From assembly GCF_003260995.1 (NCBI RefSeq), contig NZ_CP030040.1, positions 124,001 to 188,000 of the forward strand: 64,000 nt of DNA, in the 5' to 3' direction. The notes under the pieces are model-generated. The model made no database searches. It was given only the letters and a program-made list of their open reading frames with translations, and was not told the origin of the DNA. Source of the stretch: Acetobacterium sp. KB-1. GTDB taxonomy: Bacteria > Bacillota > Clostridia > Eubacteriales > Eubacteriaceae. The position numbers and the translations under genes are program-made. Below, piece after piece: positions 1 through 64,000 of the stretch (its first letter is position 1; each line of letters begins with the position of its first letter).

Positions 1-40
1 GCAGATGGTTGGTACCTTTGAAATTAAAACGATCGGTTAA
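1..40 (+). CDS. 3' end of an unidentified CDS
   Basis: An open frame enters from the left edge and ends at the TAA at 38-40, reading QMVGTFEIKTIG before the stop. A rho-independent terminator follows about 60 bases later, which supports a real gene end here. Another frame stays open to about 73, so the frame choice is not certain. The visible piece is too short to name a family. Confidence 0.4.
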   Translation, partial: QMVGTFEIKTIG

Positions 41-100
41 GCCAAAGCCATCGATTAGTAAAAAGTGTCTTTAATCTTGGTATTACATTAATAATCGAGT

Positions 101-131
101 AAAAACTCCGTCTTTTGGGCGGAATTTTTTG
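101..131 (+). terminator. rho-independent terminator
   Basis: Arms at 104-112 and 118-126 pair with one mismatch and one G-U pair around a five-base loop. A run of T follows. It would end transcription of the gene entering from the left. Confidence 0.65.
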
Positions 132-229
132 TGTTGTTAAAAAATTTAGATTAGAATGATTAATTTTGGGTAGAAATAATTATAGCTGTTAAAAGCGAAT
201 CTAAGTAACAAAAAAAGGAGAAGAAAAAA

Positions 230-781
230 ATGAAAAGAAAATTATTTCTCGGAATGATTATCGGCCTTGTTCTATTGATTGCAGGTTGCGCCCAAGCTCC
301 AGCAACAACAGATGATAAAGATACTGGGTCGGAAACTGATGTCGTAACAACTGCTTCAATTGTTGATACGGAGGAAGCCTTTATTAAAGCCATCAGCAAA
401 GATGGGACCTGGATCATTGCCACCATTGATGATTTGGAAATTAGCTCGGACCTGGTCTTAGACGGCGATTTTGTTAATGGCAAGAAAGATGATGGCGGAA
501 ATGATATCGTTCAGCGCAAGATAGGCCTTTATACGCAAGATGAGGACCGAAATGTTACCGCCAGATTTACACTGACGGCACCAAAACTAACCATTAATAG
601 TCCCAAAGCAAGCATTGAACACGGAACCTTTGTTGGTGATGTTTATGTAAATGCCAATGACTTTCAGCTTAAAGACCAAAAAATCGAGGGAAATTTGTAT
701 TTTACAACACCCGAAGCTCAATCAACATTTATGATGGACGCGACCAGTTCAGTAACCGGTGTTCAGGAGTTAAAACAGTAA
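230..781 (+). CDS. putative lipoprotein, unknown function
   Basis: A 183-residue protein opens with a basic N-terminus, a hydrophobic stretch and the lipobox LIAGC, with Cys20 as the likely lipidated residue, so it should be anchored on the outer face of the membrane. An AAAAAGGAG-type ribosome site lies just before the ATG. The mature part starts with a low-complexity Thr/Asp linker. Its second half alternates hydrophobic and polar residues (for example GTFVGDVYVNANDFQL and IEGNLYF), which suggests beta-strand or beta-helix structure; this is inference. It is monocistronic, between two terminators, and lies just upstream of the Ndh2-type unit. I do not recognise the family and see no FMN-binding motif. 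Confidence 0.8.
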   Translation: MKRKLFLGMIIGLVLLIAGCAQAPATTDDKDTGSETDVVTTASIVDTEEAFIKAISKDGTWIIATIDDLEISSDLVLDGDFVNGKKDDGGNDIVQRKIGLYTQDEDRNVTARFTLTAPKLTINSPKASIEHGTFVGDVYVNANDFQLKDQKIEGNLYFTTPEAQSTFMMDATSSVTGVQELKQ

Positions 782-812
782 TGGTTTGACATTTCACAAT
801 TAAAATTTTGGG

Positions 813-860
813 AACCTCTAAATTGAAGCGTGAAATACATCAATTTAGAGGTTTTCCTTT
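813..860 (+). terminator. rho-independent terminator
   Basis: A perfect 14-bp stem (arms 813-826 and 840-853) is followed by a T-rich tail. It closes the lipoprotein gene and separates it from the NADH dehydrogenase unit. Confidence 0.85.
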
Positions 861-978
861 TAGAAAATTTAAAAAGAATGATAATTGACTGGCGTAATGT
901 GTTACTCGTTTAAATAAAATTGTAATGTTTAAGCGTCTGGGCAATAGTCAAAATTCAGTTAAAATTCGGAGGTGCATT

Positions 979-2904
979 ATGGAAAAAAATATTATTATAT
1001 TAGGCGCCGGATACGCGGGAATTCTAACGGCAAAAAAGCTTGCCAAACGTTTAAAAGATCACCAGGATATTAAAATCACCGTAATCGATAAAAAAAGTTA
1101 TCATACCATGCTTACTGAGCTTCATGAGGTAGCTGCGAATCGTGTTGAGGAAGATAGTATCCGAATCAGCTTAAACCGTATTTTTGAGGGACGAAATGTC
1201 GCTGTACAGGTTGATACGATCACTGATATCGATTATGAAAAAAAACAATTAACCGGGAAATTAAAAACCTATCCTTACGATTATCTGGTCTTAGCTTCCG
1301 GTTCTCAACCGACTTTTTTTGGGGTTGAAGGGGCCAAAGAATTTGCTTATAAACTATGGTCTTATGAAGATGCCGTAAAGCTTAAGGGACATATTCTTAA
1401 TATGTTCACAAAGGCGTTACAAGAAACGAATCAGCAGGAAAAACAGCGGTTGCTCAGTTTCTATGTGCTAGGAGCAGGCTTTACGGGTGTCGAAATGGCT
1501 GGGGAACTTGCTGAATGGGTACCGGTACTTTGTAAAGAATTTGAAATTGACCGTGAACTGGTAAAGATTACCCTAGTTGATATGATGGACAGAGTGGTAC
1601 CAAATCTATCAGAGCCGCTATCAGAAAAAGCAAAAAGGCGATTGGAAAAAATGGGCGTCACGGTCATGCTAAACACGTCGTTTAATAAAGTTGGTGAAAA
1701 TTTTATCGAGCTTAAACAGGGGAATCAGTATCAAGAATTCCCGACAAACAGCGTTGTTTGGGCAGCCGGCATCGAAAGCTCAGATATAGCTAATAAGGCA
1801 GTTGCGCTTAATCAAATTGGGCGGGGGCGGATTAAAACTGATGAATTTCTGCGGGCAGAAGGAAAAAACGACGTTTTTATTGCGGGAGATAATATTTTCT
1901 TTATTCCGGATGGTGAAACAGTGCCAGTGCCCCAGATGGTCGAAAACTGTGAACAATCAGCAGATACAGTTGCCCATAATTTAACCAGGGCAATCACAGA
2001 GGGCGGCGAAATGGAGAAGTATGCTCCTAAATTTCATGGAGTAATGGTGAGCATTGGCGGGCGTTATGGCATTTCTTATGTTGGTACAGAAAAAAAGAAG
2101 TTTGCATTGCCCTCCTTCCTGTCTCAATTTGTGAAGCATTTTATTAATATTATTTATTTTATCCAAATTTTGGGATGGAATAAGGTCTTTAGTTATATCC
2201 GACATGAATTCTTTACCATTAGAAATTGTCGTAGTTTTGTCGGTGGTCACTTTTCTAATCGTACCCCCAGTTTTTTACTGGTTCCGCTCCGCGTTTTCTT
2301 AGGTGCATTTTGGGTATATGAAGGTGTCAAAAAAGTCGATGAAGGGTGGCTTTACATGCCTAAATTGACGCCATTCTTTCAAGGTGCGAGTGATTTATTC
2401 AATGCTGTGATTAACGCTAGTGGTGGTGGTGAGGTGATATCGACGGCGACAGCGGTAGGCCAGGGAACCGAAGCCGCTGGAAGCCTGCTCATTAATTGGA
2501 ATATTTTAGGTCTTTTTAAGATTATTCTGATTCAAACAACAGATATTGCTATCAAATTGCAAGTTGGCCTCATGGATTGGTTTACCAGTACCATCATTTT
2601 AAGCAGTGAGAGTTCAGAGGTGTTTTTTCAGTCTGTAATTGTTTATTCCGAAATAATTGTCGGGATATTGCTGATTTTAGGTCTATTAACAACCGTTTCG
2701 GCACTATATTCTATTGTTCTGCAGGGCATGTTTGTCACAACGACGGGGCTTTACCTGAGTACATGGTGGATGATTTTTGCGGCGGTAGCTGTTATTATTG
2801 GTGGAGGGAGAGTATTCGGCCTTGACTATTATGTAATGCCTTGGTTAAAAGAGCACTATAAGAATATTAAGATTGTCCGGAAACTATATATCTATCATGA
2901 TTAA
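979..2904 (+). CDS. ndh2: type II NADH dehydrogenase with C-terminal membrane domain (Ndh2, EET-type)
   Basis: This 641-residue flavoprotein should oxidise NADH and pass electrons to a membrane quinone. The FAD-binding GxGxxG motif (GAGYAG) is at residues 9-14. A second dinucleotide motif (LGAGFTGVEMAGE) lies near residue 163, and an FIAGDN FAD motif lies near 300. After the usual ~400-residue Ndh core comes a DoxX-like, strongly hydrophobic extension of about 220 residues with several membrane spans. Such an extended Ndh2 is typical of the flavin-based extracellular electron transfer locus of Listeria and relatives (established knowledge). The ATG at 979 is chosen over an upstream in-frame ATG at 925 because CGGAGG lies six bases before it. 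The next gene overlaps its end. NADH dehydrogenase activity is well supported; the EET assignment is inferred from the extension and neighbours. Confidence 0.88.
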   Translation: MEKNIIILGAGYAGILTAKKLAKRLKDHQDIKITVIDKKSYHTMLTELHEVAANRVEEDSIRISLNRIFEGRNVAVQVDTITDIDYEKKQLTGKLKTYPYDYLVLASGSQPTFFGVEGAKEFAYKLWSYEDAVKLKGHILNMFTKALQETNQQEKQRLLSFYVLGAGFTGVEMAGELAEWVPVLCKEFEIDRELVKITLVDMMDRVVPNLSEPLSEKAKRRLEKMGVTVMLNTSFNKVGENFIELKQGNQYQEFPTNSVVWAAGIESSDIANKAVALNQIGRGRIKTDEFLRAEGKNDVFIAGDNIFFIPDGETVPVPQMVENCEQSADTVAHNLTRAITEGGEMEKYAPKFHGVMVSIGGRYGISYVGTEKKKFALPSFLSQFVKHFINIIYFIQILGWNKVFSYIRHEFFTIRNCRSFVGGHFSNRTPSFLLVPLRVFLGAFWVYEGVKKVDEGWLYMPKLTPFFQGASDLFNAVINASGGGEVISTATAVGQGTEAAGSLLINWNILGLFKIILIQTTDIAIKLQVGLMDWFTSTIILSSESSEVFFQSVIVYSEIIVGILLILGLLTTVSALYSIVLQGMFVTTTGLYLSTWWMIFAAVAVIIGGGRVFGLDYYVMPWLKEHYKNIKIVRKLYIYHD

Positions 2905-3871
2905 AAATGAATTAGCCGAAAGAATAGAATACCTTGCATCCCTCGAAGCAGTCAGACAATTGATAAAAGAAACTTTACTGGATACGGATGAGTTAATTTT
3001 AGAGATGATGGAACACCTGACGTCCGGAAGTGGAAAAAATTTAAGAGCGATGTTATTGCTGGCTTCAGCAATGGACCGTGATGGCTTTGTACCGCGTGAC
3101 GCAGTGATTGCTGGTGCAGCGGTAGAAATCCTTCATCTTGCCACATTGGTGCATGATGATGTCATCGATGAAGCCGAGATAAGGCGGGGACATGCCAGTT
3201 TGCAAAAACAGTTTGGAAAAAAAGAAGCCGTGATTTGTGGTGATTACCTTTTTTGTATATCGCTTGCGATGGTAGCTGAGATTTCAAATCATTATTCCCA
3301 GAAATTAAATGTGTATACCCAGGCAATGACAAAAATTTGCCTGGGAGAACTTCGCCAATTTAAACATAATTCCGATACCGAGCTCAGTGTGATGAATTAT
3401 TTAAAAATAATAGCAGGAAAAACGTCGGCACTTTTTTCGCTGGCGATGTATTCCGGTGCGATTATCAATGAATGTAGTGATAAAGAAGCGCGCTTTATGG
3501 GACGAATTGGATACAATATGGGTATGGCATTTCAGATATTGGATGATTGTGCGGATTATGAATCGGATGTTGCGGCAACTAAAAAGACGGTTAAACATGA
3601 CCTGGCCGAAGAAGTGGTAACCTTGCCGCTTATTTATGCCTTTCTTAAAAAACCGGAGCTTAAGCATCATATCCGCCGTCAGCAGCTGTCACTGGGTGAG
3701 ATTAATGAAATTATTGCCGAGGTTGTTAAGGTCGGCGGGGTATCAATGGCCCGGGATGTGGCAGAAAAATACTATCTAAAGACAAAAAAAATGATAAATA
3801 CTCTTACGGAAGATAATAAAAAGTTGTTAATGAATGAAATCCTTGGAAGAATTTGGAAAGTTGAGAATTAA
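2897..3871 (+). CDS. dmkB: polyprenyl diphosphate synthase (DmkB-like)
   Basis: A 324-residue trans-isoprenyl diphosphate synthase that would build the long isoprenoid tail of a quinone by adding isopentenyl units. Both Asp-rich motifs are present: HDDVID with the following RRGH near residue 87-97, and ILDDCADYESD near 215. The frame can also start at a TTG at 2873. I prefer the ATG at 2897, although neither has a strong ribosome site. It overlaps the end of ndh2 by 8 bases and is followed three bases later by a UbiA prenyltransferase, so the three are co-transcribed and probably translationally coupled. Housekeeping ubiC-like farnesyl or undecaprenyl roles are less likely given that partner. 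Confidence 0.85.
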   Translation: MIKNELAERIEYLASLEAVRQLIKETLLDTDELILEMMEHLTSGSGKNLRAMLLLASAMDRDGFVPRDAVIAGAAVEILHLATLVHDDVIDEAEIRRGHASLQKQFGKKEAVICGDYLFCISLAMVAEISNHYSQKLNVYTQAMTKICLGELRQFKHNSDTELSVMNYLKIIAGKTSALFSLAMYSGAIINECSDKEARFMGRIGYNMGMAFQILDDCADYESDVAATKKTVKHDLAEEVVTLPLIYAFLKKPELKHHIRRQQLSLGEINEIIAEVVKVGGVSMARDVAEKYYLKTKKMINTLTEDNKKLLMNEILGRIWKVEN

Positions 3872-3874
3872 GGG

Positions 3875-4780
3875 ATGGCAGGACGATTTCTAAAGTATGT
3901 TGAGATTCAGACAAAAATGGCCAGTGTACTTCCTTTTCTGCTCGGCTTGTCTTATGTTATCTATGCATATGGACGGTTTGATCGTTTAAATACCTTGTTG
4001 TTTTTCGCCTCAATGCTGAGCTTTGATATGGCAACAACCGCGTTAAATAACTATATTGATGTAAAAACAAATGGTAAAAAACTGGAATTCTCACAAAAGA
4101 CAGCAAAGCAGATAGTGCTGATTCTTTTGATTTTGGCAAGTTGTTTGGGTTTGGCGCTGGTATTTTATACCGGGCTCATTGTTTTGGCTATTGGGGCCTT
4201 ATGTTTTGGTGTTGGGATATTCTACACCTTTGGTCCGGTTCCAATCTCGCGGTTGCCCTTGGGCGAGATTTTTTCGGGTTTATTCATGGGCTTATTGATC
4301 CCCTTTTTAGTGGTTTATATTAATGCGCCAAAAGAGAGCTTGATCGACTACGATTTTTCGAATTGGATTCTTATCGTTTCTGTTAATGCATTGAATATGC
4401 TAAAGTTAGGCGTTGTTGCAATACCGGCGATGACCGGTATTGCAAATATTATGCTATCCAATAATACCTGTGATCTTGAAGCGGATGTTGCCGTAAACCG
4501 CTTTACCTTACCTTACTATTTAGGCGTAAAAAATGCGGTAAATCTATTTGCAGCACTTTATTATTTAGGCTATGCGTCAATTATAGTTATGGTTTTATTT
4601 AGAATTGTGCCAACTTATGGACTGATTATTGTATTTGGTTTAATCCCAGTTCAGAAAAATATTCAAATCTTTCGAAAACAACAGTCTAAATCAAGCACTT
4701 TTCCGCTGAGTGTACAAAACCTCGGGATCATGGTGATTCCGGTGATTATTAGTTTAATAGCAGGGGTGATCTTTAAATAA
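3875..4780 (+). CDS. dmkA: UbiA-family prenyltransferase (DmkA/MenA-like)
   Basis: A 301-residue polytopic membrane protein with about eight hydrophobic spans. The two UbiA Asp motifs are visible: NNYIDVKTNGK (about residue 61) and NNTCDLEADVAVNR (about residue 196). The family joins a polyprenyl tail to an aromatic acceptor. Next to a polyprenyl synthase and Ndh2 the likely acceptor is 1,4-dihydroxy-2-naphthoate, giving demethylmenaquinone, as DmkA does in Listeria. The head-group pathway is not in this window, so the product is inferred. The gene ends just before a strong terminator. Confidence 0.82.
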   Translation: MAGRFLKYVEIQTKMASVLPFLLGLSYVIYAYGRFDRLNTLLFFASMLSFDMATTALNNYIDVKTNGKKLEFSQKTAKQIVLILLILASCLGLALVFYTGLIVLAIGALCFGVGIFYTFGPVPISRLPLGEIFSGLFMGLLIPFLVVYINAPKESLIDYDFSNWILIVSVNALNMLKLGVVAIPAMTGIANIMLSNNTCDLEADVAVNRFTLPYYLGVKNAVNLFAALYYLGYASIIVMVLFRIVPTYGLIIVFGLIPVQKNIQIFRKQQSKSSTFPLSVQNLGIMVIPVIISLIAGVIFK

Positions 4781-4797
4781 ACGATCATTCACAATAA

Positions 4798-4839
4798 AAC
4801 AGAATCCATGGAACAGAATCCATGGATTCTGTTTTTTTT
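4798..4839 (+). terminator. rho-independent terminator with duplicated left arm
   Basis: The 14-base sequence AACAGAATCCATGG occurs twice in tandem (4798-4811 and 4812-4825) and is followed by its reverse complement and a T8 run. Either copy can pair, giving two mutually exclusive terminator hairpins. It ends the ndh2-dmkB-dmkA unit. Confidence 0.88.
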
Positions 4840-4840
4840 C

Positions 4841-4892
4841 TTGACATCAATCTGAGAATGTATTATTGTATTAATAAGATAATACAATAATA
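4841..4892 (+). promoter_or_regulatory. promoter and palindromic GntR operator
   Basis: A TTGACA -35 box at 4841-4846 is followed by a -10-like TATTGT at 4864. A perfect dyad, TATTATTGTATT (4861-4872) and its reverse complement (4881-4892) separated by 8 bases, covers the -10 and start region. It sits 15 bases before the GntR gene, so autorepression is the simplest reading. Confidence 0.75.
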
Positions 4893-4907
4893 CAAAGGAG
4901 AACAGCC

Positions 4908-5297
4908 ATGAAGTGGATCATCGATTCAGATCGCCCCATCTATAAACAGTTGGTGGAACAGATAGAGCTCAGAATCATTTCCGGTGTTTATTCACCAGGA
5001 GACAAACTTGAATCAGTGCGAGAGATGGCAATGGATGCAGGTGTGAACCCCAATACCATGCAAAAAGCATTGGCAGAACTGGAAAGAATGGAACTCGTTT
5101 TTGCACAAAGAACCAGCGGCAGATTTATTACGGAGGATTTAAAAGTGATAGAAGAAGCGAAAAAGAAACTGGCAGTTCAAGAGATTGGCGCATTTCTTGA
5201 AAAAATGAAGAAATTGGGTATGAGCCGAAATGAAATACTGGCATTGATGGAAAAGATAGAGGAAGGGGACAAAGAAGATGACCATCTTAAACACTAA
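4908..5297 (+). CDS. GntR-family regulator, YtrA subfamily
   Basis: A 129-residue regulator with an N-terminal winged helix of the GntR type (PIYKQLVEQIELRI, SVREMAMDAGVNPNTMQKAL, GRFI). Only a short helical tail remains in place of a ligand domain, as in the YtrA subfamily. YtrA proteins usually repress an adjacent ABC transporter operon (established knowledge), and here an ATPase gene overlaps its end by 20 bases. The ribosome site AAAGGAG is eight bases before the ATG. A perfect inverted repeat lies in its own promoter. Confidence 0.93.
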   Translation: MKWIIDSDRPIYKQLVEQIELRIISGVYSPGDKLESVREMAMDAGVNPNTMQKALAELERMELVFAQRTSGRFITEDLKVIEEAKKKLAVQEIGAFLEKMKKLGMSRNEILALMEKIEEGDKEDDHLKH

Positions 5298-5973
5298 CAA
5301 TCTGACCAAGTCCTATGGGAAGAAAACAGCCTTATCCCAAATTAATATGGAAGTTCCCCGGGGGCGGATCATCGGGTTACTGGGACCAAACGGCAGTGGT
5401 AAAAGTACCTTTATCAAGCTGGCAGCCGGTTTACTGGTGCCTTCATCCGGTGAAATATTTATTGATGGACAGGCACCCGGGGCTTTGACCAAAGCTAAGG
5501 TTTCCTATCTGTCTGAGCGCTCCTATCTCAGTGATTGGATGCGGGTTAGCGAAATTCTCGTCTTCTTTGAAGATTTTTATGAGGACTTCAATCGCATTAA
5601 GGCCGAAAACATGCTTAAAGATTTGGCTATTAATCCTGACGATCGACTTAAAACGATGTCTAAGGGGACAAAAGAAAAGGTCCAGCTGATTTTGGTGATG
5701 AGTCGGCAAGCCGAACTTTATTTACTGGATGAGCCCATTGGTGGAGTCGATCCAGCAGCCCGGGACTATATTCTAAATACCATCATTACCAACTATAAAG
5801 AAGAGGCATCGGTGATTATTTCAACCCATCTCATTGCGGACATTGAGCAGATTCTTGATGATATTATGTTTATTAATCAGGGGGAACTGGTGCTTAGTTC
5901 CAGCGTTGATGAAATACGAGAAACTCATAATAAGTCAGTGGATGGACTATTCAGGGAGGTTTTTAAATGTTAG
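5278..5973 (+). CDS. ABC transporter ATP-binding protein
   Basis: A 231-residue ATPase. The Walker A motif GPNGSGKST is near residues 38-46, Walker B is YLLDEPIGGVDP, and the switch His is in STH. The signature motif is degenerate (MSKGTKEKVQL in place of LSGGQ), common in the YtrB/EcsA-like exporters paired with YtrA regulators. It energises the membrane protein encoded next, whose gene overlaps by seven bases. The substrate is unknown; cell-envelope stress or peptide export is typical for the group. Confidence 0.92.
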   Translation: MTILNTNNLTKSYGKKTALSQINMEVPRGRIIGLLGPNGSGKSTFIKLAAGLLVPSSGEIFIDGQAPGALTKAKVSYLSERSYLSDWMRVSEILVFFEDFYEDFNRIKAENMLKDLAINPDDRLKTMSKGTKEKVQLILVMSRQAELYLLDEPIGGVDPAARDYILNTIITNYKEEASVIISTHLIADIEQILDDIMFINQGELVLSSSVDEIRETHNKSVDGLFREVFKC

Positions 5974-6791
5974 GGAAACTAATCAAACACGAAACAAGGG
6001 CAACCAGGCGGATTTTTTTACCGCTTTACGGTGCCTTGCTGATTTTAACAATTTTTACCAAACTGGTAATGGCCATTGGTGCTCCGGATTTCTTTTCCGA
6101 AGCAGCATCTAATAACACAATAGCGGAAATTACTCTAGGGATCAGCTTTACGCTTTATTTTATCTTAATCGTTGGTATTAGTGTGATGACCCTGGTAATG
6201 ATTATTCAACGGTTCTATAAAAATCTGTTTACGGATGAGGGCTATTTGATGTTTTCGCTGCCGGTAAAAACCTGGGAACTGGTTTTATCAAAGCTTCTGG
6301 TGGGGCTTCTCTGGTCAGCGGTTTGTACCGTCATGATTGTCCTAACCTTTGTCATTTTTTCGCTGGGAACTTTTTCGATGATGGAGTTGACCCAGGCTAT
6401 CCAGGCAGCTTATCAGACGTTTTTCGTTGAAACTGGCATGAATCTCAATCTTTTTACAGCTGAACTGGCATTATTTTTAGCGGTTAATACGGTTGCATCA
6501 ATACTGATGATTTATGTTGCCATTGCCATTGGACAATTATTCAGTCAGCATCGGGTCGTCGCAGCTTTTGGAGCCTATATTGTGATCACCATTGTACTAC
6601 AGATCATTGGGTCGATTTTCATGGCTGTTTTTGCTATTGGAAATCTGGATATTCTGATATTAAACGGTCGTTCGGCTATGTCAACCATCCAATGGCTGAT
6701 TAATGGGTCAACGATTCTTAATGTGGTGTTTGGTGCGGCGTTCTATTATGTGACTCAATATATTATGAAAAATCGTTTAAATCTGGAATAA
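5967..6791 (+). CDS. ABC transporter permease
   Basis: A 274-residue protein with about six hydrophobic segments, read from an ATG overlapping the ATPase gene. It contains no binding-protein or protease domain. It forms the membrane half of the GntR-regulated exporter. The motif TDEGYLMFSLPVK after the second span is typical of small ABC-2 type permeases in Clostridia (family knowledge). The substrate cannot be read from the sequence. Confidence 0.85.
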   Translation: MLGKLIKHETRATRRIFLPLYGALLILTIFTKLVMAIGAPDFFSEAASNNTIAEITLGISFTLYFILIVGISVMTLVMIIQRFYKNLFTDEGYLMFSLPVKTWELVLSKLLVGLLWSAVCTVMIVLTFVIFSLGTFSMMELTQAIQAAYQTFFVETGMNLNLFTAELALFLAVNTVASILMIYVAIAIGQLFSQHRVVAAFGAYIVITIVLQIIGSIFMAVFAIGNLDILILNGRSAMSTIQWLINGSTILNVVFGAAFYYVTQYIMKNRLNLE

Positions 6792-6805
6792 TTTACGTTG
6801 ATTTG

Positions 6806-6814
6806 TGTTATAAT
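6806..6814 (+). promoter_or_regulatory. possible extended -10 promoter
   Basis: TGTTATAAT forms an extended -10 element about 55 bases before the MacB-like ATPase. No good -35 box is visible. It would start the second ABC operon. Confidence 0.35.
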
Positions 6815-6869
6815 AATCAGCAATTGAATGGTTTAAGCCAGAGAATAAAAAGAAAGTGGGTGGATCTAA

Positions 6870-7550
6870 ATTTTTATTCAAGTCAGAGAGCTATACAAAG
6901 ATTTCAAATTGGGGAAAGAAGATATTCATATCCTCAAGGGAATCAATCTGGATATTGAACAAGGGGAAATGGTGGCCCTGCTTGGTCCTTCTGGATCGGG
7001 TAAATCCACCTTTTTGAACGTTCTGGGGGGATTGGTTCCACCAACCTCAGGGGAGATTCTAATCCGGGATTACCAGATCAGCGAAATGACGGAGAATGAG
7101 CTTTGTCTTTTTAGACGGGAGCATCTGGGTTTTATTTTCCAGTCTTACAATCTCATTTCAACAATGACTGCGATGGAAAATGTGGCTCTGGCTCTGACCT
7201 TTGCTGGTGTCAAAAAAGAAATCCGCAAAGAACGGGCAATCGAAGCTCTGGAAGTGGTCGGATTGGTAGATCGGATGGGGCATAAGCCCAGCGAACTATC
7301 GGGGGGTCAGCAGCAACGGGTGAGTATTGCGCGGGCACTGGTGAACCATCCGGAGATTATTCTCGCCGACGAGCCGACCGGGAATCTGGATTCGAAAACC
7401 AGTGCGGATATTATGGAGATGATTTATCGACTGAATCGTGAAGAGAATCAGACCTTTGTCATCGTCACCCATGATCCGGATACAACCAAATACTGCACCA
7501 AGGTTATTCATATGCAGGATGGCCTGATTGAATCTGAAGTCAGCCAATAA
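6870..7550 (+). CDS. MacB/LolD-type ABC transporter ATPase
   Basis: A 213-residue core begins at a TTG at 6909, but the homologous N-terminus of this family reaches further upstream. The in-frame sequence FIQVRELYKDF lies before that codon, and an in-frame stop at 6867 leaves only ATT codons (6870 or 6876) as starts. GGGTGG lies about nine bases before the ATT at 6870, which would give 226 residues. Walker A is GPSGSGKST, the signature LSGGQQQR and Walker B ILADEPTGNLD, all textbook for the MacB/LolD/FtsE class. It works with the permease at 8471. ATT is a rare start codon, so a base-call difference (ATG) should be considered. Confidence 0.85.
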   Translation: MFIQVRELYKDFKLGKEDIHILKGINLDIEQGEMVALLGPSGSGKSTFLNVLGGLVPPTSGEILIRDYQISEMTENELCLFRREHLGFIFQSYNLISTMTAMENVALALTFAGVKKEIRKERAIEALEVVGLVDRMGHKPSELSGGQQQRVSIARALVNHPEIILADEPTGNLDSKTSADIMEMIYRLNREENQTFVIVTHDPDTTKYCTKVIHMQDGLIESEVSQ

Positions 7551-7588
7551 GTGCTGAGCAGGAAAAAAATTAAGGAAATGGAGAAATC

Positions 7589-8458
7589 ATGAAAGAGGTA
7601 TCAAAAAAGAGGGTCAAGATGACGTGCTCAACACTGTTCTTATCCTTGCTGCTATTATTTTGTTTTGTACCGGCTGCGATGGCAGCCCCGGAGCAGCCAT
7701 TGCTCCAAATTAGTGCCGTTACCTTTGATCCGGCTACCGTTTCACCGGGAAAGGACTTTAAAATGCTGGTCACCCTGACCAATCACGGTGAGTACCACGC
7801 CTACAATGTGACCCTGGATGTGTTATCACAAGCAGGAGCTAACGATCTGGGCGTTTTTTCCATGGTTGGTACCGGCGGTCATTTTTATGTCGAAAAAATT
7901 AAATCAGGGGAAAGTGCGGTTATTGAAATACCGATGGTATCTTCGCCCAGTGCTGAAGCAAAAAACTATAATCTCAATCTACAGCTCAATTGTGAAGACT
8001 ATGATGGCGATGTCTATAATTTCACAGCCACGGTTGGCATTGTAATCAATGAAAGTGAATCGATGTCAATTATCGCACCGGAACGCTATGTGCTGACAAA
8101 AGATGACAAGGGTCTGACAACAATTGGCTTTGAAATTGCCAATTTCGGTTCTAATCCGGTACGGGGGGTTCAGGTGAGTGTGGCCGGCGCTGGTCTAGAC
8201 TTTAGCAACACCTATCAGTATTACGGAACCTTTGAAAAAGAAGACAGTGACGATTTTTCAACCGAAGTGACAACAGATAAAACCGGGGAGTTTCCCGGCG
8301 TTATTACCTTGAAATTTATGGACAGCTTCAATAATGAACGCACCGTCGAAAAAGCGATCACTATTGTATCGGAAGAAGCAGTAGCAAAAGGGGATAATAC
8401 CGAGGAAGAGAACTTTTTTGAAAAATTCCTTAGGGTAGTTTTCGGCATTGGTTCATAG
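7589..8458 (+). CDS. secreted CARDB-like protein, partner of ABC exporter
   Basis: A 289-residue protein with a signal peptide: a basic start, then a hydrophobic core LFLSLLLLFCF ending AMAAPEQ. The mature part resembles one or two Ig-like or CARDB (COG1361) modules, with motifs such as VSPGKDFKMLVTLTNHG and NFGSNPVRGVQVSV. It ends without a clear membrane anchor. It lies between the MacB-type ATPase and permease genes, the same position as accessory extracytoplasmic subunits of such exporters. The function is unknown; a binding or coupling role is inference. Confidence 0.8.
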   Translation: MKEVSKKRVKMTCSTLFLSLLLLFCFVPAAMAAPEQPLLQISAVTFDPATVSPGKDFKMLVTLTNHGEYHAYNVTLDVLSQAGANDLGVFSMVGTGGHFYVEKIKSGESAVIEIPMVSSPSAEAKNYNLNLQLNCEDYDGDVYNFTATVGIVINESESMSIIAPERYVLTKDDKGLTTIGFEIANFGSNPVRGVQVSVAGAGLDFSNTYQYYGTFEKEDSDDFSTEVTTDKTGEFPGVITLKFMDSFNNERTVEKAITIVSEEAVAKGDNTEEENFFEKFLRVVFGIGS

Positions 8459-8470
8459 AGAGGTGAGGGT

Positions 8471-9766
8471 GTGAATAAGCAAGAACTCCTGCGCTTATCC
8501 TGGGAGAATCTCTGGCGGATGAAATTTCGGACCATTCTCACCATTATTGGGGTGGTTATTGGCACCTCATCGATCATCGTAATGGTATCCATCGGTACGG
8601 GCGCTCAGAAAAGCATTACGGATGAACTCTCTGGTATTGGTTCAATCACGACGCTACAGGTTTATCAGGATCTTTCCTCCATGGGAGTGACTTCGATGGG
8701 CGGTGGGAAAACAGACGATAAGCTGATTCTCAACGATGATGCCATCAAAGATCTGAAAAAAATTGATGGCGTCGTGACGGTGACGCCAGTCGTGAATCTC
8801 AGTGGTGCAAACATTGAGGTCAAGCGTGAACAGTATGGGGTGTCGCTGATGGGGGTGGATTACGGTGTTTTAAAAGATATGCGCTACGAAACTACCAGTG
8901 GCAGAAAACCCGGTTCGAATGATAAAAACAGTGTTATTTTGGGGAAAGATGTGCTAACTAGCTTTACCTATACCGGGGCATCGGCTCAAGCGGAAAAAAG
9001 CGAGATAAAACCGGAAGATCTGATTGGTCAGAATGTTAATCTCATCATTCGGCGCACCAATGAAAATGGTGAAGAGGAGATAAAAAACCAGAAACTGAGG
9101 GTTACCGGGGTACTAGAATCCACTGGTGGCAACGAGGACTATGCGATCATTGCTGATTATCAACTGGTGACCGATTTAAATGAGTGGCAGACAGGGAAGA
9201 AAGCCAATGTCAAGAAACAAGGTTACACCCAGGCACTGGTGACAGTGGAAGATTCGTCGGTTGTTAATGAGGTTACGAGTGAAATTGAGATAATGTCGTT
9301 TACGGTCTTTTCAATGCAACAAATTCTTGATTCCATGGGCTCAGTTTTCCAGATGCTACAGATTCTTCTGGGCGGTATCGGGGGAGTGGCACTTTTAGTT
9401 GCCTGCATTGGGATCGTCAATACCATGACCATGTCCATCTATGAGCGCACCAAGGAAATCGGAATTATGAAGGTCATCGGGGCATCCATTACGGATATCC
9501 GCAATATGTTTATTGCTGAATCCACCATGATTGGACTAATTGGCGGTATGGTGGGAATTGTGATCAGCCTGCTTCTTTCGGTGTTGATTAATCTCATTGC
9601 CGGTCTTTTTATTGGTGGCGGTGGTGGGGTAACGATCTCCTACATTACACCGGGATTGGTGCTCTTTGCGTTGGTGTTTTCGGCCCTGGTGGGGCTTCTA
9701 TCGGGGGTAAGACCTGCGATCAAAGCGGCGAACCTTAGCTCTCTGGATGCAATTCGCAGTGAATAG
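8471..9766 (+). CDS. MacB-like ABC transporter permease
   Basis: A 431-residue permease with the MacB layout. The first span (LTIIGVVIGTSSIIVMVSIG) is near residue 20-45 and is followed by a ~230-residue MacB periplasmic core-like domain. Three spans lie at the C-terminus, carrying the family motif MSIYERTKEIGIMK. It starts with GTG after GAGGTGAG. It pairs with the ATPase at 6870. Transporters of this mechanotransmission class move peptides, lipoproteins or antimicrobial compounds; the substrate here is unknown. Confidence 0.9.
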   Translation: MNKQELLRLSWENLWRMKFRTILTIIGVVIGTSSIIVMVSIGTGAQKSITDELSGIGSITTLQVYQDLSSMGVTSMGGGKTDDKLILNDDAIKDLKKIDGVVTVTPVVNLSGANIEVKREQYGVSLMGVDYGVLKDMRYETTSGRKPGSNDKNSVILGKDVLTSFTYTGASAQAEKSEIKPEDLIGQNVNLIIRRTNENGEEEIKNQKLRVTGVLESTGGNEDYAIIADYQLVTDLNEWQTGKKANVKKQGYTQALVTVEDSSVVNEVTSEIEIMSFTVFSMQQILDSMGSVFQMLQILLGGIGGVALLVACIGIVNTMTMSIYERTKEIGIMKVIGASITDIRNMFIAESTMIGLIGGMVGIVISLLLSVLINLIAGLFIGGGGGVTISYITPGLVLFALVFSALVGLLSGVRPAIKAANLSSLDAIRSE

Positions 9767-9890
9767 TGGCGGATAAAGTCAGATTATAATAATGAAATAA
9801 AAAGTATCATTGACTGTAGCTGAAGTGCTTAAGTGTGTGAAGGATTTATCAACTAAAACAATATAAAACTGAAAAAGAGAAGGAGTAACC

Positions 9891-10514
9891 ATGAATTATT
9901 TAAACTTACTAATCAATCCTGTGAAATTTTTTAAACAAGCTGCTGAAAAAGAAAAACAGTCACTGTTAATCCCGATTTTGATTATTGCTATCATCGGGGG
10001 GTTAACCGGCGTGATTGCCGCAAACACGGCGATCAGCATGGAGCTTCCCGCTGATCAAATGGGAATGATAAAGATGATCAGTATTGTCACAGCGGTTATT
10101 TTCACAATAATCGGCGTGTCGGTTGGCATGGTGGTCAAGGCTGCCATTTTTAACCTGGTGTTAAAAAAAATGGGTGGGGAAGGTTCTTTTAAAACCGCCT
10201 TTTATGTGGTGGGGCTTAACTATTTCCCCAAGATTTTCCAGAGTGTTCTCAACATTTTCTTTCAAAAACCGGTTGACATAACCAAGGTTTATGAAATGGA
10301 CTGGATCGCTTTTTTGGGCGGGATCATCAATGTCTTTAATATCTGGCAGATTGTGTTGACGATTATTGGTCTGGCTATTTTTTATGGTGTAAGCTACAAA
10401 AAAACGGCCATTCCAGTGATCGGACTAGAAGTCGTCGCAGCAGGACTGAGCCTGGGGTTATCACTGATCAGCCTTAATTCTGTAGCTGGATTACAACCCA
10501 CGGCAATCAGCTAG
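9891..10514 (+). CDS. Yip1-domain membrane protein
   Basis: A 207-residue integral membrane protein with five hydrophobic segments. The opening NLLINPVKFFKQAAEKE is characteristic of bacterial Yip1/YIP1-like proteins (family knowledge). A good GAAGGAG ribosome site precedes the ATG. It lies 125 bases after the MacB-like permease and 18 before a ROK kinase gene, so it may share the transcript. Its role is not known. Confidence 0.75.
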   Translation: MNYLNLLINPVKFFKQAAEKEKQSLLIPILIIAIIGGLTGVIAANTAISMELPADQMGMIKMISIVTAVIFTIIGVSVGMVVKAAIFNLVLKKMGGEGSFKTAFYVVGLNYFPKIFQSVLNIFFQKPVDITKVYEMDWIAFLGGIINVFNIWQIVLTIIGLAIFYGVSYKKTAIPVIGLEVVAAGLSLGLSLISLNSVAGLQPTAIS

Positions 10515-10532
10515 AAAAACAGGGGGAAAAGG

Positions 10533-11459
10533 ATGGGAATCGGTATTGATCTAGGCGGCTCGGCCATTAAAGGCGGGATCGTAGACAATTGGGGAGTGAT
10601 TCAGGAAGAACGAAATAAAAAAACCCGAACGCATATGGGGTATGATCAGGTACTAGACGACCTGGGGTTATTAATTAAAGAACTGCATCAGCTCTCGCCA
10701 GAAGAAACGGTGGTGGGAATCGGTATTCCGGGAATCCTGTCACCGGATGGCGGAACCATTGTTTCCTGTCCCAACCTTAACTGGAAAAACCAACCGTTAA
10801 AAAAAGACCTCGAAACCAGGCTTGGGCTTGAAGTACGGCTGGTTAATGACGCAACCGCCGCCTGTATTGCCGAAGCGGCTTTTGGCAGCACCCGGGGGAA
10901 AAAAAATTCGGTGATGCTGACCCTTGGTACCGGTGTTGGCGGTGGGATGATTATCAATGATCGGGTCATATTTGGTGCTCATGGCGTGGCATCGGAAGTG
11001 GGTCATATGATTATGGAAGAAAATTTTTATAACTGCAATTGTGGGAAAAATGGTTGCCTGGAGACCTTTGCTTCGGCAACAGCACTGATCCGGTATTGTC
11101 AGAAACAATTGGATGATGGCATGGATTCAACCTTAAGAAGTATGAATAGCTTTGACGGTAGAGAAATTTTCGGGGCGGCCAAAGCTGGCGATGCCTTGGC
11201 GTTGGCGGCGGTTAATCGTCTGGCCCGATATCTGGGCTGGGCCATTGCGAATATTAATGATCTTATCGATCCGGAAGTATTTACCATCGGCGGCGGTTTA
11301 TCGGGTGCCGGAGACTTTTTACTGGGTAAAATAATCGCTGAGACAAAAAGTCGTTTAACCTACCCTGCATATGTTATACCAGAAATTGTGTTAGCCAGAT
11401 TTAGAAATGAGGCGGGGGGGGGTATGATTGGGGCCGCTCATCTTAGTCGTTTCATTTAA
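10533..11459 (+). CDS. ROK-family sugar kinase (glucokinase-like)
   Basis: A 308-residue kinase. The N-terminal phosphate loop is GIGIDLGGSAIKGG, the central ATP motif is LGTGVGGGMI, and the ROK zinc motif CNCGKNGCLE lies near residues 170-179. These fit a cytoplasmic ATP-dependent glucose or N-acetylhexosamine kinase. The catalytic Asp is in LVNDATAA. AGGGGGAAAAGG precedes the ATG. It lies 18 bases after the Yip1-like gene, and no sugar transporter is adjacent. Glucokinase is the most common role of this length class, but specificity is not proven. Confidence 0.88.
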   Translation: MGIGIDLGGSAIKGGIVDNWGVIQEERNKKTRTHMGYDQVLDDLGLLIKELHQLSPEETVVGIGIPGILSPDGGTIVSCPNLNWKNQPLKKDLETRLGLEVRLVNDATAACIAEAAFGSTRGKKNSVMLTLGTGVGGGMIINDRVIFGAHGVASEVGHMIMEENFYNCNCGKNGCLETFASATALIRYCQKQLDDGMDSTLRSMNSFDGREIFGAAKAGDALALAAVNRLARYLGWAIANINDLIDPEVFTIGGGLSGAGDFLLGKIIAETKSRLTYPAYVIPEIVLARFRNEAGGGMIGAAHLSRFI

Positions 11460-11519
11460 GGCAATTTGTTTTTCGGTGAATAAAAAAGTATGAAATAATT
11501 GAATTTTTTAAAAAAATCA

Positions 11520-11547
11520 TTGAAATAAAAGTAAGAATGATTATAAT
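11520..11547 (+). promoter_or_regulatory. promoter of rubredoxin gene
   Basis: TTGAAA at 11520-11525 and TATAAT at 11542-11547 are separated by 16 bases. They lie about 36 bases upstream of the rubredoxin ATG, fitting a sigma-A promoter. Confidence 0.7.
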
Positions 11548-11582
11548 AGAATTAAGTCATATTATGATAAAGGAGAAATGCA

Positions 11583-11741
11583 ATGCAAAAATTTGAATGT
11601 GATATCTGTGGTTATGTATATGACCCGGAAGTAGGTGATCCAGACAACGGGGTAGCAGCAGGAACTGCTTTTTCTGATATTCCAGAAGATTGGGTCTGTC
11701 CAGAATGTGGCGTTGATAAAAGTGCTTTTTCGGAAGTTTAA
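11583..11741 (+). CDS. rubredoxin
   Basis: A 52-residue protein starting [18 protein letters not shown]. The two iron-binding pairs are CDICG (Cys6, Cys9) and CPECG (Cys39, Cys42), the standard one-iron rubredoxin pattern at the standard length. It is a cytoplasmic one-electron carrier; in anaerobes it serves oxygen and peroxide detoxification or redox enzymes. AAAGGAG lies seven bases before the ATG. It has its own promoter and a perfect terminator, so it is monocistronic. Confidence 0.97.
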
Positions 11742-11796
11742 TCAAAGTTAAGTAAATTAAAAGTAAGCGAAGCGACACGTTCAAAAGTAGCTTCAT

Positions 11797-11846
11797 AAGT
11801 GTAAAATTTAAACCAAATCTGGTTTAAATTTTACACTTTTTTTTAT
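11797..11846 (+). terminator. rho-independent terminator
   Basis: A perfect 18-bp stem (11797-11814 with 11821-11838), a six-base loop and a T-rich tail follow the rubredoxin gene. Confidence 0.93.
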
Positions 11847-11899
11847 TGCACGGTATTCTCTTAAAGATCGGACATTCCATACAGAAAAATACCTAAAAT

Positions 11900-11913
11900 A
11901 GCAATATAGTACC
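11900..11913 (+). promoter_or_regulatory. candidate regulator site, copy 1
   Basis: AGCAATATAGTACC lies just before the -10-like TATACT (11935-11940) of the PocR-AraC gene. An identical 14-base copy occurs at 15188-15201, upstream of the mta operon. It is a candidate operator for the AraC-type protein encoded here. Confidence 0.45.
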
Positions 11914-11997
11914 TATTATTTGATGCCGATATGTTATACTCTTAATTATAGAAGGTGTTTATACGATTACATTTGTTATACAAAGGGGGGGAGAACG

Positions 11998-13323
11998 TTG
12001 AAAGAAGTGTTTAGTAGCGTCAGGTGCGGAAGCGCATCCAGCCGGGCGCATTTAATCCAGCTGGTGGATAAAGAAATCATTATCAAAATATTAGATGCGT
12101 TTACCAATGTTACAGGATTAACTGCTAACATCGTTGATATTGAAGGGCACTCCATCTTTTCTAAAAAAGATGCCCAGAAAAATTGCGAATTTTGCCATAT
12201 GATTTGGAAAATGGAAAAGCAAAAGGGAATCAGGCGATGTGTTGGGGCCTATGCCCGGGCTGGAAAACAGGCCGCTATTTTTGATGAACCCTATATTTTT
12301 CGTTGCCCGGCGGGATTGATCGAGTGGGCAGCACCAATTATTTTTGATGAAGAACATCTGGGTACCATTATTTGTGGACAGGTATTGATGTGGGAACCGG
12401 AAGAGTTTTTTTGGATTGAGTTAGAAGAAATGAATCGTTTTTTAACCGATGATTTTACAGCCTTGTTTGAGGCTGCGAAAAAGCTCCAGGTCGTATCAGG
12501 AGAAAAGGTTCAGGGGGCAGCATCGCTGCTCCATGTCATTGCCAACTACATTATTAAAACAGGTGGAGAAAGTTTGCACCATAAAAAAGAAATTGAATTG
12601 CAACAACTGTTATTAAATGAGGAAATTCAAACCCGCAAGAATTTGGAAGAAAAGCTCAATAGTCAGAGCCTTAGTTTTTTTCTGGAAAAAGAAAAAGCAT
12701 TAATCGGAAAAATTAAGCTTAGCGACCTGGAGGAGTGTCGGAAGCTCTTTAAGGTCATGTTAGCTGATATTTTCTCCAGCGAAGAGGAAAAGCTTTTGAC
12801 CATGAAAGGTCGCGTTTACGAATTAGTGGTGGTCATGTCCCGGGCCTGTGTAGAAGCTGGGGTTGATATTGAAAAATCAATGGGATTTAATGCCAATTTA
12901 TTACAAGAACTGAATAATTGCTATAGTATCCGGGAAATTAATATTGTTGCCAATTCTCTGCTGGAACGGTATTTGGATGAAATTCATCATCACAGCAAAT
13001 CAAAAAATCGGGCCGCTGTTGAAGGGATCAAAGGATTTATTCGAAATAACTATGCCAAAAATAACTCCTTGGAAGAAATTGCAGATTCAGTCTATCTCAG
13101 TCCTTTTTATGTCAGTCGAATTTTTAAAGAAAGCCAAAATATGACGGTAATGGACTATGTTACCAAGGTAAAACTGGATGAGGCAAAAAAAATGCTCAGT
13201 AATCCCCGTTATAAAATTGAAGAAATTGCGATGTCTCTGGGTTATAGCGATGGCTCTTATTTTTCCAAGGTTTTTCGTCGTAATGAAGGAATGACACCAA
13301 CACAATTCAGACAAAATCTATAA
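11998..13323 (+). CDS. PocR-domain AraC-family transcriptional regulator
   Basis: A 441-residue regulator. Residues about 20-170 form a PocR sensory domain with the typical Cys spacing (CEFCHMIW, RRCVGAY, FRCPAGL). A coiled linker follows near 200-260, and the C-terminal ~100 residues hold an AraC double helix-turn-helix (SLEEIADSVYLSPFYVSRIFK, KIEEIAMSLGYSDGSYFSKVF). PocR domains sense small organic ligands such as 1,2-propanediol (established for Salmonella PocR). Adjacent to corrinoid methyltransferase genes, a methylated substrate or corrinoid state is a likely signal. The TTG at 11998 is chosen because GGGGGGAG lies just before it; the longer frame to 11920 has no ribosome site. The corrinoid gene starts 13 bases downstream. 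Confidence 0.92.
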   Translation: MKEVFSSVRCGSASSRAHLIQLVDKEIIIKILDAFTNVTGLTANIVDIEGHSIFSKKDAQKNCEFCHMIWKMEKQKGIRRCVGAYARAGKQAAIFDEPYIFRCPAGLIEWAAPIIFDEEHLGTIICGQVLMWEPEEFFWIELEEMNRFLTDDFTALFEAAKKLQVVSGEKVQGAASLLHVIANYIIKTGGESLHHKKEIELQQLLLNEEIQTRKNLEEKLNSQSLSFFLEKEKALIGKIKLSDLEECRKLFKVMLADIFSSEEEKLLTMKGRVYELVVVMSRACVEAGVDIEKSMGFNANLLQELNNCYSIREINIVANSLLERYLDEIHHHSKSKNRAAVEGIKGFIRNNYAKNNSLEEIADSVYLSPFYVSRIFKESQNMTVMDYVTKVKLDEAKKMLSNPRYKIEEIAMSLGYSDGSYFSKVFRRNEGMTPTQFRQNL

Positions 13324-13336
13324 AAGGAGAATCACA

Positions 13337-13999
13337 GTGGATGGTTATATAAAAGAAATTCAAGAAGGTTTAATTGAAGGGGATGCAGAAGTGGTCAAAA
13401 ACTTAACGGAGCAGGCCCTGAATATGGGAATTTCGGCAGACGTGATCATGGCGAATGCCCTTATTCCGATGATGGAAGAAATTGGCAATGAGTTTAGAAA
13501 TGGGAATATATTTATTCCGGAGGTACTGATGTCTTCCCGGGCGATGCACGCAAGTTTATATGTTTTAAAGCCACTGATTGTTGAATCCAAAATCAAACGA
13601 AAAAAAGGGTTGGTTATCATTGGAACTGTTGCCGGAGATCTTCATGATATTGGCAAGAATATGGTGTCAATGACGCTTCAGGGCGATGGTTATGAGGTTA
13701 TTGACCTGGGAATTGACGTGCCAGCCTCATCATTTGTATCGGCGATTCTGAGGTATAAGCCGGATGTTCTTGCGATGTCGGCACTTTTAACGACGACAAT
13801 TGGTGAGATGAGGTATGTGACGCAATCGATTGTTAACGAAGGTATCAGAGATCGGATTAAAATAGTGGTCGGTGGCGGACCGGTTACTCAGGATTATGTG
13901 GAAGAGATTGGGGCAAATGGCTATGGAAAAGATGTTTTCGGAGCAATCGATATTGTCAATAAATTATTGGGAAATAAAGTAGGGTATTTCAATGTGTGA
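13337..13999 (+). CDS. corrinoid protein of a methyltransferase system
   Basis: A 220-residue methyl carrier. The N-terminal helical cap domain is at about 1-85 and the Rossmann B12-binding domain at 90-215. The cobalt-ligating signature DxHxxG is intact (DLHDIG, Asp101-His103-Gly106), with downstream GGGPVT. It accepts a methyl group from a substrate-specific methyltransferase and hands it on. It starts with GTG after AAAGGAG. It is co-transcribed with the PocR-AraC gene and overlaps the CobW-like gene by eight bases. No MtaB-type partner is encoded in this transcript; the nearest is mtaB at 15774, so its donor is uncertain. Confidence 0.93.
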   Translation: MDGYIKEIQEGLIEGDAEVVKNLTEQALNMGISADVIMANALIPMMEEIGNEFRNGNIFIPEVLMSSRAMHASLYVLKPLIVESKIKRKKGLVIIGTVAGDLHDIGKNMVSMTLQGDGYEVIDLGIDVPASSFVSAILRYKPDVLAMSALLTTTIGEMRYVTQSIVNEGIRDRIKIVVGGGPVTQDYVEEIGANGYGKDVFGAIDIVNKLLGNKVGYFNV

Positions 14000-14612
14000 T
14001 AAAAAGAGTGAGTTATTAAATGGTAGACCGCCGATTATTCTATTCACTGGCTTTCTCGGTTCGGGTAAAACGACGATGCTGCTAAAGACCATTGAAATGC
14101 TGGCTGCGGCAGATAAAAAATGTGCCATCATTATTAACGAAATTGGTGATGTGGGAATTGATAATCGGCAGATGCGAATGCTTGGCTATGACGTGCTGGA
14201 TTTATTTGGTGGTTGTGTTTGTTGCACCATGAAGGTGACCCTGGAAGTGACCATTAATCACTTGCTGGAGAAGTACGAGGATCTGGACTATATCCTATTT
14301 GAACCCTCAGGTATGGCCAACCCATCTTCGATGTATCCGGCGATTACTAATTGCGGCTATCATGAGGATGAGATACAAAATATCTTTATTTTTGATCCAA
14401 CCCGGATTATTTTATATCAAAAACGTCTGAACCAGCTGTTGAACGATTCGATCAGTCTGGCGAAATGTGTGGTGATTAACAAGATCGATCAGGTGAATGA
14501 GGAGGAGATTGGTGCAGTGGTAGAGATGATAATGGCGATTAAGCCCGGGATTAGAACATTTAAAATGAACATCAACAATGAGTTGAGCCGGGAATTTAAA
14601 CAATTTTTTTAG
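13992..14612 (+). CDS. CobW/G3E-family GTPase
   Basis: A 206-residue P-loop GTPase. Walker A is GFLGSGKTT (residues about 17-25), the metal-binding signature GGCVCC follows near residue 75, and the G4 motif is NKID. These are hallmarks of the COG0523 (CobW) metallochaperone group. It is much shorter than usual (about 300-400) and lacks the C-terminal CobW_C domain; the next gene may supply a separate partner. Its overlap with a corrinoid-protein gene suggests a role in metal or cofactor delivery to the methyltransferase system, which is inference. Confidence 0.88.
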   Translation: MCDKKSELLNGRPPIILFTGFLGSGKTTMLLKTIEMLAAADKKCAIIINEIGDVGIDNRQMRMLGYDVLDLFGGCVCCTMKVTLEVTINHLLEKYEDLDYILFEPSGMANPSSMYPAITNCGYHEDEIQNIFIFDPTRIILYQKRLNQLLNDSISLAKCVVINKIDQVNEEEIGAVVEMIMAIKPGIRTFKMNINNELSREFKQFF

Positions 14613-14628
14613 AAAGCAGGGAAGAGAT

Positions 14629-15102
14629 ATGTATCAGGATGAATTTTTGCCGGTGGTTTTTAACGTCCGGCTTTCATCGAATCAGGCTTTGCCAGTCGAA
14701 AAATGGCGGTCACGGATTTATGATGTACTACATGTATATGTTGACCAGATTTGTAAAAATGAAGAGCACATGATCGGACATATTAAGGCACTGGCGCAGA
14801 TTGATGAGCATGATTTTATTAAGTATAGCTGTGTCAGTAGTAACAATGTGATTAATAGTAAGTTACATGGAGAGCATAAAGAAGTCTTTAATATAAATAT
14901 GATTGTGAACTCGCTGGTATCGAATATCAGCGAAAATGAAAGCCGTGTTTTTCTTGAGCGGTCATGTAGATCCTTAGAAAAGCGAGATTCGATTATCAGT
15001 ATCGCAATTGAGAACACGCAAGAGCGACCAGTAAGTCATCATCACCATGATCATGGCGATGGTGATGATTGCCCAATCTGTAATAGTCACCACCATAACT
15101 AA
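14629..15102 (+). CDS. His-rich protein, companion of CobW-like GTPase
   Basis: A 157-residue protein that I do not recognise by family. Its C-terminus is a metal-binding tail with clustered histidines and acidic residues, SHHHHDHGDGDD, then CPIC and SHHHN. Such tails are typical of nickel, zinc or cobalt chaperones. The start follows GGGAAGAG, 17 bases after the GTPase stop. The segment HMIGHIKALAQ resembles part of a CobW C-terminal domain, so the pair may be a split version of one longer metallochaperone. It is the last gene before a strong terminator. Confidence 0.75.
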   Translation: MYQDEFLPVVFNVRLSSNQALPVEKWRSRIYDVLHVYVDQICKNEEHMIGHIKALAQIDEHDFIKYSCVSSNNVINSKLHGEHKEVFNINMIVNSLVSNISENESRVFLERSCRSLEKRDSIISIAIENTQERPVSHHHHDHGDGDDCPICNSHHHN

Positions 15103-15118
15103 TAAATTTGTATGATTT

Positions 15119-15166
15119 GCACAATTGATGTTATTTACAATAAGTAACATCAATTGTGCTTATTTT
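15119..15166 (+). terminator. rho-independent terminator
   Basis: A perfect 15-bp stem (15119-15133 with 15145-15159) is followed by TTATTTTAT. It closes the araC-corrinoid-CobW operon. Confidence 0.88.
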
Positions 15167-15187
15167 ATGCTGATAATAAAACTAAAA

Positions 15188-15201
15188 AGCAATATAGTAC
15201 C
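15188..15201 (+). promoter_or_regulatory. candidate regulator site, copy 2
   Basis: The same 14 bases as at 11900-11913 (AGCAATATAGTACC), on the same strand, lie about 55 bases upstream of a -10-like TATAAA (15257-15262) that would start the mta operon. Confidence 0.45.
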
Positions 15202-15344
15202 AAATTTTACAAAAAACGTCTAATGACGAAGAGTAAAAACAAGCGTATGATAAGAGTATAAAATGAATTTTAGAAATCCTGCAGGTACTAAAATTTAAAT
15301 CGAACTCAAGGAGGGGTAAATTAGTTCTTTCGAGACTATAGAAA

Positions 15345-15740
15345 ATGATGATCGATTATAAAGCGTTAATCTGTTGCATAGAAAATCTTGATGGTGATAA
15401 GATCGTAGAAATAATAGATGATTTCGTCGCTTCTAATCCAACAAGGGATGAAGGGATCGACGTGATGAAAGTTTGTCAGATGGGTACTGAAAAAGTTGGC
15501 GTTTTGTATGAAAGAGGAGAATATTTCGTCAGTGATTTATTAGTTGCAGGGGCACTTTTAGAAGAAATAAAAGAAAAACTGCAACCGATTATTGGTGAGG
15601 ACATCAGGAGTTTTAAGTCTGGCCGAATTACCCTTGGATCGGTATTTGGAGATGTACCTGAACCAGGAGAGATTGTTTTAGCTAAAATTGTACAGCTGGC
15701 TGGCTTCACAGTCATTAAATCCAGAGCAAAAGTCTCATAA
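15345..15740 (+). CDS. truncated corrinoid-like protein lacking the cobalt-ligand His
   Basis: A 131-residue protein with a complete helical cap domain (about 1-85) as in MtaC. It has only the first part of the B12-binding domain (GRITLGSVFGD onwards) and stops after the second strand. At the DxHxxG position it reads DVPEPG, with Pro105 in place of the cobalt-ligating His. No continuation lies in another frame before mtaB, 33 bases on. The ATG at 15345 has a strong GGAGGGG site, but about 30 bases upstream, which is unusual; ATG 15348 is an alternative. It cannot act as a normal corrinoid carrier. It may be a regulatory or scaffold relic. Confidence 0.82.
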   Translation: MMIDYKALICCIENLDGDKIVEIIDDFVASNPTRDEGIDVMKVCQMGTEKVGVLYERGEYFVSDLLVAGALLEEIKEKLQPIIGEDIRSFKSGRITLGSVFGDVPEPGEIVLAKIVQLAGFTVIKSRAKVS

Positions 15741-15773
15741 AAGGGGAACTGAATTTAAAATTAGGAGGAAAAA

Positions 15774-17150
15774 ATGGTAAAGAAGTTTGATCAATTAGCA
15801 ATTAAAAATTTGGACGATTTTGTATACGGGACCTGTCCCAATCCGGTCACGACTAAAAGTGGCATGGTTATTGGAGGTGGTATTGTTTATCCCGAAATTA
15901 ACTTCACCTTACCAGGTATGGATGTCGACGATGAAACCTTGCCCAAAGCTGTGGGTATTTATACCGATATCATCGACGGGGTATTAAAACGGGCAGCAGA
16001 ATTGTATTCTCCCGGCGTTTTAGTAGAGTTTGAATTATTACCGGAATTTACCCATTTCCCTAAATATGGTATTGAAGTTAACCGTGTTCTATTAAATGGA
16101 ATGAAAGAAGCAGCCGAAAAATACGGCTTAAAATCTGCTCTTCGAACCACACCGAATGATTTAAGAGAGTTTGATCGTCCGCCCATTATGCGTAGTGGGC
16201 AATACTGGGAAACCATGCTGGAATTGTACGAACAATGTGCTAAAGATGGTTCCGACTTCTTTTCGATTGAATCAACCGGCGGTAAAGAAGTTCATGATGA
16301 TGCCCTGGTAAAAGCTGACATTCGATTAGCTATTTTTGCCCTTGGGATATTGGGCTGTAACGATATGGAATTTTTATGGAAGCATCTTGTCGAGCTGGCA
16401 GAAGCAAATAACTGCTTTGCAGCCGGGGATTCGGCTTGTGGTTATGCTAATACCGCCATGGTCCTTGCAGAAAAAGGTTTTATCCCCCATGTGTTTGCGG
16501 CCGTGATTCGTGTAACTGCGGTTCCACGAGCTTTGGTTGCCTTTGAACAGGGTGCTGTTGGTCCAAGCAAAGATTGTGCTTATGAAGGACCTTACATCAA
16601 AGCAATTACCGGTTGTCCCATTTCTATGGAAGGTAAAAGTGCAGCCGGTGCCCATTTAAGTCCTGTTGGCAATATCTCAGCAGCACTAGCAGATACCTGG
16701 AGTAACGAATCGATTCAGCAAGTTAGATTGTTGTCAGACATGGCCCCAATTGCTGCGATTGAACAGCTTAGTTATGATGTCCGTCTGATGAATGCGGCCA
16801 CAAAAAATGGACAACAATTGATGTTCCGGGATTTATTGGTTCAATCGGATTCAGCGCTCGATGTTCAAGCCTATGTGTTACGACCAGATGTGGTATTACG
16901 AATCAGTGCCGAGTTAGTTAAGGAACAGAATCATTTCTTAAAAACGCGATTAGCGGCCAAATTAACGGTTGCCGAGCTTAAAAAGGCGATTGTAGAAGGA
17001 AAAGTAAAAAGTGATAAGCGCGATATGAAGTGGCTTGATAAAATGGAAAAACAAATCGACAGTATTCCCGATGATCCTGATGAATTTTACAGTCAAATGA
17101 AATCGGTGCTTAACATGGATAAATTCATCCCGAGTGAATATGGTTTATAA
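15774..17150 (+). CDS. mtaB: methanol:corrinoid methyltransferase MtaB
   Basis: A 458-residue zinc enzyme that activates methanol and methylates the Co(I) corrinoid protein. The three zinc ligands of the MtaB family are recognisable at Glu166 (SIESTGG), Cys222 (DSACGYA) and Cys281 (TGCPISM), close to Glu164, Cys220 and Cys269 of the Methanosarcina enzyme. Length matches the family. AGGAGG lies seven bases before the ATG. It is followed by mtaC and mtaA, the same module known to carry methanol use in Acetobacterium. The exact methyl donor is inferred from the family. Confidence 0.95.
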   Translation: MVKKFDQLAIKNLDDFVYGTCPNPVTTKSGMVIGGGIVYPEINFTLPGMDVDDETLPKAVGIYTDIIDGVLKRAAELYSPGVLVEFELLPEFTHFPKYGIEVNRVLLNGMKEAAEKYGLKSALRTTPNDLREFDRPPIMRSGQYWETMLELYEQCAKDGSDFFSIESTGGKEVHDDALVKADIRLAIFALGILGCNDMEFLWKHLVELAEANNCFAAGDSACGYANTAMVLAEKGFIPHVFAAVIRVTAVPRALVAFEQGAVGPSKDCAYEGPYIKAITGCPISMEGKSAAGAHLSPVGNISAALADTWSNESIQQVRLLSDMAPIAAIEQLSYDVRLMNAATKNGQQLMFRDLLVQSDSALDVQAYVLRPDVVLRISAELVKEQNHFLKTRLAAKLTVAELKKAIVEGKVKSDKRDMKWLDKMEKQIDSIPDDPDEFYSQMKSVLNMDKFIPSEYGL

Positions 17151-17225
17151 TTCTTTAGCTAAAACAAATAATTCTAATCGTGTGAAAATGATAAAAAAAT
17201 CGAAATGTGAACAAGGAGGATTAAT

Positions 17226-17879
17226 ATGGCAACTTTACAAGAAGTATCCCAATGTGTTTTGGAAGGTGATTTAGATAACGTAAAAGTACTGGTTCAAGCA
17301 CTTATTGATGAAGGCACAGAACCAATCGTGATAATTAATGAGGGCCTGATTGCCGGCATGAACATTGTCGCACCATTATTTAAAAGTGGTGAAATGTTTG
17401 TTCCCGAAGTTATGGAATCAGCCGATACCATGAACGAAGGCATGAAATTGGTAAAACCCTTGATTATGGACGGTGACATTCCCAGTAAAGGAAAGATGAT
17501 TATTGGAACCGTTAATGGTGATTTACATGATATTGGCAAGAATCTGTTAATCATGATGGTCGAAAGTCGCGGCTATACTGTAATTGATCTTGGTGTTGAT
17601 GTGAAGGAAGAAGATTTCTCGGCCGCCATTAAAAAACACAATCCTGATATCGTTGGGATGTCATCAATGTTAACAACGACAATGATGAAGATGGAATCAA
17701 CCATTGCGCAAATTAAAAAAGATGGACTCCGGGATAAAATTAAAATTATCATTGGTGGCGCTCCGGTAACCCAGGAATTTGCAAATGATATAGGCGCTGA
17801 TGGTTATTCAATGGATGCATCCACAGCAGTTGAACTGTGTGACCGGATGATGAGCAGTCCGGAAGAATTAAGCGCATAA
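17226..17879 (+). CDS. mtaC: methanol corrinoid protein MtaC
   Basis: A 217-residue corrinoid carrier. The cap domain is at about 1-85 and the B12-binding Rossmann domain at 88-210. The base-off motif DLHDIG (Asp99, His101, Gly104) and GGAPVT are intact. It receives the methyl group from MtaB and donates it to MtaA. AAGGAGG lies six bases before the ATG. It is similar to the other full corrinoid protein at 13337 but clearly diverged, suggesting an old duplication. Confidence 0.95.
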   Translation: MATLQEVSQCVLEGDLDNVKVLVQALIDEGTEPIVIINEGLIAGMNIVAPLFKSGEMFVPEVMESADTMNEGMKLVKPLIMDGDIPSKGKMIIGTVNGDLHDIGKNLLIMMVESRGYTVIDLGVDVKEEDFSAAIKKHNPDIVGMSSMLTTTMMKMESTIAQIKKDGLRDKIKIIIGGAPVTQEFANDIGADGYSMDASTAVELCDRMMSSPEELSA

Positions 17880-17911
17880 TAAATACATAATAATAGGAGG
17901 AGACAACAATC

Positions 17912-18712
17912 ATGCTGACAATTGTAGGTGAATTAATCAATACGAGTCGACCCGCTGTAAAAGAAGCCGCTAATAATCGGGATAAAGATCTGATCATTGA
18001 TCTTGCCGTCCGTCAGGCCAAGGCCGGAGCTACATATATTGATGTAAACTGTGGGAATATGATCAATAATGAAGATGAAATCATGGAATGGCTAGTAAAA
18101 ACGGTCCAAAGTGCTGTTGAAATACCCCTATGTATCGACAGTCCAAGCGCTTCGGCACTGGACATCGGCTTAAGTCTCTGTAAGTATGGTCGACCCATGA
18201 TCAATTCCATATCGGATGAAGAGGAACGATATGATGCTGTAGCACCGCTGATTGGTAAATACGATGCGAAAATTGTGGTGCTCTGCATGGACAGTACAGG
18301 GATGCCTGTAACATCAGATGATCGCATGAAGGTTGTTCATAAACTCCATGAGAAATTGACTCAGGAAGGGGTTAAGGAAGATGATATGTATTTTGATCCC
18401 CTGGTAAAACCGATTAGCAGTGTGACGACCGCTGGGGTCGAAGTATTAGAAACCATCAAAAAAACGAAAATGGAATATCCGAACGTACATTTCATGTGTG
18501 GACTCAGTAATATTTCGTATGGTCTCCCGAATCGAGCGATTCTTAATCGGCTCTTCGTTGTTCAGACCATGACACTGGGGATGGATGGCTATGTTCTGGA
18601 TCCAACGAACGACAAAACCATGGCCGATATTATCACCGCTAAAGCGTTGCTGGGTATGGATAATTACTGCGGCGGCTACATTAAAGCCCATCGAAAAGGT
18701 CTACTTGGCTAG
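17912..18712 (+). CDS. mtaA: methyltetrahydrofolate:corrinoid methyltransferase (MtaA/AcsE-like)
   Basis: A 266-residue pterin-binding TIM-barrel enzyme of the AcsE/MtrH/MetH type. Typical motifs are GELINTSR at the start, YIDVNCGN, LCIDSP and FMCGLSNISYGLPNR. It transfers the methyl group of MtaC to tetrahydrofolate, feeding the Wood-Ljungdahl methyl branch. This differs from the coenzyme-M MtaA of methanogens and is what is known from Acetobacterium mta operons. AGGAGG precedes the ATG. It is the last gene before a terminator. Confidence 0.94.
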   Translation: MLTIVGELINTSRPAVKEAANNRDKDLIIDLAVRQAKAGATYIDVNCGNMINNEDEIMEWLVKTVQSAVEIPLCIDSPSASALDIGLSLCKYGRPMINSISDEEERYDAVAPLIGKYDAKIVVLCMDSTGMPVTSDDRMKVVHKLHEKLTQEGVKEDDMYFDPLVKPISSVTTAGVEVLETIKKTKMEYPNVHFMCGLSNISYGLPNRAILNRLFVVQTMTLGMDGYVLDPTNDKTMADIITAKALLGMDNYCGGYIKAHRKGLLG

Positions 18713-18755
18713 AATTTAATATCTGAGATTTACTCCAATCGAATCCTATCAAAAA

Positions 18756-18783
18756 AAGTCGGCCTAATTGCCGGCTTTTTTTA
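18756..18783 (+). terminator. rho-independent terminator
   Basis: AAGTCGGC and GCCGGCTT pair (one G-U) around a six-base loop and are followed by a T run. It closes the mta operon. Confidence 0.85.
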
Positions 18784-18922
18784 ATGGGATAAAAGATGGT
18801 AATTCGATCAATAAGCGGATTTAAAGAAATGACTTACCTAAAAAATCAAAATTTCGATGAGTTTTAACATTAAATTTTTCAAAATTGTGATAAAATAGAA
18901 AAAAGTATGTGAGGTGACGTTT

Positions 18923-20473
18923 ATGATCAAGCGATTTTCAGTAATTTATATTGGCTCTATCCGGTGTGAACTAATCGTGGGACAGCGGGGAAAAGGGTGC
19001 ATTAAAATATTAGATCGAGCCATGTTTCCCATTAATTTCGGTAGTCAGAGTTTTACAAAGGGCGAGATTTCATTTAAATCTGTTTATGCATTATGTCAAA
19101 CGATTAATGCCTATATCGAAATGTCTAAAACTTATGGCGTTGAATCGATAAAAATATTTGGTACAACAGCGCTTCGTGAAGCAAGGAATCGGCTTTATAT
19201 CCTTGAGCAGATTAAAATTAATACCGGCGGCTATGAGGTTGAAATTCTCGATAAGGAAGAAGAAACGCATCTTATTTATCGTCACATGGTGTTAAAGTGT
19301 GATCCGGAATTTGACATTATCAATGAGACCAAAGCGGACCAGATGCTGGCATCAATTTCTAGTGGGAATGTGTCGGTGGCGCTGTTAAAAAATGGTATTA
19401 TTGATTATCATCAGACCGCCCAGTTGGGTTATCTCAAAATGAAGGAAATCCTTAAGTCCATTGAAGAAAATTCGGAGCGGTTCGAAACCCTGCTCATGGA
19501 GTTTATCTCCATCAATACCCAGGATTTTGTTGAAAATATCAGAAAGCGTCAGATTAAAAGGCTCTTCGTATCCTCCCATGAAGTCGATGTAATTGCACAA
19601 CTTTGTGGTTACACCGAGCGTCAGGACTACTACCGTGTAAATGCCAAAGAATTTGGCGAGTTATGCCAAACAGCTGGCGATCTGACCGTTAATCAATTAT
19701 TGAAGAAGTATCCGCTCTTGGATCAAAATGAGGCTGAAACCCTGAATCATACGCTGATGCTTTATCTAAAACTGTTGGCAGAAACGGGGGTGGATACGTT
19801 TATACTGATTCCGATGGTCATTGGGGATGCCTATTTAGACTTTCAATTTCAAATTACTAAAAGACAGCAACTTATTGAATGGATTGAAGCGGGCAGTTAT
19901 CTATCGGCAAAAACCATCGGTAAAAAATATCACACCAGTCACAAGCATTCGGAGTTTGTCGAAAAAATCAGCTTAAAGATTTTTGACTCCTTAAAGAAAT
20001 ACCATCAACTTGGAAAAAGGGAGCGCCAGCTTTTATCGATGCTTTGTTATCTCATGGAAGTGGGGAGTTTCATTGATCATAAGAATTTTTGGGTTCAGAG
20101 CCGGTATATTATTGAAACGACTGATATCATCGGGGTTACTGAGGAAGAGAAAGCCGTAATGGGAATGGTGGCAGAGGCGGTTAAGACAAATTTCATCAAA
20201 GAAGAAGAAAAAATGCATTCAAATGATGAAAAAGAGCAGTTGCTGGTTGCTAAACTGGCGGCAATTCTCAAACTGGCCATTGCCCTTGATAAAAGTTATC
20301 AGCAGAAAATTCAGAATATTTCCTGTCTCGTCAGAGATGAAAAATTAGTGATCAGCTTGACGACCGGGAAAAATTTTCAATTGGAAGAGTATTTTTTTAA
20401 GGCAAGCCGAATGACCATGGAAAATGTCTATGGCATTAAACCGATATTAAAGATTAAGAGGGTTGAATCATGA
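18923..20473 (+). CDS. Ppx/GppA-type phosphatase
   Basis: A 516-residue protein of the acetate/sugar-kinase/Hsp70 fold. The Ppx/GppA N-terminal domain covers about 1-290 (FGTTALREARN is the family TxAxRxA-type motif). The C-terminal half is helical and HD-like. The P-loop after the first strand is diverged (IYIGSIRCELIVG) compared with the second Ppx of this operon. The ATG at 18923 is preferred to a GTG at 18914, because GAGGTGA lies six bases before it. It overlaps ppk by four bases (ATGA), so the genes are coupled. Exopolyphosphatase or pppGpp hydrolase activity is likely but less sure than for the gene at 22581. Confidence 0.83.
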   Translation: MIKRFSVIYIGSIRCELIVGQRGKGCIKILDRAMFPINFGSQSFTKGEISFKSVYALCQTINAYIEMSKTYGVESIKIFGTTALREARNRLYILEQIKINTGGYEVEILDKEEETHLIYRHMVLKCDPEFDIINETKADQMLASISSGNVSVALLKNGIIDYHQTAQLGYLKMKEILKSIEENSERFETLLMEFISINTQDFVENIRKRQIKRLFVSSHEVDVIAQLCGYTERQDYYRVNAKEFGELCQTAGDLTVNQLLKKYPLLDQNEAETLNHTLMLYLKLLAETGVDTFILIPMVIGDAYLDFQFQITKRQQLIEWIEAGSYLSAKTIGKKYHTSHKHSEFVEKISLKIFDSLKKYHQLGKRERQLLSMLCYLMEVGSFIDHKNFWVQSRYIIETTDIIGVTEEEKAVMGMVAEAVKTNFIKEEEKMHSNDEKEQLLVAKLAAILKLAIALDKSYQQKIQNISCLVRDEKLVISLTTGKNFQLEEYFFKASRMTMENVYGIKPILKIKRVES

Positions 20474-22578
20474 AGAGTAGTTTATTGATAAATAGAGAGA
20501 TCAGTTGGTTGGATTTTAATTATCGGGTCCTGGAAGAAGCGTATGATAAAGGTAATTTGGTTATGGACCGGCTTAAATTTTTAGCCATTACAGCATCCAA
20601 TTTGGATGAGTTTTTTATGGTTCGGGTGGCCGGCATCATGGATCAGATTAATGTAGGCTATAACAAAAAAACGGTGGATGGCTTAACCCCCACTGAGCAA
20701 TTAACAATTCTCAATGGCATCACTCAGGAAATGATGGCCAAACAATATACCTGTTTATCAAAATCGATCATACCGGAACTGAATCAGAATAATATCTTTT
20801 TTTTGAGTTATAATGAGCTGGATGAAGAGGGTAAGGATTTTGCCCTTCATTATTTCAGGCACGAATGTTACCCGGTTTTGACCCCTCAGGCGATTGATAA
20901 CAGCCGTCCCTTTCCTTTGGTGAAAAACAACCAGGTTTATCTTTGTATTATGCTCCATGATACAGAAGCAAAGGTAAAGGATGAAAAGGATTTTTTGGCC
21001 ATCCTCGAGATTCCCAAGGTTTTGGATCGGATTATTGCGTTGCCCAGAGCTGAAGATTCCAAGATTCTTAATTATATTTTTGTTGAAGATCTGATCAGTC
21101 CCTTTGTTAATGAGCTGTTTACTGGCTATGATGTCAAACAGGTCAGCGAATTTCGAATTACGAGAAATGGTGACTTGGCCATCGATGAGGATGAAGCCGA
21201 AGATCTACTGATCGAAATTGAGAAATCCATTCAGCAGCGTAAATGGGGGGCCAGTATCAAACTCGAAGTTACGAAAGACATGAGCAAAAAAATGAAAAAA
21301 TGGCTCATGAATGAGTTGGAGATTGCTGAAAGCGAGTTGTATGAGCTTAAGGGGAATTTAGATCTGAGCTGTTTTATGAAATTTCAGAGCCGTAGTGAAT
21401 TTAGTGAACTGAGGGAACCACGTTATACTCCGATGATTTCCAATGAATTTTATGGAGCGACTGATATTTTTGAGGTGATCCGAAAAAAAGACCGCTTGCT
21501 CCACCATCCTTACCAGTCTTTTCAAACAGTGGTGGATTTTGTTAAAGCAGCATCGATCGATCCGGATGTGCTGGCCATTAAACAAACACTTTATCGCGTC
21601 AGCGGCGATTCTCCTATTATTGAAGCCTTGATCCAGGCGGCTCAGTATGGCAAACAGGTAACCGTCCTGGTAGAACTTAAAGCTCGTTTTGATGAAGCCA
21701 ATAATATTGTTTGGGCAAAAAAATTAGAACAGGCCGGGTGCCACGTGATTTATGGTTTGGTAGGACTAAAAATTCACTGTAAAATGATCTTGGTGGTGAG
21801 AAAAGAATCTGATGGGATCAGACGCTATGTGCATCTGGGTACGGGAAACTACAATGATGTGACTGCAGGTCTTTATACTGATATGGGGATGTTTACAGCC
21901 AAGGAAAGCTATGGATCCGATGTTTCGACGCTTTTTAATCTGCTCTCCGGATATAGTCACTATGCGCTTTGGAAAAAAATTGAAGTGGCGCCTAAAACCC
22001 TGCGAAATGCTTTTTATATTGCCATTGACCGGGAAATTGAGAACATTAAAATGGGTGAAAAAGGAAAGATTATTGCAAAAATGAACTCACTAGTGGACGA
22101 AGGCATTATCAATAAGTTGTATGAAGCATCTCAGGCTGGGGTTGAAATTAAACTGATTGTTCGCGGGATGTGTTCGCTTAAGCCGGGCTTGCCGGGGATC
22201 AGCGAACAGATTACTGTTCATAGTATTGTGGGAACCTTTCTGGAACATAGCCGAATTTATTATTTTTACAATCAGGGCAAGGAAGATATTTTTCTTTCGA
22301 GTGCGGACTGGATGGAACGAAACTTGAATCGGCGAATCGAAACACTCTTTCCAGTCGAGGAAGAGAGCCTCAAGAAGGAAATCAAACATATATTGGATAT
22401 TACCTTAAAAGATACCGTTAAAACTCGGTTAATGACCGAAACCGGATCGTACATACGCATTGACAAACGTGGAAAAGAGCTGATCTCCTGCCAGGACTAC
22501 TTCTGCAATGAAGCAGAGCAAGAATTTGAACAGGCCAGGAATCAAGCAGTTTTATTACAGAATATTGAGGGAGAATAG
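20470..22578 (+). CDS. ppk: polyphosphate kinase PPK1
   Basis: A 702-residue kinase that makes and uses polyphosphate from ATP. The family start is clear (NREISWLDFNYRVLEEA). The autophosphorylated His is His436 in LKIHCKM and the second active-site His is His593 in LEHSRI, nearly the same numbers as His435 and His592 of E. coli. Length is standard. It is sandwiched between two Ppx/GppA genes, with four-base overlap upstream and a two-base gap downstream. The module would set polyphosphate levels as energy and phosphate reserve or stress signal. Confidence 0.97.
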   Translation: MKSSLLINREISWLDFNYRVLEEAYDKGNLVMDRLKFLAITASNLDEFFMVRVAGIMDQINVGYNKKTVDGLTPTEQLTILNGITQEMMAKQYTCLSKSIIPELNQNNIFFLSYNELDEEGKDFALHYFRHECYPVLTPQAIDNSRPFPLVKNNQVYLCIMLHDTEAKVKDEKDFLAILEIPKVLDRIIALPRAEDSKILNYIFVEDLISPFVNELFTGYDVKQVSEFRITRNGDLAIDEDEAEDLLIEIEKSIQQRKWGASIKLEVTKDMSKKMKKWLMNELEIAESELYELKGNLDLSCFMKFQSRSEFSELREPRYTPMISNEFYGATDIFEVIRKKDRLLHHPYQSFQTVVDFVKAASIDPDVLAIKQTLYRVSGDSPIIEALIQAAQYGKQVTVLVELKARFDEANNIVWAKKLEQAGCHVIYGLVGLKIHCKMILVVRKESDGIRRYVHLGTGNYNDVTAGLYTDMGMFTAKESYGSDVSTLFNLLSGYSHYALWKKIEVAPKTLRNAFYIAIDREIENIKMGEKGKIIAKMNSLVDEGIINKLYEASQAGVEIKLIVRGMCSLKPGLPGISEQITVHSIVGTFLEHSRIYYFYNQGKEDIFLSSADWMERNLNRRIETLFPVEEESLKKEIKHILDITLKDTVKTRLMTETGSYIRIDKRGKELISCQDYFCNEAEQEFEQARNQAVLLQNIEGE

Positions 22579-22580
22579 AC

Positions 22581-24116
22581 GTGGAAAGACGAAATATTGG
22601 TGTTATTGACATTGGCTCAAATAGTGTCCATCTGGTGATTGGCGAATACTATAATAATGAATATTTTCAAATTATAGATGATGTAAAGGTGAACGTTCGC
22701 TTAAACGACGGACTGGAAGAAACGGGAGAGCTCCAACAGGATCGAATGGACTTTGGCATTGAAACCCTCAGTATGTTTGTTAGCATGTGTAAGGCTTATC
22801 ATATTAAAAAGGTCATTGCAGTGGCAACGGCAGCGGTTCGAAAAGCAACGAACGGAGCCGAATATGTGGCACGAATCAAGGCCGAAGTGGGACTGGAAGT
22901 AACCATCATCCCCGGTGAGGTTGAGGCCTCCATGGATTATCTGGGGGCGATCAATACGTTGGACATTAAGGATGCTCTGCTCATGGACATCGGCGGTGGC
23001 AGCACCGAGTTTGTTCTCATTAAAGGTCGAAAAAAAGTGGACACCGTCAGTCTGCCCTTCGGGTCCATTGATTTGGCTGAAAAATTTGATTTGACAGATG
23101 AGGTTACAGATAAAAAACTTAAGGCTTTGGATGAATTTTTAAAAGAAGCTTTCAACGAGATGCCAATACTGAAAAAAGCCGCTGGTTTGCCAGTCATCGG
23201 CGTGGGCGGAACCATTCGCAATGTTGGTCGGATTCATCGTAGCTTTGTTGATTATCCACTAGAAATCGCCCATAACTATCGGATGAAATCAAATGACGTG
23301 AAACGGATCTGTGAAATGGCCGCCGGCATGAATTTAGCGGAGCGGTCGAATCTTAAAGGTTTGTCAAAAGGCCGGATCGATATTTTTGTGGGTTCCAGCC
23401 ATACCCTGGAACGGGTTATGAAACACATCGATTCACCCGAATTGATTATCAGTAATGCCGGTTTGCGGGACGGTATTATCTATGATTATTTTGGTTATAA
23501 CGAAGACAATCTGGTTTATGATATTTTTGAACTGTCGCTGGTTAATATTATGCTTAACTTTAATGTAAACATTCCCCATGCGTATCATGTTCTTAAACTC
23601 GCAGAAAATCTGTTTGAACAGCTAAAACCGCTACATAACATTAAAGGGGATGTGCGTAAAATGATTCGCGCCAGTGCGATGCTCCATGATGTGGGGATTA
23701 AGCTACAATTTGGAAACCATCATGAACATAGTTTTTATATTATCTTAAACTCAGGTCTTTTGGGGATTGAGCAAAAAGAATTACTGATGAGTGCGTTTAT
23801 TGCCCTCAATCATCGCACCAATAAAAAGATTCAGATTTCGGAAGAATACTTCGGATTGCTTCAAGATAATGAGCGGCATCTCATTGATCAGCTGAGTCTA
23901 TTTCTGCAGATATCGGAGTATCTGGACCGCAGCATGGATGGGGTAGTAAAAGACGTGAAGTGTGTTATTATGGAAAAAGAAGTCCAGCTTAATGTACTGA
24001 CAACGGGTCATTCGGTATTTGATAACATGATTGTCAATGAATGTGGTAAAAAATTTAAGCGGGTGTTTAACAAAACGTTGACGATTAATAATAAGGTCAT
24101 TATTTCAAAACGATAA
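22581..24116 (+). CDS. ppx: exopolyphosphatase, Ppx/GppA with HD-like domain
   Basis: A 511-residue enzyme. The phosphate loop is GVIDIGSNSVHLVIG, followed by ATAAVRKATN and the second loop MDIGGGSTEFVLI, all intact Ppx/GppA motifs. The C-terminal part (about 310-500) has the HD-type motif SAMLHDVG and a second HHEHS cluster. It removes terminal phosphate from polyphosphate, or pppGpp. It starts with GTG two bases after ppk stops, with GAGGGAG before it. It is the better conserved of the two Ppx proteins here. Confidence 0.93.
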   Translation: MERRNIGVIDIGSNSVHLVIGEYYNNEYFQIIDDVKVNVRLNDGLEETGELQQDRMDFGIETLSMFVSMCKAYHIKKVIAVATAAVRKATNGAEYVARIKAEVGLEVTIIPGEVEASMDYLGAINTLDIKDALLMDIGGGSTEFVLIKGRKKVDTVSLPFGSIDLAEKFDLTDEVTDKKLKALDEFLKEAFNEMPILKKAAGLPVIGVGGTIRNVGRIHRSFVDYPLEIAHNYRMKSNDVKRICEMAAGMNLAERSNLKGLSKGRIDIFVGSSHTLERVMKHIDSPELIISNAGLRDGIIYDYFGYNEDNLVYDIFELSLVNIMLNFNVNIPHAYHVLKLAENLFEQLKPLHNIKGDVRKMIRASAMLHDVGIKLQFGNHHEHSFYIILNSGLLGIEQKELLMSAFIALNHRTNKKIQISEEYFGLLQDNERHLIDQLSLFLQISEYLDRSMDGVVKDVKCVIMEKEVQLNVLTTGHSVFDNMIVNECGKKFKRVFNKTLTINNKVIISKR

Positions 24117-24160
24117 AAAAGCCACCAATTATTCCGAGTGAAGAATTGGTGGCTTTTTTT
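24115..24160 (+). terminator. bidirectional terminator
   Basis: A 16-bp perfect stem (24115-24130 with 24144-24159), flanked by A and T runs, lies between the convergent ppx and livF genes and can serve both strands. Confidence 0.92.
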
Positions 24161-24169
24161 ATCAGATTG

Positions 24170-24883
24170 CTATTTATTACGATGGCTCTTGCCAAGATAA
24201 GCTTCTTTAATGCTTTCGTCAGCCAAAAGTTCTTTACCGGAACCTTCTTTCGTGATTTTTCCAGTTTCCAGTACATAGGCATAATCGGCTACTCGCAGCG
24301 CCATATTGGCATTTTGTTCGATTAAGAGAATCGTCATTCCTTCTTTATTCAAGGTTTCGATGATATCAAAAATACCTTGAACAATCAGCGGAGCAAGTCC
24401 CAGCGAAGGTTCATCCATCATTAGTAGTTTTGGCCGACTCATCATCGCCCGCCCAACTGCCAGCATTTGCTGCTCGCCACCAGATAAGGTTCCGGCGTGT
24501 TGCCAGGAACGTTCTTCCAACCGGGGAAACAAACCGTAGATTCTCTGGATATCCTCATCCAAATTGTCTTTGCGCATATAAGCACCAATTTTTAAATTTT
24601 CCAGAACTGTCAGATCGGGGAATACATGTCGGCCTTCCGGTACCAGGGTGATGCCTTTATCGACAACTTTTGTAGTGTCCAGACCCAGAAGTTCGTCACC
24701 GTGATAGGTAATACTCCCAGCCTTTGATTTAACCAGATTGACGATGGCACGGAGAGTGGTACTTTTTCCAGCACCGTTCGCTCCAATCAGTGTTACAATT
24801 TTACCTTCCGGCACTTCCAGATCAATGCCTTTTACCGCTTCAATTCCGCCATAAGCGACTTGCAAATTACTAATCTTCAACAT
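24170..24883 (-). CDS. livF: branched-chain amino acid ABC transporter ATPase LivF
   Basis: A 237-residue ATPase. Walker A is GANGAGKST, the signature LSGGEQQML, Walker B LLMMDEPSLGLAP, and the switch IEQN. The LivF-type wording GRHVFPDLTVLENL is clear. Together with LivG it powers uptake of leucine, isoleucine and valine (or a related amide). It is the last gene of a five-gene minus-strand operon and overlaps livG by 14 bases. Confidence 0.96.
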   Translation of the reverse strand: MLKISNLQVAYGGIEAVKGIDLEVPEGKIVTLIGANGAGKSTTLRAIVNLVKSKAGSITYHGDELLGLDTTKVVDKGITLVPEGRHVFPDLTVLENLKIGAYMRKDNLDEDIQRIYGLFPRLEERSWQHAGTLSGGEQQMLAVGRAMMSRPKLLMMDEPSLGLAPLIVQGIFDIIETLNKEGMTILLIEQNANMALRVADYAYVLETGKITKEGSGKELLADESIKEAYLGKSHRNK

Positions 24884-25673
24884 CGGCGTCTACCCCCAAG
24901 TATGCTTCAATAACCTTTGGATCATTTTGAACCTCGTCAGGCGTTCCTTTAGCGATGGTACAGCCAAAATCCAAGACATAGATATGATCAGAAATTTCCA
25001 TAACCAGATCCATATGATGCTCAATCATAAAAATGGTCAGATCAAAATCAGTTTTCAATTTAAAAATCAGGGCCGTCAATTCGTCTGTTTCCTGGGGGTT
25101 CATCCCCGCAGCTGGTTCATCCAAAAGAAGCAGTTGCGGTTTGGTTGCCAAGGCTCGGGCGATTTCCAGATGCCGTTGTTGTCCATAGGGCAGGGAAGAG
25201 GCTTTTTCGTTTTTCAGATCGATGAGTCCCAGTCGCTCCAGTAAGAATTCACAATCGGCCTTAGCCTGACGTTCGCCCTTTTTTGCTTTCGGTGCTCTGA
25301 GTATCGCGGAAAGAAAGCTATAATTCGCATTGACATGGGTAGCCACTAGGACGTTTTCAAGAACGGTGAGTTCTTTAAACAGCCGGATATTCTGAAAGGT
25401 TCGGGCAATGCCCAGGCCAGCTATTTTATCGGGTTTTTTTCCGGTAATATCAATCTCGGCGGCGTTGTCCGTTTTATCTGTTGGGGTAAAAAAAACCTTC
25501 CCATTGGTGGGGGTATAAACACCGGTGATGACATTAAAGGCGGTAGTTTTACCGGCGCCATTGGGTCCGATCAAAGCGGCCAATTCGCCTTTTTTGATAT
25601 CAATGTTTAAGTCATTGACGGCGACTACACCGCCAAATTGCATGATGACATTTTCTGTTCTTAGAAGACTCAT
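24870..25673 (-). CDS. livG: branched-chain amino acid ABC transporter ATPase LivG
   Basis: A 267-residue ATPase. Walker A is GPNGAGKTT and Walker B LLLLDEPAAGMNP. The LivG-type insertion with GIARTFQNIRLF and the switch IEHHMD are present. The signature is degenerate (LPYGQQRH), normal for LivG. It overlaps livF downstream and starts within the stop codon of livM. Confidence 0.96.
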   Translation of the reverse strand: MSLLRTENVIMQFGGVVAVNDLNIDIKKGELAALIGPNGAGKTTAFNVITGVYTPTNGKVFFTPTDKTDNAAEIDITGKKPDKIAGLGIARTFQNIRLFKELTVLENVLVATHVNANYSFLSAILRAPKAKKGERQAKADCEFLLERLGLIDLKNEKASSLPYGQQRHLEIARALATKPQLLLLDEPAAGMNPQETDELTALIFKLKTDFDLTIFMIEHHMDLVMEISDHIYVLDFGCTIAKGTPDEVQNDPKVIEAYLGVDADVED

Positions 25674-26776
25674 TAATTGCCACCTCCTTCAGTTGAGGTC
25701 TTTTTTTTGCTTAGTTTTTTCTTGATTACCCGGTATTTTTCTGCAATGAAATCCCAGGTGAGCTCATTGGTACCCATTAAGCCCTTTCGGTAGAAGAGGA
25801 CGATGACCATCAGTAGGAATGAGAAAACAACCATTCTTAGTCCCGGTCTGAAGATGGGCAGATCCAGGCCGAAGGCCATCGGTTCATCCAGAAAACGCAG
25901 GGCTTCCTGACCCAAGGTGACGACAAAGCTGGCAATGATGGTTCCAGAGATACTACCCATGCCACCAAGAACAATGATTAGCAAAAAGTTGTATGTCAGG
26001 ATAAAATAAAATTGTTTGGGGTCAACCGTTCCCAGTAGGGCAGCAAATAATCCGCCGCCGATGCCGGTGAAAAACGCACCAATCAGAAATGAGGTCATCT
26101 TTGTTTTAAAGAGTGCTACGCCCATCGCTTCGGCAGCTATTTCGTCTTCACGGATGGATTTAAATGCCCGCCCGTAGGTTGAGTTAATCAGTAGGATCGT
26201 TGCAATGATGATAATGATCGCAATCCCATAAGTCCACCAGAGACTACTGATGGTCGGAATGCTCTTAATGCCCAGTGCACCATTGGTAATAGACTGAGTA
26301 TTGGTGAATATGATTCGGATAATTTCAGAAAAACCAAGGGTAGCAATGGCCAGGTAATCACCTCGGAGTCGCAAGCAAGGTGAGCCAATGAAAAAGGCCG
26401 CTACAGCCGAAGCCAGACCACCCAGAATCAAAGCGACAATAAAGGGTAATTCAATATTGGCTAGAAATGGTACCATCGGCTCAAGATAGAAAATTGCTGC
26501 TCGCGACTCGATGGGAACGGTAAAGACCGCTACAGTATAGGCGCCAATGGCCATAAAACCGGCCTGTCCCAATGAAAATTGTCCGGTAAAACCGTTGACC
26601 AGATTCATCGCTAAACTGACGATGACATAAATCGCGCATAAATTAAGTAACCGCCGCACATAGGAATCAACAAAATTGTCGGCTAAACCGATCCCAATTA
26701 GCAGCACCACCAAAAATACGGCTGTTTTCCAGTGAAGTTTTAAGTAGGCACCGATGTTGTTTTGAGTTTCTTTCAT
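25673..26776 (-). CDS. livM: branched-chain amino acid ABC permease LivM
   Basis: A 367-residue permease with about nine membrane spans. The family motifs VNGFTGQFSLGQAGFMAIGAY and GGMGSISG are present. A lysine-rich cytoplasmic tail (KKKLSKKKT) ends the protein. The start is set by GGGGAGGT eight bases before the ATG. It pairs with LivH to form the channel. Confidence 0.95.
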   Translation of the reverse strand: MKETQNNIGAYLKLHWKTAVFLVVLLIGIGLADNFVDSYVRRLLNLCAIYVIVSLAMNLVNGFTGQFSLGQAGFMAIGAYTVAVFTVPIESRAAIFYLEPMVPFLANIELPFIVALILGGLASAVAAFFIGSPCLRLRGDYLAIATLGFSEIIRIIFTNTQSITNGALGIKSIPTISSLWWTYGIAIIIIIATILLINSTYGRAFKSIREDEIAAEAMGVALFKTKMTSFLIGAFFTGIGGGLFAALLGTVDPKQFYFILTYNFLLIIVLGGMGSISGTIIASFVVTLGQEALRFLDEPMAFGLDLPIFRPGLRMVVFSFLLMVIVLFYRKGLMGTNELTWDFIAEKYRVIKKKLSKKKTSTEGGGN

Positions 26777-26790
26777 TTCTGGTACCTCCC

Positions 26791-27696
26791 CTAAACCTTT
26801 TCCACATGTTTCTTACCAAGAAGACCATTGGGAAGAAACAGTAGAATAATTATCAAGATGACAAATGCGATGGCGTCCCGGTAACCAGTAAGCGCTGGAA
26901 AAAAGGCGACCATCAGAACCTCGGAAAAGCCCAGGATCAGACCGCCAAGCACGGCCCCCTTGACGTTGCCGATGCCACCAATGACGGCAGCAATAAAGCA
27001 TTTAAGTCCAGGGACAACACCCATGAGGGGTAACACCGATGGGTATTTCATACACCATAGAATAGCGCCGACCGCAGCAAGGGCAGAGCCGATTGCAAAG
27101 GTTGAAGAAATAACCCCATTGATCTTAATTCCCATGAGTTTGGCGGTGTCATAATCAACAGCCACAGCCCGCATGGCCATGCCAACTTTCGTTTTATTAA
27201 TGATAAAAAGTAGTGCAGACATCAGGACAAACGCGACAATTGGAATAACGATAGAAACCGGCTGAAAGGACAAACCACCGATAAAAAAAGGTGTTGTCAT
27301 TAATGGGAATTCAGGAAAAGCCTGTGGTTTTCCTGAAAACAGGTAGGTGGCAACATTTTCAAGTAAAAATGAAACCCCGATTGCTGAAATCAAAAGTGAT
27401 GTTTTGGGTGCTTCCCGCAGAGGGCGATAGGCGACCCGCTCGATGGTGACTCCCAGTAACATGGTTAAACCAATCGTGATAATAAACGTGACATACCAGG
27501 GAAGAACAAAAACTGCAATCCCAAAATATGTGAAATAGGCAGCCATCATAAAGATATCGCCATGGGCAAAGTTGATCAGTCTCAGGATGCCATAAACCAT
27601 GGTATAGCCTATGGCAATTAAGGCATACAAACTTCCCACTGATAAACCATTGATAAGTTGCTGTAAGAATGTTTCCATTGTCATTCCAACGACCAT
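26791..27696 (-). CDS. livH: branched-chain amino acid ABC permease LivH
   Basis: A 301-residue permease with about eight spans. The LivH motifs INGLSVGSLYALIAIGYTM, LRLINFAHGDIFM and AAVIGGIGNVKGA are present. An ATG at 27684 (METFLQQ) is an alternative start; I keep the ATG at 27696, which has GAGG upstream. It lies 14 bases before livM and 187 bases after livK, with a strong hairpin in the gap. Confidence 0.94.
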   Translation of the reverse strand: MVVGMTMETFLQQLINGLSVGSLYALIAIGYTMVYGILRLINFAHGDIFMMAAYFTYFGIAVFVLPWYVTFIITIGLTMLLGVTIERVAYRPLREAPKTSLLISAIGVSFLLENVATYLFSGKPQAFPEFPLMTTPFFIGGLSFQPVSIVIPIVAFVLMSALLFIINKTKVGMAMRAVAVDYDTAKLMGIKINGVISSTFAIGSALAAVGAILWCMKYPSVLPLMGVVPGLKCFIAAVIGGIGNVKGAVLGGLILGFSEVLMVAFFPALTGYRDAIAFVILIIILLFLPNGLLGKKHVEKV

Positions 27697-27833
27697 AATT
27701 AAAACCTCGTTATATCATTTAATTTAAATTGAGGGTATCTGATAACAAATACCCTCAATGTTTGTTCCGTGTGAAAAGGGCGCGCAGCAGAAATATCGTT
27801 CTGTTTCAATAGTACGCGCCTTTGCGTAGATAA

Positions 27834-27860
27834 AGAGAGTCATGGTAGCCATGCTCTCCT
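27834..27860 (-). terminator. intercistronic hairpin after livK
   Basis: Arms pairing GAGAG-CATGG with CCATG-CTCTC (single-base bulges, tiny loop) lie just after the livK stop and before a short T-rich stretch on the minus strand. Further dyads follow at 27729-27758 and around 27779-27823. They likely act as attenuator and mRNA-stabilising element, giving more binding protein than permease. Confidence 0.55.
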
Positions 27861-27882
27861 TATGATTATTGTGTGGTTGAGA

Positions 27883-29049
27883 TTAGTCGATTGTTACAGA
27901 ATCAAGGTAGGTGAAGATACCATCTTTAACAGTTTTGATGATCGCTTCGTTTTTAGTTGCATCACCGTTTTCGTCAATGGTAATCATCCCGGTAGCGCCT
28001 TCAAAGTCTGCTGTTTTAGCTAAGGCGTCACGAATCGCAACAGGATCAGCAGATCCGGCGCGTTCGATGGCATCCAGAGTCATCATGTATCCATCATAGC
28101 CAAGCGCTGTTACAGCGGCAATATTATCACGGTCCGGATAGGTCTTTTTATATTCAGCAACAAATGTTTTTCCTGCTTCAGTCAGTGGGTTGGTATCGTC
28201 GAAGAAGGTTGACATAACAGCGCCTTCAACATCAGCACCACCAACGGTAATAAATTCATTTGTTTCCCAGGTATCACCACCGATAAATGGCGCAGTGATG
28301 CCTAACGCACGGGCTTGTTTGATGATCAATGCCGATTCGGTGAAGTTACCAGGTGCAAAAATAACATCAGGGTTTGAAGCTTTGATATTTGTTAAGATGC
28401 CATTGAAGTCCTGGTCGTTGGTGTTATAGTTACCAGTTGCCACGATGGCATTGGGATCACCACTTAATTGAACAAATGAATCGGTGAAGAATTTAGCCAA
28501 ACCGACAGAATAGTCATTGGATACTTCCTGGATGATAGCAACTTTTTTAGCGTTTAGATTTTTGTACGCATAGTTAGCCATGACAGTCCCCTGGAAAGGA
28601 TCAAGGAAACAAACGCGGAAATAGTAATCATTTCCGGCGGTTACCTGTGGATTGGTAGCTGAAAGTGCTACAGCAGGTATCTGGTTGGTTTTAACAACAT
28701 CCCCAGCAGCGATGGAGAGTGAAGAACCCCAGGAACCCAGGATTGCAACAACCTTGTCTTTTTCAATTAATCGGGCGGCGGCAGTGGTCGCTTCGGCTTT
28801 GTCTGATTTGTTATCAGCAATGACCAGCTCAACTTTTTTGCCCAATACTTCGGGACGTAATTGGTTAGCCAATTCAACCCCTTCAACTTCCAATTCTCCA
28901 CCGGCAGCATTTGCACCAGTTAAGGGTTCGAACACGCCAATTTTAATGACATCACTATCCTCTGAAGAAGTGGTTGTTCCTCCTGAACAACCAGCGGCCA
29001 TGGTGACAACCAAGGCAAGAGACAACAACACGGATAAAGTTTTTTTCAT
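27883..29049 (-). CDS. livK: branched-chain amino acid ABC transporter binding lipoprotein LivK
   Basis: A 388-residue type-1 periplasmic-binding-fold protein. The signal peptide ends in a lipobox with Cys21 (MAAGCSGG), then a Ser/Thr linker. The domain starts IKIGVFEPLTGANAAGG and carries the typical ILGSWGSS and PDVIFAPGNF segments. It captures the amino acid outside the membrane and delivers it to LivHM. AAAGGAGG precedes the ATG, and a good promoter lies about 45 bases further up. First gene of the liv operon. Substrate could also be an amide or urea-like ligand. Confidence 0.95.
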   Translation of the reverse strand: MKKTLSVLLSLALVVTMAAGCSGGTTTSSEDSDVIKIGVFEPLTGANAAGGELEVEGVELANQLRPEVLGKKVELVIADNKSDKAEATTAAARLIEKDKVVAILGSWGSSLSIAAGDVVKTNQIPAVALSATNPQVTAGNDYYFRVCFLDPFQGTVMANYAYKNLNAKKVAIIQEVSNDYSVGLAKFFTDSFVQLSGDPNAIVATGNYNTNDQDFNGILTNIKASNPDVIFAPGNFTESALIIKQARALGITAPFIGGDTWETNEFITVGGADVEGAVMSTFFDDTNPLTEAGKTFVAEYKKTYPDRDNIAAVTALGYDGYMMTLDAIERAGSADPVAIRDALAKTADFEGATGMITIDENGDATKNEAIIKTVKDGIFTYLDSVTID

Positions 29050-29094
29050 GGTAAAGTCCTCCTTTTTCTTTTTTCCTAATTTTTACCTGTGGCT

Positions 29095-29124
29095 ATTATA
29101 CCAAAGGTTACACTTTTATTGCAA
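29095..29124 (-). promoter_or_regulatory. promoter of the liv operon
   Basis: On the minus strand TTGCAA (29119-29124) and TATAAT (29095-29100) are spaced 18 bases apart, about 45 bases before the livK ATG. Confidence 0.65.
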
Positions 29125-29150
29125 GTTTATATTAAGAAATGTTTGAAGGA

Positions 29151-29258
29151 TACGGACACTTGTTTTAATCACGCTGATTCCAGAATCCTGCGTGAGACGC
29201 ATCAGCACGCTAACGTGATGAATTAAAGCGTGGTCTTTTTTCCTGGCAAGAGTCCGTA
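29151..29258. repeat. 108-base structured dyad element
   Basis: Outer arms 29151-29162 and 29247-29258 pair over 12 bases with one mismatch. Inside, 29168-29175 pairs with 29226-29233 and a small hairpin lies at 29189-29201. It sits between malQ (end) and livK (start), both minus. No clean T run follows on either strand, so it is not a simple terminator. It could be a miniature inverted-repeat element or a structured leader. Confidence 0.5.
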
Positions 29259-29287
29259 ATCAGATGACACCGTCACATTGATCGTGT

Positions 29288-30808
29288 TTATCGATGATAA
29301 AGCAAATTTAAATGTGAGTACCAGTCCACATCAATCAAAGATAGACCCTCTCGGGTCATCCGGAAAACCCAGTTGTTTTTTATTGTTCCGGGTTCGTTCA
29401 TCCGGGTATCACTACCATATCCACACACATCTTGAATCGGCAGGATCACTAAATTAGCGGCGCTCTGAAAAAGCGTGCGAATAAAGGCTCGACAGGAAGG
29501 GCTGTGGTGGCCGCCGATCTGCCATTGATTTTCCCAGGCGTCGGTATAACCACAATAATCAAAGGCATATTGCCGGTTTTTTGGAAAATAGTCAAAAAAT
29601 GTGCCCAGCAGGGTATTGTTATCATGGGTACCTGAGTAGGCAACCGTATTAGTGGTATAATTGTGCGGTAGATGGATATTATTATCGTCATCAATAAAAG
29701 CAAACTCCATAATTCGCATGCCGGGAAATCCGGTATCATCTAACAGCTTGACCAGGTCATGGTCCTGCAAACCAAGGTCCTCGGCAATAATTCCGGGATT
29801 GGGAAAGGACATCTTCAGCTGACTGAAAAAATCCATCGCTGGGCCGGGAACCCAACGACCATTTCGGGCTGTTTTTTCACGTGCTGGTACCGACCAATAA
29901 GCAGAAAAGCCGCGAAAGTGATCAATTCGGACCTTGTCAAAGTTAGTTAGCGCTTTTTTTATCCGTAGCATCCACCAGGCATAGTGGTTTTTTTTCATCA
30001 CATCCCAGCGATACAATGGATTGCCCCAAAGCTGACCGTCTTTGCAAAAATAGTCCGGTGGGACGCCAGCGACTTCAGTGGGACAGCCCCTTTTATCGAG
30101 GAGAAAAAGTTCAGGATGACACCATACATCAGCACTGGTATGGGCGACATAAATCGGCATGTCCCCGATGATTTGGATACCCCTGGTATTGGCGTAGGTC
30201 TTAAGTGTCGACCATTGTCGGTCATAAGCATATTGCAGAAAGCTTTGAAAACTGATTTCTTCATGATAGCGATGTCGGGCCAAAGCAAGGGCGTCGGGCG
30301 TGCGTCTGACCAGATCCTGATTATTCCACTTGGTCCAGTCTTCTTCTAAGAAATGCTGGGAAAGAACCGTGTACAGAGAAAAATCTGGAAGCCAGTCTTG
30401 ATTGGCATCACTGTAGTCTTGGATGTCTTTTTTTAATTGGTCAGATAATCGTGTATAGGCAAGTTTGAAGACAGTTTGACGGTTGCGAATGAGGTTGGGA
30501 TAATAAATAGAATAGGGCGGGTCGGCAGAGCGGCTAGCGCTCAGCTCATTCGCGGTTAATAAACCCCAATCCGATAAAAGCTCCAAATCGATCAAAAAGG
30601 GATTTCCGGCAAAAGCCGAGGTGCTTTTATAAGGCGAGAAACAGGCGTCCACAGGACCGACCGGCAGAATTTGCCAATAGGTACAGCCCATTGCCTGGAG
30701 GCGGTCGATAAAGCTGCGGGCCTCTTGCCCCAGAGTTCCGATGCCGTAGTCGCCGGGTAAGGCCGAAACTGGCATCAGAACACCGCTGGAACGCGATTTT
30801 AATGACAT
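29288..30808 (-). CDS. malQ: 4-alpha-glucanotransferase (amylomaltase)
   Basis: A 506-residue GH77 enzyme that moves alpha-1,4-glucan segments and releases glucose, acting in glycogen or maltodextrin metabolism. Family motifs are GVLMPVSALPGDYGIGTLG at the start, GDMPIYVAHTSADVW, VRIDHFRGF (nucleophile Asp), IAEDLG (acid/base Glu) and YSGTHDN. The ATG at 30808 is preferred because family homology begins there and AAGAGGG precedes it; the 35 upstream in-frame residues look non-homologous. It starts two bases after... the hslO stop codon overlaps its upstream context, so the two genes are co-transcribed. Confidence 0.95.
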   Translation of the reverse strand: MSLKSRSSGVLMPVSALPGDYGIGTLGQEARSFIDRLQAMGCTYWQILPVGPVDACFSPYKSTSAFAGNPFLIDLELLSDWGLLTANELSASRSADPPYSIYYPNLIRNRQTVFKLAYTRLSDQLKKDIQDYSDANQDWLPDFSLYTVLSQHFLEEDWTKWNNQDLVRRTPDALALARHRYHEEISFQSFLQYAYDRQWSTLKTYANTRGIQIIGDMPIYVAHTSADVWCHPELFLLDKRGCPTEVAGVPPDYFCKDGQLWGNPLYRWDVMKKNHYAWWMLRIKKALTNFDKVRIDHFRGFSAYWSVPAREKTARNGRWVPGPAMDFFSQLKMSFPNPGIIAEDLGLQDHDLVKLLDDTGFPGMRIMEFAFIDDDNNIHLPHNYTTNTVAYSGTHDNNTLLGTFFDYFPKNRQYAFDYCGYTDAWENQWQIGGHHSPSCRAFIRTLFQSAANLVILPIQDVCGYGSDTRMNEPGTIKNNWVFRMTREGLSLIDVDWYSHLNLLYHR

Positions 30809-30809
30809 A

Positions 30810-31703
30810 TTATCCCTCTTGTTCTTTAGAATCAGTACGATGATCCAAGATGGACTGTAGATCTTCCGGGGAGAAGGAATATTTTTCTTTACAGAAATCA
30901 CAATTGACTTCAATATCCTCCTGGTCGGAGATCATCTCGATAAGATCGTTCTTTCCAATGGATGTCAGCGCTTTGGTGATCCGTTGACGGGAACAATCGC
31001 AGATAAAACGGGTAATCTCAGTTTTAGAAATCTTTAAACTAAGGTCTTTAAATAAATCGTCCATGATGGCTTCCAGCGTTTTTCCTTCATCCAGAAGTTT
31101 GGTCAAGGATGGTGTATCAGACAGAGCCACTTCGAGGGCATCGATGACCTCATCATCAGTGTTTGGCATTAATTGAATAATAAATCCACCCGCTTGCCGG
31201 ACGGTGCCATCGTCGTTTAATAAAACACCTAAAGAAACCGAGGTGGGAATCTGTTCAGATTGAGCATAGTAATAGGTTAGATCTTCGGCAAGCTCACCAC
31301 TGACCAGCGGCGAATAACCAACATAGGGCTCTTTGAGGCCGATATCTTTTAAAATGTTCAAGGTGCCTTCGCCAATAGCTTCGGATACAGGCATGGACGC
31401 TTCAAGGGTATCTAAAAGGTCGTTGACATAGGGATAACCCTTCACATTGCCTTTAGCATCGGCAGTCACCAGTAAGCCGCTTATGGGGCCATCGCCGGCG
31501 ATTTTTAAGGTGATCAGTTCATCGGCATTTTTCATCATCGAACCCATCAGAGAACCAGCGGTGAGCAATCGGCCCAGCGCCTTTGTAACCACTGGGCTGG
31601 TTTGGTGAAGTTTCCGGGCTGTTTCGGCGAGCCCCCCTGTTGTTGCCGCAAAGACCCGAATCTGTCCGTTTCCTGCGGTGGCTTTTAATACATAGTCCGG
31701 CAT
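30810..31703 (-). CDS. hslO: redox-regulated chaperone Hsp33
   Basis: A 297-residue cytoplasmic holdase chaperone activated by oxidative stress. The four zinc-binding cysteines near the C-terminus form CDC and CDFC, the CxC...CxxC Hsp33 switch. The N-terminal domain begins YVLKATAGNGQIRVFAATT. GAGGT precedes the ATG. It lies between rlmH and malQ in a minus-strand operon. Confidence 0.97.
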   Translation of the reverse strand: MPDYVLKATAGNGQIRVFAATTGGLAETARKLHQTSPVVTKALGRLLTAGSLMGSMMKNADELITLKIAGDGPISGLLVTADAKGNVKGYPYVNDLLDTLEASMPVSEAIGEGTLNILKDIGLKEPYVGYSPLVSGELAEDLTYYYAQSEQIPTSVSLGVLLNDDGTVRQAGGFIIQLMPNTDDEVIDALEVALSDTPSLTKLLDEGKTLEAIMDDLFKDLSLKISKTEITRFICDCSRQRITKALTSIGKNDLIEMISDQEDIEVNCDFCKEKYSFSPEDLQSILDHRTDSKEQEG

Positions 31704-31734
31704 AGTTTACCTCTTTATTTTTTATTTGAAGATG

Positions 31735-32214
31735 TTATTTATGATAGGTTTCCCCACGGATTATTTTAAATGAGCGGTAAATCTGTTCCAGAAGCATCAC
31801 CCGAAACAACTGATGGGGAAAGGTCATTTTGGAAAAAGAGCATTTCCATTGTGAGCGATTGGTGATCGCCGGGGAAAGTCCGATAGACCCTCCGATAACA
31901 AAGGTGATTTGACTTTTTCCCTGGATCCCAAAGTTTTCAATTTTTTTAGCAAAAGATAACGAATCGAGTTGATCGGCCTGTATTTCCAGGGTGGCCAGAA
32001 TTTCCTCGTCCTTTAAATAGGAAAGAATTCGGCTACTCTCTATTTCCACCGCCTTTCGCCTCTGCGCTTCACTGGCATTTTCCGGAATTTTTTCATCTTT
32101 AACTTCGATGATTTCCAGACGGCAATAGCCATTCAAACGCTTTGCATATTCCAAGATGGCCAGGGTTAAGAATTTTTCTTTAATTTTTCCAACAGCAATA
32201 ATACGAATATTCAT
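31735..32214 (-). CDS. rlmH: 23S rRNA (pseudouridine1915-N3)-methyltransferase RlmH
   Basis: A 159-residue SPOUT methyltransferase. The AdoMet-binding C-terminal knot is visible: FVIGGSIGLSP and then LFRVMLLEQIYRSFKIIRGETYHK-type ending (family signature). Length is standard. The ribosome site is weak (GTGAG directly at the ATG), but translation may be coupled to the 29-residue peptide gene that ends five bases upstream. Confidence 0.96.
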   Translation of the reverse strand: MNIRIIAVGKIKEKFLTLAILEYAKRLNGYCRLEIIEVKDEKIPENASEAQRRKAVEIESSRILSYLKDEEILATLEIQADQLDSLSFAKKIENFGIQGKSQITFVIGGSIGLSPAITNRSQWKCSFSKMTFPHQLFRVMLLEQIYRSFKIIRGETYHK

Positions 32215-32219
32215 CTCAC

Positions 32220-32309
32220 TTAGAGAGCGTAAACAACAAGAATACTAAGAATAAGCGCAGCGACTAAAACCAGTGCGCCAATACGGTAGATGGGATTTTT
32301 TTTGTGCAT
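32220..32309 (-). CDS. 29-residue single-span membrane peptide
   Basis: A short gene with a near-perfect ribosome site (AAAGGAGG, six bases before the ATG) and its own promoter. The product is MHKKNPIYRIGALVLVAAL followed by ILSILVVYAL: a basic N-terminus and one hydrophobic helix, so a small integral membrane peptide, inner face basic. It ends five bases before the rlmH ATG, whose own ribosome site is poor, so it may couple translation to rlmH. I do not recognise the family. Confidence 0.7.
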   Translation of the reverse strand: MHKKNPIYRIGALVLVAALILSILVVYAL

Positions 32310-32365
32310 GGGTTCCTCCTTTATCTTAAAAAAATTAAATTTAAGATTGAAATTTTGTCTATTCT

Positions 32366-32394
32366 AGTTTACAATAGATGAGGTACAATTGCAA
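32366..32394 (-). promoter_or_regulatory. promoter of small peptide-rlmH-hslO-malQ operon
   Basis: On the minus strand TTGCAA (32389-32394) and TAAACT (32366-32371) have the ideal 17-base spacing. It points away from the tRNA gene that starts eight bases beyond. Confidence 0.65.
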
Positions 32395-32401
32395 GCTATA
32401 A

Positions 32402-32478
32402 CGGGGTGTGGCTCAGCTTGGTAGAGCGCATGGTTCGGGATCATGAGGCCGGAGGTTCGAATCCTCTCACTCCGACCA
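32402..32478 (+). tRNA. tRNA-Pro(CGG)
   Basis: A full cloverleaf: acceptor CGGGGTG with CACTCCG (one G-U), D arm GCTC/GAGC, anticodon loop TTCGGGA with CGG at the anticodon, T arm GGAGG-TTCGAAT-CCTCT, and an encoded ACCA end. CGG reads proline CCG codons. The Cys-tRNA(Pro) deacylase gene ybaK lies next to it. Confidence 0.97.
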
Positions 32479-32492
32479 GTTTTGGCATGATA

Positions 32493-32521
32493 AGGCAATC
32501 GCTTCGCGGTTGCCTTTTTGT
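32493..32521 (+). terminator. rho-independent terminator after tRNA-Pro
   Basis: AGGCAATCG and CGGTTGCCT pair around CTTCG and are followed by TTTTTG and a longer T run. Confidence 0.85.
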
Positions 32522-32539
32522 TTTTTTGACTGGGATCTT

Positions 32540-33037
32540 TTAATGATTGGCATTATCCATCGTGATGTTTTGATAAACGGCCTGGGCCGCCCGACAGAAA
32601 TCACTTGGACTTAGTTTTAGCTGCAGCCCAACTTTACCGCCGCTGATGTAGATTTTATCTAGCTCTTTGGCGGTGTCGTTGATGACGGTTTTAAACTGTT
32701 TTTTCATGCCAATGGCAGTACAACCACCTCGGACATAGCCGGTGATCGCAGTCAGATCTTTTAGATGAATCATCGCTACCGACTTTTCGCCAACCGCTTT
32801 GGCGGCTTTTTTCATGTCCAGTTCCTTGTCGATGGGGATGACAAAGACAAAATAACGCTTGCTCTTTCCTTCGGTCACCAGGGTCTTATAGACCTGTTCA
32901 TAAGGCAAATCTAACAGGTCCGCAGTCTGCAGGCCATCCACAAACTCATTGCATTGATAACTTTGATGGGTATAATCAATTTTTAATTTATCCAAAATGC
33001 GCATCGCATTGGTTTTAATATCTTTCTGTTTAGCCAA
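32540..33037 (-). CDS. ybaK: Cys-tRNA(Pro)/Cys-tRNA(Cys) deacylase YbaK
   Basis: A 165-residue YbaK/EbsC-family editing protein that hydrolyses mischarged Cys-tRNA(Pro) in trans. Typical motifs are YVRGGCTAIGMKK (the family GG.SP/CT loop), VIPIDKELDMKK near the invariant Lys and FVDGLQTADLL. It starts with TTG after GAAGGAG. It is convergent with tRNA-Pro, a functional link seen in the sequence but possibly fortuitous. Confidence 0.93.
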   Translation of the reverse strand: MAKQKDIKTNAMRILDKLKIDYTHQSYQCNEFVDGLQTADLLDLPYEQVYKTLVTEGKSKRYFVFVIPIDKELDMKKAAKAVGEKSVAMIHLKDLTAITGYVRGGCTAIGMKKQFKTVINDTAKELDKIYISGGKVGLQLKLSPSDFCRAAQAVYQNITMDNANH

Positions 33038-33172
33038 TTATTTCTCCTTCTAGTGACTTTACGGGTACGTAAAAATTTATAGGTGTTACACAAGTGTTAA
33101 ATATTTTTCGGTTTAAACCATTTTACCAGAAAGTATTAATTTTTGTTATTTTTATCAAAAAGATTGTATTTA

Positions 33173-33203
33173 AAAAGGATGTCGCAGATTACAACATCCT
33201 TTT
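33173..33203 (-). terminator. rho-independent terminator of ahpC
   Basis: A 10-bp stem AAAAGGATGT with its complement at 33194-33203. The minus-strand tail is T-rich. It lies 35 bases past the ahpC stop. Confidence 0.8.
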
Positions 33204-33237
33204 AACGTCCACTTGTATTGCCATATTTTAAGGTATA

Positions 33238-33801
33238 CTAGATTAAACCTACCAGATCAAGACTTGGCTTTAAGGTTTCTGCTCCTGGTTTCCATTTTGC
33301 CGGGCAAACCTGGTCGCCGTGCTCGGCCACAAATTGTGAGGCTTGTACACGTCTAAATAGTTCATCGGCATTTCGACCAACATTGCCTGCAAGTACTTCA
33401 TAGGCGACAATTTTTCCTTCGGGATTAATAATAAAGCTCCCGCGCTCAGCCAGCCCAACTTCTTCGATCATCACATCAAAATCTCGGGCAATCACACCGG
33501 TTGGATCAGCTAACATCGGGTACTTGATTTTTTGAATGGTTTTTGATGCGTCATGCCATGCTTTATGAACAAAATGCGTGTCGCAGGAAACCGAATAGAT
33601 TTCGCATCCGATTTTTTTGAATTCTTCATATTTGTTGGCTAAATCTTCGAGCTCGGTAGGGCAAACAAAGGTAAAATCAGCTGGATAGAAAAAGAAGACC
33701 GACCATTTTCCTAAGATATCTTCTTTCTTCACTTCTTTGAATTCATTTTCCGCAAAGGCTTGAACAGTAAAATCCGCAACTTCTTTTCCGATTAATGACA
33801 T
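33238..33801 (-). CDS. ahpC: peroxiredoxin AhpC
   Basis: A 187-residue typical two-Cys peroxiredoxin that reduces hydrogen peroxide and organic peroxides. The peroxidatic Cys47 is in DFTFVCPTE and the resolving Cys166 in DQVCPAKW. CAGGAGG precedes the ATG. No ahpF follows; electrons probably come from a rubredoxin/thioredoxin-type donor (inference). It has its own promoter, PerR-like box and terminator. Confidence 0.97.
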   Translation of the reverse strand: MSLIGKEVADFTVQAFAENEFKEVKKEDILGKWSVFFFYPADFTFVCPTELEDLANKYEEFKKIGCEIYSVSCDTHFVHKAWHDASKTIQKIKYPMLADPTGVIARDFDVMIEEVGLAERGSFIINPEGKIVAYEVLAGNVGRNADELFRRVQASQFVAEHGDQVCPAKWKPGAETLKPSLDLVGLI

Positions 33802-33874
33802 AATAAAATCCTCCTGTTAATTGTATTGATTACGCAATTGCTTGTGTTTAGTTATGTATGCCTAACTTGATGTT

Positions 33875-33925
33875 ATATTAGCACAAATGTAGTTGTAACG
33901 CAATAGTAAATTATAATAATTCTAA
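33875..33925 (-). promoter_or_regulatory. ahpC promoter with PerR-like box
   Basis: On the minus strand TTGCGT (33898-33903) and TAATAT (33875-33880) are 17 bases apart. Immediately upstream, 33911-33925 reads TTATAATAATTCTAA on the plus strand, one mismatch from the Bacillus PerR consensus TTATAATnATTATAA. Peroxide-responsive control of ahpC is expected. Confidence 0.7.
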
Positions 33926-34186
33926 TATAAAATTCATTTCAAGCTTACTTGTAAAAAGACTCGCTAAAACTGGTTGGTAGATAGTAAGTCAACAATTATC
34001 TAAACATTGACTAAGGATGTCTGATTATTACAGCAGTGTTTTTAAAATCCTTTTTTGTATTCACTTCTCAGGTTTATAGATGCATAAAGCGGGTATCTAG
34101 GAAGCAATGATTGTTTTTGAAAATTGAGACGACTTAAATTTCTAAAACGATTATTGACAAAAAAATTAAGAGTTGAGGTGAATCGT
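33926..34186. other. intergenic region between ahpC promoter and tspO-like gene
   Basis: AT-rich sequence. It holds no convincing ORF, repeat or terminator that I can see. GAGGTG at 34175-34180 is the ribosome site of the following gene. Promoter elements for that gene must lie here but no good -35/-10 pair stands out. Confidence 0.5.
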
Positions 34187-34972
34187 ATGAATAAGAGAAT
34201 GAAAGCAGGGATTGGTTTAATCCTGTTAATAGGTACTTTAATTATTAATAGTCTGGGTGCTTTCGGATTTTTTAATGGATTAACACAAAAAGATGTTTCA
34301 GATCAATACGCAACGTTGATTACCCCGGCACCATTTACGTTTAGTATCTGGAGTGTCATTTATATATTGTTGGTTGCAGCTGCGGTAGTAACGATCATCA
34401 AGAGTAAGGAACCCTACTATGAAAAAACAATCGATGGTATCAGTTATCTATTTTGGTTTTCAAGTATTTTAAATATGCTCTGGATCATTTGCTTTTCTTT
34501 TACCTTTATTGGACTATCAGTAATTGTGATTTTAGCTTTTTCCATTACACTGAGCCTGATTCTCAAAGAGATAACAAAAATTCAAACGGGTAATCATTGG
34601 CTCATACCAGCAGCTTTTGGCATGTATACCGGATGGCTTCTGATTGCAAGCGTCGTCAATACAGCAGCCTGGCTGGTGAAGATCCAGTGGCAAGGCTTTG
34701 GCATTTTACCTGAATATTGGGGAATCATAATGATCATGGTTGCGGTAGCGTTGACGGTGGTGGTTACACTAACCACCACAAATGCACTCATTCCAATTCC
34801 CGTGGCATGGGGTTATTTCGGAATTTATCAGTCATTAATGGCGATGAACGGGGGGCAGGGAACGCATCAATTCCTGGCGATATCAACCCTGGTGGGAATG
34901 GTTTGTCTGGTTGTGATGGCAGGGATTCAGTTTTATTCGAATCGTTATCGAGTGATGCCGGAAGTGCCCTGA
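34187..34972 (+). CDS. TspO/MBR-related tryptophan-rich membrane protein
   Basis: A 261-residue membrane protein with seven or eight spans. The segment PAPFTFSIWSVIYILL and the many Trp residues resemble the tryptophan-rich sensory protein (TspO/MBR) family, but the protein is longer than the usual ~160 residues. The ATG at 34187 follows GAGGTGAA; an upstream in-frame TTG has no such site. It stands alone and ends at a strong terminator. Ligand and role are unknown; tetrapyrrole or lipid binding is typical for the family. Confidence 0.75.
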   Translation: MNKRMKAGIGLILLIGTLIINSLGAFGFFNGLTQKDVSDQYATLITPAPFTFSIWSVIYILLVAAAVVTIIKSKEPYYEKTIDGISYLFWFSSILNMLWIICFSFTFIGLSVIVILAFSITLSLILKEITKIQTGNHWLIPAAFGMYTGWLLIASVVNTAAWLVKIQWQGFGILPEYWGIIMIMVAVALTVVVTLTTTNALIPIPVAWGYFGIYQSLMAMNGGQGTHQFLAISTLVGMVCLVVMAGIQFYSNRYRVMPEVP

Positions 34973-34992
34973 ATTTAAGGTGATACCTTCTA

Positions 34993-35037
34993 TAAAAACA
35001 GCCGAGCGAAAGCATCCTTTCGTCCGGCTGTTTTTTT
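34993..35037 (+). terminator. rho-independent terminator
   Basis: AACAGCCG...CGGCTGTT with an inner GCGAAAG/CTTTCGT stem, then T7. It may also serve the feo operon on the other strand (A run before the left arm). Confidence 0.85.
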
Positions 35038-35074
35038 AAAAGGGTGATGTTATAATTTTAATACACTAAAAGAA

Positions 35075-37219
35075 TCAAACCTCTTTAACGGCGGTAAGTG
35101 GTTGTCCCTGTTTTTTTTGCATTGCCGGTTTTTTAAAAAGCAGATAAAGAAGCACGGCAATCATTAAAATTGCGACAATGGTACCAAAACCAAAGCCGTT
35201 ACCAGTGAAAAATAAACCGACTTGATATACAATCAGAGAAATCACATAAGCAAATACAGTTTGATAGCCGACGGCGATCAACGTCCATTTGGCATTTCCC
35301 ATTTCACGATGGATGGCGCCAATGGCAGCAAAACAAGGTGCACAAAGCAGATTAAAGATCAGGAAAGAAAAGGCGGCTAGCTGGCTGAGGGACAATTGCA
35401 GCATTGGCCAGAGCTCGGCACCATCTTCAGCAACTTCGGCAAAGCCAAATAATACACCAAAGGTACTAACGACAGTTTCCTTGGCAATCAGGCCGGTAAT
35501 GGTTGCGACTGTGAATTCCCAACTGCCAAACCCAAGCGGTGTAAAGATCGGAGCGATGATCATGCCAATGGAAGCGAGGATGGAGTCTCCGGTATCCACC
35601 ATTTCCAGTGTCCAGTTAAATGAACTGAGAAACCAGATTGCGATACTGGCGACAAAAATAACAGTTCCGGCTTTTTTGATAAAGGATTTGCCGCGTTCCC
35701 ACATATGAATCAAAACACCTTTAACGCCCGGAACATGGTAAATCGGCAACTCCATAATAAAGGGAGCGGGATCGCCGGAGAATCCACGGGTTTTCTTTAA
35801 AATGATACCAGAGATAATAATTGCTGCAACACCGATAAAATAAGCTGATGGTGCAACCCATACTGATCCAGGGAAGAGCGCACCAGCGATTAGGGCAATA
35901 ATGGGTAATTTTGCTGAACAGGGAATAAAAGAGGTGGTCATAATCGTCATCTTGCGATCCCGTTCGTTCTCAATGGTTCGTGAGGCCATGATACCAGGAA
36001 CACTGCAGCCAGTGCCAATGAGTAATGGAATAAACGATTTTCCGGAAAGTCCGAATTTTCGAAAAACCCGATCCATAATAAAGGCGACTCGGGCCATGTA
36101 ACCACAATCTTCCAGAATAGCAAGAAAAAGAAAAAGAACAAACATTTGCGGTACAAATCCAAGGACGGCACCAACCCCGCCAATAATGCCATCAAGAATA
36201 AGGGAGTTTAACCAATCCGCAGTGCCAATTGACAAAAGAAAGCCTTCAACTCCCGGAGGAATGATTTCACCGAAAAGAACATCATTGGTCCAATCGGTAG
36301 CCCAGGCACCAACTGTCGAGACGGAGACATAATACATCAGAAACATAATTCCGGCAAAAATGGGAAGGGCAAGGAACCGATTTGTGACGATCCGATCAAT
36401 CTTGTCAGAGGTGGTCATGCCAGTGCTGGCTTTCTTCTTTATTGTGTCTGAAACAATCCGACCAATGGCCTGATAACGTTCAAAGGTAATGATGCTCTCA
36501 CTATCGTCGTCCATGCTTTCTTCACACGCTTCAGTGAGGGCGGTTATCTTTTTAAGCGCAGAATCCGGCAGGTTTAGTTGTTCAATCGCTTTCTCATCCC
36601 GTTCAAAGAGCTTGATTGCATAGAAATCGGCGTGCTCCACCGGCTTGCTCTCAAGGATTGTAGATTCAATCTGCTTAAGCGTTTCTGAAACCTCGGTCGA
36701 AAAGAGCTGAAGTGGTGTTGGCTTTTGCTTTGCTTTGGCAAGGGCGATGGCTTTTTGCGCAACTTCGACACATCCTTCGCTTTTAACAGCAGAAGTCTCG
36801 ATGACCTCACAGCCCAACCGCTTAGCGAGGGCTTTAAGATTGATAATGTCCCCTTTTTTTCGGATGATGTCGGTCATATTCAAGGCTAGAATCATAGGGA
36901 TTCCCATTTCCAGTAGTTGGGTGGTCAAGTATAAATTACGCTCAATATTGCTGCTGTCAACAATATTGATAATGGCATCAGGTTTTTCATTGAGTAAATA
37001 ATTTCTGGAAATAACTTCTTCCAGCGTATAGGGGGACAGGGAGTAAATTCCCGGTAAATCAACGATTTCGACATCGCTGTGGTTTTTAAGCTTTCCGGAC
37101 TTCTTTTCTACGGTCACTCCTGGCCAGTTTCCGACATACTGGGAACTTCCGGTGAGGGCATTAAACATGGTTGTTTTACCGCAGTTGGGGTTTCCAACTA
37201 ATGCTATTTTTAGATTCAT
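35075..37219 (-). CDS. feoB: ferrous iron transporter FeoB
   Basis: A 714-residue Fe(II) transporter. The N-terminal G domain carries GNPNCGKT (residues 9-16), DLPGIYSL and NMTD. A helical spacer follows, then about ten membrane spans with the Gate motifs GTGCSVPGIMASRT and PFIMELPIYHVPG. Length is standard. It is the last of three genes in a minus-strand feo operon. No FeoC is present. Confidence 0.97.
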   Translation of the reverse strand: MNLKIALVGNPNCGKTTMFNALTGSSQYVGNWPGVTVEKKSGKLKNHSDVEIVDLPGIYSLSPYTLEEVISRNYLLNEKPDAIINIVDSSNIERNLYLTTQLLEMGIPMILALNMTDIIRKKGDIINLKALAKRLGCEVIETSAVKSEGCVEVAQKAIALAKAKQKPTPLQLFSTEVSETLKQIESTILESKPVEHADFYAIKLFERDEKAIEQLNLPDSALKKITALTEACEESMDDDSESIITFERYQAIGRIVSDTIKKKASTGMTTSDKIDRIVTNRFLALPIFAGIMFLMYYVSVSTVGAWATDWTNDVLFGEIIPPGVEGFLLSIGTADWLNSLILDGIIGGVGAVLGFVPQMFVLFLFLAILEDCGYMARVAFIMDRVFRKFGLSGKSFIPLLIGTGCSVPGIMASRTIENERDRKMTIMTTSFIPCSAKLPIIALIAGALFPGSVWVAPSAYFIGVAAIIISGIILKKTRGFSGDPAPFIMELPIYHVPGVKGVLIHMWERGKSFIKKAGTVIFVASIAIWFLSSFNWTLEMVDTGDSILASIGMIIAPIFTPLGFGSWEFTVATITGLIAKETVVSTFGVLFGFAEVAEDGAELWPMLQLSLSQLAAFSFLIFNLLCAPCFAAIGAIHREMGNAKWTLIAVGYQTVFAYVISLIVYQVGLFFTGNGFGFGTIVAILMIAVLLYLLFKKPAMQKKQGQPLTAVKEV

Positions 37220-37336
37220 AGGTTCTCCTTTTAATTGGTAGTTTTAACTAACAGTTTAGCTAAAAAATTGACAGCCAATGCTGCCGATGTGTACAGATTC
37301 TCTGCAGGATTATGCAAGCGAAAAAACAGTTGGATT

Positions 37337-37558
37337 TTAGATGACCTCAATTAATTCGGCATCACGTTTTCGAATACTCAATTCATAACCCAGTACAGTT
37401 ATTTCGATGGGATCTCCCAGTGGAGCAACCTTGCGAACGAAGATATTAACTCCTTTTGTAATACCCATGTCCATGATTCGACGCTTAATCGGTCCTTGAC
37501 CATGTAGTTTGACCACTGTGGTAGACTCACCACACTTCACTGATTTTAGTGTTTTCAT
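37337..37558 (-). CDS. feoA: FeoA-domain protein
   Basis: A 73-residue SH3-like protein: GPIKRRIMDMGITKGVNIFV and PIEITVLGYELSIRKRDA are the FeoA family core. It supports FeoB function at the cytoplasmic face. The start is the ATG at 37558, with AAGGAG eight bases before it. It lies 10 bases after another FeoA-like gene and 117 before feoB. Confidence 0.93.
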   Translation of the reverse strand: MKTLKSVKCGESTTVVKLHGQGPIKRRIMDMGITKGVNIFVRKVAPLGDPIEITVLGYELSIRKRDAELIEVI

Positions 37559-37568
37559 GTTTTTCTCC

Positions 37569-37778
37569 TTAAATGATGATCCGGTTGGCCATGCTCTTAT
37601 CAATGGCAACCCGAGTATCTTTGATATTTAAAATAATATTGCCAGAAAGTTCTGATATAATAGTAACGTCAGCTCCCTCCACAAAACCGAGACGCGCTAA
37701 AAATTGATGCGTTGTATCCTTGCCGGTGATTTTCTTAATGGAGTTTTTTTCTCCGGGTGTCGCCATTGATAGTAACAT
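37569..37778 (-). CDS. feoA: second FeoA-domain protein
   Basis: A 69-residue FeoA-like protein (FLARLGFVEGADVTIISE, NIILNIKDTRVAIDKSMANRI). It is only distantly similar to the neighbouring FeoA, so this is an old duplication rather than a recent one. CAGGAGG precedes the ATG. It is first in the feo operon, directly behind the promoter and palindrome. Confidence 0.9.
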   Translation of the reverse strand: MLLSMATPGEKNSIKKITGKDTTHQFLARLGFVEGADVTIISELSGNIILNIKDTRVAIDKSMANRIII

Positions 37779-37802
37779 GGTTTTCCTCCTGATTGGTTAA
37801 AA

Positions 37803-37855
37803 ATAGTATGCGTTATTTTCTCGGTGAGTTAGTAGTTACTAACTCACTGAGAAAA
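37803..37855 (-). promoter_or_regulatory. feo promoter and 40-base metalloregulator palindrome
   Basis: A -10-like TACTAT on the minus strand (37803-37808) lies next to a 40-base dyad (37816-37855): two 19-base arms with one mismatch around GT, centred on GTTAGTA-GT-TACTAAC. It covers the -35 region. DtxR/MntR-type iron regulators bind such TTAG/CTAA dyads, so iron repression is the likely function (inference). Confidence 0.65.
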
Positions 37856-38005
37856 GTCTAACATTATCTGTTTTATTTGTCAATACCTGATAGCAATACG
37901 TACTTAAATAATCCTGGCGGGATATTAACAACGGCTTTTGCGGCGATATGTCTATTCCCCAGTAAACATGGGGAATTAGTTAGTTAGAATTAATCCTTTT
38001 TATGG

Positions 38006-38011
38006 TATAAT
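38006..38011 (+). promoter_or_regulatory. extended -10 promoter of gshF
   Basis: TATAAT preceded by TGG (extended -10) lies about 60 bases before the gshF ATG. A short TTAG repeat at 37980-37988 lies where the -35 would be. Confidence 0.4.
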
Positions 38012-38068
38012 TAAAAAAATTTGTACAGTTCACAAAAGTGTCTGTAGCGAAACTGAAAGGTTATATGC

Positions 38069-40384
38069 ATGATCGAAATATTAAAAAATAAAATGACACC
38101 AGAAAGTATTTTAACCTCAGGGTTTGGAGTCGAAAGAGAAGGCCTTCGGGTTACAAAACAGGGGAAACTTGCGATGACTCCGCATCCGCCTATTTTTGGC
38201 GATAAATTAAAGAATCCATATATTACCACCGATTTTTCCGAAAGTCAGATTGAACTAGTTACGCCGGTGTTTTTTTCAGTTGATGAAACCTATGATTTTT
38301 TGGAAGCGTTAACGGACATCGTGATCGGAGAAATCGGCACAAATAATGAGCTTTTTTGGCCCTACTCCATGCCTTGTCATATTCCTGATGATAAACAGAT
38401 ACCGATTGCCACTTATCAGGGCGAAGAAGGTAAAGAGCCGCGACAATATCGCGAAAGACTGATGGCTAAATATGGAGGAAAGCGACAGCTCATTTCTGGA
38501 ATCCACTACAACTTTTCGTTTAGCGATGATTTTTTAATAACGATCTGGCAGGAGCTGGGTTCTCGGGAGTCATTTAAAGCGTTCAAAGATCGTATTTATT
38601 TAAAGGTTTTGAGAAATTATCTGCGTTATCGCTGGTTGCTTATCTATTTGATGGGATGTACCCCCGGATTACACAATTCATATATAGAAGAATGTCTGCA
38701 ATGTATGGGAGACTGCGGAAATGAAACCTTTCTCAGCCCTGGCGGAACCTCGGCCCGAAATGGCAATTGCAGCGGATATAAAAACGAGATCGATCTCTAC
38801 CCGGATTATCGTTCAATCGAGTCGTATATCAAAAGTATTAATGCGTTTGTGGAACGGGGTGACATCTCAGAAGCCAAAGAGTTATATGCGCAGATTCGTT
38901 TAAAACCAAGGGATTATCGCAATACTTTAGATTCTTTAGCAAAGGATGGTGTTCAGTACCTGGAAATTCGCACCATCGACCTCAATGTTTTCGATAAATG
39001 TGGGATTGCAAAAATCGATTTGGAGTTTTTGAATGTTTTTATGCTTTTTTTATTATTAGAAGGTGAAGAATTTTTTGATACCTGGCAGCAGGAAGCCCTT
39101 GTCAATGAGGTGACGGTCGCTGAACGTGGGCTGGAACCGGATTTGGAATTGCTCGATCATCGCCATTGGACGCTTAAAACAGCCTGGGCTGAGGATATTT
39201 TGGAAAAGGTAGCGGAGATCAATAAATATTTGAATTTAGAACAGGATCAGTGTATTAAAGAAATGCAAAGCCGGGTCAGACAGCCAGAAACGACCTATGC
39301 CTACCGCTTGAAATTGTTAATGCAGGAAAGCGGTTGTCTTGATGCGAATCTAAAAATCGCTAAAGATTATAAAAGACAGTCAGATGCAGATCACTACCGC
39401 CTGAAAGGTTTTGAAAACTGGGAAATGTCAACGCAGGTATTAATAAAAGAAGCCTTGACTCGGGGGATAAAAGTAATTCCCATGGATGCCGCGGACAACA
39501 TTGTGCGGCTGGAAAAAAATGGCCGCCGAGAATATGTAAAACAAGCGACAAAAACAAGTGTGGATAATTATATCACCCCGTTGCTCATGGAGAATAAAGT
39601 GGTCACAAAAAAAATTCTTCAGGAGAATGGACTACCAGTTCCGAATGGGGAAGAATTTTTTTCTTTCGTTGAAGCAAAGAAAAAACTAATCAAATATGTT
39701 GGAAGAAACGTTGTGATTAAACCAAAATCCACCAACTTCGGATTGGGAATCAGTATTTTTGATCAGGGCGGAACCCTTGATGAACTATTAAAAGGGGCCC
39801 GGATTGCGTTTGAACAGGATAACACGATTCTAATAGAAGACTATTTACCAGGTCTTGAATACCGCTTTTTGACGATGGGAGATGAGGTGGTGGCCGTGCT
39901 TCATCGTCGCCCGGCGAATGTGGTTGGCGATGGCCTTTCCTCGATCCGGCAACTGATTGATAAAAAAAATCAACACCCTTACCGGGGCGATGGCCAAACC
40001 AGCCCGCTAAAGAAAATTGTGCTGGACGATCAGTCGCTCATGTATCTTAATAAGCAGGGTTTAACCAGTCAATCAATCCCCAAAAGTAATGAAATGATTT
40101 TTTTACGCGGAAATTCTAATATCAGCACTGGTGGAGACAGTATCGATTTTACACAGAAAATGCACCCTTATTTTTCAGAGATTGCGTTAAAAGCGGTCAG
40201 AGCATTTGGAGCGAAATTCTGTGGCATTGATATTATTTTGGAAGACTATTGCAATCCCGATTCAAGTTTCGGAATTATTGAGTTGAATTTTAATCCAATG
40301 ATTGTTATGCACGCCTATCCTTTTGAAGGTCAGGAGCGACGACTGGGGTATAACATCTTAAAAACCATTGGTCTGGTAGAATGA
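38069..40384 (+). CDS. gshF: bifunctional glutamate-cysteine ligase/glutathione synthase GshF
   Basis: A 771-residue fusion that makes glutathione in two ATP-dependent steps. The N-terminal ~450 residues match gamma-glutamylcysteine ligase (GFGVEREGLRV, TTDFSESQIELVTP, SGIHYNFSF). The C-terminal ~300 residues are an ATP-grasp ligase (VVIKPKSTNFGLGISIF, LIEDYLPGLEYRF, IIELNFNPMIVMHAYP). The fused form is known from Gram-positive bacteria and is often horizontally spread. AAAGG precedes the ATG. It stands alone. In a strict anaerobe glutathione would serve oxidative or metal stress. Confidence 0.95.
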   Translation: MIEILKNKMTPESILTSGFGVEREGLRVTKQGKLAMTPHPPIFGDKLKNPYITTDFSESQIELVTPVFFSVDETYDFLEALTDIVIGEIGTNNELFWPYSMPCHIPDDKQIPIATYQGEEGKEPRQYRERLMAKYGGKRQLISGIHYNFSFSDDFLITIWQELGSRESFKAFKDRIYLKVLRNYLRYRWLLIYLMGCTPGLHNSYIEECLQCMGDCGNETFLSPGGTSARNGNCSGYKNEIDLYPDYRSIESYIKSINAFVERGDISEAKELYAQIRLKPRDYRNTLDSLAKDGVQYLEIRTIDLNVFDKCGIAKIDLEFLNVFMLFLLLEGEEFFDTWQQEALVNEVTVAERGLEPDLELLDHRHWTLKTAWAEDILEKVAEINKYLNLEQDQCIKEMQSRVRQPETTYAYRLKLLMQESGCLDANLKIAKDYKRQSDADHYRLKGFENWEMSTQVLIKEALTRGIKVIPMDAADNIVRLEKNGRREYVKQATKTSVDNYITPLLMENKVVTKKILQENGLPVPNGEEFFSFVEAKKKLIKYVGRNVVIKPKSTNFGLGISIFDQGGTLDELLKGARIAFEQDNTILIEDYLPGLEYRFLTMGDEVVAVLHRRPANVVGDGLSSIRQLIDKKNQHPYRGDGQTSPLKKIVLDDQSLMYLNKQGLTSQSIPKSNEMIFLRGNSNISTGGDSIDFTQKMHPYFSEIALKAVRAFGAKFCGIDIILEDYCNPDSSFGIIELNFNPMIVMHAYPFEGQERRLGYNILKTIGLVE

Positions 40385-40477
40385 GAAAATTTATGCTCAA
40401 AAAATGATCAAATTTTGCCTTGGTAAGTTAAAATTGCTATAAATTTTTGCGCTTGTGATTATCTTTCCTTTAACCCA

Positions 40478-40506
40478 TTGAATAACGGATACTATTTGGG
40501 TATAAT
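40478..40506 (+). promoter_or_regulatory. promoter of aor-moaD
   Basis: TTGAAT (40478-40483) and TATAAT (40501-40506) have the ideal 17-base spacing. The transcript would start near 40513, with a 35-base leader. Confidence 0.8.
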
Positions 40507-40512
40507 GATAGT

Positions 40513-40532
40513 GGTTACAAATAAATAAAATT
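40513..40532 (+). repeat. 20-base direct repeat, copy 1 (aor leader)
   Basis: GGTTACAAATAAATAAAATT forms the 5' leader of aor. An exact copy lies at 42784-42803, just after the aor-moaD pair. Confidence 0.8.
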
Positions 40533-40547
40533 TAGGAGGCGTACGAA

Positions 40548-42347
40548 ATGTTTGGTTACATGGGAAAAATTTTACGTGTCAATTTGACGACCAATGAAGT
40601 GACAACTGAAGATCTGGATTTTGAGTTGGCAAAAAAATATATTGGTGGTCGTGGTTTAGGAACAAAGCTGTATATGGATGAGGTTGATCCACAGGTTGAT
40701 CCTTTTGCCGCAGAAAATAAGATTGTCTTTATCAATGGTCCGTTGTCGGGTACGGCGACTCCTACCGGTGGTCGGTATATGGTCGTTACAAAATCGCCGC
40801 TAACAGGCTGTATTGCTTCTTCAAACTCTGGTGGAGAGTGGGGAGCCTACCTGAAATATGCTGGTTATGATGCGATTATTGTTGAAGGTAAAGCAAGTCT
40901 GCCGGTTTACCTTAGTATCGATGAAGATAAGGTAGAAATCTTGCCAGCTCTTGATCTGTGGGGTAAGATGGTTTCTGAAACGAGTGATCTTTTAAAAGAA
41001 AAACAGCCTGGGTCCAAAGTCTTAACCATCGGTCCTGCTGGTGAAAAATTGTCTCAGATGGCAGCGATCATGAATGAAAAAGATCGGGCCGCTGGTCGTT
41101 CTGGTGTTGGTGCGGTTATGGGTTCAAAGAATTTGAAAGCCATTACTGTTAAAGGGAACTTAAAACCGGAAATTGCGAATCCAGACGGATTAAAAGCAGT
41201 TACCAAAGAATGTCGTACCTTGTTAAAAGAAAACGGTGTCACCGGTGGTGGTCTACCTACCTATGGAACAGCCGTATTGGTTAATATTATCAATGAACAT
41301 GGTGTTTATCCAACCAATAACTTCCAGGGCGGTCAGGATCCGGATGCTGAAGCTGTCAGCGGCGAAACCATGACAGAAAAATATCTGATCAAGCGTAATC
41401 CTTGTCATCATTGTCCAATTGGTTGTGGCCGTTGGGTTAAAAGCGAACATAGCCCTGATGGAATTGGTGGACCGGAATATGAAACCCTTTGGGTATTTGC
41501 CGGCGATCTTGGAATTGACGATATGGATATCGTTATTGATGCTAACTATTGGTGTAATGAAATGGGTCTGGATACCATTTCGGCTGGGGCAACCTTAGCA
41601 GCTGCGATGGAATTGTATCAACGTGGTTATATCACTGACGAAATGTTGGATGACGAAGTAATTCTGAAATTTGGCAACGCTGAGTCTGTTATTCACTGGC
41701 TCAAAAAAATGGGTAACCGGGAAGGCTTTGGCGATTTATTAGCTCGAGGTTCTTATCGATTGGCTGATTTCTTTGGGGTTCCTGAATATTCCATGTCTGT
41801 TAAGAAGCAAGACTTACCAGCTTATGATCCTCGAGGAATCCAAGGAATGGGTCTACAATATGCAACCTCTAACCGTGGCGGATGTCATGTTCGTGGCTAC
41901 CTGATTTCTCCTGAAATCCTTGGTTTACCAGAAAAATTGGATCGTTTTGAGTTAGCTGGAAAACCAACCTGGGCAAAAATATTCCAGGATCTGACCGCTG
42001 TTATTGACTCAACCGGTTTATGTTTATTTACCTCATTTGCACTTGGCGCTAAAGAATATGCTGACATGTTAAATGAAACATTAGGTACCGATTGGACCGC
42101 CGATGATGTATTGTTAGCTGGAGAACGGATCTGGAATCTGGAAAAACTCTTCAATTTAGAAGCGGGTATTTCGTCAGAAGAAGATACATTGCCACCGCGT
42201 TTTCTGGAAGAAGAAATGCCAGAGGGACCAACCAAAGGTTGGGTTCATAAACTGGATGAATTACTTCCACTTTACTATAAAGAACGTGGTTGGGATGAAG
42301 ATGGTATTCCTACGGAAGAACGTCTTGAAAAATTAGGTTTATTATAA
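40548..42347 (+). CDS. aor: tungsten aldehyde:ferredoxin oxidoreductase
   Basis: A 599-residue enzyme that interconverts aldehydes and carboxylic acids with ferredoxin. In acetogens it links acetate to acetaldehyde and ethanol metabolism. The [4Fe-4S] ligands are Cys286, Cys289, Cys293 (CHHCPIGC) and Cys492 (GLCLF), matching positions 288, 291, 295 and 494 of the Pyrococcus enzyme. The tungstopterin-binding start MGKILRVNLTT and GGRGLGTKL are typical. AGGAGG precedes the ATG. It is followed by a MoaD-like sulfur carrier needed for its pterin cofactor. Confidence 0.97.
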   Translation: MFGYMGKILRVNLTTNEVTTEDLDFELAKKYIGGRGLGTKLYMDEVDPQVDPFAAENKIVFINGPLSGTATPTGGRYMVVTKSPLTGCIASSNSGGEWGAYLKYAGYDAIIVEGKASLPVYLSIDEDKVEILPALDLWGKMVSETSDLLKEKQPGSKVLTIGPAGEKLSQMAAIMNEKDRAAGRSGVGAVMGSKNLKAITVKGNLKPEIANPDGLKAVTKECRTLLKENGVTGGGLPTYGTAVLVNIINEHGVYPTNNFQGGQDPDAEAVSGETMTEKYLIKRNPCHHCPIGCGRWVKSEHSPDGIGGPEYETLWVFAGDLGIDDMDIVIDANYWCNEMGLDTISAGATLAAAMELYQRGYITDEMLDDEVILKFGNAESVIHWLKKMGNREGFGDLLARGSYRLADFFGVPEYSMSVKKQDLPAYDPRGIQGMGLQYATSNRGGCHVRGYLISPEILGLPEKLDRFELAGKPTWAKIFQDLTAVIDSTGLCLFTSFALGAKEYADMLNETLGTDWTADDVLLAGERIWNLEKLFNLEAGISSEEDTLPPRFLEEEMPEGPTKGWVHKLDELLPLYYKERGWDEDGIPTEERLEKLGLL

Positions 42348-42356
42348 AATAAATTT

Positions 42357-42390
42357 AAGGGACGATCGATGATCGTCCCTTTCGTTTTAG
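42357..42390 (+). terminator. intercistronic hairpin between aor and moaD
   Basis: An 11-bp perfect stem (42357-42367 with 42371-42381) followed by TTCGTTTT lies directly before the moaD ribosome site. Partial termination here would lower moaD relative to aor. Confidence 0.6.
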
Positions 42391-42398
42391 GAGGAAAT

Positions 42399-42635
42399 AT
42401 GGCAATCAAGATTAAATTATTTGCTAACTTTCGCGAGGGCCGGGGAAAGATTGTAGAAATGGATTATACCCCAGGGATGACCGGACAAGATGTTATTGAC
42501 AGTTTGGGTATTACCGCCCCGGAAATTGCAGCACTTATTGTCGATGGGGTTGATGGAAAGGTTGATGCCATGCTCGCTGTTCCCATTAAGGAAGATGGCT
42601 ATATGGCGATTTTTCCACCAGTTGCTGGTGGTTGA
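42399..42635 (+). CDS. MoaD/ThiS-family sulfur carrier
   Basis: A 78-residue ubiquitin-fold protein ending in the diagnostic Gly-Gly (PPVAGG), the site of thiocarboxylation. It likely donates sulfur in pyranopterin synthesis for the preceding tungsten enzyme, as such MoaD homologues commonly follow aor genes. The ATG at 42399 has TAGGAGG eight bases before it. The longer frame to 42369 lies inside the hairpin. Confidence 0.92.
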   Translation: MAIKIKLFANFREGRGKIVEMDYTPGMTGQDVIDSLGITAPEIAALIVDGVDGKVDAMLAVPIKEDGYMAIFPPVAGG

Positions 42636-42654
42636 TCCTAATCTTAGAAAAGAT

Positions 42655-42695
42655 AAGCCTTGAGTCAACAATGATCTTCAGGGCTTGTTTCTTAT
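42655..42695 (+). terminator. probable terminator of aor-moaD
   Basis: AAGCCT-TGAG pairs imperfectly with CTTCAGGGCTT around an 11-base loop and is followed by GTTTCTTAT. Confidence 0.5.
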
Positions 42696-42713
42696 CTAAG
42701 AATAAGAAAACGA

Positions 42714-42750
42714 TAAAAAAACCAAAACCGGTTGGTTAGTCCGGTTTTGG
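42714..42750 (-). terminator. rho-independent terminator, minus strand
   Basis: A perfect 10-bp stem (42722-42731 with 42741-42750). On the minus strand it is followed by a T7 run, on the plus strand by none, so it acts on leftward transcription, as a backstop behind the RNA unit at 42819-42998. Confidence 0.75.
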
Positions 42751-42783
42751 CTTCAAAGAAAGTGTCCTGATTCATATTATTTC

Positions 42784-42803
42784 GGTTACAAATAAATAAA
42801 ATT
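42784..42803 (+). repeat. 20-base direct repeat, copy 2
   Basis: An exact copy of the aor leader sequence at 40513-40532. Similarity continues weakly (AGGGACGT against AGGAGGCGT) but no gene follows. Confidence 0.8.
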
Positions 42804-42818
42804 CAGGGACGTTCAGGG

Positions 42819-42998
42819 AAAAAAAAGACCACTCCTTTAGGAATGGCCTTTTTTTTCTGCACTAAAAAAATGCAAAATGACAAGAAAAATAATTCTGTCA
42901 AGCCCCTTTTCCACAATGGGAGACATAACCGTTTCCGATTATACCCTACGGGTTTAAGTTCATAGCAACAAGCCTTAGAAACTTTAAACTTCGGAGTG
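42819..42998 (-). ncRNA. candidate structured small RNA (about 175 nt)
   Basis: A minus-strand unit starts about seven bases after an ideal promoter and ends at a hairpin (arms 42827-42835 and 42840-42848) with T8. The predicted RNA holds several stems: TTTAA-AGTT with AACTTAAA, CCCGTAGGG, an ATAATCG-GAAA-CGGTTAT tetraloop stem, and TGACA/TGTCA near the end. An overlapping 69-codon frame has no ribosome site and uses simple-sequence residues, so coding is unlikely. Length and layout resemble 6S RNA, but I cannot confirm a family. Confidence 0.6.
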
Positions 42999-43003
42999 AT
43001 TAT

Positions 43004-43032
43004 ATTATACATGATAATAGATGAGAACGCAA
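43004..43032 (-). promoter_or_regulatory. strong promoter of the candidate small RNA
   Basis: On the minus strand TTGCGT (43027-43032), a 17-base spacer and a perfect TATAAT (43004-43009). No ribosome site or start codon follows. Confidence 0.8.
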
Positions 43033-43122
43033 TAAAAAAAGTCGTTTATTACAAATTTTTGCGACTAAAAGAAAAGGCAGTCGATAAATTTAAAAAATAG
43101 TTTAAGGAAACTTCAATATAAC

Positions 43123-43187
43123 TTGACAGATGATTGAAACTGGATTATTTTAGAGTCAAGCTCATATGACAGAGTGTTCATGTGAGC
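43123..43187 (+). promoter_or_regulatory. promoter and inverted repeat before arsD-like gene
   Basis: TTGACA (43123-43128) and TATTTT (43146-43151) are spaced 17 bases apart. A dyad GCTCATATGA/TCATGTGAGC (43160-43187) covers the transcription start. It may be an operator or a leader hairpin. Confidence 0.6.
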
Positions 43188-43228
43188 AATGCTGATCGCA
43201 AGAGGCGTTTAAAGAAACGGAGGAACCG

Positions 43229-43606
43229 ATGAAAGCAATTGAGATATATGTGTCGGAAATAGGAAATACTGGAAATGGCTGTGGTTCAGGAGCAGACCGG
43301 GAAGTATTACGGATACGAACCATTGTCGAGGCGTTAACAAATGAAGGGAAAAATGTACTGAGATATGGTTTGATTGAAAATCCGGAGGTTTTTGCCAGAA
43401 ATAAAGAAGTCAGTGAAATTGTCTTGAAAAATGGACCAGACGCTCTACCAATCACGGTGGTGGACGGTGAAATTGTAAAAATTGGCACTTATCCATCAAA
43501 TTTGGATTTAGCCACCTGGTCGGGGATGACCCAAGACGAGTTAGTATTGATGTTGATGAAAGCAAAAATGTCAAATCGTAGTTTTTGTGGAGGCGATTGT
43601 TGTTAA
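43229..43606 (+). CDS. ArsD-like arsenic metallochaperone, orphan
   Basis: A 125-residue protein of the ArsD family, which carries trivalent arsenic to the ArsA pump ATPase. The thioredoxin-like core is recognisable (IEIYVSE, ALPITVVDGEIVKIGTYP). Of the three classical arsenic ligands only Cys18 is kept; positions 12 and 13 are Gly and Asn. A new cluster CGGDCC (Cys120, Cys124, Cys125) ends the protein. No arsR, arsA, arsB or acr3 is adjacent. CGGAGG precedes the ATG. Arsenic or another thiophilic metalloid is the likely ligand. Confidence 0.85.
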   Translation: MKAIEIYVSEIGNTGNGCGSGADREVLRIRTIVEALTNEGKNVLRYGLIENPEVFARNKEVSEIVLKNGPDALPITVVDGEIVKIGTYPSNLDLATWSGMTQDELVLMLMKAKMSNRSFCGGDCC

Positions 43607-43609
43607 GTG

Positions 43610-43640
43610 CCAAAAAGGGGCGTGAAACACGCCCCATTTA
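43610..43640 (-). terminator. terminator of his operon (bidirectional)
   Basis: GGGGCGTG-AAA-CACGCCCC (43617-43635) is a perfect 8-bp GC-rich stem, followed on the minus strand by T5. It lies between the convergent arsD-like gene and hisIE. Confidence 0.85.
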
Positions 43641-43686
43641 GATTCGTTATTTTTTTAGCAAACTAAATGCGCATCAATAATATGGT

Positions 43687-44307
43687 TTATTGATGCCGTT
43701 TAGTCAGCTCCTGGAATAGTGATTCTAAATCCACATTCTGGTTATTAAGCAAGACCAGCAAATGGTAGATCAGATCCGAGGCTTCGTAGATCAGCTCTGC
43801 AGGATCGTTGTTTTTGGCGGCAATAATGGTTTCAGCAGATTCTTCGCCTATTTTTTTACATATTTTATCGACTCCTTTTTCAAACAGGTAGTTGGTATAA
43901 GACCCTTCAACCGGGTTTACTTTGCGGTCGGCAATGAGATTGTAAAGCATCGTCAGTACTTCCATATTGCCCAGGTTTGTTTCCGGATTTACAGCCAGGT
44001 TACGATAAAAACAGGAAGTATTGCCGGTGTGGCAGGCTGGGCCAGCAGGAATAACTTGAAGTAGCAGCGTGTCGCCGTCGCAGTCATAATCAACTTTTAC
44101 GACGGTTTGGGTATTGCCGGACGTTTCACCTTTGATCCATAAGCCTTGCCTACTGCGACTGTAAAAGGTGGCTTTTTTAGTATCCAGCGTCAATTTCAAT
44201 GCTTCTTCGTTCATCCAGGCCATCATCAGTACCTGACGGGTTTCATAATCCTGAACGATGGCAGCAACCAAGCCCGCCTCGTTATATTTTATATTTTCCA
44301 AATCCAT
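43687..44307 (-). CDS. hisIE: phosphoribosyl-AMP cyclohydrolase/phosphoribosyl-ATP pyrophosphatase HisIE
   Basis: A 206-residue fusion for steps two and three of histidine synthesis. The N-terminal ~110 residues are the cyclohydrolase ([41 protein letters not shown]). The C-terminal ~90 are the pyrophosphohydrolase ([33 protein letters not shown]). It is the last gene of a nine-gene operon, 11 bases after hisF. Confidence 0.97.
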
Positions 44308-44318
44308 GGTTTACCTTT

Positions 44319-45077
44319 CTATACCCGTCTGACAGGTATTTGTTGATCGTGTAAGAAGTTTTTTAAATCAACAATGGGAATTTCTTTATAGTGAAAAACG
44401 GATGCCGCCAGCGCTGCATCGGCGCCGATTTTTAATACTGTGGCAAAGTCTTCCATTTTTCCGGCCCCGCCGGAGGCAATAATCGGAATGGTCAGAAGAC
44501 GGGAGAGTTTCTGGTTGAGCTCCAGATCATAGCCTTTTTTAACCCCATCGGTATCGATGGAGTTGATGCAGATCTCTCCGGCACCCAGATCCTGACCCTG
44601 TTTGGCCCATTCAATGGCATCAATGCCAGTGTTTTCCCGGCCGCCTTTAACATAGACATCCCAGGAACCCTTATTGTTGCGCTTGGCGTCGATCGATAAA
44701 ACCACACATTGAGCCCCAAAACGAAGGGCGGCTTCGCGGATCAGCTGGGGGTTTTTAACGGCCGATGAATTAACCGAAACCTTATCGGCGCCGGCCATCA
44801 GCACTTTGCGAAAATCTTCGACCTTGCTGATACCGCCGCCAATGGTAAAGGGGATGCGGATGGCTTCAGCCACTTTTTCAACAATATGAATAAAAATATC
44901 GCGATCTTCATAGCTGGCGGTGATATCATAGAAAACCAGTTCGTCGGCGCCCTGGTCGGAGTAGTACCGCCCCAGTTCGACCGGATCGGCGACATCCTGA
45001 ATATTCTGAAATTTTTTACCTTTTACCACCCGGCCGTGATCCACGTCCAGGCAGGGGATGATCCGTTTAGTCAGCAT
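44319..45077 (-). CDS. hisF: imidazole glycerol phosphate synthase cyclase subunit HisF
   Basis: A 252-residue TIM barrel, starting [20 protein letters not shown] with the catalytic Asp11, and later INSIDTDG with the second catalytic Asp. With HisH it forms imidazole glycerol phosphate and AICAR. It overlaps the end of hisA by seven bases. Confidence 0.98.
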
Positions 45078-45793
45078 GATTTGAGCTCCTCTTGCAACAG
45101 TTTTTCCAGATCGATGGCTCCTTCATACAGAGCTTTTCCGGTAATGGCGCCGTAAAGCCCCATTTCCTGAAGACGGATCAAGTCTGCTGATTTAGAGATG
45201 CCGCCAGAAGCGATGATATCAATTTTTAAATTATCATTGAGAACTTTGAGCATCTCAAAATTAGGACCAGTCATCATGCCGTCTTTTGATATGTCGGTGT
45301 AAACCAGCGTTGACAGACCCAGTTTTTCTAAGTTGCTGGCCAGTTCAAGCGCTTCAATGTTGCTGCTTTGCACCCAGCCTTCGGTGCAGACTAAACCATT
45401 TTTAGCATCAATGGAAACGCAGACTTTTTCATCATAGAGATCCAGGAGTTTAACAATAAAGTCGAAATCTTTAACGGCCTGGGTACCGATGATGATCCGG
45501 GTAACACCGCTGTCGATATAGTCCCTGGCAATTTCCAGTGTTCGAATACCACCGCCAAGTTCCACCGGAATATCTAGAGCGGTAACAATGTCTTTAACCA
45601 GTTTTAGATTTTTCGGCTGGCCGTCAAAGGCACCATCCAGATCGACCAGATGCAGATACTGGGCTCCCTTGGACTGCCAATTCAGGGCGACATCCACCGG
45701 GTTGTCAAAATAAATGGTTTCAGCATCCTTCTGCCCTTGCATCAGGCGGACGCATTTACCGTTTTTTAAATCGATGGCTGGAAATACAATCAT
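45071..45793 (-). CDS. hisA: phosphoribosylformimino-AICAR ribotide isomerase HisA
   Basis: A 240-residue TIM barrel ([20 protein letters not shown] with the catalytic Asp8; [23 protein letters not shown] with the catalytic Asp). It isomerises ProFAR to PRFAR. Four-base overlap with hisH upstream. Confidence 0.98.
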
Positions 45794-46398
45794 GATATTA
45801 TCTCCTTAAAGTTTTTTAGTAGTTGGAAGCCCACGTTGGAGCTTTTTTCCGGATGAAACTGCATCCCAATGACGTTGTCCTTGCGAACAATCGCGGGGAC
45901 CTTGACGCTGTATTCGGCATAGGCGACGACATCATCAAAGTTCTCCGGATTGGCATAGTAGGAATGGACAAAATAGACATAGTCTTTGGTTCCAATGTTT
46001 GCGACCAGCGGACTGCTTTGGTTGATCACCAGATTGTTCCAACCCATATGGGGGATTTTTATCCCGGGAGCGTCGAATTTGACGATTTCTCCGGGGATAT
46101 AGGAGAGTCCGGAAAATTCACCGTCCTCATAGCTTTTATCAAAAAGTAGTTGCATCCCGAGGCAGATTCCCATCAGGAGCTTGCCTTTTTTGACATTGTC
46201 ATTAAGGGCATCAATGAGATCAAATTTCCTCAGGTTGTCCATGGCGTCGGAGAAAGCTCCAACCCCGGGCAAAATGATGGCATCAGACGCATCCAGGACC
46301 TTTTTATCGCGGGTGATGGTGCCGGAAAGGCCGACATCACCGAGTGCGGTATAGACATTTTTTAAATTTCCGACATCGTAGTCGACAATTGCGATCAA
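45790..46398 (-). CDS. hisH: imidazole glycerol phosphate synthase glutaminase subunit HisH
   Basis: A 202-residue class I glutamine amidotransferase. The nucleophile Cys lies in GICLGMQLLF and the His/Glu pair in QFHPEKSS. It supplies ammonia to HisF. It starts with TTG after CAGGAGG. Confidence 0.97.
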   Translation of the reverse strand: MIAIVDYDVGNLKNVYTALGDVGLSGTITRDKKVLDASDAIILPGVGAFSDAMDNLRKFDLIDALNDNVKKGKLLMGICLGMQLLFDKSYEDGEFSGLSYIPGEIVKFDAPGIKIPHMGWNNLVINQSSPLVANIGTKDYVYFVHSYYANPENFDDVVAYAEYSVKVPAIVRKDNVIGMQFHPEKSSNVGFQLLKNFKEIIS

Positions 46399-46412
46399 TG
46401 GTTGTCCTCCTG

Positions 46413-47000
46413 TTATTCTATTATTCCTTTAGTGGATGGAATTTCGGTATTACCCGCTTCGATCGTGCAGGCATCTTTTAGTGTTTGCCCCAGCGATTTA
46501 AAAATCCCCTCCACAATATGGTGGTTATTTTTGCCGTAGAGGGAAGTCACGTGAAGGGTTATTTTACTGTTGCTGGTAAAGGCCTGAAAGAACTCTTCTA
46601 ACATTTCAGTTTCAAAGTCGCCGATAAACTCCCGGTTGAGGGGGACATCGAAAACGAGGGTGCTGCGGCCGCTGATGTCCACACAGGTGCGGCACAGGGC
46701 CTCATCCATGGGGGTGAAGGCAAAGGCATAACGATTGATGCCGGCCTTGTCCCCCAACGCATCATAAAAAGCTTTTCCCAGCAGAATACCAATGTCTTCA
46801 ATGGCGTGGTGGTTGTCCGCTTCGTCACCGTGGGCAGCGATAGAGAGATCAAATCTTCCGTGTTTGGTGAAGAGCGTCAGCATATGATCAAAAAAACCAA
46901 CGCCGGTGTTGATCTTGGCTACTCCAGATCCGTCAATATTGAGTGAAAGTGAAATTTCGGTCTCGGTGGTGGACCGGCTTAATGTGCTTTTACGCTTCAT
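46413..47000 (-). CDS. hisB: imidazoleglycerol-phosphate dehydratase HisB
   Basis: A 195-residue monofunctional dehydratase. The two metal-binding His-rich motifs are GFFDHMLTLFTKHG...DNHHAIED and NNHHIVEG. There is no fused histidinol-phosphatase domain, and no HisJ/HisN gene lies in the operon. It overlaps the end of hisC by 11 bases. Confidence 0.98.
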   Translation of the reverse strand: MKRKSTLSRSTTETEISLSLNIDGSGVAKINTGVGFFDHMLTLFTKHGRFDLSIAAHGDEADNHHAIEDIGILLGKAFYDALGDKAGINRYAFAFTPMDEALCRTCVDISGRSTLVFDVPLNREFIGDFETEMLEEFFQAFTSNSKITLHVTSLYGKNNHHIVEGIFKSLGQTLKDACTIEAGNTEIPSTKGIIE

Positions 47001-48054
47001 TGTACACGACCTCCTTGATAATATCCAGAATCTTTTGGTTTTCCTGGGGTTTTCCGATGGAAAAACGAATACTGCCGGGAGTGGCGTCCGTTTTTATAAA
47101 ACGTTTGATTAGAATGCTTTGCGCAAGGAGCGCTTCATAGATGGCTTCAGCCCGGTCGGTCTCAAAATAAATAAAATTGGCGCCGGATGGATAAAGGGTC
47201 ACACCGGGGAAGGTTTCCAGCACACGCATCGCTTTTTGTCGCTCTGCCTTTAGAATTTCCAGATTTCTAAGGATCGCATCGCGGTTTTTCAAGGCGATGA
47301 CGGCCAATTTCTGGGTCAGAACATTGAGGTTGTAAGGCCCCTTAACCTTGTAAAGAATATCAATAACACCTTTGTTTCCCAGGGCATAGCCGCAGCGGAT
47401 GCCGGCCAGACCGAAGGCCTTGGAAAAGGTTCGCAGCACCAGCAAGCGGGGGTATTTTTCCAGCAGATCAACACCCGATTCACCGAAGAACTCGATATAG
47501 GCTTCGTCCAGGATCACCAGCGAAGGGACCGAATCCAATAGTTTGATAATATCCGCGCGACAAAAAATATAGCCAGTGGGGTTGTTGGGGTTACAGATAT
47601 AAAGCAGTTTGGCTTGATTTTCTTTTGCGGCCGTAATCATGCCTTCCACATCGGGAATGTGTCCCGGCAGATCGGGCACCATGATATGGCTGGCATTGGC
47701 AATGGTGGCCCAGATGTCATACATGGCAAAGGAGGGTGTGTGGGAGACCACCACATCACCGGGATCCACAAAGGCCTGGTTGATCATGGCAATCAGCTCG
47801 TCAGAACCGGAGCCACAGACAATGCCTTCGCCCGGGACACCGGTATAGTCGGTGATGGCTTCGATCAGTTCCGGAAAACAAGCCTCCGGGTAGCGGTTTA
47901 AATCAGTATTACAGATCTCGTCGCTAAACTTTCGTTTGAGCTGCATGGGAAAATCATAGGGACTTTCATTGGCATTGACGATAATTTCAAACTGCGGGGC
48001 ATCGACCTTGTAGGCAATTAATTGTTGGATGTTTTTTCGTATCAGTGATTCCAT
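46990..48054 (-). CDS. hisC: histidinol-phosphate aminotransferase HisC
   Basis: A 354-residue PLP enzyme, fold type I. The PLP-lysine is in TFSKAFGLAGIRCG and NPNNPTGY and the aspartate in VILDEAYIEF are typical. Its start overlaps the hisD stop (TAATG). Confidence 0.97.
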   Translation of the reverse strand: MESLIRKNIQQLIAYKVDAPQFEIIVNANESPYDFPMQLKRKFSDEICNTDLNRYPEACFPELIEAITDYTGVPGEGIVCGSGSDELIAMINQAFVDPGDVVVSHTPSFAMYDIWATIANASHIMVPDLPGHIPDVEGMITAAKENQAKLLYICNPNNPTGYIFCRADIIKLLDSVPSLVILDEAYIEFFGESGVDLLEKYPRLLVLRTFSKAFGLAGIRCGYALGNKGVIDILYKVKGPYNLNVLTQKLAVIALKNRDAILRNLEILKAERQKAMRVLETFPGVTLYPSGANFIYFETDRAEAIYEALLAQSILIKRFIKTDATPGSIRFSIGKPQENQKILDIIKEVVYNEA

Positions 48055-49334
48055 TAGTCTTCAAACCGCCTTTCAACTGCTTTGGCATGGGCATCCAATC
48101 CTTCACAACGGGCAAAGGAGGCAATCTTTGGATAGACTGACTGCAATGCGGCCTGATCATAGGAGAGAATGCTGGATTTTTTTAGATAGTCATAGACTCC
48201 CAGAGGTGAGGAGAATTTGGCTGTGCCGGAAGTCGGCAGGGTGTGGTTGGGTCCGGCAAAATAATCACCCAGAGGTTCTGGGGTGTAAGCGCCCATAAAG
48301 ATGGCGCCAGCGTTCTTTACCTTTTCCAGCGAAGCCATAGGGTCTTTGATCAGCAGTTCCAGATGCTCGGGAGCAATCTGGTTAGACAACTCAAAGGCTT
48401 CATCGAGATCTTTGACAATAAAGACAAAGCCATAGTCATCGACTGATTTTTTGGCAATTTCTTTGCGACTTAAGTCTTTACTGATCTGGCGGTAGACTTC
48501 TTCAATGACTTGTTCTCCCAGTTCGGCTGAGGTGGTCACCAGAATCGGCATCGCCAGTTCGTCGTGTTCGGCCTGAGACAGCAGATCGGCAGCGGCATAA
48601 ACCGGGTTGGCATTTTCATCGGCAATGATTAGCACCTCGCTGGGTCCGGCAATCATATCAATATCGACCTTGCCAAAAACCTCTTTTTTAGCGGTGGCCA
48701 CATAAATATTACCGGGCCCAACAATTTTATTAACCGGTTTAATGGTTTCAGTGCCGTAGGCCAGGGCGGCAATCGCCTGAGCCCCGCCAAGTTTATAAAT
48801 TTCGTGGACACCGGCAATTTTGGCCGCAGCCAGGATCGTGGGGTTGATTTTTCCATCCCGTCCCGGTGGGGTCACCATCACCAGGGACTTTACCCCGGCC
48901 ACCAGCGCCGGAATGGCATCCATCAGCACGGTCGAGGGATAGGTGGCTTTGCCGCCGGGGACGTAAAGACCGACCCGCTCAATCGGGGTGATGTGCTGGC
49001 CCAGAATGACTCCCGGTTTAGGCGAATAGGTCCAGGTTGTTTCTAACTGTTTTTCGTGAAAATCACGAATGTTTTGGGCCGCCTCCCGGATGATATCCAG
49101 AAGTTCATCCGCAACCGCGGAAAAGGCGGTTTCGATTTCTTCTTCAGTGACCTGCAAGTGGGTCAGGACACAGTGATCAAGGGCCTGGGTGTAATACAAA
49201 AGGGCGGCATTGCCGTCATTTTTTACCCCTTTAATGATTTCCAGAACAGCGTTGTGAATATCCTCGCGCTCATCTTCTTTGCGTTTTAATATGGTGTCGA
49301 GATCCATGCCTTGTTTATAGATGATAGTTTTCAT
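48054..49334 (-). CDS. hisD: histidinol dehydrogenase HisD
   Basis: A 426-residue zinc enzyme catalysing the last two oxidations to histidine. Motifs: YVPGGKATYPSTVLM, KIVGPGNIYVATAKKEVFG, DMIAGPSEVLIIAD, and the catalytic EHLEL and GPNHTLPT near the C-terminus. The ATG at 49334 follows GGAGAGG; nine further in-frame residues upstream are not supported. Confidence 0.98.
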   Translation of the reverse strand: MKTIIYKQGMDLDTILKRKEDEREDIHNAVLEIIKGVKNDGNAALLYYTQALDHCVLTHLQVTEEEIETAFSAVADELLDIIREAAQNIRDFHEKQLETTWTYSPKPGVILGQHITPIERVGLYVPGGKATYPSTVLMDAIPALVAGVKSLVMVTPPGRDGKINPTILAAAKIAGVHEIYKLGGAQAIAALAYGTETIKPVNKIVGPGNIYVATAKKEVFGKVDIDMIAGPSEVLIIADENANPVYAAADLLSQAEHDELAMPILVTTSAELGEQVIEEVYRQISKDLSRKEIAKKSVDDYGFVFIVKDLDEAFELSNQIAPEHLELLIKDPMASLEKVKNAGAIFMGAYTPEPLGDYFAGPNHTLPTSGTAKFSSPLGVYDYLKKSSILSYDQAALQSVYPKIASFARCEGLDAHAKAVERRFED

Positions 49335-49389
49335 TATATTCCTCTCCATTTTTTTAAACAACCAGCTTTTATCGATAGCTCACTAATAG

Positions 49390-50010
49390 CTATAACTGGT
49401 TTTCAAATGCCTTGATAATGGGATCAATCATATCCCGCTTGGTTTTTAGGCTCACCTGATTGACAATTAGTCGGGAGCTGATCTCGCAGATTTCTGCCAG
49501 TACCGACAGCCCGTTTTCTTTTAGGGTATTGCCGCTTTCGACAATATCGACAATGCAGTCAGCCAGACCAATCAGCGGAGCCAACTCCACCGAACCGTTG
49601 ATTTTAATAATATCCACCAGTTGGTTCTTGGCATGAAAATAATCCTTGGCAATGACTGGGTATTTGGTGCCCACAATCATTTTTTTGCCATAGGGGATCG
49701 GTTGGTTTTTAAAGCCAGCCACACACATTTTGCATTTGCCGATGTCAAGGTTTAGCATCTCATAAACCTGGGCAGGATGTTCTAACAGCACATCCTTACC
49801 AACAATGCCAATATCGGCAGCGCCTTTTTCGACATAGGTGGGAACATCCGGTGATTTCACCAGAAAAAACTCAATCGTCCCGGTAGTGTCAGTAAAAATC
49901 AGTTTTCGGCTTTTTTCTGAGTAGTCTAAAAAAACATAACCCAGATCAGTTAACAGCTCAATTGCTTTTTTGGCCACACGGCCCTTGGCCAGGGCGAATC
50001 GGATCACCAT
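49390..50010 (-). CDS. hisG: ATP phosphoribosyltransferase, short form HisG
   Basis: A 206-residue catalytic subunit of the first step, lacking the C-terminal regulatory domain. Motifs: ALAKGRVAKKAIELL, AADIGIVGKDVL and the PRPP loop DIVESGNTLKENGL. Short HisG needs HisZ (encoded directly upstream) for activity and histidine feedback (established knowledge). Confidence 0.97.
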   Translation of the reverse strand: MVIRFALAKGRVAKKAIELLTDLGYVFLDYSEKSRKLIFTDTTGTIEFFLVKSPDVPTYVEKGAADIGIVGKDVLLEHPAQVYEMLNLDIGKCKMCVAGFKNQPIPYGKKMIVGTKYPVIAKDYFHAKNQLVDIIKINGSVELAPLIGLADCIVDIVESGNTLKENGLSVLAEICEISSRLIVNQVSLKTKRDMIDPIIKAFENQL

Positions 50011-51267
50011 TTACATGACCTCACTTTCTGAACCAATTGTTTTGATTTCTAAGAATGCCCCGTCCATTTCAGAGAAGAGTTTGCCATCCATCAGGAAGTA
50101 TAGTACGGCATTTTTATAAAGGGCATTTTCTTTAAAAGATGTCACATGTTTTTCTTTCGTTTCGGTCATCAGAAACACTTCAGCGATTGATCCTTTTTTT
50201 CGTAATTGCTCCGCCATTTTGTAGGCATCGGCCTTTTGCGGATTTTCATAAAAAATTACATCGGTCTTTTGATCATCTCGCGGGAGTAGCTGGTGTTGCT
50301 CCATGTAATCAATCACTTTTAGTAGATCAATGGCAAAACCACAGGCCGGACGGGGAATACCAAATTTTTCTGACAGGTTGTTGTAACGTCCGCCGCTGAT
50401 CACCGGTTCGCCGCAGCTGTTGATATAGCCTTTAAAGTTGATATCGCTGTAATAGTTCATCTGATTGGTGAATCCAAGATCAAAACTGACATAGCCGGCC
50501 AGGCCAATGACTTCCAGATGGGCGTAGATTTCAGAAATCTTTTTTACAACCTGTTGCATTTTGTCATTGATGCATAGGGCTTTCATTTCTTTTAAGACGG
50601 TTTTCGGTTCGCCGTAGAGGAGCGGCAATTTAAGGATGACCGTTTTTTTAGCATCAGGCAAGGCCAGTTTTTCTAAATAACTTGCAATATCGCCAATGTT
50701 TTTGTTTTCGATGTATTTAAAGAGGGTTGCCTTTTCTTTGCAGGAGAAGGCCAGGTCATCAAATAAAAAATTAATAAACCCCACATGGCCCAAATCAATG
50801 TGGACGTCCTCAATGCCATTTTCAAGCAGCGAGCGAATCGCCAGGGCGATCACTTCGCCGTCGCATTCCGGGCTGTTGTTGCCAAAATATTCGATCCCAA
50901 TTTGGGTGATTTCTTTCTTAATGATCTCCGGTGATGAAAAATTCCGATAGATATTAGTCTGGTAAGAGAATTTGATGATCTCCTGAGAATTAGGATGATT
51001 CATGGCGGCCATCCGGGTGACTGGCAGGGTGGCATCCGGCTTTAGCACAAGAACCTTACCTTGATGATTGACCAGCTTGAAAAGATCGTCGCTGGGAATG
51101 GAATCTTCATTGACGTATAGATCATAGGTTTCAAAGGTGGGGGTGGAAATCTGATGATAGCCAAAGGAACGGTAAAGTGACATAAGTTTTGCGTTGATCT
51201 GCTGCAGGGCGAAATAATCCTGGTGTTGGATGTTTTCAAAGCCGTCGATGGAATAATTAAAAAGCAT
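50011..51267 (-). CDS. hisZ: ATP phosphoribosyltransferase regulatory subunit HisZ
   Basis: A 418-residue class II aminoacyl-tRNA synthetase-like protein related to HisRS but without the anticodon and catalytic set of a synthetase. Motif regions: LKPDATLPVTRMAA, YQTNIYRN, SGGRYNNL and CGFAIDL. The ATG at 51267 follows AAGGAGGT. It is first in the his operon and completes the HisZ-HisG octamer. Confidence 0.95.
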   Translation of the reverse strand: MLFNYSIDGFENIQHQDYFALQQINAKLMSLYRSFGYHQISTPTFETYDLYVNEDSIPSDDLFKLVNHQGKVLVLKPDATLPVTRMAAMNHPNSQEIIKFSYQTNIYRNFSSPEIIKKEITQIGIEYFGNNSPECDGEVIALAIRSLLENGIEDVHIDLGHVGFINFLFDDLAFSCKEKATLFKYIENKNIGDIASYLEKLALPDAKKTVILKLPLLYGEPKTVLKEMKALCINDKMQQVVKKISEIYAHLEVIGLAGYVSFDLGFTNQMNYYSDINFKGYINSCGEPVISGGRYNNLSEKFGIPRPACGFAIDLLKVIDYMEQHQLLPRDDQKTDVIFYENPQKADAYKMAEQLRKKGSIAEVFLMTETKEKHVTSFKENALYKNAVLYFLMDGKLFSEMDGAFLEIKTIGSESEVM

Positions 51268-51326
51268 ATGAACCTCCTTGTTCAACGTCGTGCTTTAATA
51301 CTGTAGTCTGATAAAGTGATATATTA

Positions 51327-51354
51327 ATTGTAACATTTATTTATGGTTTGTCAA
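51327..51354 (-). promoter_or_regulatory. promoter of the his operon
   Basis: On the minus strand TTGACA (51349-51354), a 16-base spacer and TACAAT (51327-51332), about 60 bases before the hisZ ATG. The short leader shows no T-box or histidine leader peptide. Confidence 0.75.
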
Positions 51355-51639
51355 AGCATTTATGCGGTTTTTTTAATTATTTTATGAATTCGCCATTTAA
51401 GCGTATCGACAAAAATAATTTTTGATTCCGTACCCGAAAAATGGTGTCAAATCCAGATGAGAATCGCTTTTTTTATAATACTCAAAATAAAAAGGGTCGG
51501 TAATGGATTTTGTTGACAGATTGTATTATAATATATCTATGAATTGAAGGCAAATATACAAAAGAATCATCTTTAGTGAAAATATGGCGATGTGCGTTAA
51601 ATCAATAACAGTAAGACATCAGAAAGTAAGGTGTTCAGA
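51355..51639. other. divergent intergenic region
   Basis: AT-rich sequence between the his promoter and the PAS/GGDEF gene. A TTGACA at 51513 and a TATAAT at 51527 are visible but too close together to be one promoter. I see no RNA gene, repeat or other ORF. Confidence 0.5.
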
Positions 51640-53460
51640 ATGCTGAATGAGTTAAATGTTTTTTCAGAAGAGAATTTGATAACGATGGCGGTGATTTTAA
51701 CCATTGTTTTTTTTAGTTTGGTTGGTGGTGCAGGCTATCACTTTACAAAAATGAAAAAAAGGCGTGAAGAATGGCAACAAACTGAAAAAATGTATCAGGG
51801 TGTTTTTAACCAGGTTACTGAGAGTGTCATTATTGTTGATAATGAAGGGATTATATTCAAGGCGAATGATACGTTTCTAAATTATCAGGGAAAACCTGCA
51901 GATAAAATTATTGGCAAAAGCATCCAGCGTATTCCGATGGATTATGTTTTTGAAGAGGAACGGGATGAACTGAATAAGGCGATTGCGCAAAAGGGTGTTT
52001 ATGAAAGAGATATCAAATTTTTTCATAAAAGCGGCGAAGTGATCCCAATTCATCTGGTCTTTAAACCGCTAAAAATGCGTGACAAAAAAGGGTGCGAAAA
52101 GAGCTATCTGATTATAACGGGAAAAGATTTAAAAAAGGCCAATGAGAAGGATGCATATATCAGCCAGCAAAAAGAAGAACTCCTGGAAATTCAACGTCTT
52201 GCTCATTTGGGTTACTGGGAAATGAATTATTTAACAAAAAAAATTTACTGGTCAAGGGAACTTTATAGTATACTGGGTTATGAAGAAGGGGAAGTTGAAC
52301 CCAATCTTGACATCATTTATTGGATGGCCTATGAGGATGATCAAAACCGCGTTTGGAAAGCATTCCTGCGGGCATTTCAAGCTCAGGAGAAGGTCGATAC
52401 TCATTATCGCATAAAAAATAATCGCGGAGAAATTCGGGACATTTACTTAAGAGTACGACATTATTTTACAAAAGATAACGAACATCAGCGAACAATTGGG
52501 ATTCTCCAGGATGTCACAAAACAGGTTGATTTGCGAGAAGAATTGAATGCCCAGCTTGTTTTTACAGATAAGGTTCTAAACAATAGCCGGCTTTTGTTTA
52601 TTGAATTCAATAATGCTTTTGAAGTCCTCAGTATTAATCATGTGGTTCATCAATTAAGTGGAATAAATTATGATGAGGTTGAAGATAAGAACTTACGGGA
52701 TATTTTTGGGAATCTTAAACGTCTCCATCGAAAATTCATAAATGAAAACCTGGATTTCAAAAAACCGTTGCCTTTTAAGGATCACAAAGGGAATATTCAC
52801 TATATCCAATGGGATCATGCGACGTTTACCAGAAGAGATGGAAAAAATACCAATATTCTGCTTGGAATCGACGTTACCGACACTATTGAAAAGAGAAAAG
52901 CTTTGGAAGCGGCTTTTATCCAAGACCCGATAACCAAACTCCCCAATCGTTATAAATTAGAACAGGTTTTGGGAAATTATTTTAGTAAATGCAAAAATAA
53001 TTCGGAAAAGCATCTGGCTTTGATCTTTATTCATCTTGAGGGACTTCACACAGTCGGTGATGCTTTTGGTCAAACGATTGAAGATCAGTTGATCCAATCT
53101 TTAAGTGAACAATTATATGATGTTATTGGGAAGTATGGGTTACTAGTTCGTCGCTACTCGGATCAGTTTGCGCTATTCTATCCCTGTGATTCAAGCATAA
53201 AAATAATTCTTGAAATCTGTCAGATGATTACGGACTTACTTAGTAATCCCTTCATTATTGAAGGAAACGCTTTTATTTTAAGAAACCACATTGGTGTTTC
53301 CAAATATCCGGATCACGCTACAAATAAAGAAGATTTGATCCGTTTTGGCAGTGCTGCGATGCATGAAGCCCAGCGATTGGATCTGGATTGCTATTTTTAT
53401 CACGATTCCCTAGGAAAGAAATTAAAAAGTAAAGTAAATGGATATGAACTAAACAACTAA
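51640..53460 (+). CDS. membrane PAS-PAS protein with degenerate GGDEF domain
   Basis: A 606-residue signalling protein. One membrane span is at about residues 14-32. A PAS domain follows (about 45-165, VDNEGIIFKAN), then a second PAS/PAC (about 180-310, GYWEMNYLTKKIYWSRELYSIL) and a weaker third (about 315-430). The C-terminal ~170 residues align with a GGDEF domain starting DPITKLPNRYKLE, but the active-site loop reads RRYSDQFALF in place of GGDEF, so it is probably not a cyclase. No EAL domain is present. The ATG at 51640 follows AAGGTG. It may bind c-di-GMP or nucleotide, or act by protein contact. Confidence 0.85.
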   Translation: MLNELNVFSEENLITMAVILTIVFFSLVGGAGYHFTKMKKRREEWQQTEKMYQGVFNQVTESVIIVDNEGIIFKANDTFLNYQGKPADKIIGKSIQRIPMDYVFEEERDELNKAIAQKGVYERDIKFFHKSGEVIPIHLVFKPLKMRDKKGCEKSYLIITGKDLKKANEKDAYISQQKEELLEIQRLAHLGYWEMNYLTKKIYWSRELYSILGYEEGEVEPNLDIIYWMAYEDDQNRVWKAFLRAFQAQEKVDTHYRIKNNRGEIRDIYLRVRHYFTKDNEHQRTIGILQDVTKQVDLREELNAQLVFTDKVLNNSRLLFIEFNNAFEVLSINHVVHQLSGINYDEVEDKNLRDIFGNLKRLHRKFINENLDFKKPLPFKDHKGNIHYIQWDHATFTRRDGKNTNILLGIDVTDTIEKRKALEAAFIQDPITKLPNRYKLEQVLGNYFSKCKNNSEKHLALIFIHLEGLHTVGDAFGQTIEDQLIQSLSEQLYDVIGKYGLLVRRYSDQFALFYPCDSSIKIILEICQMITDLLSNPFIIEGNAFILRNHIGVSKYPDHATNKEDLIRFGSAAMHEAQRLDLDCYFYHDSLGKKLKSKVNGYELNN

Positions 53461-53476
53461 ATTTGAGGAGTCATCT

Positions 53477-54121
53477 ATGACCTATAAGTGTGTGGTTTTC
53501 GATTTTGACGGTACCCTTGCGGATACTGAGGAGAAAGCCTTTAATATATATAACAGTCTGGCAAAAAAATATAAGTACAGCACAGTCACTATGGAAGAAT
53601 TACAGCATATCAAAAATCTTCACATCAAAGAGATCAAGGAAATTGTGGATATCCCTTTTTACAAATTCCCCCGGGCAATCCGGGATGGACAAAAGATGAT
53701 GAGAAAAGAATCAAGCGAAATTCATGCTTTCGCTCCGGATATTCATGATTTTTTTACAGCACTGCGTAAAGAAACCGATCATATTGGGATACTTACCTCC
53801 AATATTAAAAAAACCGTTTCTGATTTTTTAATAACCTATGATATTAGTCATGAGATTGAGTTTATCATGTGTTCCGCACTCATGTCCAAGTCAAAAAAAA
53901 TCAAGAAAGTTCTGCGAAAGCATGACATTAAGCCTGACGAAATGCTTTATATCGGGGATGAGGTTCGTGATATAGAAGCCTGCCAAAAGGCCGGGGTGGA
54001 TGTGGTTGCTGTTAAATGGGGATACAATTCCCCCTTTGCACTTGAAAAATGTAAGCCCACTTTTATGATTGATACCATATGGGATGTCATTGATATTGTT
54101 AGAACAAACAACAAACCTTAA
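53477..54121 (+). CDS. HAD-superfamily hydrolase (phosphoglycolate phosphatase-like)
   Basis: A 214-residue HAD phosphatase with the nucleophile motif VVFDFDGTLADTE (Asp9, Asp11), motif II LTSN, a Lys-rich motif III region and motif IV YIGDEVRDIEA. A helical cap lies between motifs I and II, subclass I. It acts on a small phosphorylated metabolite, not identifiable here. GAGGAG precedes the ATG, 16 bases after the PAS/GGDEF gene, probably the same transcript. It is not histidinol phosphatase by any visible feature. Confidence 0.88.
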   Translation: MTYKCVVFDFDGTLADTEEKAFNIYNSLAKKYKYSTVTMEELQHIKNLHIKEIKEIVDIPFYKFPRAIRDGQKMMRKESSEIHAFAPDIHDFFTALRKETDHIGILTSNIKKTVSDFLITYDISHEIEFIMCSALMSKSKKIKKVLRKHDIKPDEMLYIGDEVRDIEACQKAGVDVVAVKWGYNSPFALEKCKPTFMIDTIWDVIDIVRTNNKP

Positions 54122-54144
54122 ATGAGATTGGCTCGCTAACTAGA

Positions 54145-54175
54145 CGCGTGAAGAAAAAAGCTTTTCTACGCATTT
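54145..54175. terminator. probable bidirectional terminator
   Basis: GCGTGAAGAAAA pairs imperfectly with CTTTTCTACGC between the convergent HAD and lipoprotein genes. ATTTTAT follows on the plus strand. Confidence 0.5.
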
Positions 54176-54591
54176 TATGGTGTGATTAAGCGGTATTGGC
54201 TGGGGGTTTTTGAGACGAGTACGGAGACATTGAGATCATCATTAATTTCAGCAACAACGGCGGCGATGGCTTCATCATTTGCACCATAAATTACACAATT
54301 TAGTGTTGTTTCGTCGACGATAAAAGCACCTACATAATAGTAACCATTAGATACTGTAACAGTAACACCGCTGACATGGCTTAGTAATTTTAGCTTAACG
54401 ATTTCGATGGCTTCCTGGGTGTCCATGACCTGCTTGCCAGTGGTCACATCATTTAGTCCAATGAGGAGTTCATAGCGGTCAGTGGTTTCCAGATCAATGG
54501 TATCGGATTTTTTTTCAGAGGAGGATACACAACCAGCAAGAGTTATGATACAAAGGATAAAAGTGCCTAATAAAAGCAGTTTCTTTTTCAA
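54175..54591 (-). CDS. small lipoprotein, YhcN/YlaJ-like
   Basis: A 138-residue lipoprotein. The TTG at 54591 is chosen because AGGAG lies eight bases before it and the resulting N-terminus MKKKLLLLGTFILC is an ideal signal peptide with lipobox LAGC (Cys21). The longer frame starting at 54624 would bury it. The mature part has a regular alpha/beta pattern (IVKLKLLSHVSGVTVTVSNG, ANDEAIAAVVAEI) reminiscent of YhcN/YlaJ sporulation lipoproteins. Function is unknown and the family link is tentative. Confidence 0.7.
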   Translation of the reverse strand: MKKKLLLLGTFILCIITLAGCVSSSEKKSDTIDLETTDRYELLIGLNDVTTGKQVMDTQEAIEIVKLKLLSHVSGVTVTVSNGYYYVGAFIVDETTLNCVIYGANDEAIAAVVAEINDDLNVSVLVSKTPSQYRLITP

Positions 54592-54746
54592 GACGATTCT
54601 CCTAACTATTTTTTTATAATCCATTTTTTAGTGCATGAGTACTCTTTTTATCATAACATAGATTGATAGCAAAAGAAATGCTGATTCAAATGAAAATAAC
54701 AAGCGTTTCACAATTTAAAAAAAGAGCATCTGTGAAAGGAGACCTT

Positions 54747-56123
54747 ATGACGGGGTTAGCTTTGATGATTGCATTGGTCATTGCAATAAGCTTGATGATT
54801 CTGGCCATTTCCCGCTGGGGAGTGCATCCCTTTATAGCAATTATGGGCGTTTCATTAATGCTTGCTTTAATTGTTGGTTTACCGCTTTCGGAGATACCCG
54901 GAATTTTAGGATCTGGTTTTGCTGGGATTTTCACAAGCATCGGCATTGTGATCATCCTGGGGACTTTGATTGGGCTGATTCTGGAAAAAACAGGAGCAGC
55001 GATTAAATTGGCAGACATGGTGGTAAAAGTAATTGGCCCCAAAAATCCGGAGCTCGCTTTAATGATAATGGGCTGGATTGTGGCAGTGCCAGTTTTTTGC
55101 GACAGTGGTTTTGTGATTCTGAATCCAATTCGCAAAGCAATGTGGGCTAAAACAAGAACCTCGTCAGTTGCTATGACAGTGGCTTTGTCAGCAGGACTTT
55201 ATACTGCGCATGTATTTATTCCACCAACACCGGGCCCCATTGCGGCAGCAGGGTCTCTGGGTGTCTCTAATTACCTGCTAATGGTTATTGCGATGGGCAC
55301 TCTGGTATCGATACCAACTTTACTTGCAGCTCTGATATTTTCGAAGTACATTGCGAAAAAAGTTAAATCACGCGAAGAGCAGGGTGTTTGGGATTATCAA
55401 AAAAGTGTGGCGGAACTGGTTTTAGAGTACGGGGAAATTCCCGGTGGTATGGCATCGCTTTCGCCTATTCTGGTACCGATTATACTGATGACACTTGGTT
55501 CGCTTGCCAGTCTGTTAGCGATTGGTGGACTTCCCGGACAAATTATGATTTTTTTAGGAACTCCGATGATTGCCTTGACGGTTGGCTTGCTGTGCGCATT
55601 GGGGCTCTTAGTTTCGACGAAAAGGATGTCTGATTTTTACGAACTGACCAATGAAACATTAAAGGTTGTCGGGCCGATTCTTTTTGTAACCGCTGCTGGC
55701 GGAGTTTTAGGTAAGGTGATTGTGGCAGCTGGCTTTGTTGATTTTATTCAGGTAAATGCGGGCATTATTTCCCGGGCCGGCATTTTTTTTCCTTTCTTAA
55801 TTGCGGCGATCTTAAAAACCGCTCAGGGATCTTCAACCGTTGCAATCACGACCACAGCGGGTATTATGGGCGTCTATTCAGATCCGACCTCAATGATGTC
55901 TGCTTTAGGTTTGTCAAGTCCGATGGCCGCTGTTTTGGCCGTGCTGGCCATTGGAGCCGGAGGGATGACCGTTTCGCATGCAAATGACAGTTACTTTTGG
56001 GTGGTGACTAACTTTAGCAAAATGGAAACCCAGGATGGCTATAAAACACAAACAATTGTGACCTTTATTATGGGGATGACAGCGATGGCCGCGATATTTA
56101 TATTAGCAAAGATATTATTATAG
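54747..56123 (+). CDS. GntP-family gluconate/organic-acid permease
   Basis: A 458-residue permease with about 12 membrane spans. Characteristic family segments are VFCDSGFVILNPI, HVFIPPTPGPIAAA, LKTAQGSSTVAITTTAG and SHANDSYFWVV. GntP proteins carry gluconate or related hydroxy acids with protons. The ATG at 54747 follows AAAGGAG; 28 upstream in-frame residues from a TTG are not supported. No kinase or dehydratase is adjacent, so the substrate is unproven. Confidence 0.92.
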   Translation: MTGLALMIALVIAISLMILAISRWGVHPFIAIMGVSLMLALIVGLPLSEIPGILGSGFAGIFTSIGIVIILGTLIGLILEKTGAAIKLADMVVKVIGPKNPELALMIMGWIVAVPVFCDSGFVILNPIRKAMWAKTRTSSVAMTVALSAGLYTAHVFIPPTPGPIAAAGSLGVSNYLLMVIAMGTLVSIPTLLAALIFSKYIAKKVKSREEQGVWDYQKSVAELVLEYGEIPGGMASLSPILVPIILMTLGSLASLLAIGGLPGQIMIFLGTPMIALTVGLLCALGLLVSTKRMSDFYELTNETLKVVGPILFVTAAGGVLGKVIVAAGFVDFIQVNAGIISRAGIFFPFLIAAILKTAQGSSTVAITTTAGIMGVYSDPTSMMSALGLSSPMAAVLAVLAIGAGGMTVSHANDSYFWVVTNFSKMETQDGYKTQTIVTFIMGMTAMAAIFILAKILL

Positions 56124-56192
56124 TTTAAATCTTGATAATATTTAAAAACGGATGTGAATTAAAGGTTTGTGTTACAAATTATGATATAATAG

Positions 56193-56219
56193 TAAAGTAA
56201 ATTAGAATTAATACGATAA
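56193..56219 (+). promoter_or_regulatory. candidate sigma-28 (SigD) promoter
   Basis: TAAA (56193-56196), a 15-base spacer and TACGATAA (56212-56219) match the motility sigma consensus TAAA-N15-GCCGATAA with two mismatches. It lies about 100 bases before the YjfB-like gene. Confidence 0.55.
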
Positions 56220-56320
56220 CAGATATAGATGTGTTGCACACATTAATAAATGATAGCGATTAAAATAAGGGAGAAGATTCATAAAAATTATGAATCATCT
56301 CAAAGAAAGGTGGAATGAAC

Positions 56321-56527
56321 ATGGATATTGCAGCACTTTCGATGGGAATGAGTCAAATGCAGGTCGCCCAACAGGCTAGTGTATCGGTGATGAAGATGGC
56401 AATGGAGACGGGGACTGAGCAAATGACCGATATGATGGCAATGGTGGAAACAAGTACCCCAGTTGCTACGACTGCTGGCCCCTCACCTGACCCCAATATT
56501 GGACAACTACTGGACATTTCTGTTTAA
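56321..56527 (+). CDS. YjfB-like putative motility protein
   Basis: A 68-residue Met- and Ala-rich protein starting MDIAALSMGMSQMQVAQQAS, the pattern of the YjfB family of small putative motility proteins (SigD-dependent in Bacillus). The C-terminal half is short and Pro-rich. The ATG at 56321 is preferred over the ATG at 56315, because AGGTGG lies seven bases before it. A sigma-28-like promoter upstream supports co-regulation with flagella. Confidence 0.78.
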   Translation: MDIAALSMGMSQMQVAQQASVSVMKMAMETGTEQMTDMMAMVETSTPVATTAGPSPDPNIGQLLDISV

Positions 56528-56531
56528 GAAG

Positions 56532-56568
56532 AATCCAGCCGGTAGGTGACTGGCTGGATTTTTTTTTA
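56532..56568 (+). terminator. rho-independent terminator
   Basis: AATCCAGCC and GGCTGGATT pair around an 11-base loop and are followed by T9. Confidence 0.9.
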
Positions 56569-56702
56569 GATAAAATGCAAAAAAAGAATAAGCGGATCTG
56601 TAGTCGGGTTGAAAACTATTGCGGATTGTCTAAAAAGCCCTGATTTAAAATCAAAAACAGGGGTATAAATTAGATATAACAAAGAAAGCTGGAGGAAGTA
56701 AT

Positions 56703-56870
56703 ATGTGTTGTAATAAAAATGAAGATAGCCAATGCTGTATGATGGCACATAAGGATAAAATTATCCCTTGTGCCTTGGTTGCACTTACAATTACCTTTAC
56801 AATAGTGGGGTTTGTCATTGGTCACCGATTTATGGGTAAAGGCTGTTGTAAAAGTCAGGACGAAGAATAA
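56703..56870 (+). CDS. Cys-rich 55-residue membrane protein
   Basis: A small gene with an excellent ribosome site (GGAGGAAG, six bases before the ATG). The product begins MCCNKNEDSQCCMM, has one hydrophobic span at about residues 19-41, and ends GKGCCKSQDEE. Three vicinal Cys pairs flank a single span, suggesting metal binding or redox chemistry on both sides or through oligomers. I do not recognise the family. It is followed by a bidirectional terminator. Confidence 0.78.
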   Translation: MCCNKNEDSQCCMMAHKDKIIPCALVALTITFTIVGFVIGHRFMGKGCCKSQDEE

Positions 56871-56905
56871 AATAACAGATCGTCTGGAGTTAGCAATTAG
56901 AAAAG

Positions 56906-56938
56906 ACCAAAGCAAACCCGTTGCTTTGGTCTTTTTAT
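56906..56938. terminator. bidirectional terminator
   Basis: A perfect 11-bp stem GACCAAAGCAA/TTGCTTTGGTC with flanking A and T runs lies between the convergent Cys-rich and parvulin genes. Confidence 0.9.
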
Positions 56939-57696
56939 TACAGAATCGTAGTTTCCATTTTAACCGGATATTTTTGTTTAAGGTCTTCAACCTTGCCGAT
57001 AAAAGCTTTGTTTTGTTTTTCTCTTAATAAGTAATTTCGAGCATTTTCCTTTACTGCATCAAAGGGAATGGTTTGAGCAATCTTACGATCCGTCAGCTTA
57101 ATAATATGGTAACCAAACTGGGTTTTTACTGGTAGCTCAGTCATTTCATTTATTTCCAGTGCGAAGGCAGCAGTTTCAAATTCTGGAACCATCTGGCCTT
57201 TAGAAAAATAGCTTAGATCGCCGCCCTTATCATTAGAAGGGCAAATTGAATATTCTTTTGCTGCTGCTTCAAAGGATTTGCCGGCTTTGATTTCTTCAAT
57301 AATTGTCGAAGCCTGTTCTTCATTAGGTAAAAGAATGTGGCTGGCTCGAATGCTGTCTGGTGCAATGAACTGGCTTGGGTTTTCATCGTAGAATTTTTGC
57401 ACTTCTTCATCTGGAATGGTGATATCCATCATGAATTTTGCAATCATATGGGTTTTTAGAAGCTTTTCTTCTGCATCGATGAGCATTTTCTGGAATTCTT
57501 CGCTTTCATCAACCTTTGCTTTTTTGCCTTCTAAGTAAAATAGCTCTTGGGCAATAAGTTCTTCTAGTAATTGACGTCGTCCTTCTTTTGAGGTGAATTG
57601 ATTTGCCTGTTCCTGAGGTAATTGTTTTATTAAGGCATCTAAATCCGTGGTGTAAATCGTTTTACCATCCACGGTAGCCAACGGTTTTTTTTCCAT
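56938..57696 (-). CDS. cytoplasmic parvulin-type peptidyl-prolyl isomerase
   Basis: A 252-residue protein with an N-terminal SurA/trigger-like helical part (about 1-110). A PpiC rotamase domain follows at about 115-215 (IRASHILLPNEEQA, GGDLSYFSKGQMVPEFETAAFAL, TQFGYHIIKL). It has no signal peptide, so it acts inside the cell, unlike PrsA. AAAGGAG precedes the ATG. It assists folding around prolines; client proteins are unknown. Confidence 0.92.
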   Translation of the reverse strand: MEKKPLATVDGKTIYTTDLDALIKQLPQEQANQFTSKEGRRQLLEELIAQELFYLEGKKAKVDESEEFQKMLIDAEEKLLKTHMIAKFMMDITIPDEEVQKFYDENPSQFIAPDSIRASHILLPNEEQASTIIEEIKAGKSFEAAAKEYSICPSNDKGGDLSYFSKGQMVPEFETAAFALEINEMTELPVKTQFGYHIIKLTDRKIAQTIPFDAVKENARNYLLREKQNKAFIGKVEDLKQKYPVKMETTIL

Positions 57697-57911
57697 AATG
57701 GTCTCCTTTAAGTCTAAAATAATTTATTATTCTAAAATCATAGCCTTTTAAAGAGGCTTTGTCAACAGACGAAGGAGCGGGGGATATAAATATAATCGAT
57801 TGAAGCAGCAAAATAGCTGTCTGAAGTTGATCAATGTGATCATCTTTTAAGTCGATAAGCGGCTAAAAAATTAAGTAAAACTTAACGATTCCGAATAAGC
57901 ATAACCTTTTA

Positions 57912-57970
57912 TTGACAAGATAAGCAACCGGAGCTATACTTATACCAAGTAGTTAGGTAAGTGCTAACTA
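57912..57970 (+). promoter_or_regulatory. promoter and operator of marR-lon
   Basis: TTGACA (57912-57917), a 17-base spacer and TATACT (57935-57940) form a near-consensus promoter. A perfect dyad TAGTTAG/CTAACTA with a 7-base spacer (57950-57970) lies right at the start point, a typical place for MarR autorepression. Confidence 0.8.
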
Positions 57971-57991
57971 ATAAAAAAGTTGGGTGATAAT

Positions 57992-58411
57992 ATGATATGT
58001 AAGAAAAATGAACTATATGAGGCTTATCATAAACTGCTTAAACTCAATGCAGCTTTCCATGAAAATGAAACCTGCTTGTGTCAGGCGGAAGATGTAACCT
58101 CAAAACAGAAATATTATCTTAAAATCATCGACAAGAATTATCGGGTAACCTTCAGCCAGTTGGCTCAGGAAACAAAGAATTCGAAACCGACGATTACCGA
58201 ATTGATTAGTAAATTTATTTCCATGGGCTGTGTGTATCGGGAACGTTCGCCAGAGGATGGCAGGGTGTATTTTATCTATCTTACACCAAAGGGACAATCA
58301 ATTGCCAGATCCGAGGAAAGAACCCAGATTCAAGTTATTGAACGGATTAAAAACAGTCTCACCGAAGATGAGCTGGATCAATTGATCACCTTACTAAACA
58401 AAATTCTTTAA
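57992..58411 (+). CDS. MarR-family transcriptional regulator
   Basis: A 139-residue winged-helix regulator: the recognition helix region is VTFSQLAQETKNSKPTITELISKFISMG and the wing RERSPEDGRVYFIYLTPKG, typical MarR. Two cysteines early in the protein (CLC) could be redox sensors (inference). The ATG at 57992 follows GGGTGA. It lies 37 bases before lon and shares its promoter, so it may control the protease. Confidence 0.92.
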   Translation: MICKKNELYEAYHKLLKLNAAFHENETCLCQAEDVTSKQKYYLKIIDKNYRVTFSQLAQETKNSKPTITELISKFISMGCVYRERSPEDGRVYFIYLTPKGQSIARSEERTQIQVIERIKNSLTEDELDQLITLLNKIL

Positions 58412-58448
58412 TAAAAATTAAATTGTTAAAGGATGAGGAGGAAGAAAA

Positions 58449-60836
58449 ATGAACACACTAGAAATTAAAAACGCACCATTAATTCCGATCACAGAAACAG
58501 TGATTTATCCAGGGATTTCAAATCGTATTTTTGTAAATGAGGATATTGGAAACAATATCAAAGAATTGATTATCAAGAATAATACCTTGGCCATTGGTCT
58601 ATCAACAAAAGATTATAAAGGACTCGTTCAATTGACCGCTGATTCGTTTTATCGTATCGGTGTGTTAATGAAATTTGATAATATCCAAAAGTCCGATAAT
58701 GGTTTTGTTATTGATATCACCACCATCAATCGGGTTAAGGTTCTGGACTTCAGCTTTGAAGAAAAACAGATTAATGCTTCTTATACCATTCAGGAAGATA
58801 TTCTGGATATCAATGCTGACGAAGAACAGGAAATGATTATGTACATTAAAGGCTTAATGAAAGATTTAAGTCATAATTTTAAGGGTGCTGAGTACTTTGT
58901 CAGTATTCTGGAAGGATTACCTTCTTTAGAAGAAATTATGGGTTACACTATTCCCATGATGGGTATTCCTTTAAAAAGCAAACAGGTTCTTCTGGAAATT
59001 GATTCAATCAAAGAAAGAACGCTGAGCTTTATTGACTATATCATCCGGGAAAAGGATTCCGTACACCTGCAACTCGAAATTAGTAAAAAATATTCTCAAC
59101 GTAAGGATAAAACCTATCGTGAAGCGATGCTTCGGGAACAACTTAAGAATATTAAAGCAGAATTAGGTGAACTGGATGAAGAATTAGAAGAAGAAGCCGA
59201 TTATCGAAAAAGAGTTCTGGATTCAGATATGCCTGCAGACATTAAAAAAATAGCGTTAAAAGAAGTCCGCAAATTTGAAAATTCGCCGCCAAACGGAGGT
59301 GAAAGCAATGTGATCATGAATTACCTTGATCTGCTTTTGGAACTCCCTTGGACCAGTGAGAAAAAAGAAATCGATATTGAACACGCCAGACAGGTACTTG
59401 AATCCCATCACTTTGGTATTGACGATGTAAAAAAACGAATCATTGAACATTTGGCCGTGATGAAGTTAAAAGAAGACAAACAAGGTTCGATCTTATTGTT
59501 AGTGGGACCTCCGGGAACCGGAAAAACCAGTTTGGGTAAGAGCATTGCCGAAGCCCTTGATCGCAAATATGTACGTGCCAGCTTAGGCGGGGTGCGGGAT
59601 GAAGCCGAGATTCGCGGACATCGCAAGACTTACCTTGGTGCAATGCCGGGACGTATTATTAAAGGCATTGCCAATGCCGAAGCTAAAAATCCGGTTTTCA
59701 TTTTAGATGAAATTGACAAGATGGGCATGTCTCATCAGGGTGATCCTGGTTCAGCGCTCCTGGAAGTCTTAGATCCTGAGCAAAATTGTACCTTCTCTGA
59801 TCACTATCTGGAAATTCCCTATGATTTATCCGAGGTATTTTTTATTGCGACAGCCAATGACCTTAGCACGATCCCAGCACCACTTTTGGATCGAGCCGAA
59901 ATAATTCAGCTGTCAAGCTATACCAACGGTGAAAAGAAACGGATTGCTATTGATCATCTGTTGCCAAGTGTTTTAGATGATCACGGCTTAACCTCTGAGA
60001 TGCTTCAGATTGAAGAAACAGCTGTTGAAGCGATTGTCGAAAATTACACCGCTGAAGCTGGCGTCCGTGGCCTGACCAAACAACTGGCAAAAATTGCCAG
60101 AGTAGTTTCTGAAAAAATCGTTTCGAAAAAAGTTGAACTGCCGTTTATTGTAACAACTCAAAATATCAGCGAAGTATTGGGTAATAAAACCAGACGTCAT
60201 GAAAAAGCGGGTGAAAATAATAAACCAGGTGTCGTAACCGGAATGGCGTGGACCGCTGTCGGCGGAGAAATTCTCTTTACCGAAGCCAGCCTGATGCCGG
60301 GCAGTGGCAAGCTGACCCTAACCGGTCAACTGGGCGATGTCATGAAAGAAAGTGCCACCATTGCGATGAGCCTGATTCGCTCACGATTGGGTGATTTGGC
60401 CAATGGATTTGACTATTTTAAAAATGATACCCACATTCATGTCCCATCGGGATCAACTCCAAAAGATGGACCATCTGCCGGGGTGACGCTAACGACGGCT
60501 TTGGCATCCTTGATTTTAGGCAAACCGGTTGATTCTAAACTTTCTATGACCGGGGAAATTACCTTAAGCGGTCAGGTACTACCAGTTGGTGGCATTAAAG
60601 AAAAGGTTATCGCAGCGCAGCGTAGCGGTATCACTAAAATTTTATTGCCAAAAGACAATGAAAAAGATGTCAGTGATATTCCTGAAGAAGTGCGAAATGC
60701 TTTAACCATCATTCATGTTTCAACCATTGAAGAAGTGTTAAGAGAAGCATTGGGAATTGAGCTGCCAGAATGCAAACCGGTTCTTAATCGACCAATAGGC
60801 GATTCCAATGTGCAGCTGAGCATGGTTGGTGAATAA
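58449..60836 (+). CDS. lon: ATP-dependent protease Lon
   Basis: A 795-residue Lon. The substrate-binding N domain covers about 8-205, a coiled coil 205-300, AAA+ 305-580 (Walker [10 protein letters not shown], Walker B FILDEIDK) and the protease domain 600-795. The catalytic dyad is Ser676 (KDGPSAGV) with Lys719 (GGIKEKV), the same 43-residue spacing as in E. coli. AGGAGGAAG precedes the ATG. Second gene of the marR-lon operon. It degrades damaged and regulatory proteins. Confidence 0.98.
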
Positions 60837-60849
60837 AATACTATAGACT

Positions 60850-61037
60850 AAAGGTGTAGAAACAAGTCCTAAGCAGAACCGGACAGGTTCGTAAGTGTTG
60901 TTGCGGCAAAGGTCTGAACCTGCGGGTCAGCAATCACCATCTTTTTTCGCTTGAGGGATGGACACCTGATATGGAAGGTGACGTTTAGCGCAAATCGCTC
61001 CATCATTAAGGGAGCTGTCAGATGACAGCTCCCTTTT
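60850..61037 (+). ncRNA. candidate structured RNA between lon and mutL
   Basis: About 185 bases without an ORF. The first part folds as a long arm: GGTGT (60852 on) can pair with ACACC near 60966, enclosing a CAGGTTC/GAACCTG stem and a CCATC/GATGG stem. A second domain has AGCG-CAAAT-CGCT. It ends in a strong terminator. The compact nested pairing and discrete 3' end suggest a small RNA (6S-like?) or a leader riboswitch. No family is confirmed. Confidence 0.55.
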
Positions 61038-61040
61038 TTT
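61008..61040 (+). terminator. rho-independent terminator
   Basis: GGGAGCTGTCA (61010-61020) pairs with TGACAGCTCCC (61023-61033) and is followed by T8. It ends the lon transcript and the candidate RNA before mutL. Confidence 0.93.
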
Positions 61041-61077
61041 TCTGCCAGGTTTTGTCGACGGTCTTATTTTCTTATGA

Positions 61078-61083
61078 TATAAT
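61078..61083 (+). promoter_or_regulatory. -10 box immediately before mutL
   Basis: A perfect TATAAT ends seven bases before the mutL ATG, placing the transcription start at or next to the start codon. The -35 match is weak (TTGTCG at 61052, spacer 20). Confidence 0.5.
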
Positions 61084-61090
61084 ATTTTCT

Positions 61091-63238
61091 ATGAAAATTA
61101 AGATGCTAAATAATGAAACAATTAATAAAATAGCTGCCGGTGAGGTGATTGTCCGGCCCGTGTCAGTAGTAAAGGAATTGGTGGAAAATGCCATTGACGC
61201 TGGCGCCAACCAGATTACTGTAATCATTGAAGCGGGTGGAAAAAACCGGATTACAGTTCAGGACAATGGCTGCGGGATTGCCTATAATGAGATTCCGCTG
61301 GCCTTTAAACGCCATGCCACTAGTAAGTTATCAACCATCGACGATCTGGAATCGATTGAATCACTGGGGTTTAGAGGCGAAGCATTATCCAGTGTGTCAG
61401 CAGTCGCCAAGGTGCAGATTACTACCCGGTTTACGAATGAAGAGGTTGGAAGTTTAACCTTGTTTGAAGGTGGAAAACTCATTAATCAGCGGGTTTGTGC
61501 CTATAATCGCGGCACCGAAATCACAGTGAGTGATCTTTTCTACAATACGCCGGCCCGACGAAAACATATGGAAAAGGACAAAAAAGAAGAAATGATCGTT
61601 CGGGATCTGTTAGAAAAAATTGCTATTTCCCATCCGGGGGTTCGCTTTCAGCTTAGTTGCAACGGGCGAATTGTGCTTGATACCCCAGGTACCGGAAAGG
61701 TGATCGATGTGGTTGCGGGGCTTTATGGGATTGATGTGGCGGCTAATTTGATCGCTCTGAATTATGAAAACAAACCCATGAAGCTGGCGGGTTTAGTGGG
61801 AAACCTCAAAACCATGCGAAATCATCGCGACGATCAGGTGTTTTTTATTAATGGACGCTATATTAAAAATAATCGACTGGCTCAGGCATTAGATGAAGCC
61901 TATGAGGGCTATAGCATGAAACATCAGCACCCCCTTGGTATTATTTTTATGACGCTACCGGGCCGAATGCTTGACATAAACATCCATCCGGCTAAAACCG
62001 AAATAAAAATTCTAAATGAAAGCCTGGTCTGTCTGCTCTTTAAACAGGGGATCAGGGAAACCCTCAGAAATACCAATCTAATCGTTGAACTGGGGACGGT
62101 TGATGATCAAACGGAAGAAGCTAAAAAATTCGAAACTGATCGCGTCGGGATAGATACAAAACGTGTTGAGAAACACACACGTGTGCAAAGAAGTTTTCTG
62201 GAAGATCAGACCAGCATTGACACTATGGCATCAACTAAAAAAGCGTCCTCGATGGAAGATGACATTGATTTCGTAAAAAAAACGGAAGCACTTGAATATC
62301 AGGGTCAATTCAGTCCCCCCAATATCCCAATCAAAAGAGAAGAAGCCGTCTTGCCACGAAATAGTAAGGTAGCGCCTGAAGTCCATAATGATGACAAATT
62401 TGATTCGCTTAGGACTCCGAATGCAGATACAAATCTGATCACAAAAGTGAGTCTCGCGGGAGAAGGGCAAGAAATTGATATAGCGCCTCTTGAGACTAAG
62501 GACAAAAGGAGGTTAGTCGTCGACAATTCTAATCGTGTTGCCGAAGCGTCGGTTAGTTTTAATAGCGATGTTATCAATCGCGGGACAATTGATCATGATG
62601 AGAAAGCGGTGCCAGGATTTAAAAAAGATGTTCAGGACCTGGCAAAAATGAGAATTGTCGGACAGCTGTTTAATGTATATATTCTTCTGGAGGGTGAAAA
62701 AGAAATTTATCTTCTTGATCAACATGCGGCCCACGAAGCTTTCTTAACCCAGGAGCTGATGGGAATTTTTAATCGCAATGAAGGTCTTCCCAGTCAGGGG
62801 TTGATGACACCGATACCTTTAAAAGTTCGTCCCAAAGATTTAACCCTGATCGAAAATGCGTTGGCTGAGTATCAAAGATTGGGCTATGACTGTGATGTTT
62901 TTGGAGATGATACCTTGCTTGTTCGTAGTGTCCCGGTATTATTAGGGGAACCCCAGAGCCCGGACTTATTAAAAGCGATGATTGACGAACATCTTTTTGA
63001 AAGTAACGAAAATACTGAGGGCAACACGGTTTTTTCAGAAAAAGTAAAAAATAAAATCATTATGATGGCTTGTAAAGCTGCCATTAAAGGCGGGCAATCT
63101 TTGACCCAGGCTGAAATTAGAAAACTTCTTGAAGATTTGAGGCGTCTCAGTAATCCCTATACTTGTCCCCATGGACGCCCTATCATCATGAGATTAAAGG
63201 AATATGAATTAATGAAATTATTCAAGCGGGTGGTATAA
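61091..63238 (+). CDS. mutL: DNA mismatch repair protein MutL
   Basis: A 715-residue GHKL ATPase. N-terminal motifs: NKIAAGEVIVRPVSVVKELVENAIDAGA, DNGCGI and FRGEALSSV. The central linker (about 340-520) is poorly conserved and charged. The C-terminal endonuclease domain has DQHAAHE (the usual DQHAxxExxxxE with Gln at the last position), ACKAAIKGGQ and CPHGRP, so it is a nicking-type MutL. No ribosome site precedes the ATG and a -10 box abuts it, so the mRNA may be leaderless. miaA starts two bases after its stop; the absent mutS probably lies elsewhere. Confidence 0.96.
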   Translation: MKIKMLNNETINKIAAGEVIVRPVSVVKELVENAIDAGANQITVIIEAGGKNRITVQDNGCGIAYNEIPLAFKRHATSKLSTIDDLESIESLGFRGEALSSVSAVAKVQITTRFTNEEVGSLTLFEGGKLINQRVCAYNRGTEITVSDLFYNTPARRKHMEKDKKEEMIVRDLLEKIAISHPGVRFQLSCNGRIVLDTPGTGKVIDVVAGLYGIDVAANLIALNYENKPMKLAGLVGNLKTMRNHRDDQVFFINGRYIKNNRLAQALDEAYEGYSMKHQHPLGIIFMTLPGRMLDINIHPAKTEIKILNESLVCLLFKQGIRETLRNTNLIVELGTVDDQTEEAKKFETDRVGIDTKRVEKHTRVQRSFLEDQTSIDTMASTKKASSMEDDIDFVKKTEALEYQGQFSPPNIPIKREEAVLPRNSKVAPEVHNDDKFDSLRTPNADTNLITKVSLAGEGQEIDIAPLETKDKRRLVVDNSNRVAEASVSFNSDVINRGTIDHDEKAVPGFKKDVQDLAKMRIVGQLFNVYILLEGEKEIYLLDQHAAHEAFLTQELMGIFNRNEGLPSQGLMTPIPLKVRPKDLTLIENALAEYQRLGYDCDVFGDDTLLVRSVPVLLGEPQSPDLLKAMIDEHLFESNENTEGNTVFSEKVKNKIIMMACKAAIKGGQSLTQAEIRKLLEDLRRLSNPYTCPHGRPIIMRLKEYELMKLFKRVV

Positions 63239-63239
63239 G

Positions 63240-64000
63240 ATGGAAACAAAAAAACCAAAAATACTCGTCGTGGTAGGACCGACTGCCAGCGGAAAAACCG
63301 CATTGGGGGTGGCACTTGCAAAAAAATTGAATGGTGAGATTATTTCTGCGGACTCCATGCAAATCTATAAATATATGAACATTGGTACAGCCAAGGTCAC
63401 CTTAGAAGAAATGCAGGGGGTACCTCATCATCTGGTAGATTGTGTGTCCCCGGATGAAGAATTCAGTGTCGCAAAATATAAGAAAGCCGCACTGGGTGCC
63501 ATCGAAGCCATTCTTTCAAAAGGAAAGCTTCCTATTATAATAGGGGGGACAGGATTATACATTAATAGTCTTAGTCTGCCCTGGGATTTTCAAAAAAAGG
63601 ACAGTGATGAAATAATACGGTGGCGACTAACGGCCGAAGCCGAAGTCCTGGGGAAGGAAGCCTTATACCAGCGGCTAAAATCGGTGGATCCGGTTACGGC
63701 AGAAAGTGTTCACCCCAATAATCAAAATCGGATTATCCGGGCGTTGGAAATTTATGAGCTCACTGGCAAGCCGAAATCCCATTTTGATGAAGAGACAAAA
63801 AAACAGGAAGTTCCTTATGATTATATTATTCTGGGGTTGGACTGGGACCGCGAGACGCTCTATCATCGGATTAACCATCGGGTTGATCGGATGATTGAGG
63901 AAGGTCTTGTTGAAGAGACAAAGATGCTGGTTGAGCGGGGCTATGACTGGAACTTGACGGCACTAAAGGCAATTGGCTATAAAGAGCTAAAACCCTACCT
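63240..64000 (+). CDS. miaA: tRNA dimethylallyltransferase MiaA (3' truncated by window edge)
   Basis: The first 253 residues of MiaA, open to the window end. P-loop GPTASGKTALGVALAK is at about residues 13-28, then SADSMQIYKYMNIGTAK, GGTGLYINSL and the late motif LKAIGYKE. It adds an isopentenyl group to A37 of tRNAs reading UNN codons. It starts two bases after mutL stops, the usual mutL-miaA coupling in Firmicutes. Confidence 0.97.
   Translation, partial: METKKPKILVVVGPTASGKTALGVALAKKLNGEIISADSMQIYKYMNIGTAKVTLEEMQGVPHHLVDCVSPDEEFSVAKYKKAALGAIEAILSKGKLPIIIGGTGLYINSLSLPWDFQKKDSDEIIRWRLTAEAEVLGKEALYQRLKSVDPVTAESVHPNNQNRIIRALEIYELTGKPKSHFDEETKKQEVPYDYIILGLDWDRETLYHRINHRVDRMIEEGLVEETKMLVERGYDWNLTALKAIGYKELKPY

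Follow-up and report, generated by a model that had tools for sequence, protein, structure and literature searches.

Acetobacterium is known for acetogenesis, with A. woodii as its usual model, and to our knowledge the genus is usually described as quinone-free. What, then, is the role of a chromosomal unit in Acetobacterium sp. KB-1 that resembles the quinone half of an extracellular electron transfer (EET) pathway? The window analyzed here is a stretch of 64,000 nucleotides from a single-contig genome (3,988,268 bases, 99.99% complete). A preliminary description, made from the letters alone, had assigned its host to Acetobacterium, correctly. The unit lies at C1:124230-128780 of the chromosome and, numbered by the window, contains the following features.

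230-781, + strand: gene heading the conserved unit, for a lipoprotein of an unnamed family with lipobox ...LLIAGC (Cys20)
979-2904, + strand: ndh2, for a type II NADH:quinone oxidoreductase that carries a membrane extension at its C-terminus
2897-3871, + strand: gene for a trans-polyprenyl diphosphate synthase resembling DmkB; its first 8 bases lie within ndh2
3875-4780, + strand: ubiA, for a DmkA-like UbiA-superfamily prenyltransferase, apparently of the DHNA polyprenyltransferase type
4796-4835, + strand: intrinsic-terminator-like hairpin (17 pairs and a T run) 3′ of ubiA, from a consensus scan only

The ndh2 gene starts at 979 (MEKNIII) and stops at 2904, within a reading frame that opens at 925; the frame of the synthase gene opens at 2873, and ubiA starts 3 bases past the synthase stop. 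The preliminary description took ndh2, the synthase gene and ubiA to be fused, which they are not: they are separate reading frames, adjacent or overlapping. Its tight unit holds but is one gene too short, the lipoprotein gene having been missed. The consensus scan lists no terminator-like site between 781 and 979, and a promoter-like site (9-of-12 match) at 938-965, between the lipoprotein gene and ndh2. The scan totals are near chance (12 promoter-like sites versus 16.0 expected, 7 terminator-like sites versus 4.1 expected), so the scans settle little. We infer that the four genes, from lipoprotein to ubiA, are co-transcribed.

Pfam matches and alignments agree with the initial identification of the three enzymes. 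Ndh2 has a Pyr_redox_2 domain and a C-terminus resembling DoxD (23.1 bits against a cut-off of 22.7), the synthase matches polyprenyl_synt with 199 bits, and the ubiA product matches UbiA with 70 bits. Like the Ndh2 of flavin-based extracellular electron transfer (FLEET) loci, that of the window carries a C-terminal membrane extension. It can be aligned from end to end, including the membrane part, with the Ndh2 proteins of Acetoanaerobium (54% identity), Listeria (34%) and Enterococcus (33%), and also with that of Oceanobacillus; the N-terminal part of its predicted model has Foldseek matches to solved NDH-2 structures. The synthase is 34% identical to Listeria DmkB, and its gene adjoins ndh2 as expected of a FLEET-type dmkB.

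We regard it as reasonably probable that the unit directs electrons from NADH through demethylmenaquinone to extracellular flavin and a further acceptor, using scavenged DHNA. The synthase would supply a polyprenyl diphosphate, which UbiA would couple to DHNA from neighboring microbes to yield demethylmenaquinone. Ndh2 would transfer electrons from NADH to demethylmenaquinone, or straight to scavenged DHNA. EetA and EetB, together with ApbE-flavinylated lipoproteins (PplA-like), would then hand them on to flavin outside the cell, to Fe(III) or to humic acceptors. Such export would provide an electron overflow alongside acetogenesis.

Of the parts of the FLEET locus of Listeria, Enterococcus and Lactiplantibacillus, the genome has homologues of Ndh2 (with its membrane extension), DmkB, DmkA, EetA, EetB and ApbE/FmnB. 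The further EET parts, which the preliminary description had proposed to seek left of the window and genome-wide, are indeed encoded, though not to the left of the unit. The genes apbE-eetA-eetB, in that order, lie at C1:1405669-1407761, 1.28 Mb from the unit; this stretch matches PF02424 (288 bits), PF07009 (106 bits) and PF07456 (137 bits). A PplA-like FMN-binding lipoprotein, PplA being another part of the FLEET locus, is encoded at C1:1025237-1026079, 0.90 Mb from the unit; it is a distant relative, matching the PplA model NF041941 with 68.2 bits (E 6.8e-19), far under the curated cut-off of 325. Hence, unlike the FLEET locus, the parts occupy three chromosomal places. The system also differs in the extra lipoprotein that heads the unit, in that no DHNA pathway was found, and in its host genus, which is acetogenic and has Rnf genes (identified by eye). 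EetA, EetB and ApbE are also present in genomes of the genus that lack the unit: PF07456 is matched in 17/19 and the PplA-like protein found in 18/19 genus genomes, non-carriers included, while EetB was not seen in carrier G008 (81% complete). Since this back half is unlinked to the unit and kept by non-carriers, EetA, EetB and ApbE may work for Rnf or have some other role.

The source of DHNA bears directly on the proposed chain. In the window's genome, the best match to the MenD model TIGR00173 reaches 66.5 bits, where the cut-off is 244.2, and the MqnA/D family (PF02621) has no match; neither route therefore marks this organism as a de novo demethylmenaquinone maker. MenD exceeds the cut-off in none of the 10 carriers. 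PF02621 matches in carrier G003 (32.5 bits, over cut-off) and in G016 (below cut-off) both fall in ABC transporter operons, and the former is not a credible futalosine gene; carrier G005 has a fragment match of 23.7 bits, below cut-off. Cytochrome bd (PF01654), the sole oxidase looked for, is found in 0/19 genomes of the genus, which leaves aerobic quinol respiration by this enzyme, and the oxygen removal envisaged in the preliminary description, unsupported. With MenD over cut-off, a credible futalosine gene and cytochrome bd all missing from carriers, these must either obtain DHNA by scavenging or leave the quinone branch idle. We place the uptake of DHNA from neighbors in the proposed chain because no DHNA pathway was found (MenD, MqnA/D). 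The preliminary description had counted a lack of DHNA and futalosine genes, together with a lack of naphthoquinone in the lipids, against a quinone branch, and the genetic half of this is the situation for MenD over cut-off and the MqnA/D family in the window's genome. This does not decide the matter, since the pathway can be run by a DHNA auxotroph supplied from outside: Lactiplantibacillus plantarum, according to two reports (PMC8837199, PMC10746273), is without complete DHNA synthesis and operates FLEET on exogenous DHNA. Like the Acetobacterium carriers, it has the electron path but not the full synthesis of DHNA; it differs in being a lactic acid bacterium whose FLEET genes form one locus of shown activity, whereas the activity of the Acetobacterium system is predicted.

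Could the unit serve a quinone branch that involves no extracellular transfer? Ndh2 would then recycle NADH by reducing demethylmenaquinone, again made from scavenged DHNA, and a non-bd quinol oxidase, inside the cell or in its membrane, or autoxidation would reoxidize it, for instance in defense against oxygen or redox stress. We consider this unlikely, although several observations are in line with it. In the carriers read, the unit stands alone, adjoined by neither eetA/eetB nor apbE, and carrier G001 (100% complete) is the sole genus genome without the PplA-like protein. The modules are also separable, in that 26 of 40 Clostridia ndh2 loci have no ubiA within the stretch around ndh2; these 40 neighborhoods come from 35 of 82 matching genomes, are mostly best-scoring rather than random, and exclude the two Acetobacterium matches. 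Against it are the absence of cytochrome bd throughout the genus and the company kept by ndh2 elsewhere: among the 14 of the 40 loci with ubiA, 13 also have apbE and 9 eetA and/or eetB. These counts favor the proposed chain, as does the presence of at least one FLEET-type partner in 34 of the 40 loci. The gene order in the best-scoring relatives is mostly ndh2-(pps)-ubiA-eetA-eetB-lipoprotein-apbE. Acetoanaerobium noterae (ndh2-pps-ubiA-lipoprotein-apbE) and the Clostridia operons L125-L134 and L148, whose Ndh2 and UbiA are among those nearest to the window's outside the genus, share with Acetobacterium the order ndh2, pps (if present), ubiA. In most of these operons eetA-eetB, a different lipoprotein gene and apbE follow ubiA, whereas in Acetobacterium none does; there a gene of the window's lipoprotein family stands ahead of ndh2 instead, unlike in the Acetoanaerobium-type operons. 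The Acetoanaerobium, L125 and L128 operons are without eetA-eetB; in L129, as in L063, ndh2-synthase-ubiA occurs without any other parts in the stretch read, and these two loci weigh against the proposed chain.

The proposed chain also depends on the acceptor used by UbiA. The protein is 50% identical to the UbiA of an Oceanobacillus EET locus, 43% to Listeria DmkA and 24% to E. coli MenA. On tree and model evidence, it groups with the DHNA prenyltransferases of FLEET loci and appears to be of the DmkA type: the tree places it among UbiAs mostly of EET-type loci and apart from both UbiA and CyoE of E. coli (support of the Acetobacterium clade, 0.991), and DHNA polyprenyltransferase models are matched by 10/10 proteins of the alignment (5 from Acetobacterium, 5 others). 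The phylogeny, which the preliminary description had named as a check, thus does not put the protein with other acceptor groups. Together with the alignments and the ndh2 neighborhoods, these data uphold its claim that the unit and the quinone half of the Listeria-type locus are homologous. That UbiA instead takes another aromatic acceptor, so that the product is no naphthoquinone and the unit not an EET system, seems improbable to us. Such a reading would accommodate the carriers' want of MenD over cut-off or credible MqnA/D, as well as a score of 283.4 bits against the curated model, 6 bits short of its cut-off of 289; it is at odds with the nesting among EET-locus DmkA proteins, the model matches and the retention of ubiA with ndh2 in 10/10 carriers.

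The unit is polymorphic within Acetobacterium: ndh2 and the quinone genes occur in 10 of the 19 sampled genomes, one per species. This patchiness, with absences scattered across the EetA-EetB tree of the genus, and the missing DHNA genes would suit a decaying relic, non-working without a DHNA source, but we think this improbable, given that all four reading frames are open over their full length in 10/10 carriers and that Ndh2 remains 77-79% identical to the window's in two carriers with different gene surroundings. A. woodii probably lost the unit. A 2021 genome comparison (PMC7901989) notes that A. woodii is without ndh2 and argues on that ground against flavin-based EET; it also reports that A. 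woodii reduces Fe(III) and that added flavins have no effect. Fe(III) reduction in the genus, occurring there without ndh2, need not use the chain proposed here.

The lipoprotein at 230-781 has no Pfam or NCBIfam match and no cofactor motif, and is predicted to be a membrane-anchored beta-solenoid; it is at most a tentative candidate for the bactofilin family (PF04519). Its gene precedes ndh2 in 10/10 carriers; the family is missing from 0/10 carriers and 9/9 non-carriers, so that lipoprotein and UbiA are present together in ten genomes and absent together in nine. Among 393 Clostridia, Ndh2 is found in 33/37 genomes with the lipoprotein family and 49/356 without, at thresholds of our own choosing (Ndh2 E 1e-60, lipoprotein E 1e-8) and with at most 3 (Ndh2) or 8 (lipoprotein) candidates scored per genome; the Fisher tests of this co-occurrence ignore relatedness, for which the genus count is a partial control only. 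In 17 of 20 further lipoprotein neighborhoods read in other Clostridia there is no Ndh2 or UbiA, the 20 excluding the copies of Acetobacterium, G250 and G396, already known to be linked. Since the lipoprotein accompanies the unit and itself lacks a cofactor motif, it is probably a cell-surface accessory of the chain, acting as a scaffold or flavoprotein partner. Judged by sequence, the whole is a known system in split form, joined by a candidate accessory protein.

Finally, these findings suggest quinone cross-feeding to acetogens. We tentatively propose, as a possibility somewhat short of even, that flavin-based EET is ancestral in Acetobacterium, was repeatedly lost, A. woodii being one of the losers, and is fed by neighbors' DHNA, and that the lipoprotein family is a new, widespread accessory. 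If so, the loss in A. woodii would explain why the genus has been thought quinone-free. The lipoprotein family would be an accessory of Gram-positive EET, a cofactor-free beta-solenoid surface protein co-occurring with Ndh2 across Clostridia, and offers the field a new knock-out target. Acetobacterium turns up repeatedly in communities of biocathodes and electrosynthesis (PMC5566340). With ndh2 and the quinone genes in 10 of 19 genomes, it becomes possible to compare carriers directly with non-carriers, both in the presence and in the absence of DHNA.

The genome of the window is a single contig (C1) of 3,988,268 bases, on which the window spans C1:124001-188000, and the unit comprises four genes, a lipoprotein gene included:

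230-781: lipoprotein gene, 197 bases ahead of ndh2
979-2904, + strand: ndh2, from open-reading-frame reading and a protein family match
2897-3871, + strand: polyprenyl diphosphate synthase gene, overlapping ndh2 by 8 bases
3875-4780, + strand: ubiA, starting 3 bases after the synthase gene
4796-4835: hairpin of 17 pairs with a T run, 3′ of ubiA

The overlap and the short gap bear out the preliminary description of 979-4780 as a tight unit; the fusion it described does not hold, as these are separate genes. Between the lipoprotein gene and ndh2, a consensus scan gave no terminator-like site and a promoter scan one weak site (938-965). Since sites in both scans are near chance in number, we can only infer that the lipoprotein gene is co-transcribed with ndh2. 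UbiA occurs in 10 of 19 Acetobacterium genomes (hereafter, carriers) and, save for one weak partial match, in none of 21 other genomes of the family. The lipoprotein shares this set of ten genomes without exception (Fisher p 1.1e-5, kinship ignored) and occurs in 0 of the 21.

Ndh2 of this type is present in 82 of 393 Clostridia genomes (E 1e-60 or better). We read 40 ndh2 loci from 35 of these, annotated with models built from reference proteins. At least one partner typical of Listeria-type flavin-based extracellular electron transfer (FLEET; EET) lies at 34 loci, and none at six; apbE is found at 28, the synthase gene at 26, eetA and/or eetB at 23, and ubiA at 14. The best-scoring relatives mostly share one gene run, ndh2-(synthase)-ubiA-eetA-eetB-lipoprotein-apbE, which is complete with the synthase gene in loci L126, L127 and L148, lacks that gene in L130-L134, lacks eetA/eetB in L125, L128 and Acetoanaerobium L080, and consists, within the stretch read, of ndh2-synthase-ubiA in L129 and L063. 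The last of these, in the same order, is from a MAG labelled spirochaete (Spirochaetaceae MAG Nm470_bin15), outside Bacillota. The gene order of the Acetobacterium unit is that of the front half of this operon. The window Ndh2 aligns end to end, C-terminal membrane part included, with those of Acetoanaerobium noterae (54% identity), Listeria (34%) and Enterococcus raffinosus (33%). Its AlphaFold model (mean pLDDT 65, weak at the C-terminus) predicts a fold matching solved NDH-2 structures of Caldalkalibacillus and Staphylococcus over ~400 residues.

A second lipoprotein family lies between eetB or ubiA and apbE (L080:13040-14107, L125-L128, L130-L134, L148); it has two similar halves, with no credible Pfam match and no NCBIfam match in the one member scanned, and may be the PplA counterpart in Clostridia EET operons. 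The domain of the window lipoprotein also forms tandem arrays, with 2 to 4 copies listed, within longer open frames (325-902 aa; G110:C53:5869-7617, G154:C7:1230794-1232107, G132:C34:228043-228927, L210:4980-5957), which fits the expectation for a solenoid surface protein. In the plasmid collection, the records behind L081 (NZ_CP151545.1) and L079 and L080 (NZ_CP030101.1, NZ_CP154629.1) include sequences of chromosome size (2.6-2.9 Mb) that are labelled plasmids, and a Pseudomonas-labelled plasmid whose genes, by eye, resemble Gram-positive ones.

The preliminary description took the unit for the quinone half of an EET locus, with partners perhaps to its left or elsewhere in the genome. Nothing EET-like was seen left of the window; elsewhere in the genome lie:

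C1:1405669-1407761: neighbouring genes for ApbE (288 bits), EetA (NusG_II, 106 bits) and EetB (PF07456, 137 bits), 1.28 Mb from the unit
C1:1025237-1026079: PplA-like lipoprotein with an FMN-binding domain, scoring 68 bits with the PplA model against a cut-off of 325

Against Enterococcus EetA, Listeria EetB and Enterococcus ApbE the trio shows 35-43% identity, and it stands together in all 17 Acetobacterium genomes with EetB, carrier or non-carrier; EetB had no match in non-carrier G007 (83% complete) and carrier G008 (81% complete). All genomes but carrier G001 (18 of 19) have the PplA-like protein. By eye, Rnf genes (D, G, E, A) begin at ~C1:192850, just right of the window, and a lipoprotein with FMN-binding and molybdopterin-oxidoreductase-like domains lies near ABC transporter genes at L052:6354-7727 (C1:82354-83727).

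We lean towards a FLEET-type chain, its parts split over the chromosome, that would be fed by DHNA (the quinone precursor) scavenged from outside and would serve electron overflow, with the lipoprotein as a surface accessory. Sequence, gene order, homology, distribution and tested absences are the direct data, from which we infer how electrons flow, which substrates are used, that DHNA is taken up and what the lipoprotein does. The strongest counterpoints are the retention of the back half (EetA/EetB/ApbE) by species without Ndh2, the lack of a PplA-like protein in one carrier, and Fe(III) reduction by A. woodii, which has no Ndh2 (PMC7901989, in excerpt). That the quinone branch serves something other than EET is unlikely, if still worth weighing. 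The preliminary description had considered oxygen removal, and cytochrome bd was found in 0 of 19 Acetobacterium genomes.

Of the DHNA-pathway genes sought for the proposed demethylmenaquinone branch, its own genome has no MenD over cut-off (nor has any of the ten carriers) and no PF02621 match. The sole MenD match over cut-off is in non-carrier G017, which we take to be A. woodii DSM 1030, within a polysaccharide locus; this MenD-like thiamine-diphosphate enzyme (L087:10871-12634, 254 bits) lies, by eye, beside a short-chain dehydrogenase and glycosyltransferases. The PF02621 proteins of carrier G003 (over cut-off) and of G016 (weaker) are, judged by their neighbours, ABC transporter substrate-binding proteins, and a third match, in G005, is a below-cut-off fragment at a contig end. 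DHNA would therefore come from outside, if the prenyltransferase works on DHNA. Likewise, L. plantarum has an incomplete DHNA pathway and performs EET on supplied or cross-fed DHNA (excerpts of PMC8837199, PMC9888254, PMC10746273). There, DHNA-dependent EET requires ndh2 and pplA, and deletion of dmkA or dmkB has little or no effect (PMC9888254, in part), so the main electron carrier may be something other than a UbiA-made quinone.

It is improbable that UbiA prenylates another aromatic compound. Its score of 283.4 bits is under the NCBIfam cut-off of 289; DHNA polyprenyltransferase types were nevertheless the NCBIfam result for all ten proteins of one alignment (five from Acetobacterium, five from elsewhere). 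Pairwise identity of the window UbiA falls from 50% (an Oceanobacillus EET-locus protein) through 43% (Listeria DmkA) to 24% (E. coli MenA). When placed in a tree together with 27 further members of the UbiA family, the ten Acetobacterium UbiAs group as a single clade (support 0.991); the proteins around it come mostly from EET-type loci, and E. coli UbiA and CyoE lie apart. On the phylogeny, the result sides with the preliminary description.

The order lipoprotein-ndh2-synthase-ubiA is kept in 10 of 10 carriers. In G001 and G006 the block has neighbours quite unlike those in other carriers with readable flanks; the four genes thus stay together as their surroundings change. The EetA+EetB tree (17 genomes, modest supports) keeps two carriers, G001 and G006, apart from the main group and scatters the non-carriers (G017; G015 with G016; G002 with G004 and G014; G011 with G012). 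Given this scatter and the single UbiA clade, one acquisition with at least three losses is the most parsimonious account. That the unit is a relic is the least probable reading, losses in the genus notwithstanding.

At L002:13180-15193 (C1:119180-121193), left of the window and shortly before the unit, one gene resembles those of phasins (23 bits, under the cut-off) and another encodes an ABC1/UbiB-type atypical kinase (PF03109, 230 bits). UbiB relatives are tied to quinone biosynthesis elsewhere. The pair is directly ahead of the lipoprotein gene in carrier loci L045-L048 and L051, and not in G001 or G006. A multi-HAMP chemoreceptor gene stands between kinase and lipoprotein genes in the window genome (L002:15416-18040) and after ubiA in carrier loci L045-L048 and L061 (e.g. 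L045:11202-13826), a local rearrangement around the unit.

In the literature, at title and abstract level and among the matches listed, a FLEET-type system in Acetobacterium is not described. The absence of Ndh2 from G017 (E 1e-60 search) agrees with the report, in the excerpted text, that A. woodii has no ndh2, where flavin-based EET was concluded against (PMC7901989). Excerpts of a metagenome study with Acetobacterium bin OKU01 assign Ndh2, Dmk and Eet genes to other bins (PMC8921683), and an Acetobacterium electrosynthesis genome paper contains no word that starts with quinone or flavin (PMC5566340). The system is not categorically new, its chemistry being already known. Distinctive here are the absence of a detected DHNA pathway, the chromosomal split and the unexpected host, in which a candidate new accessory family, the lipoprotein, accompanies this chemistry.
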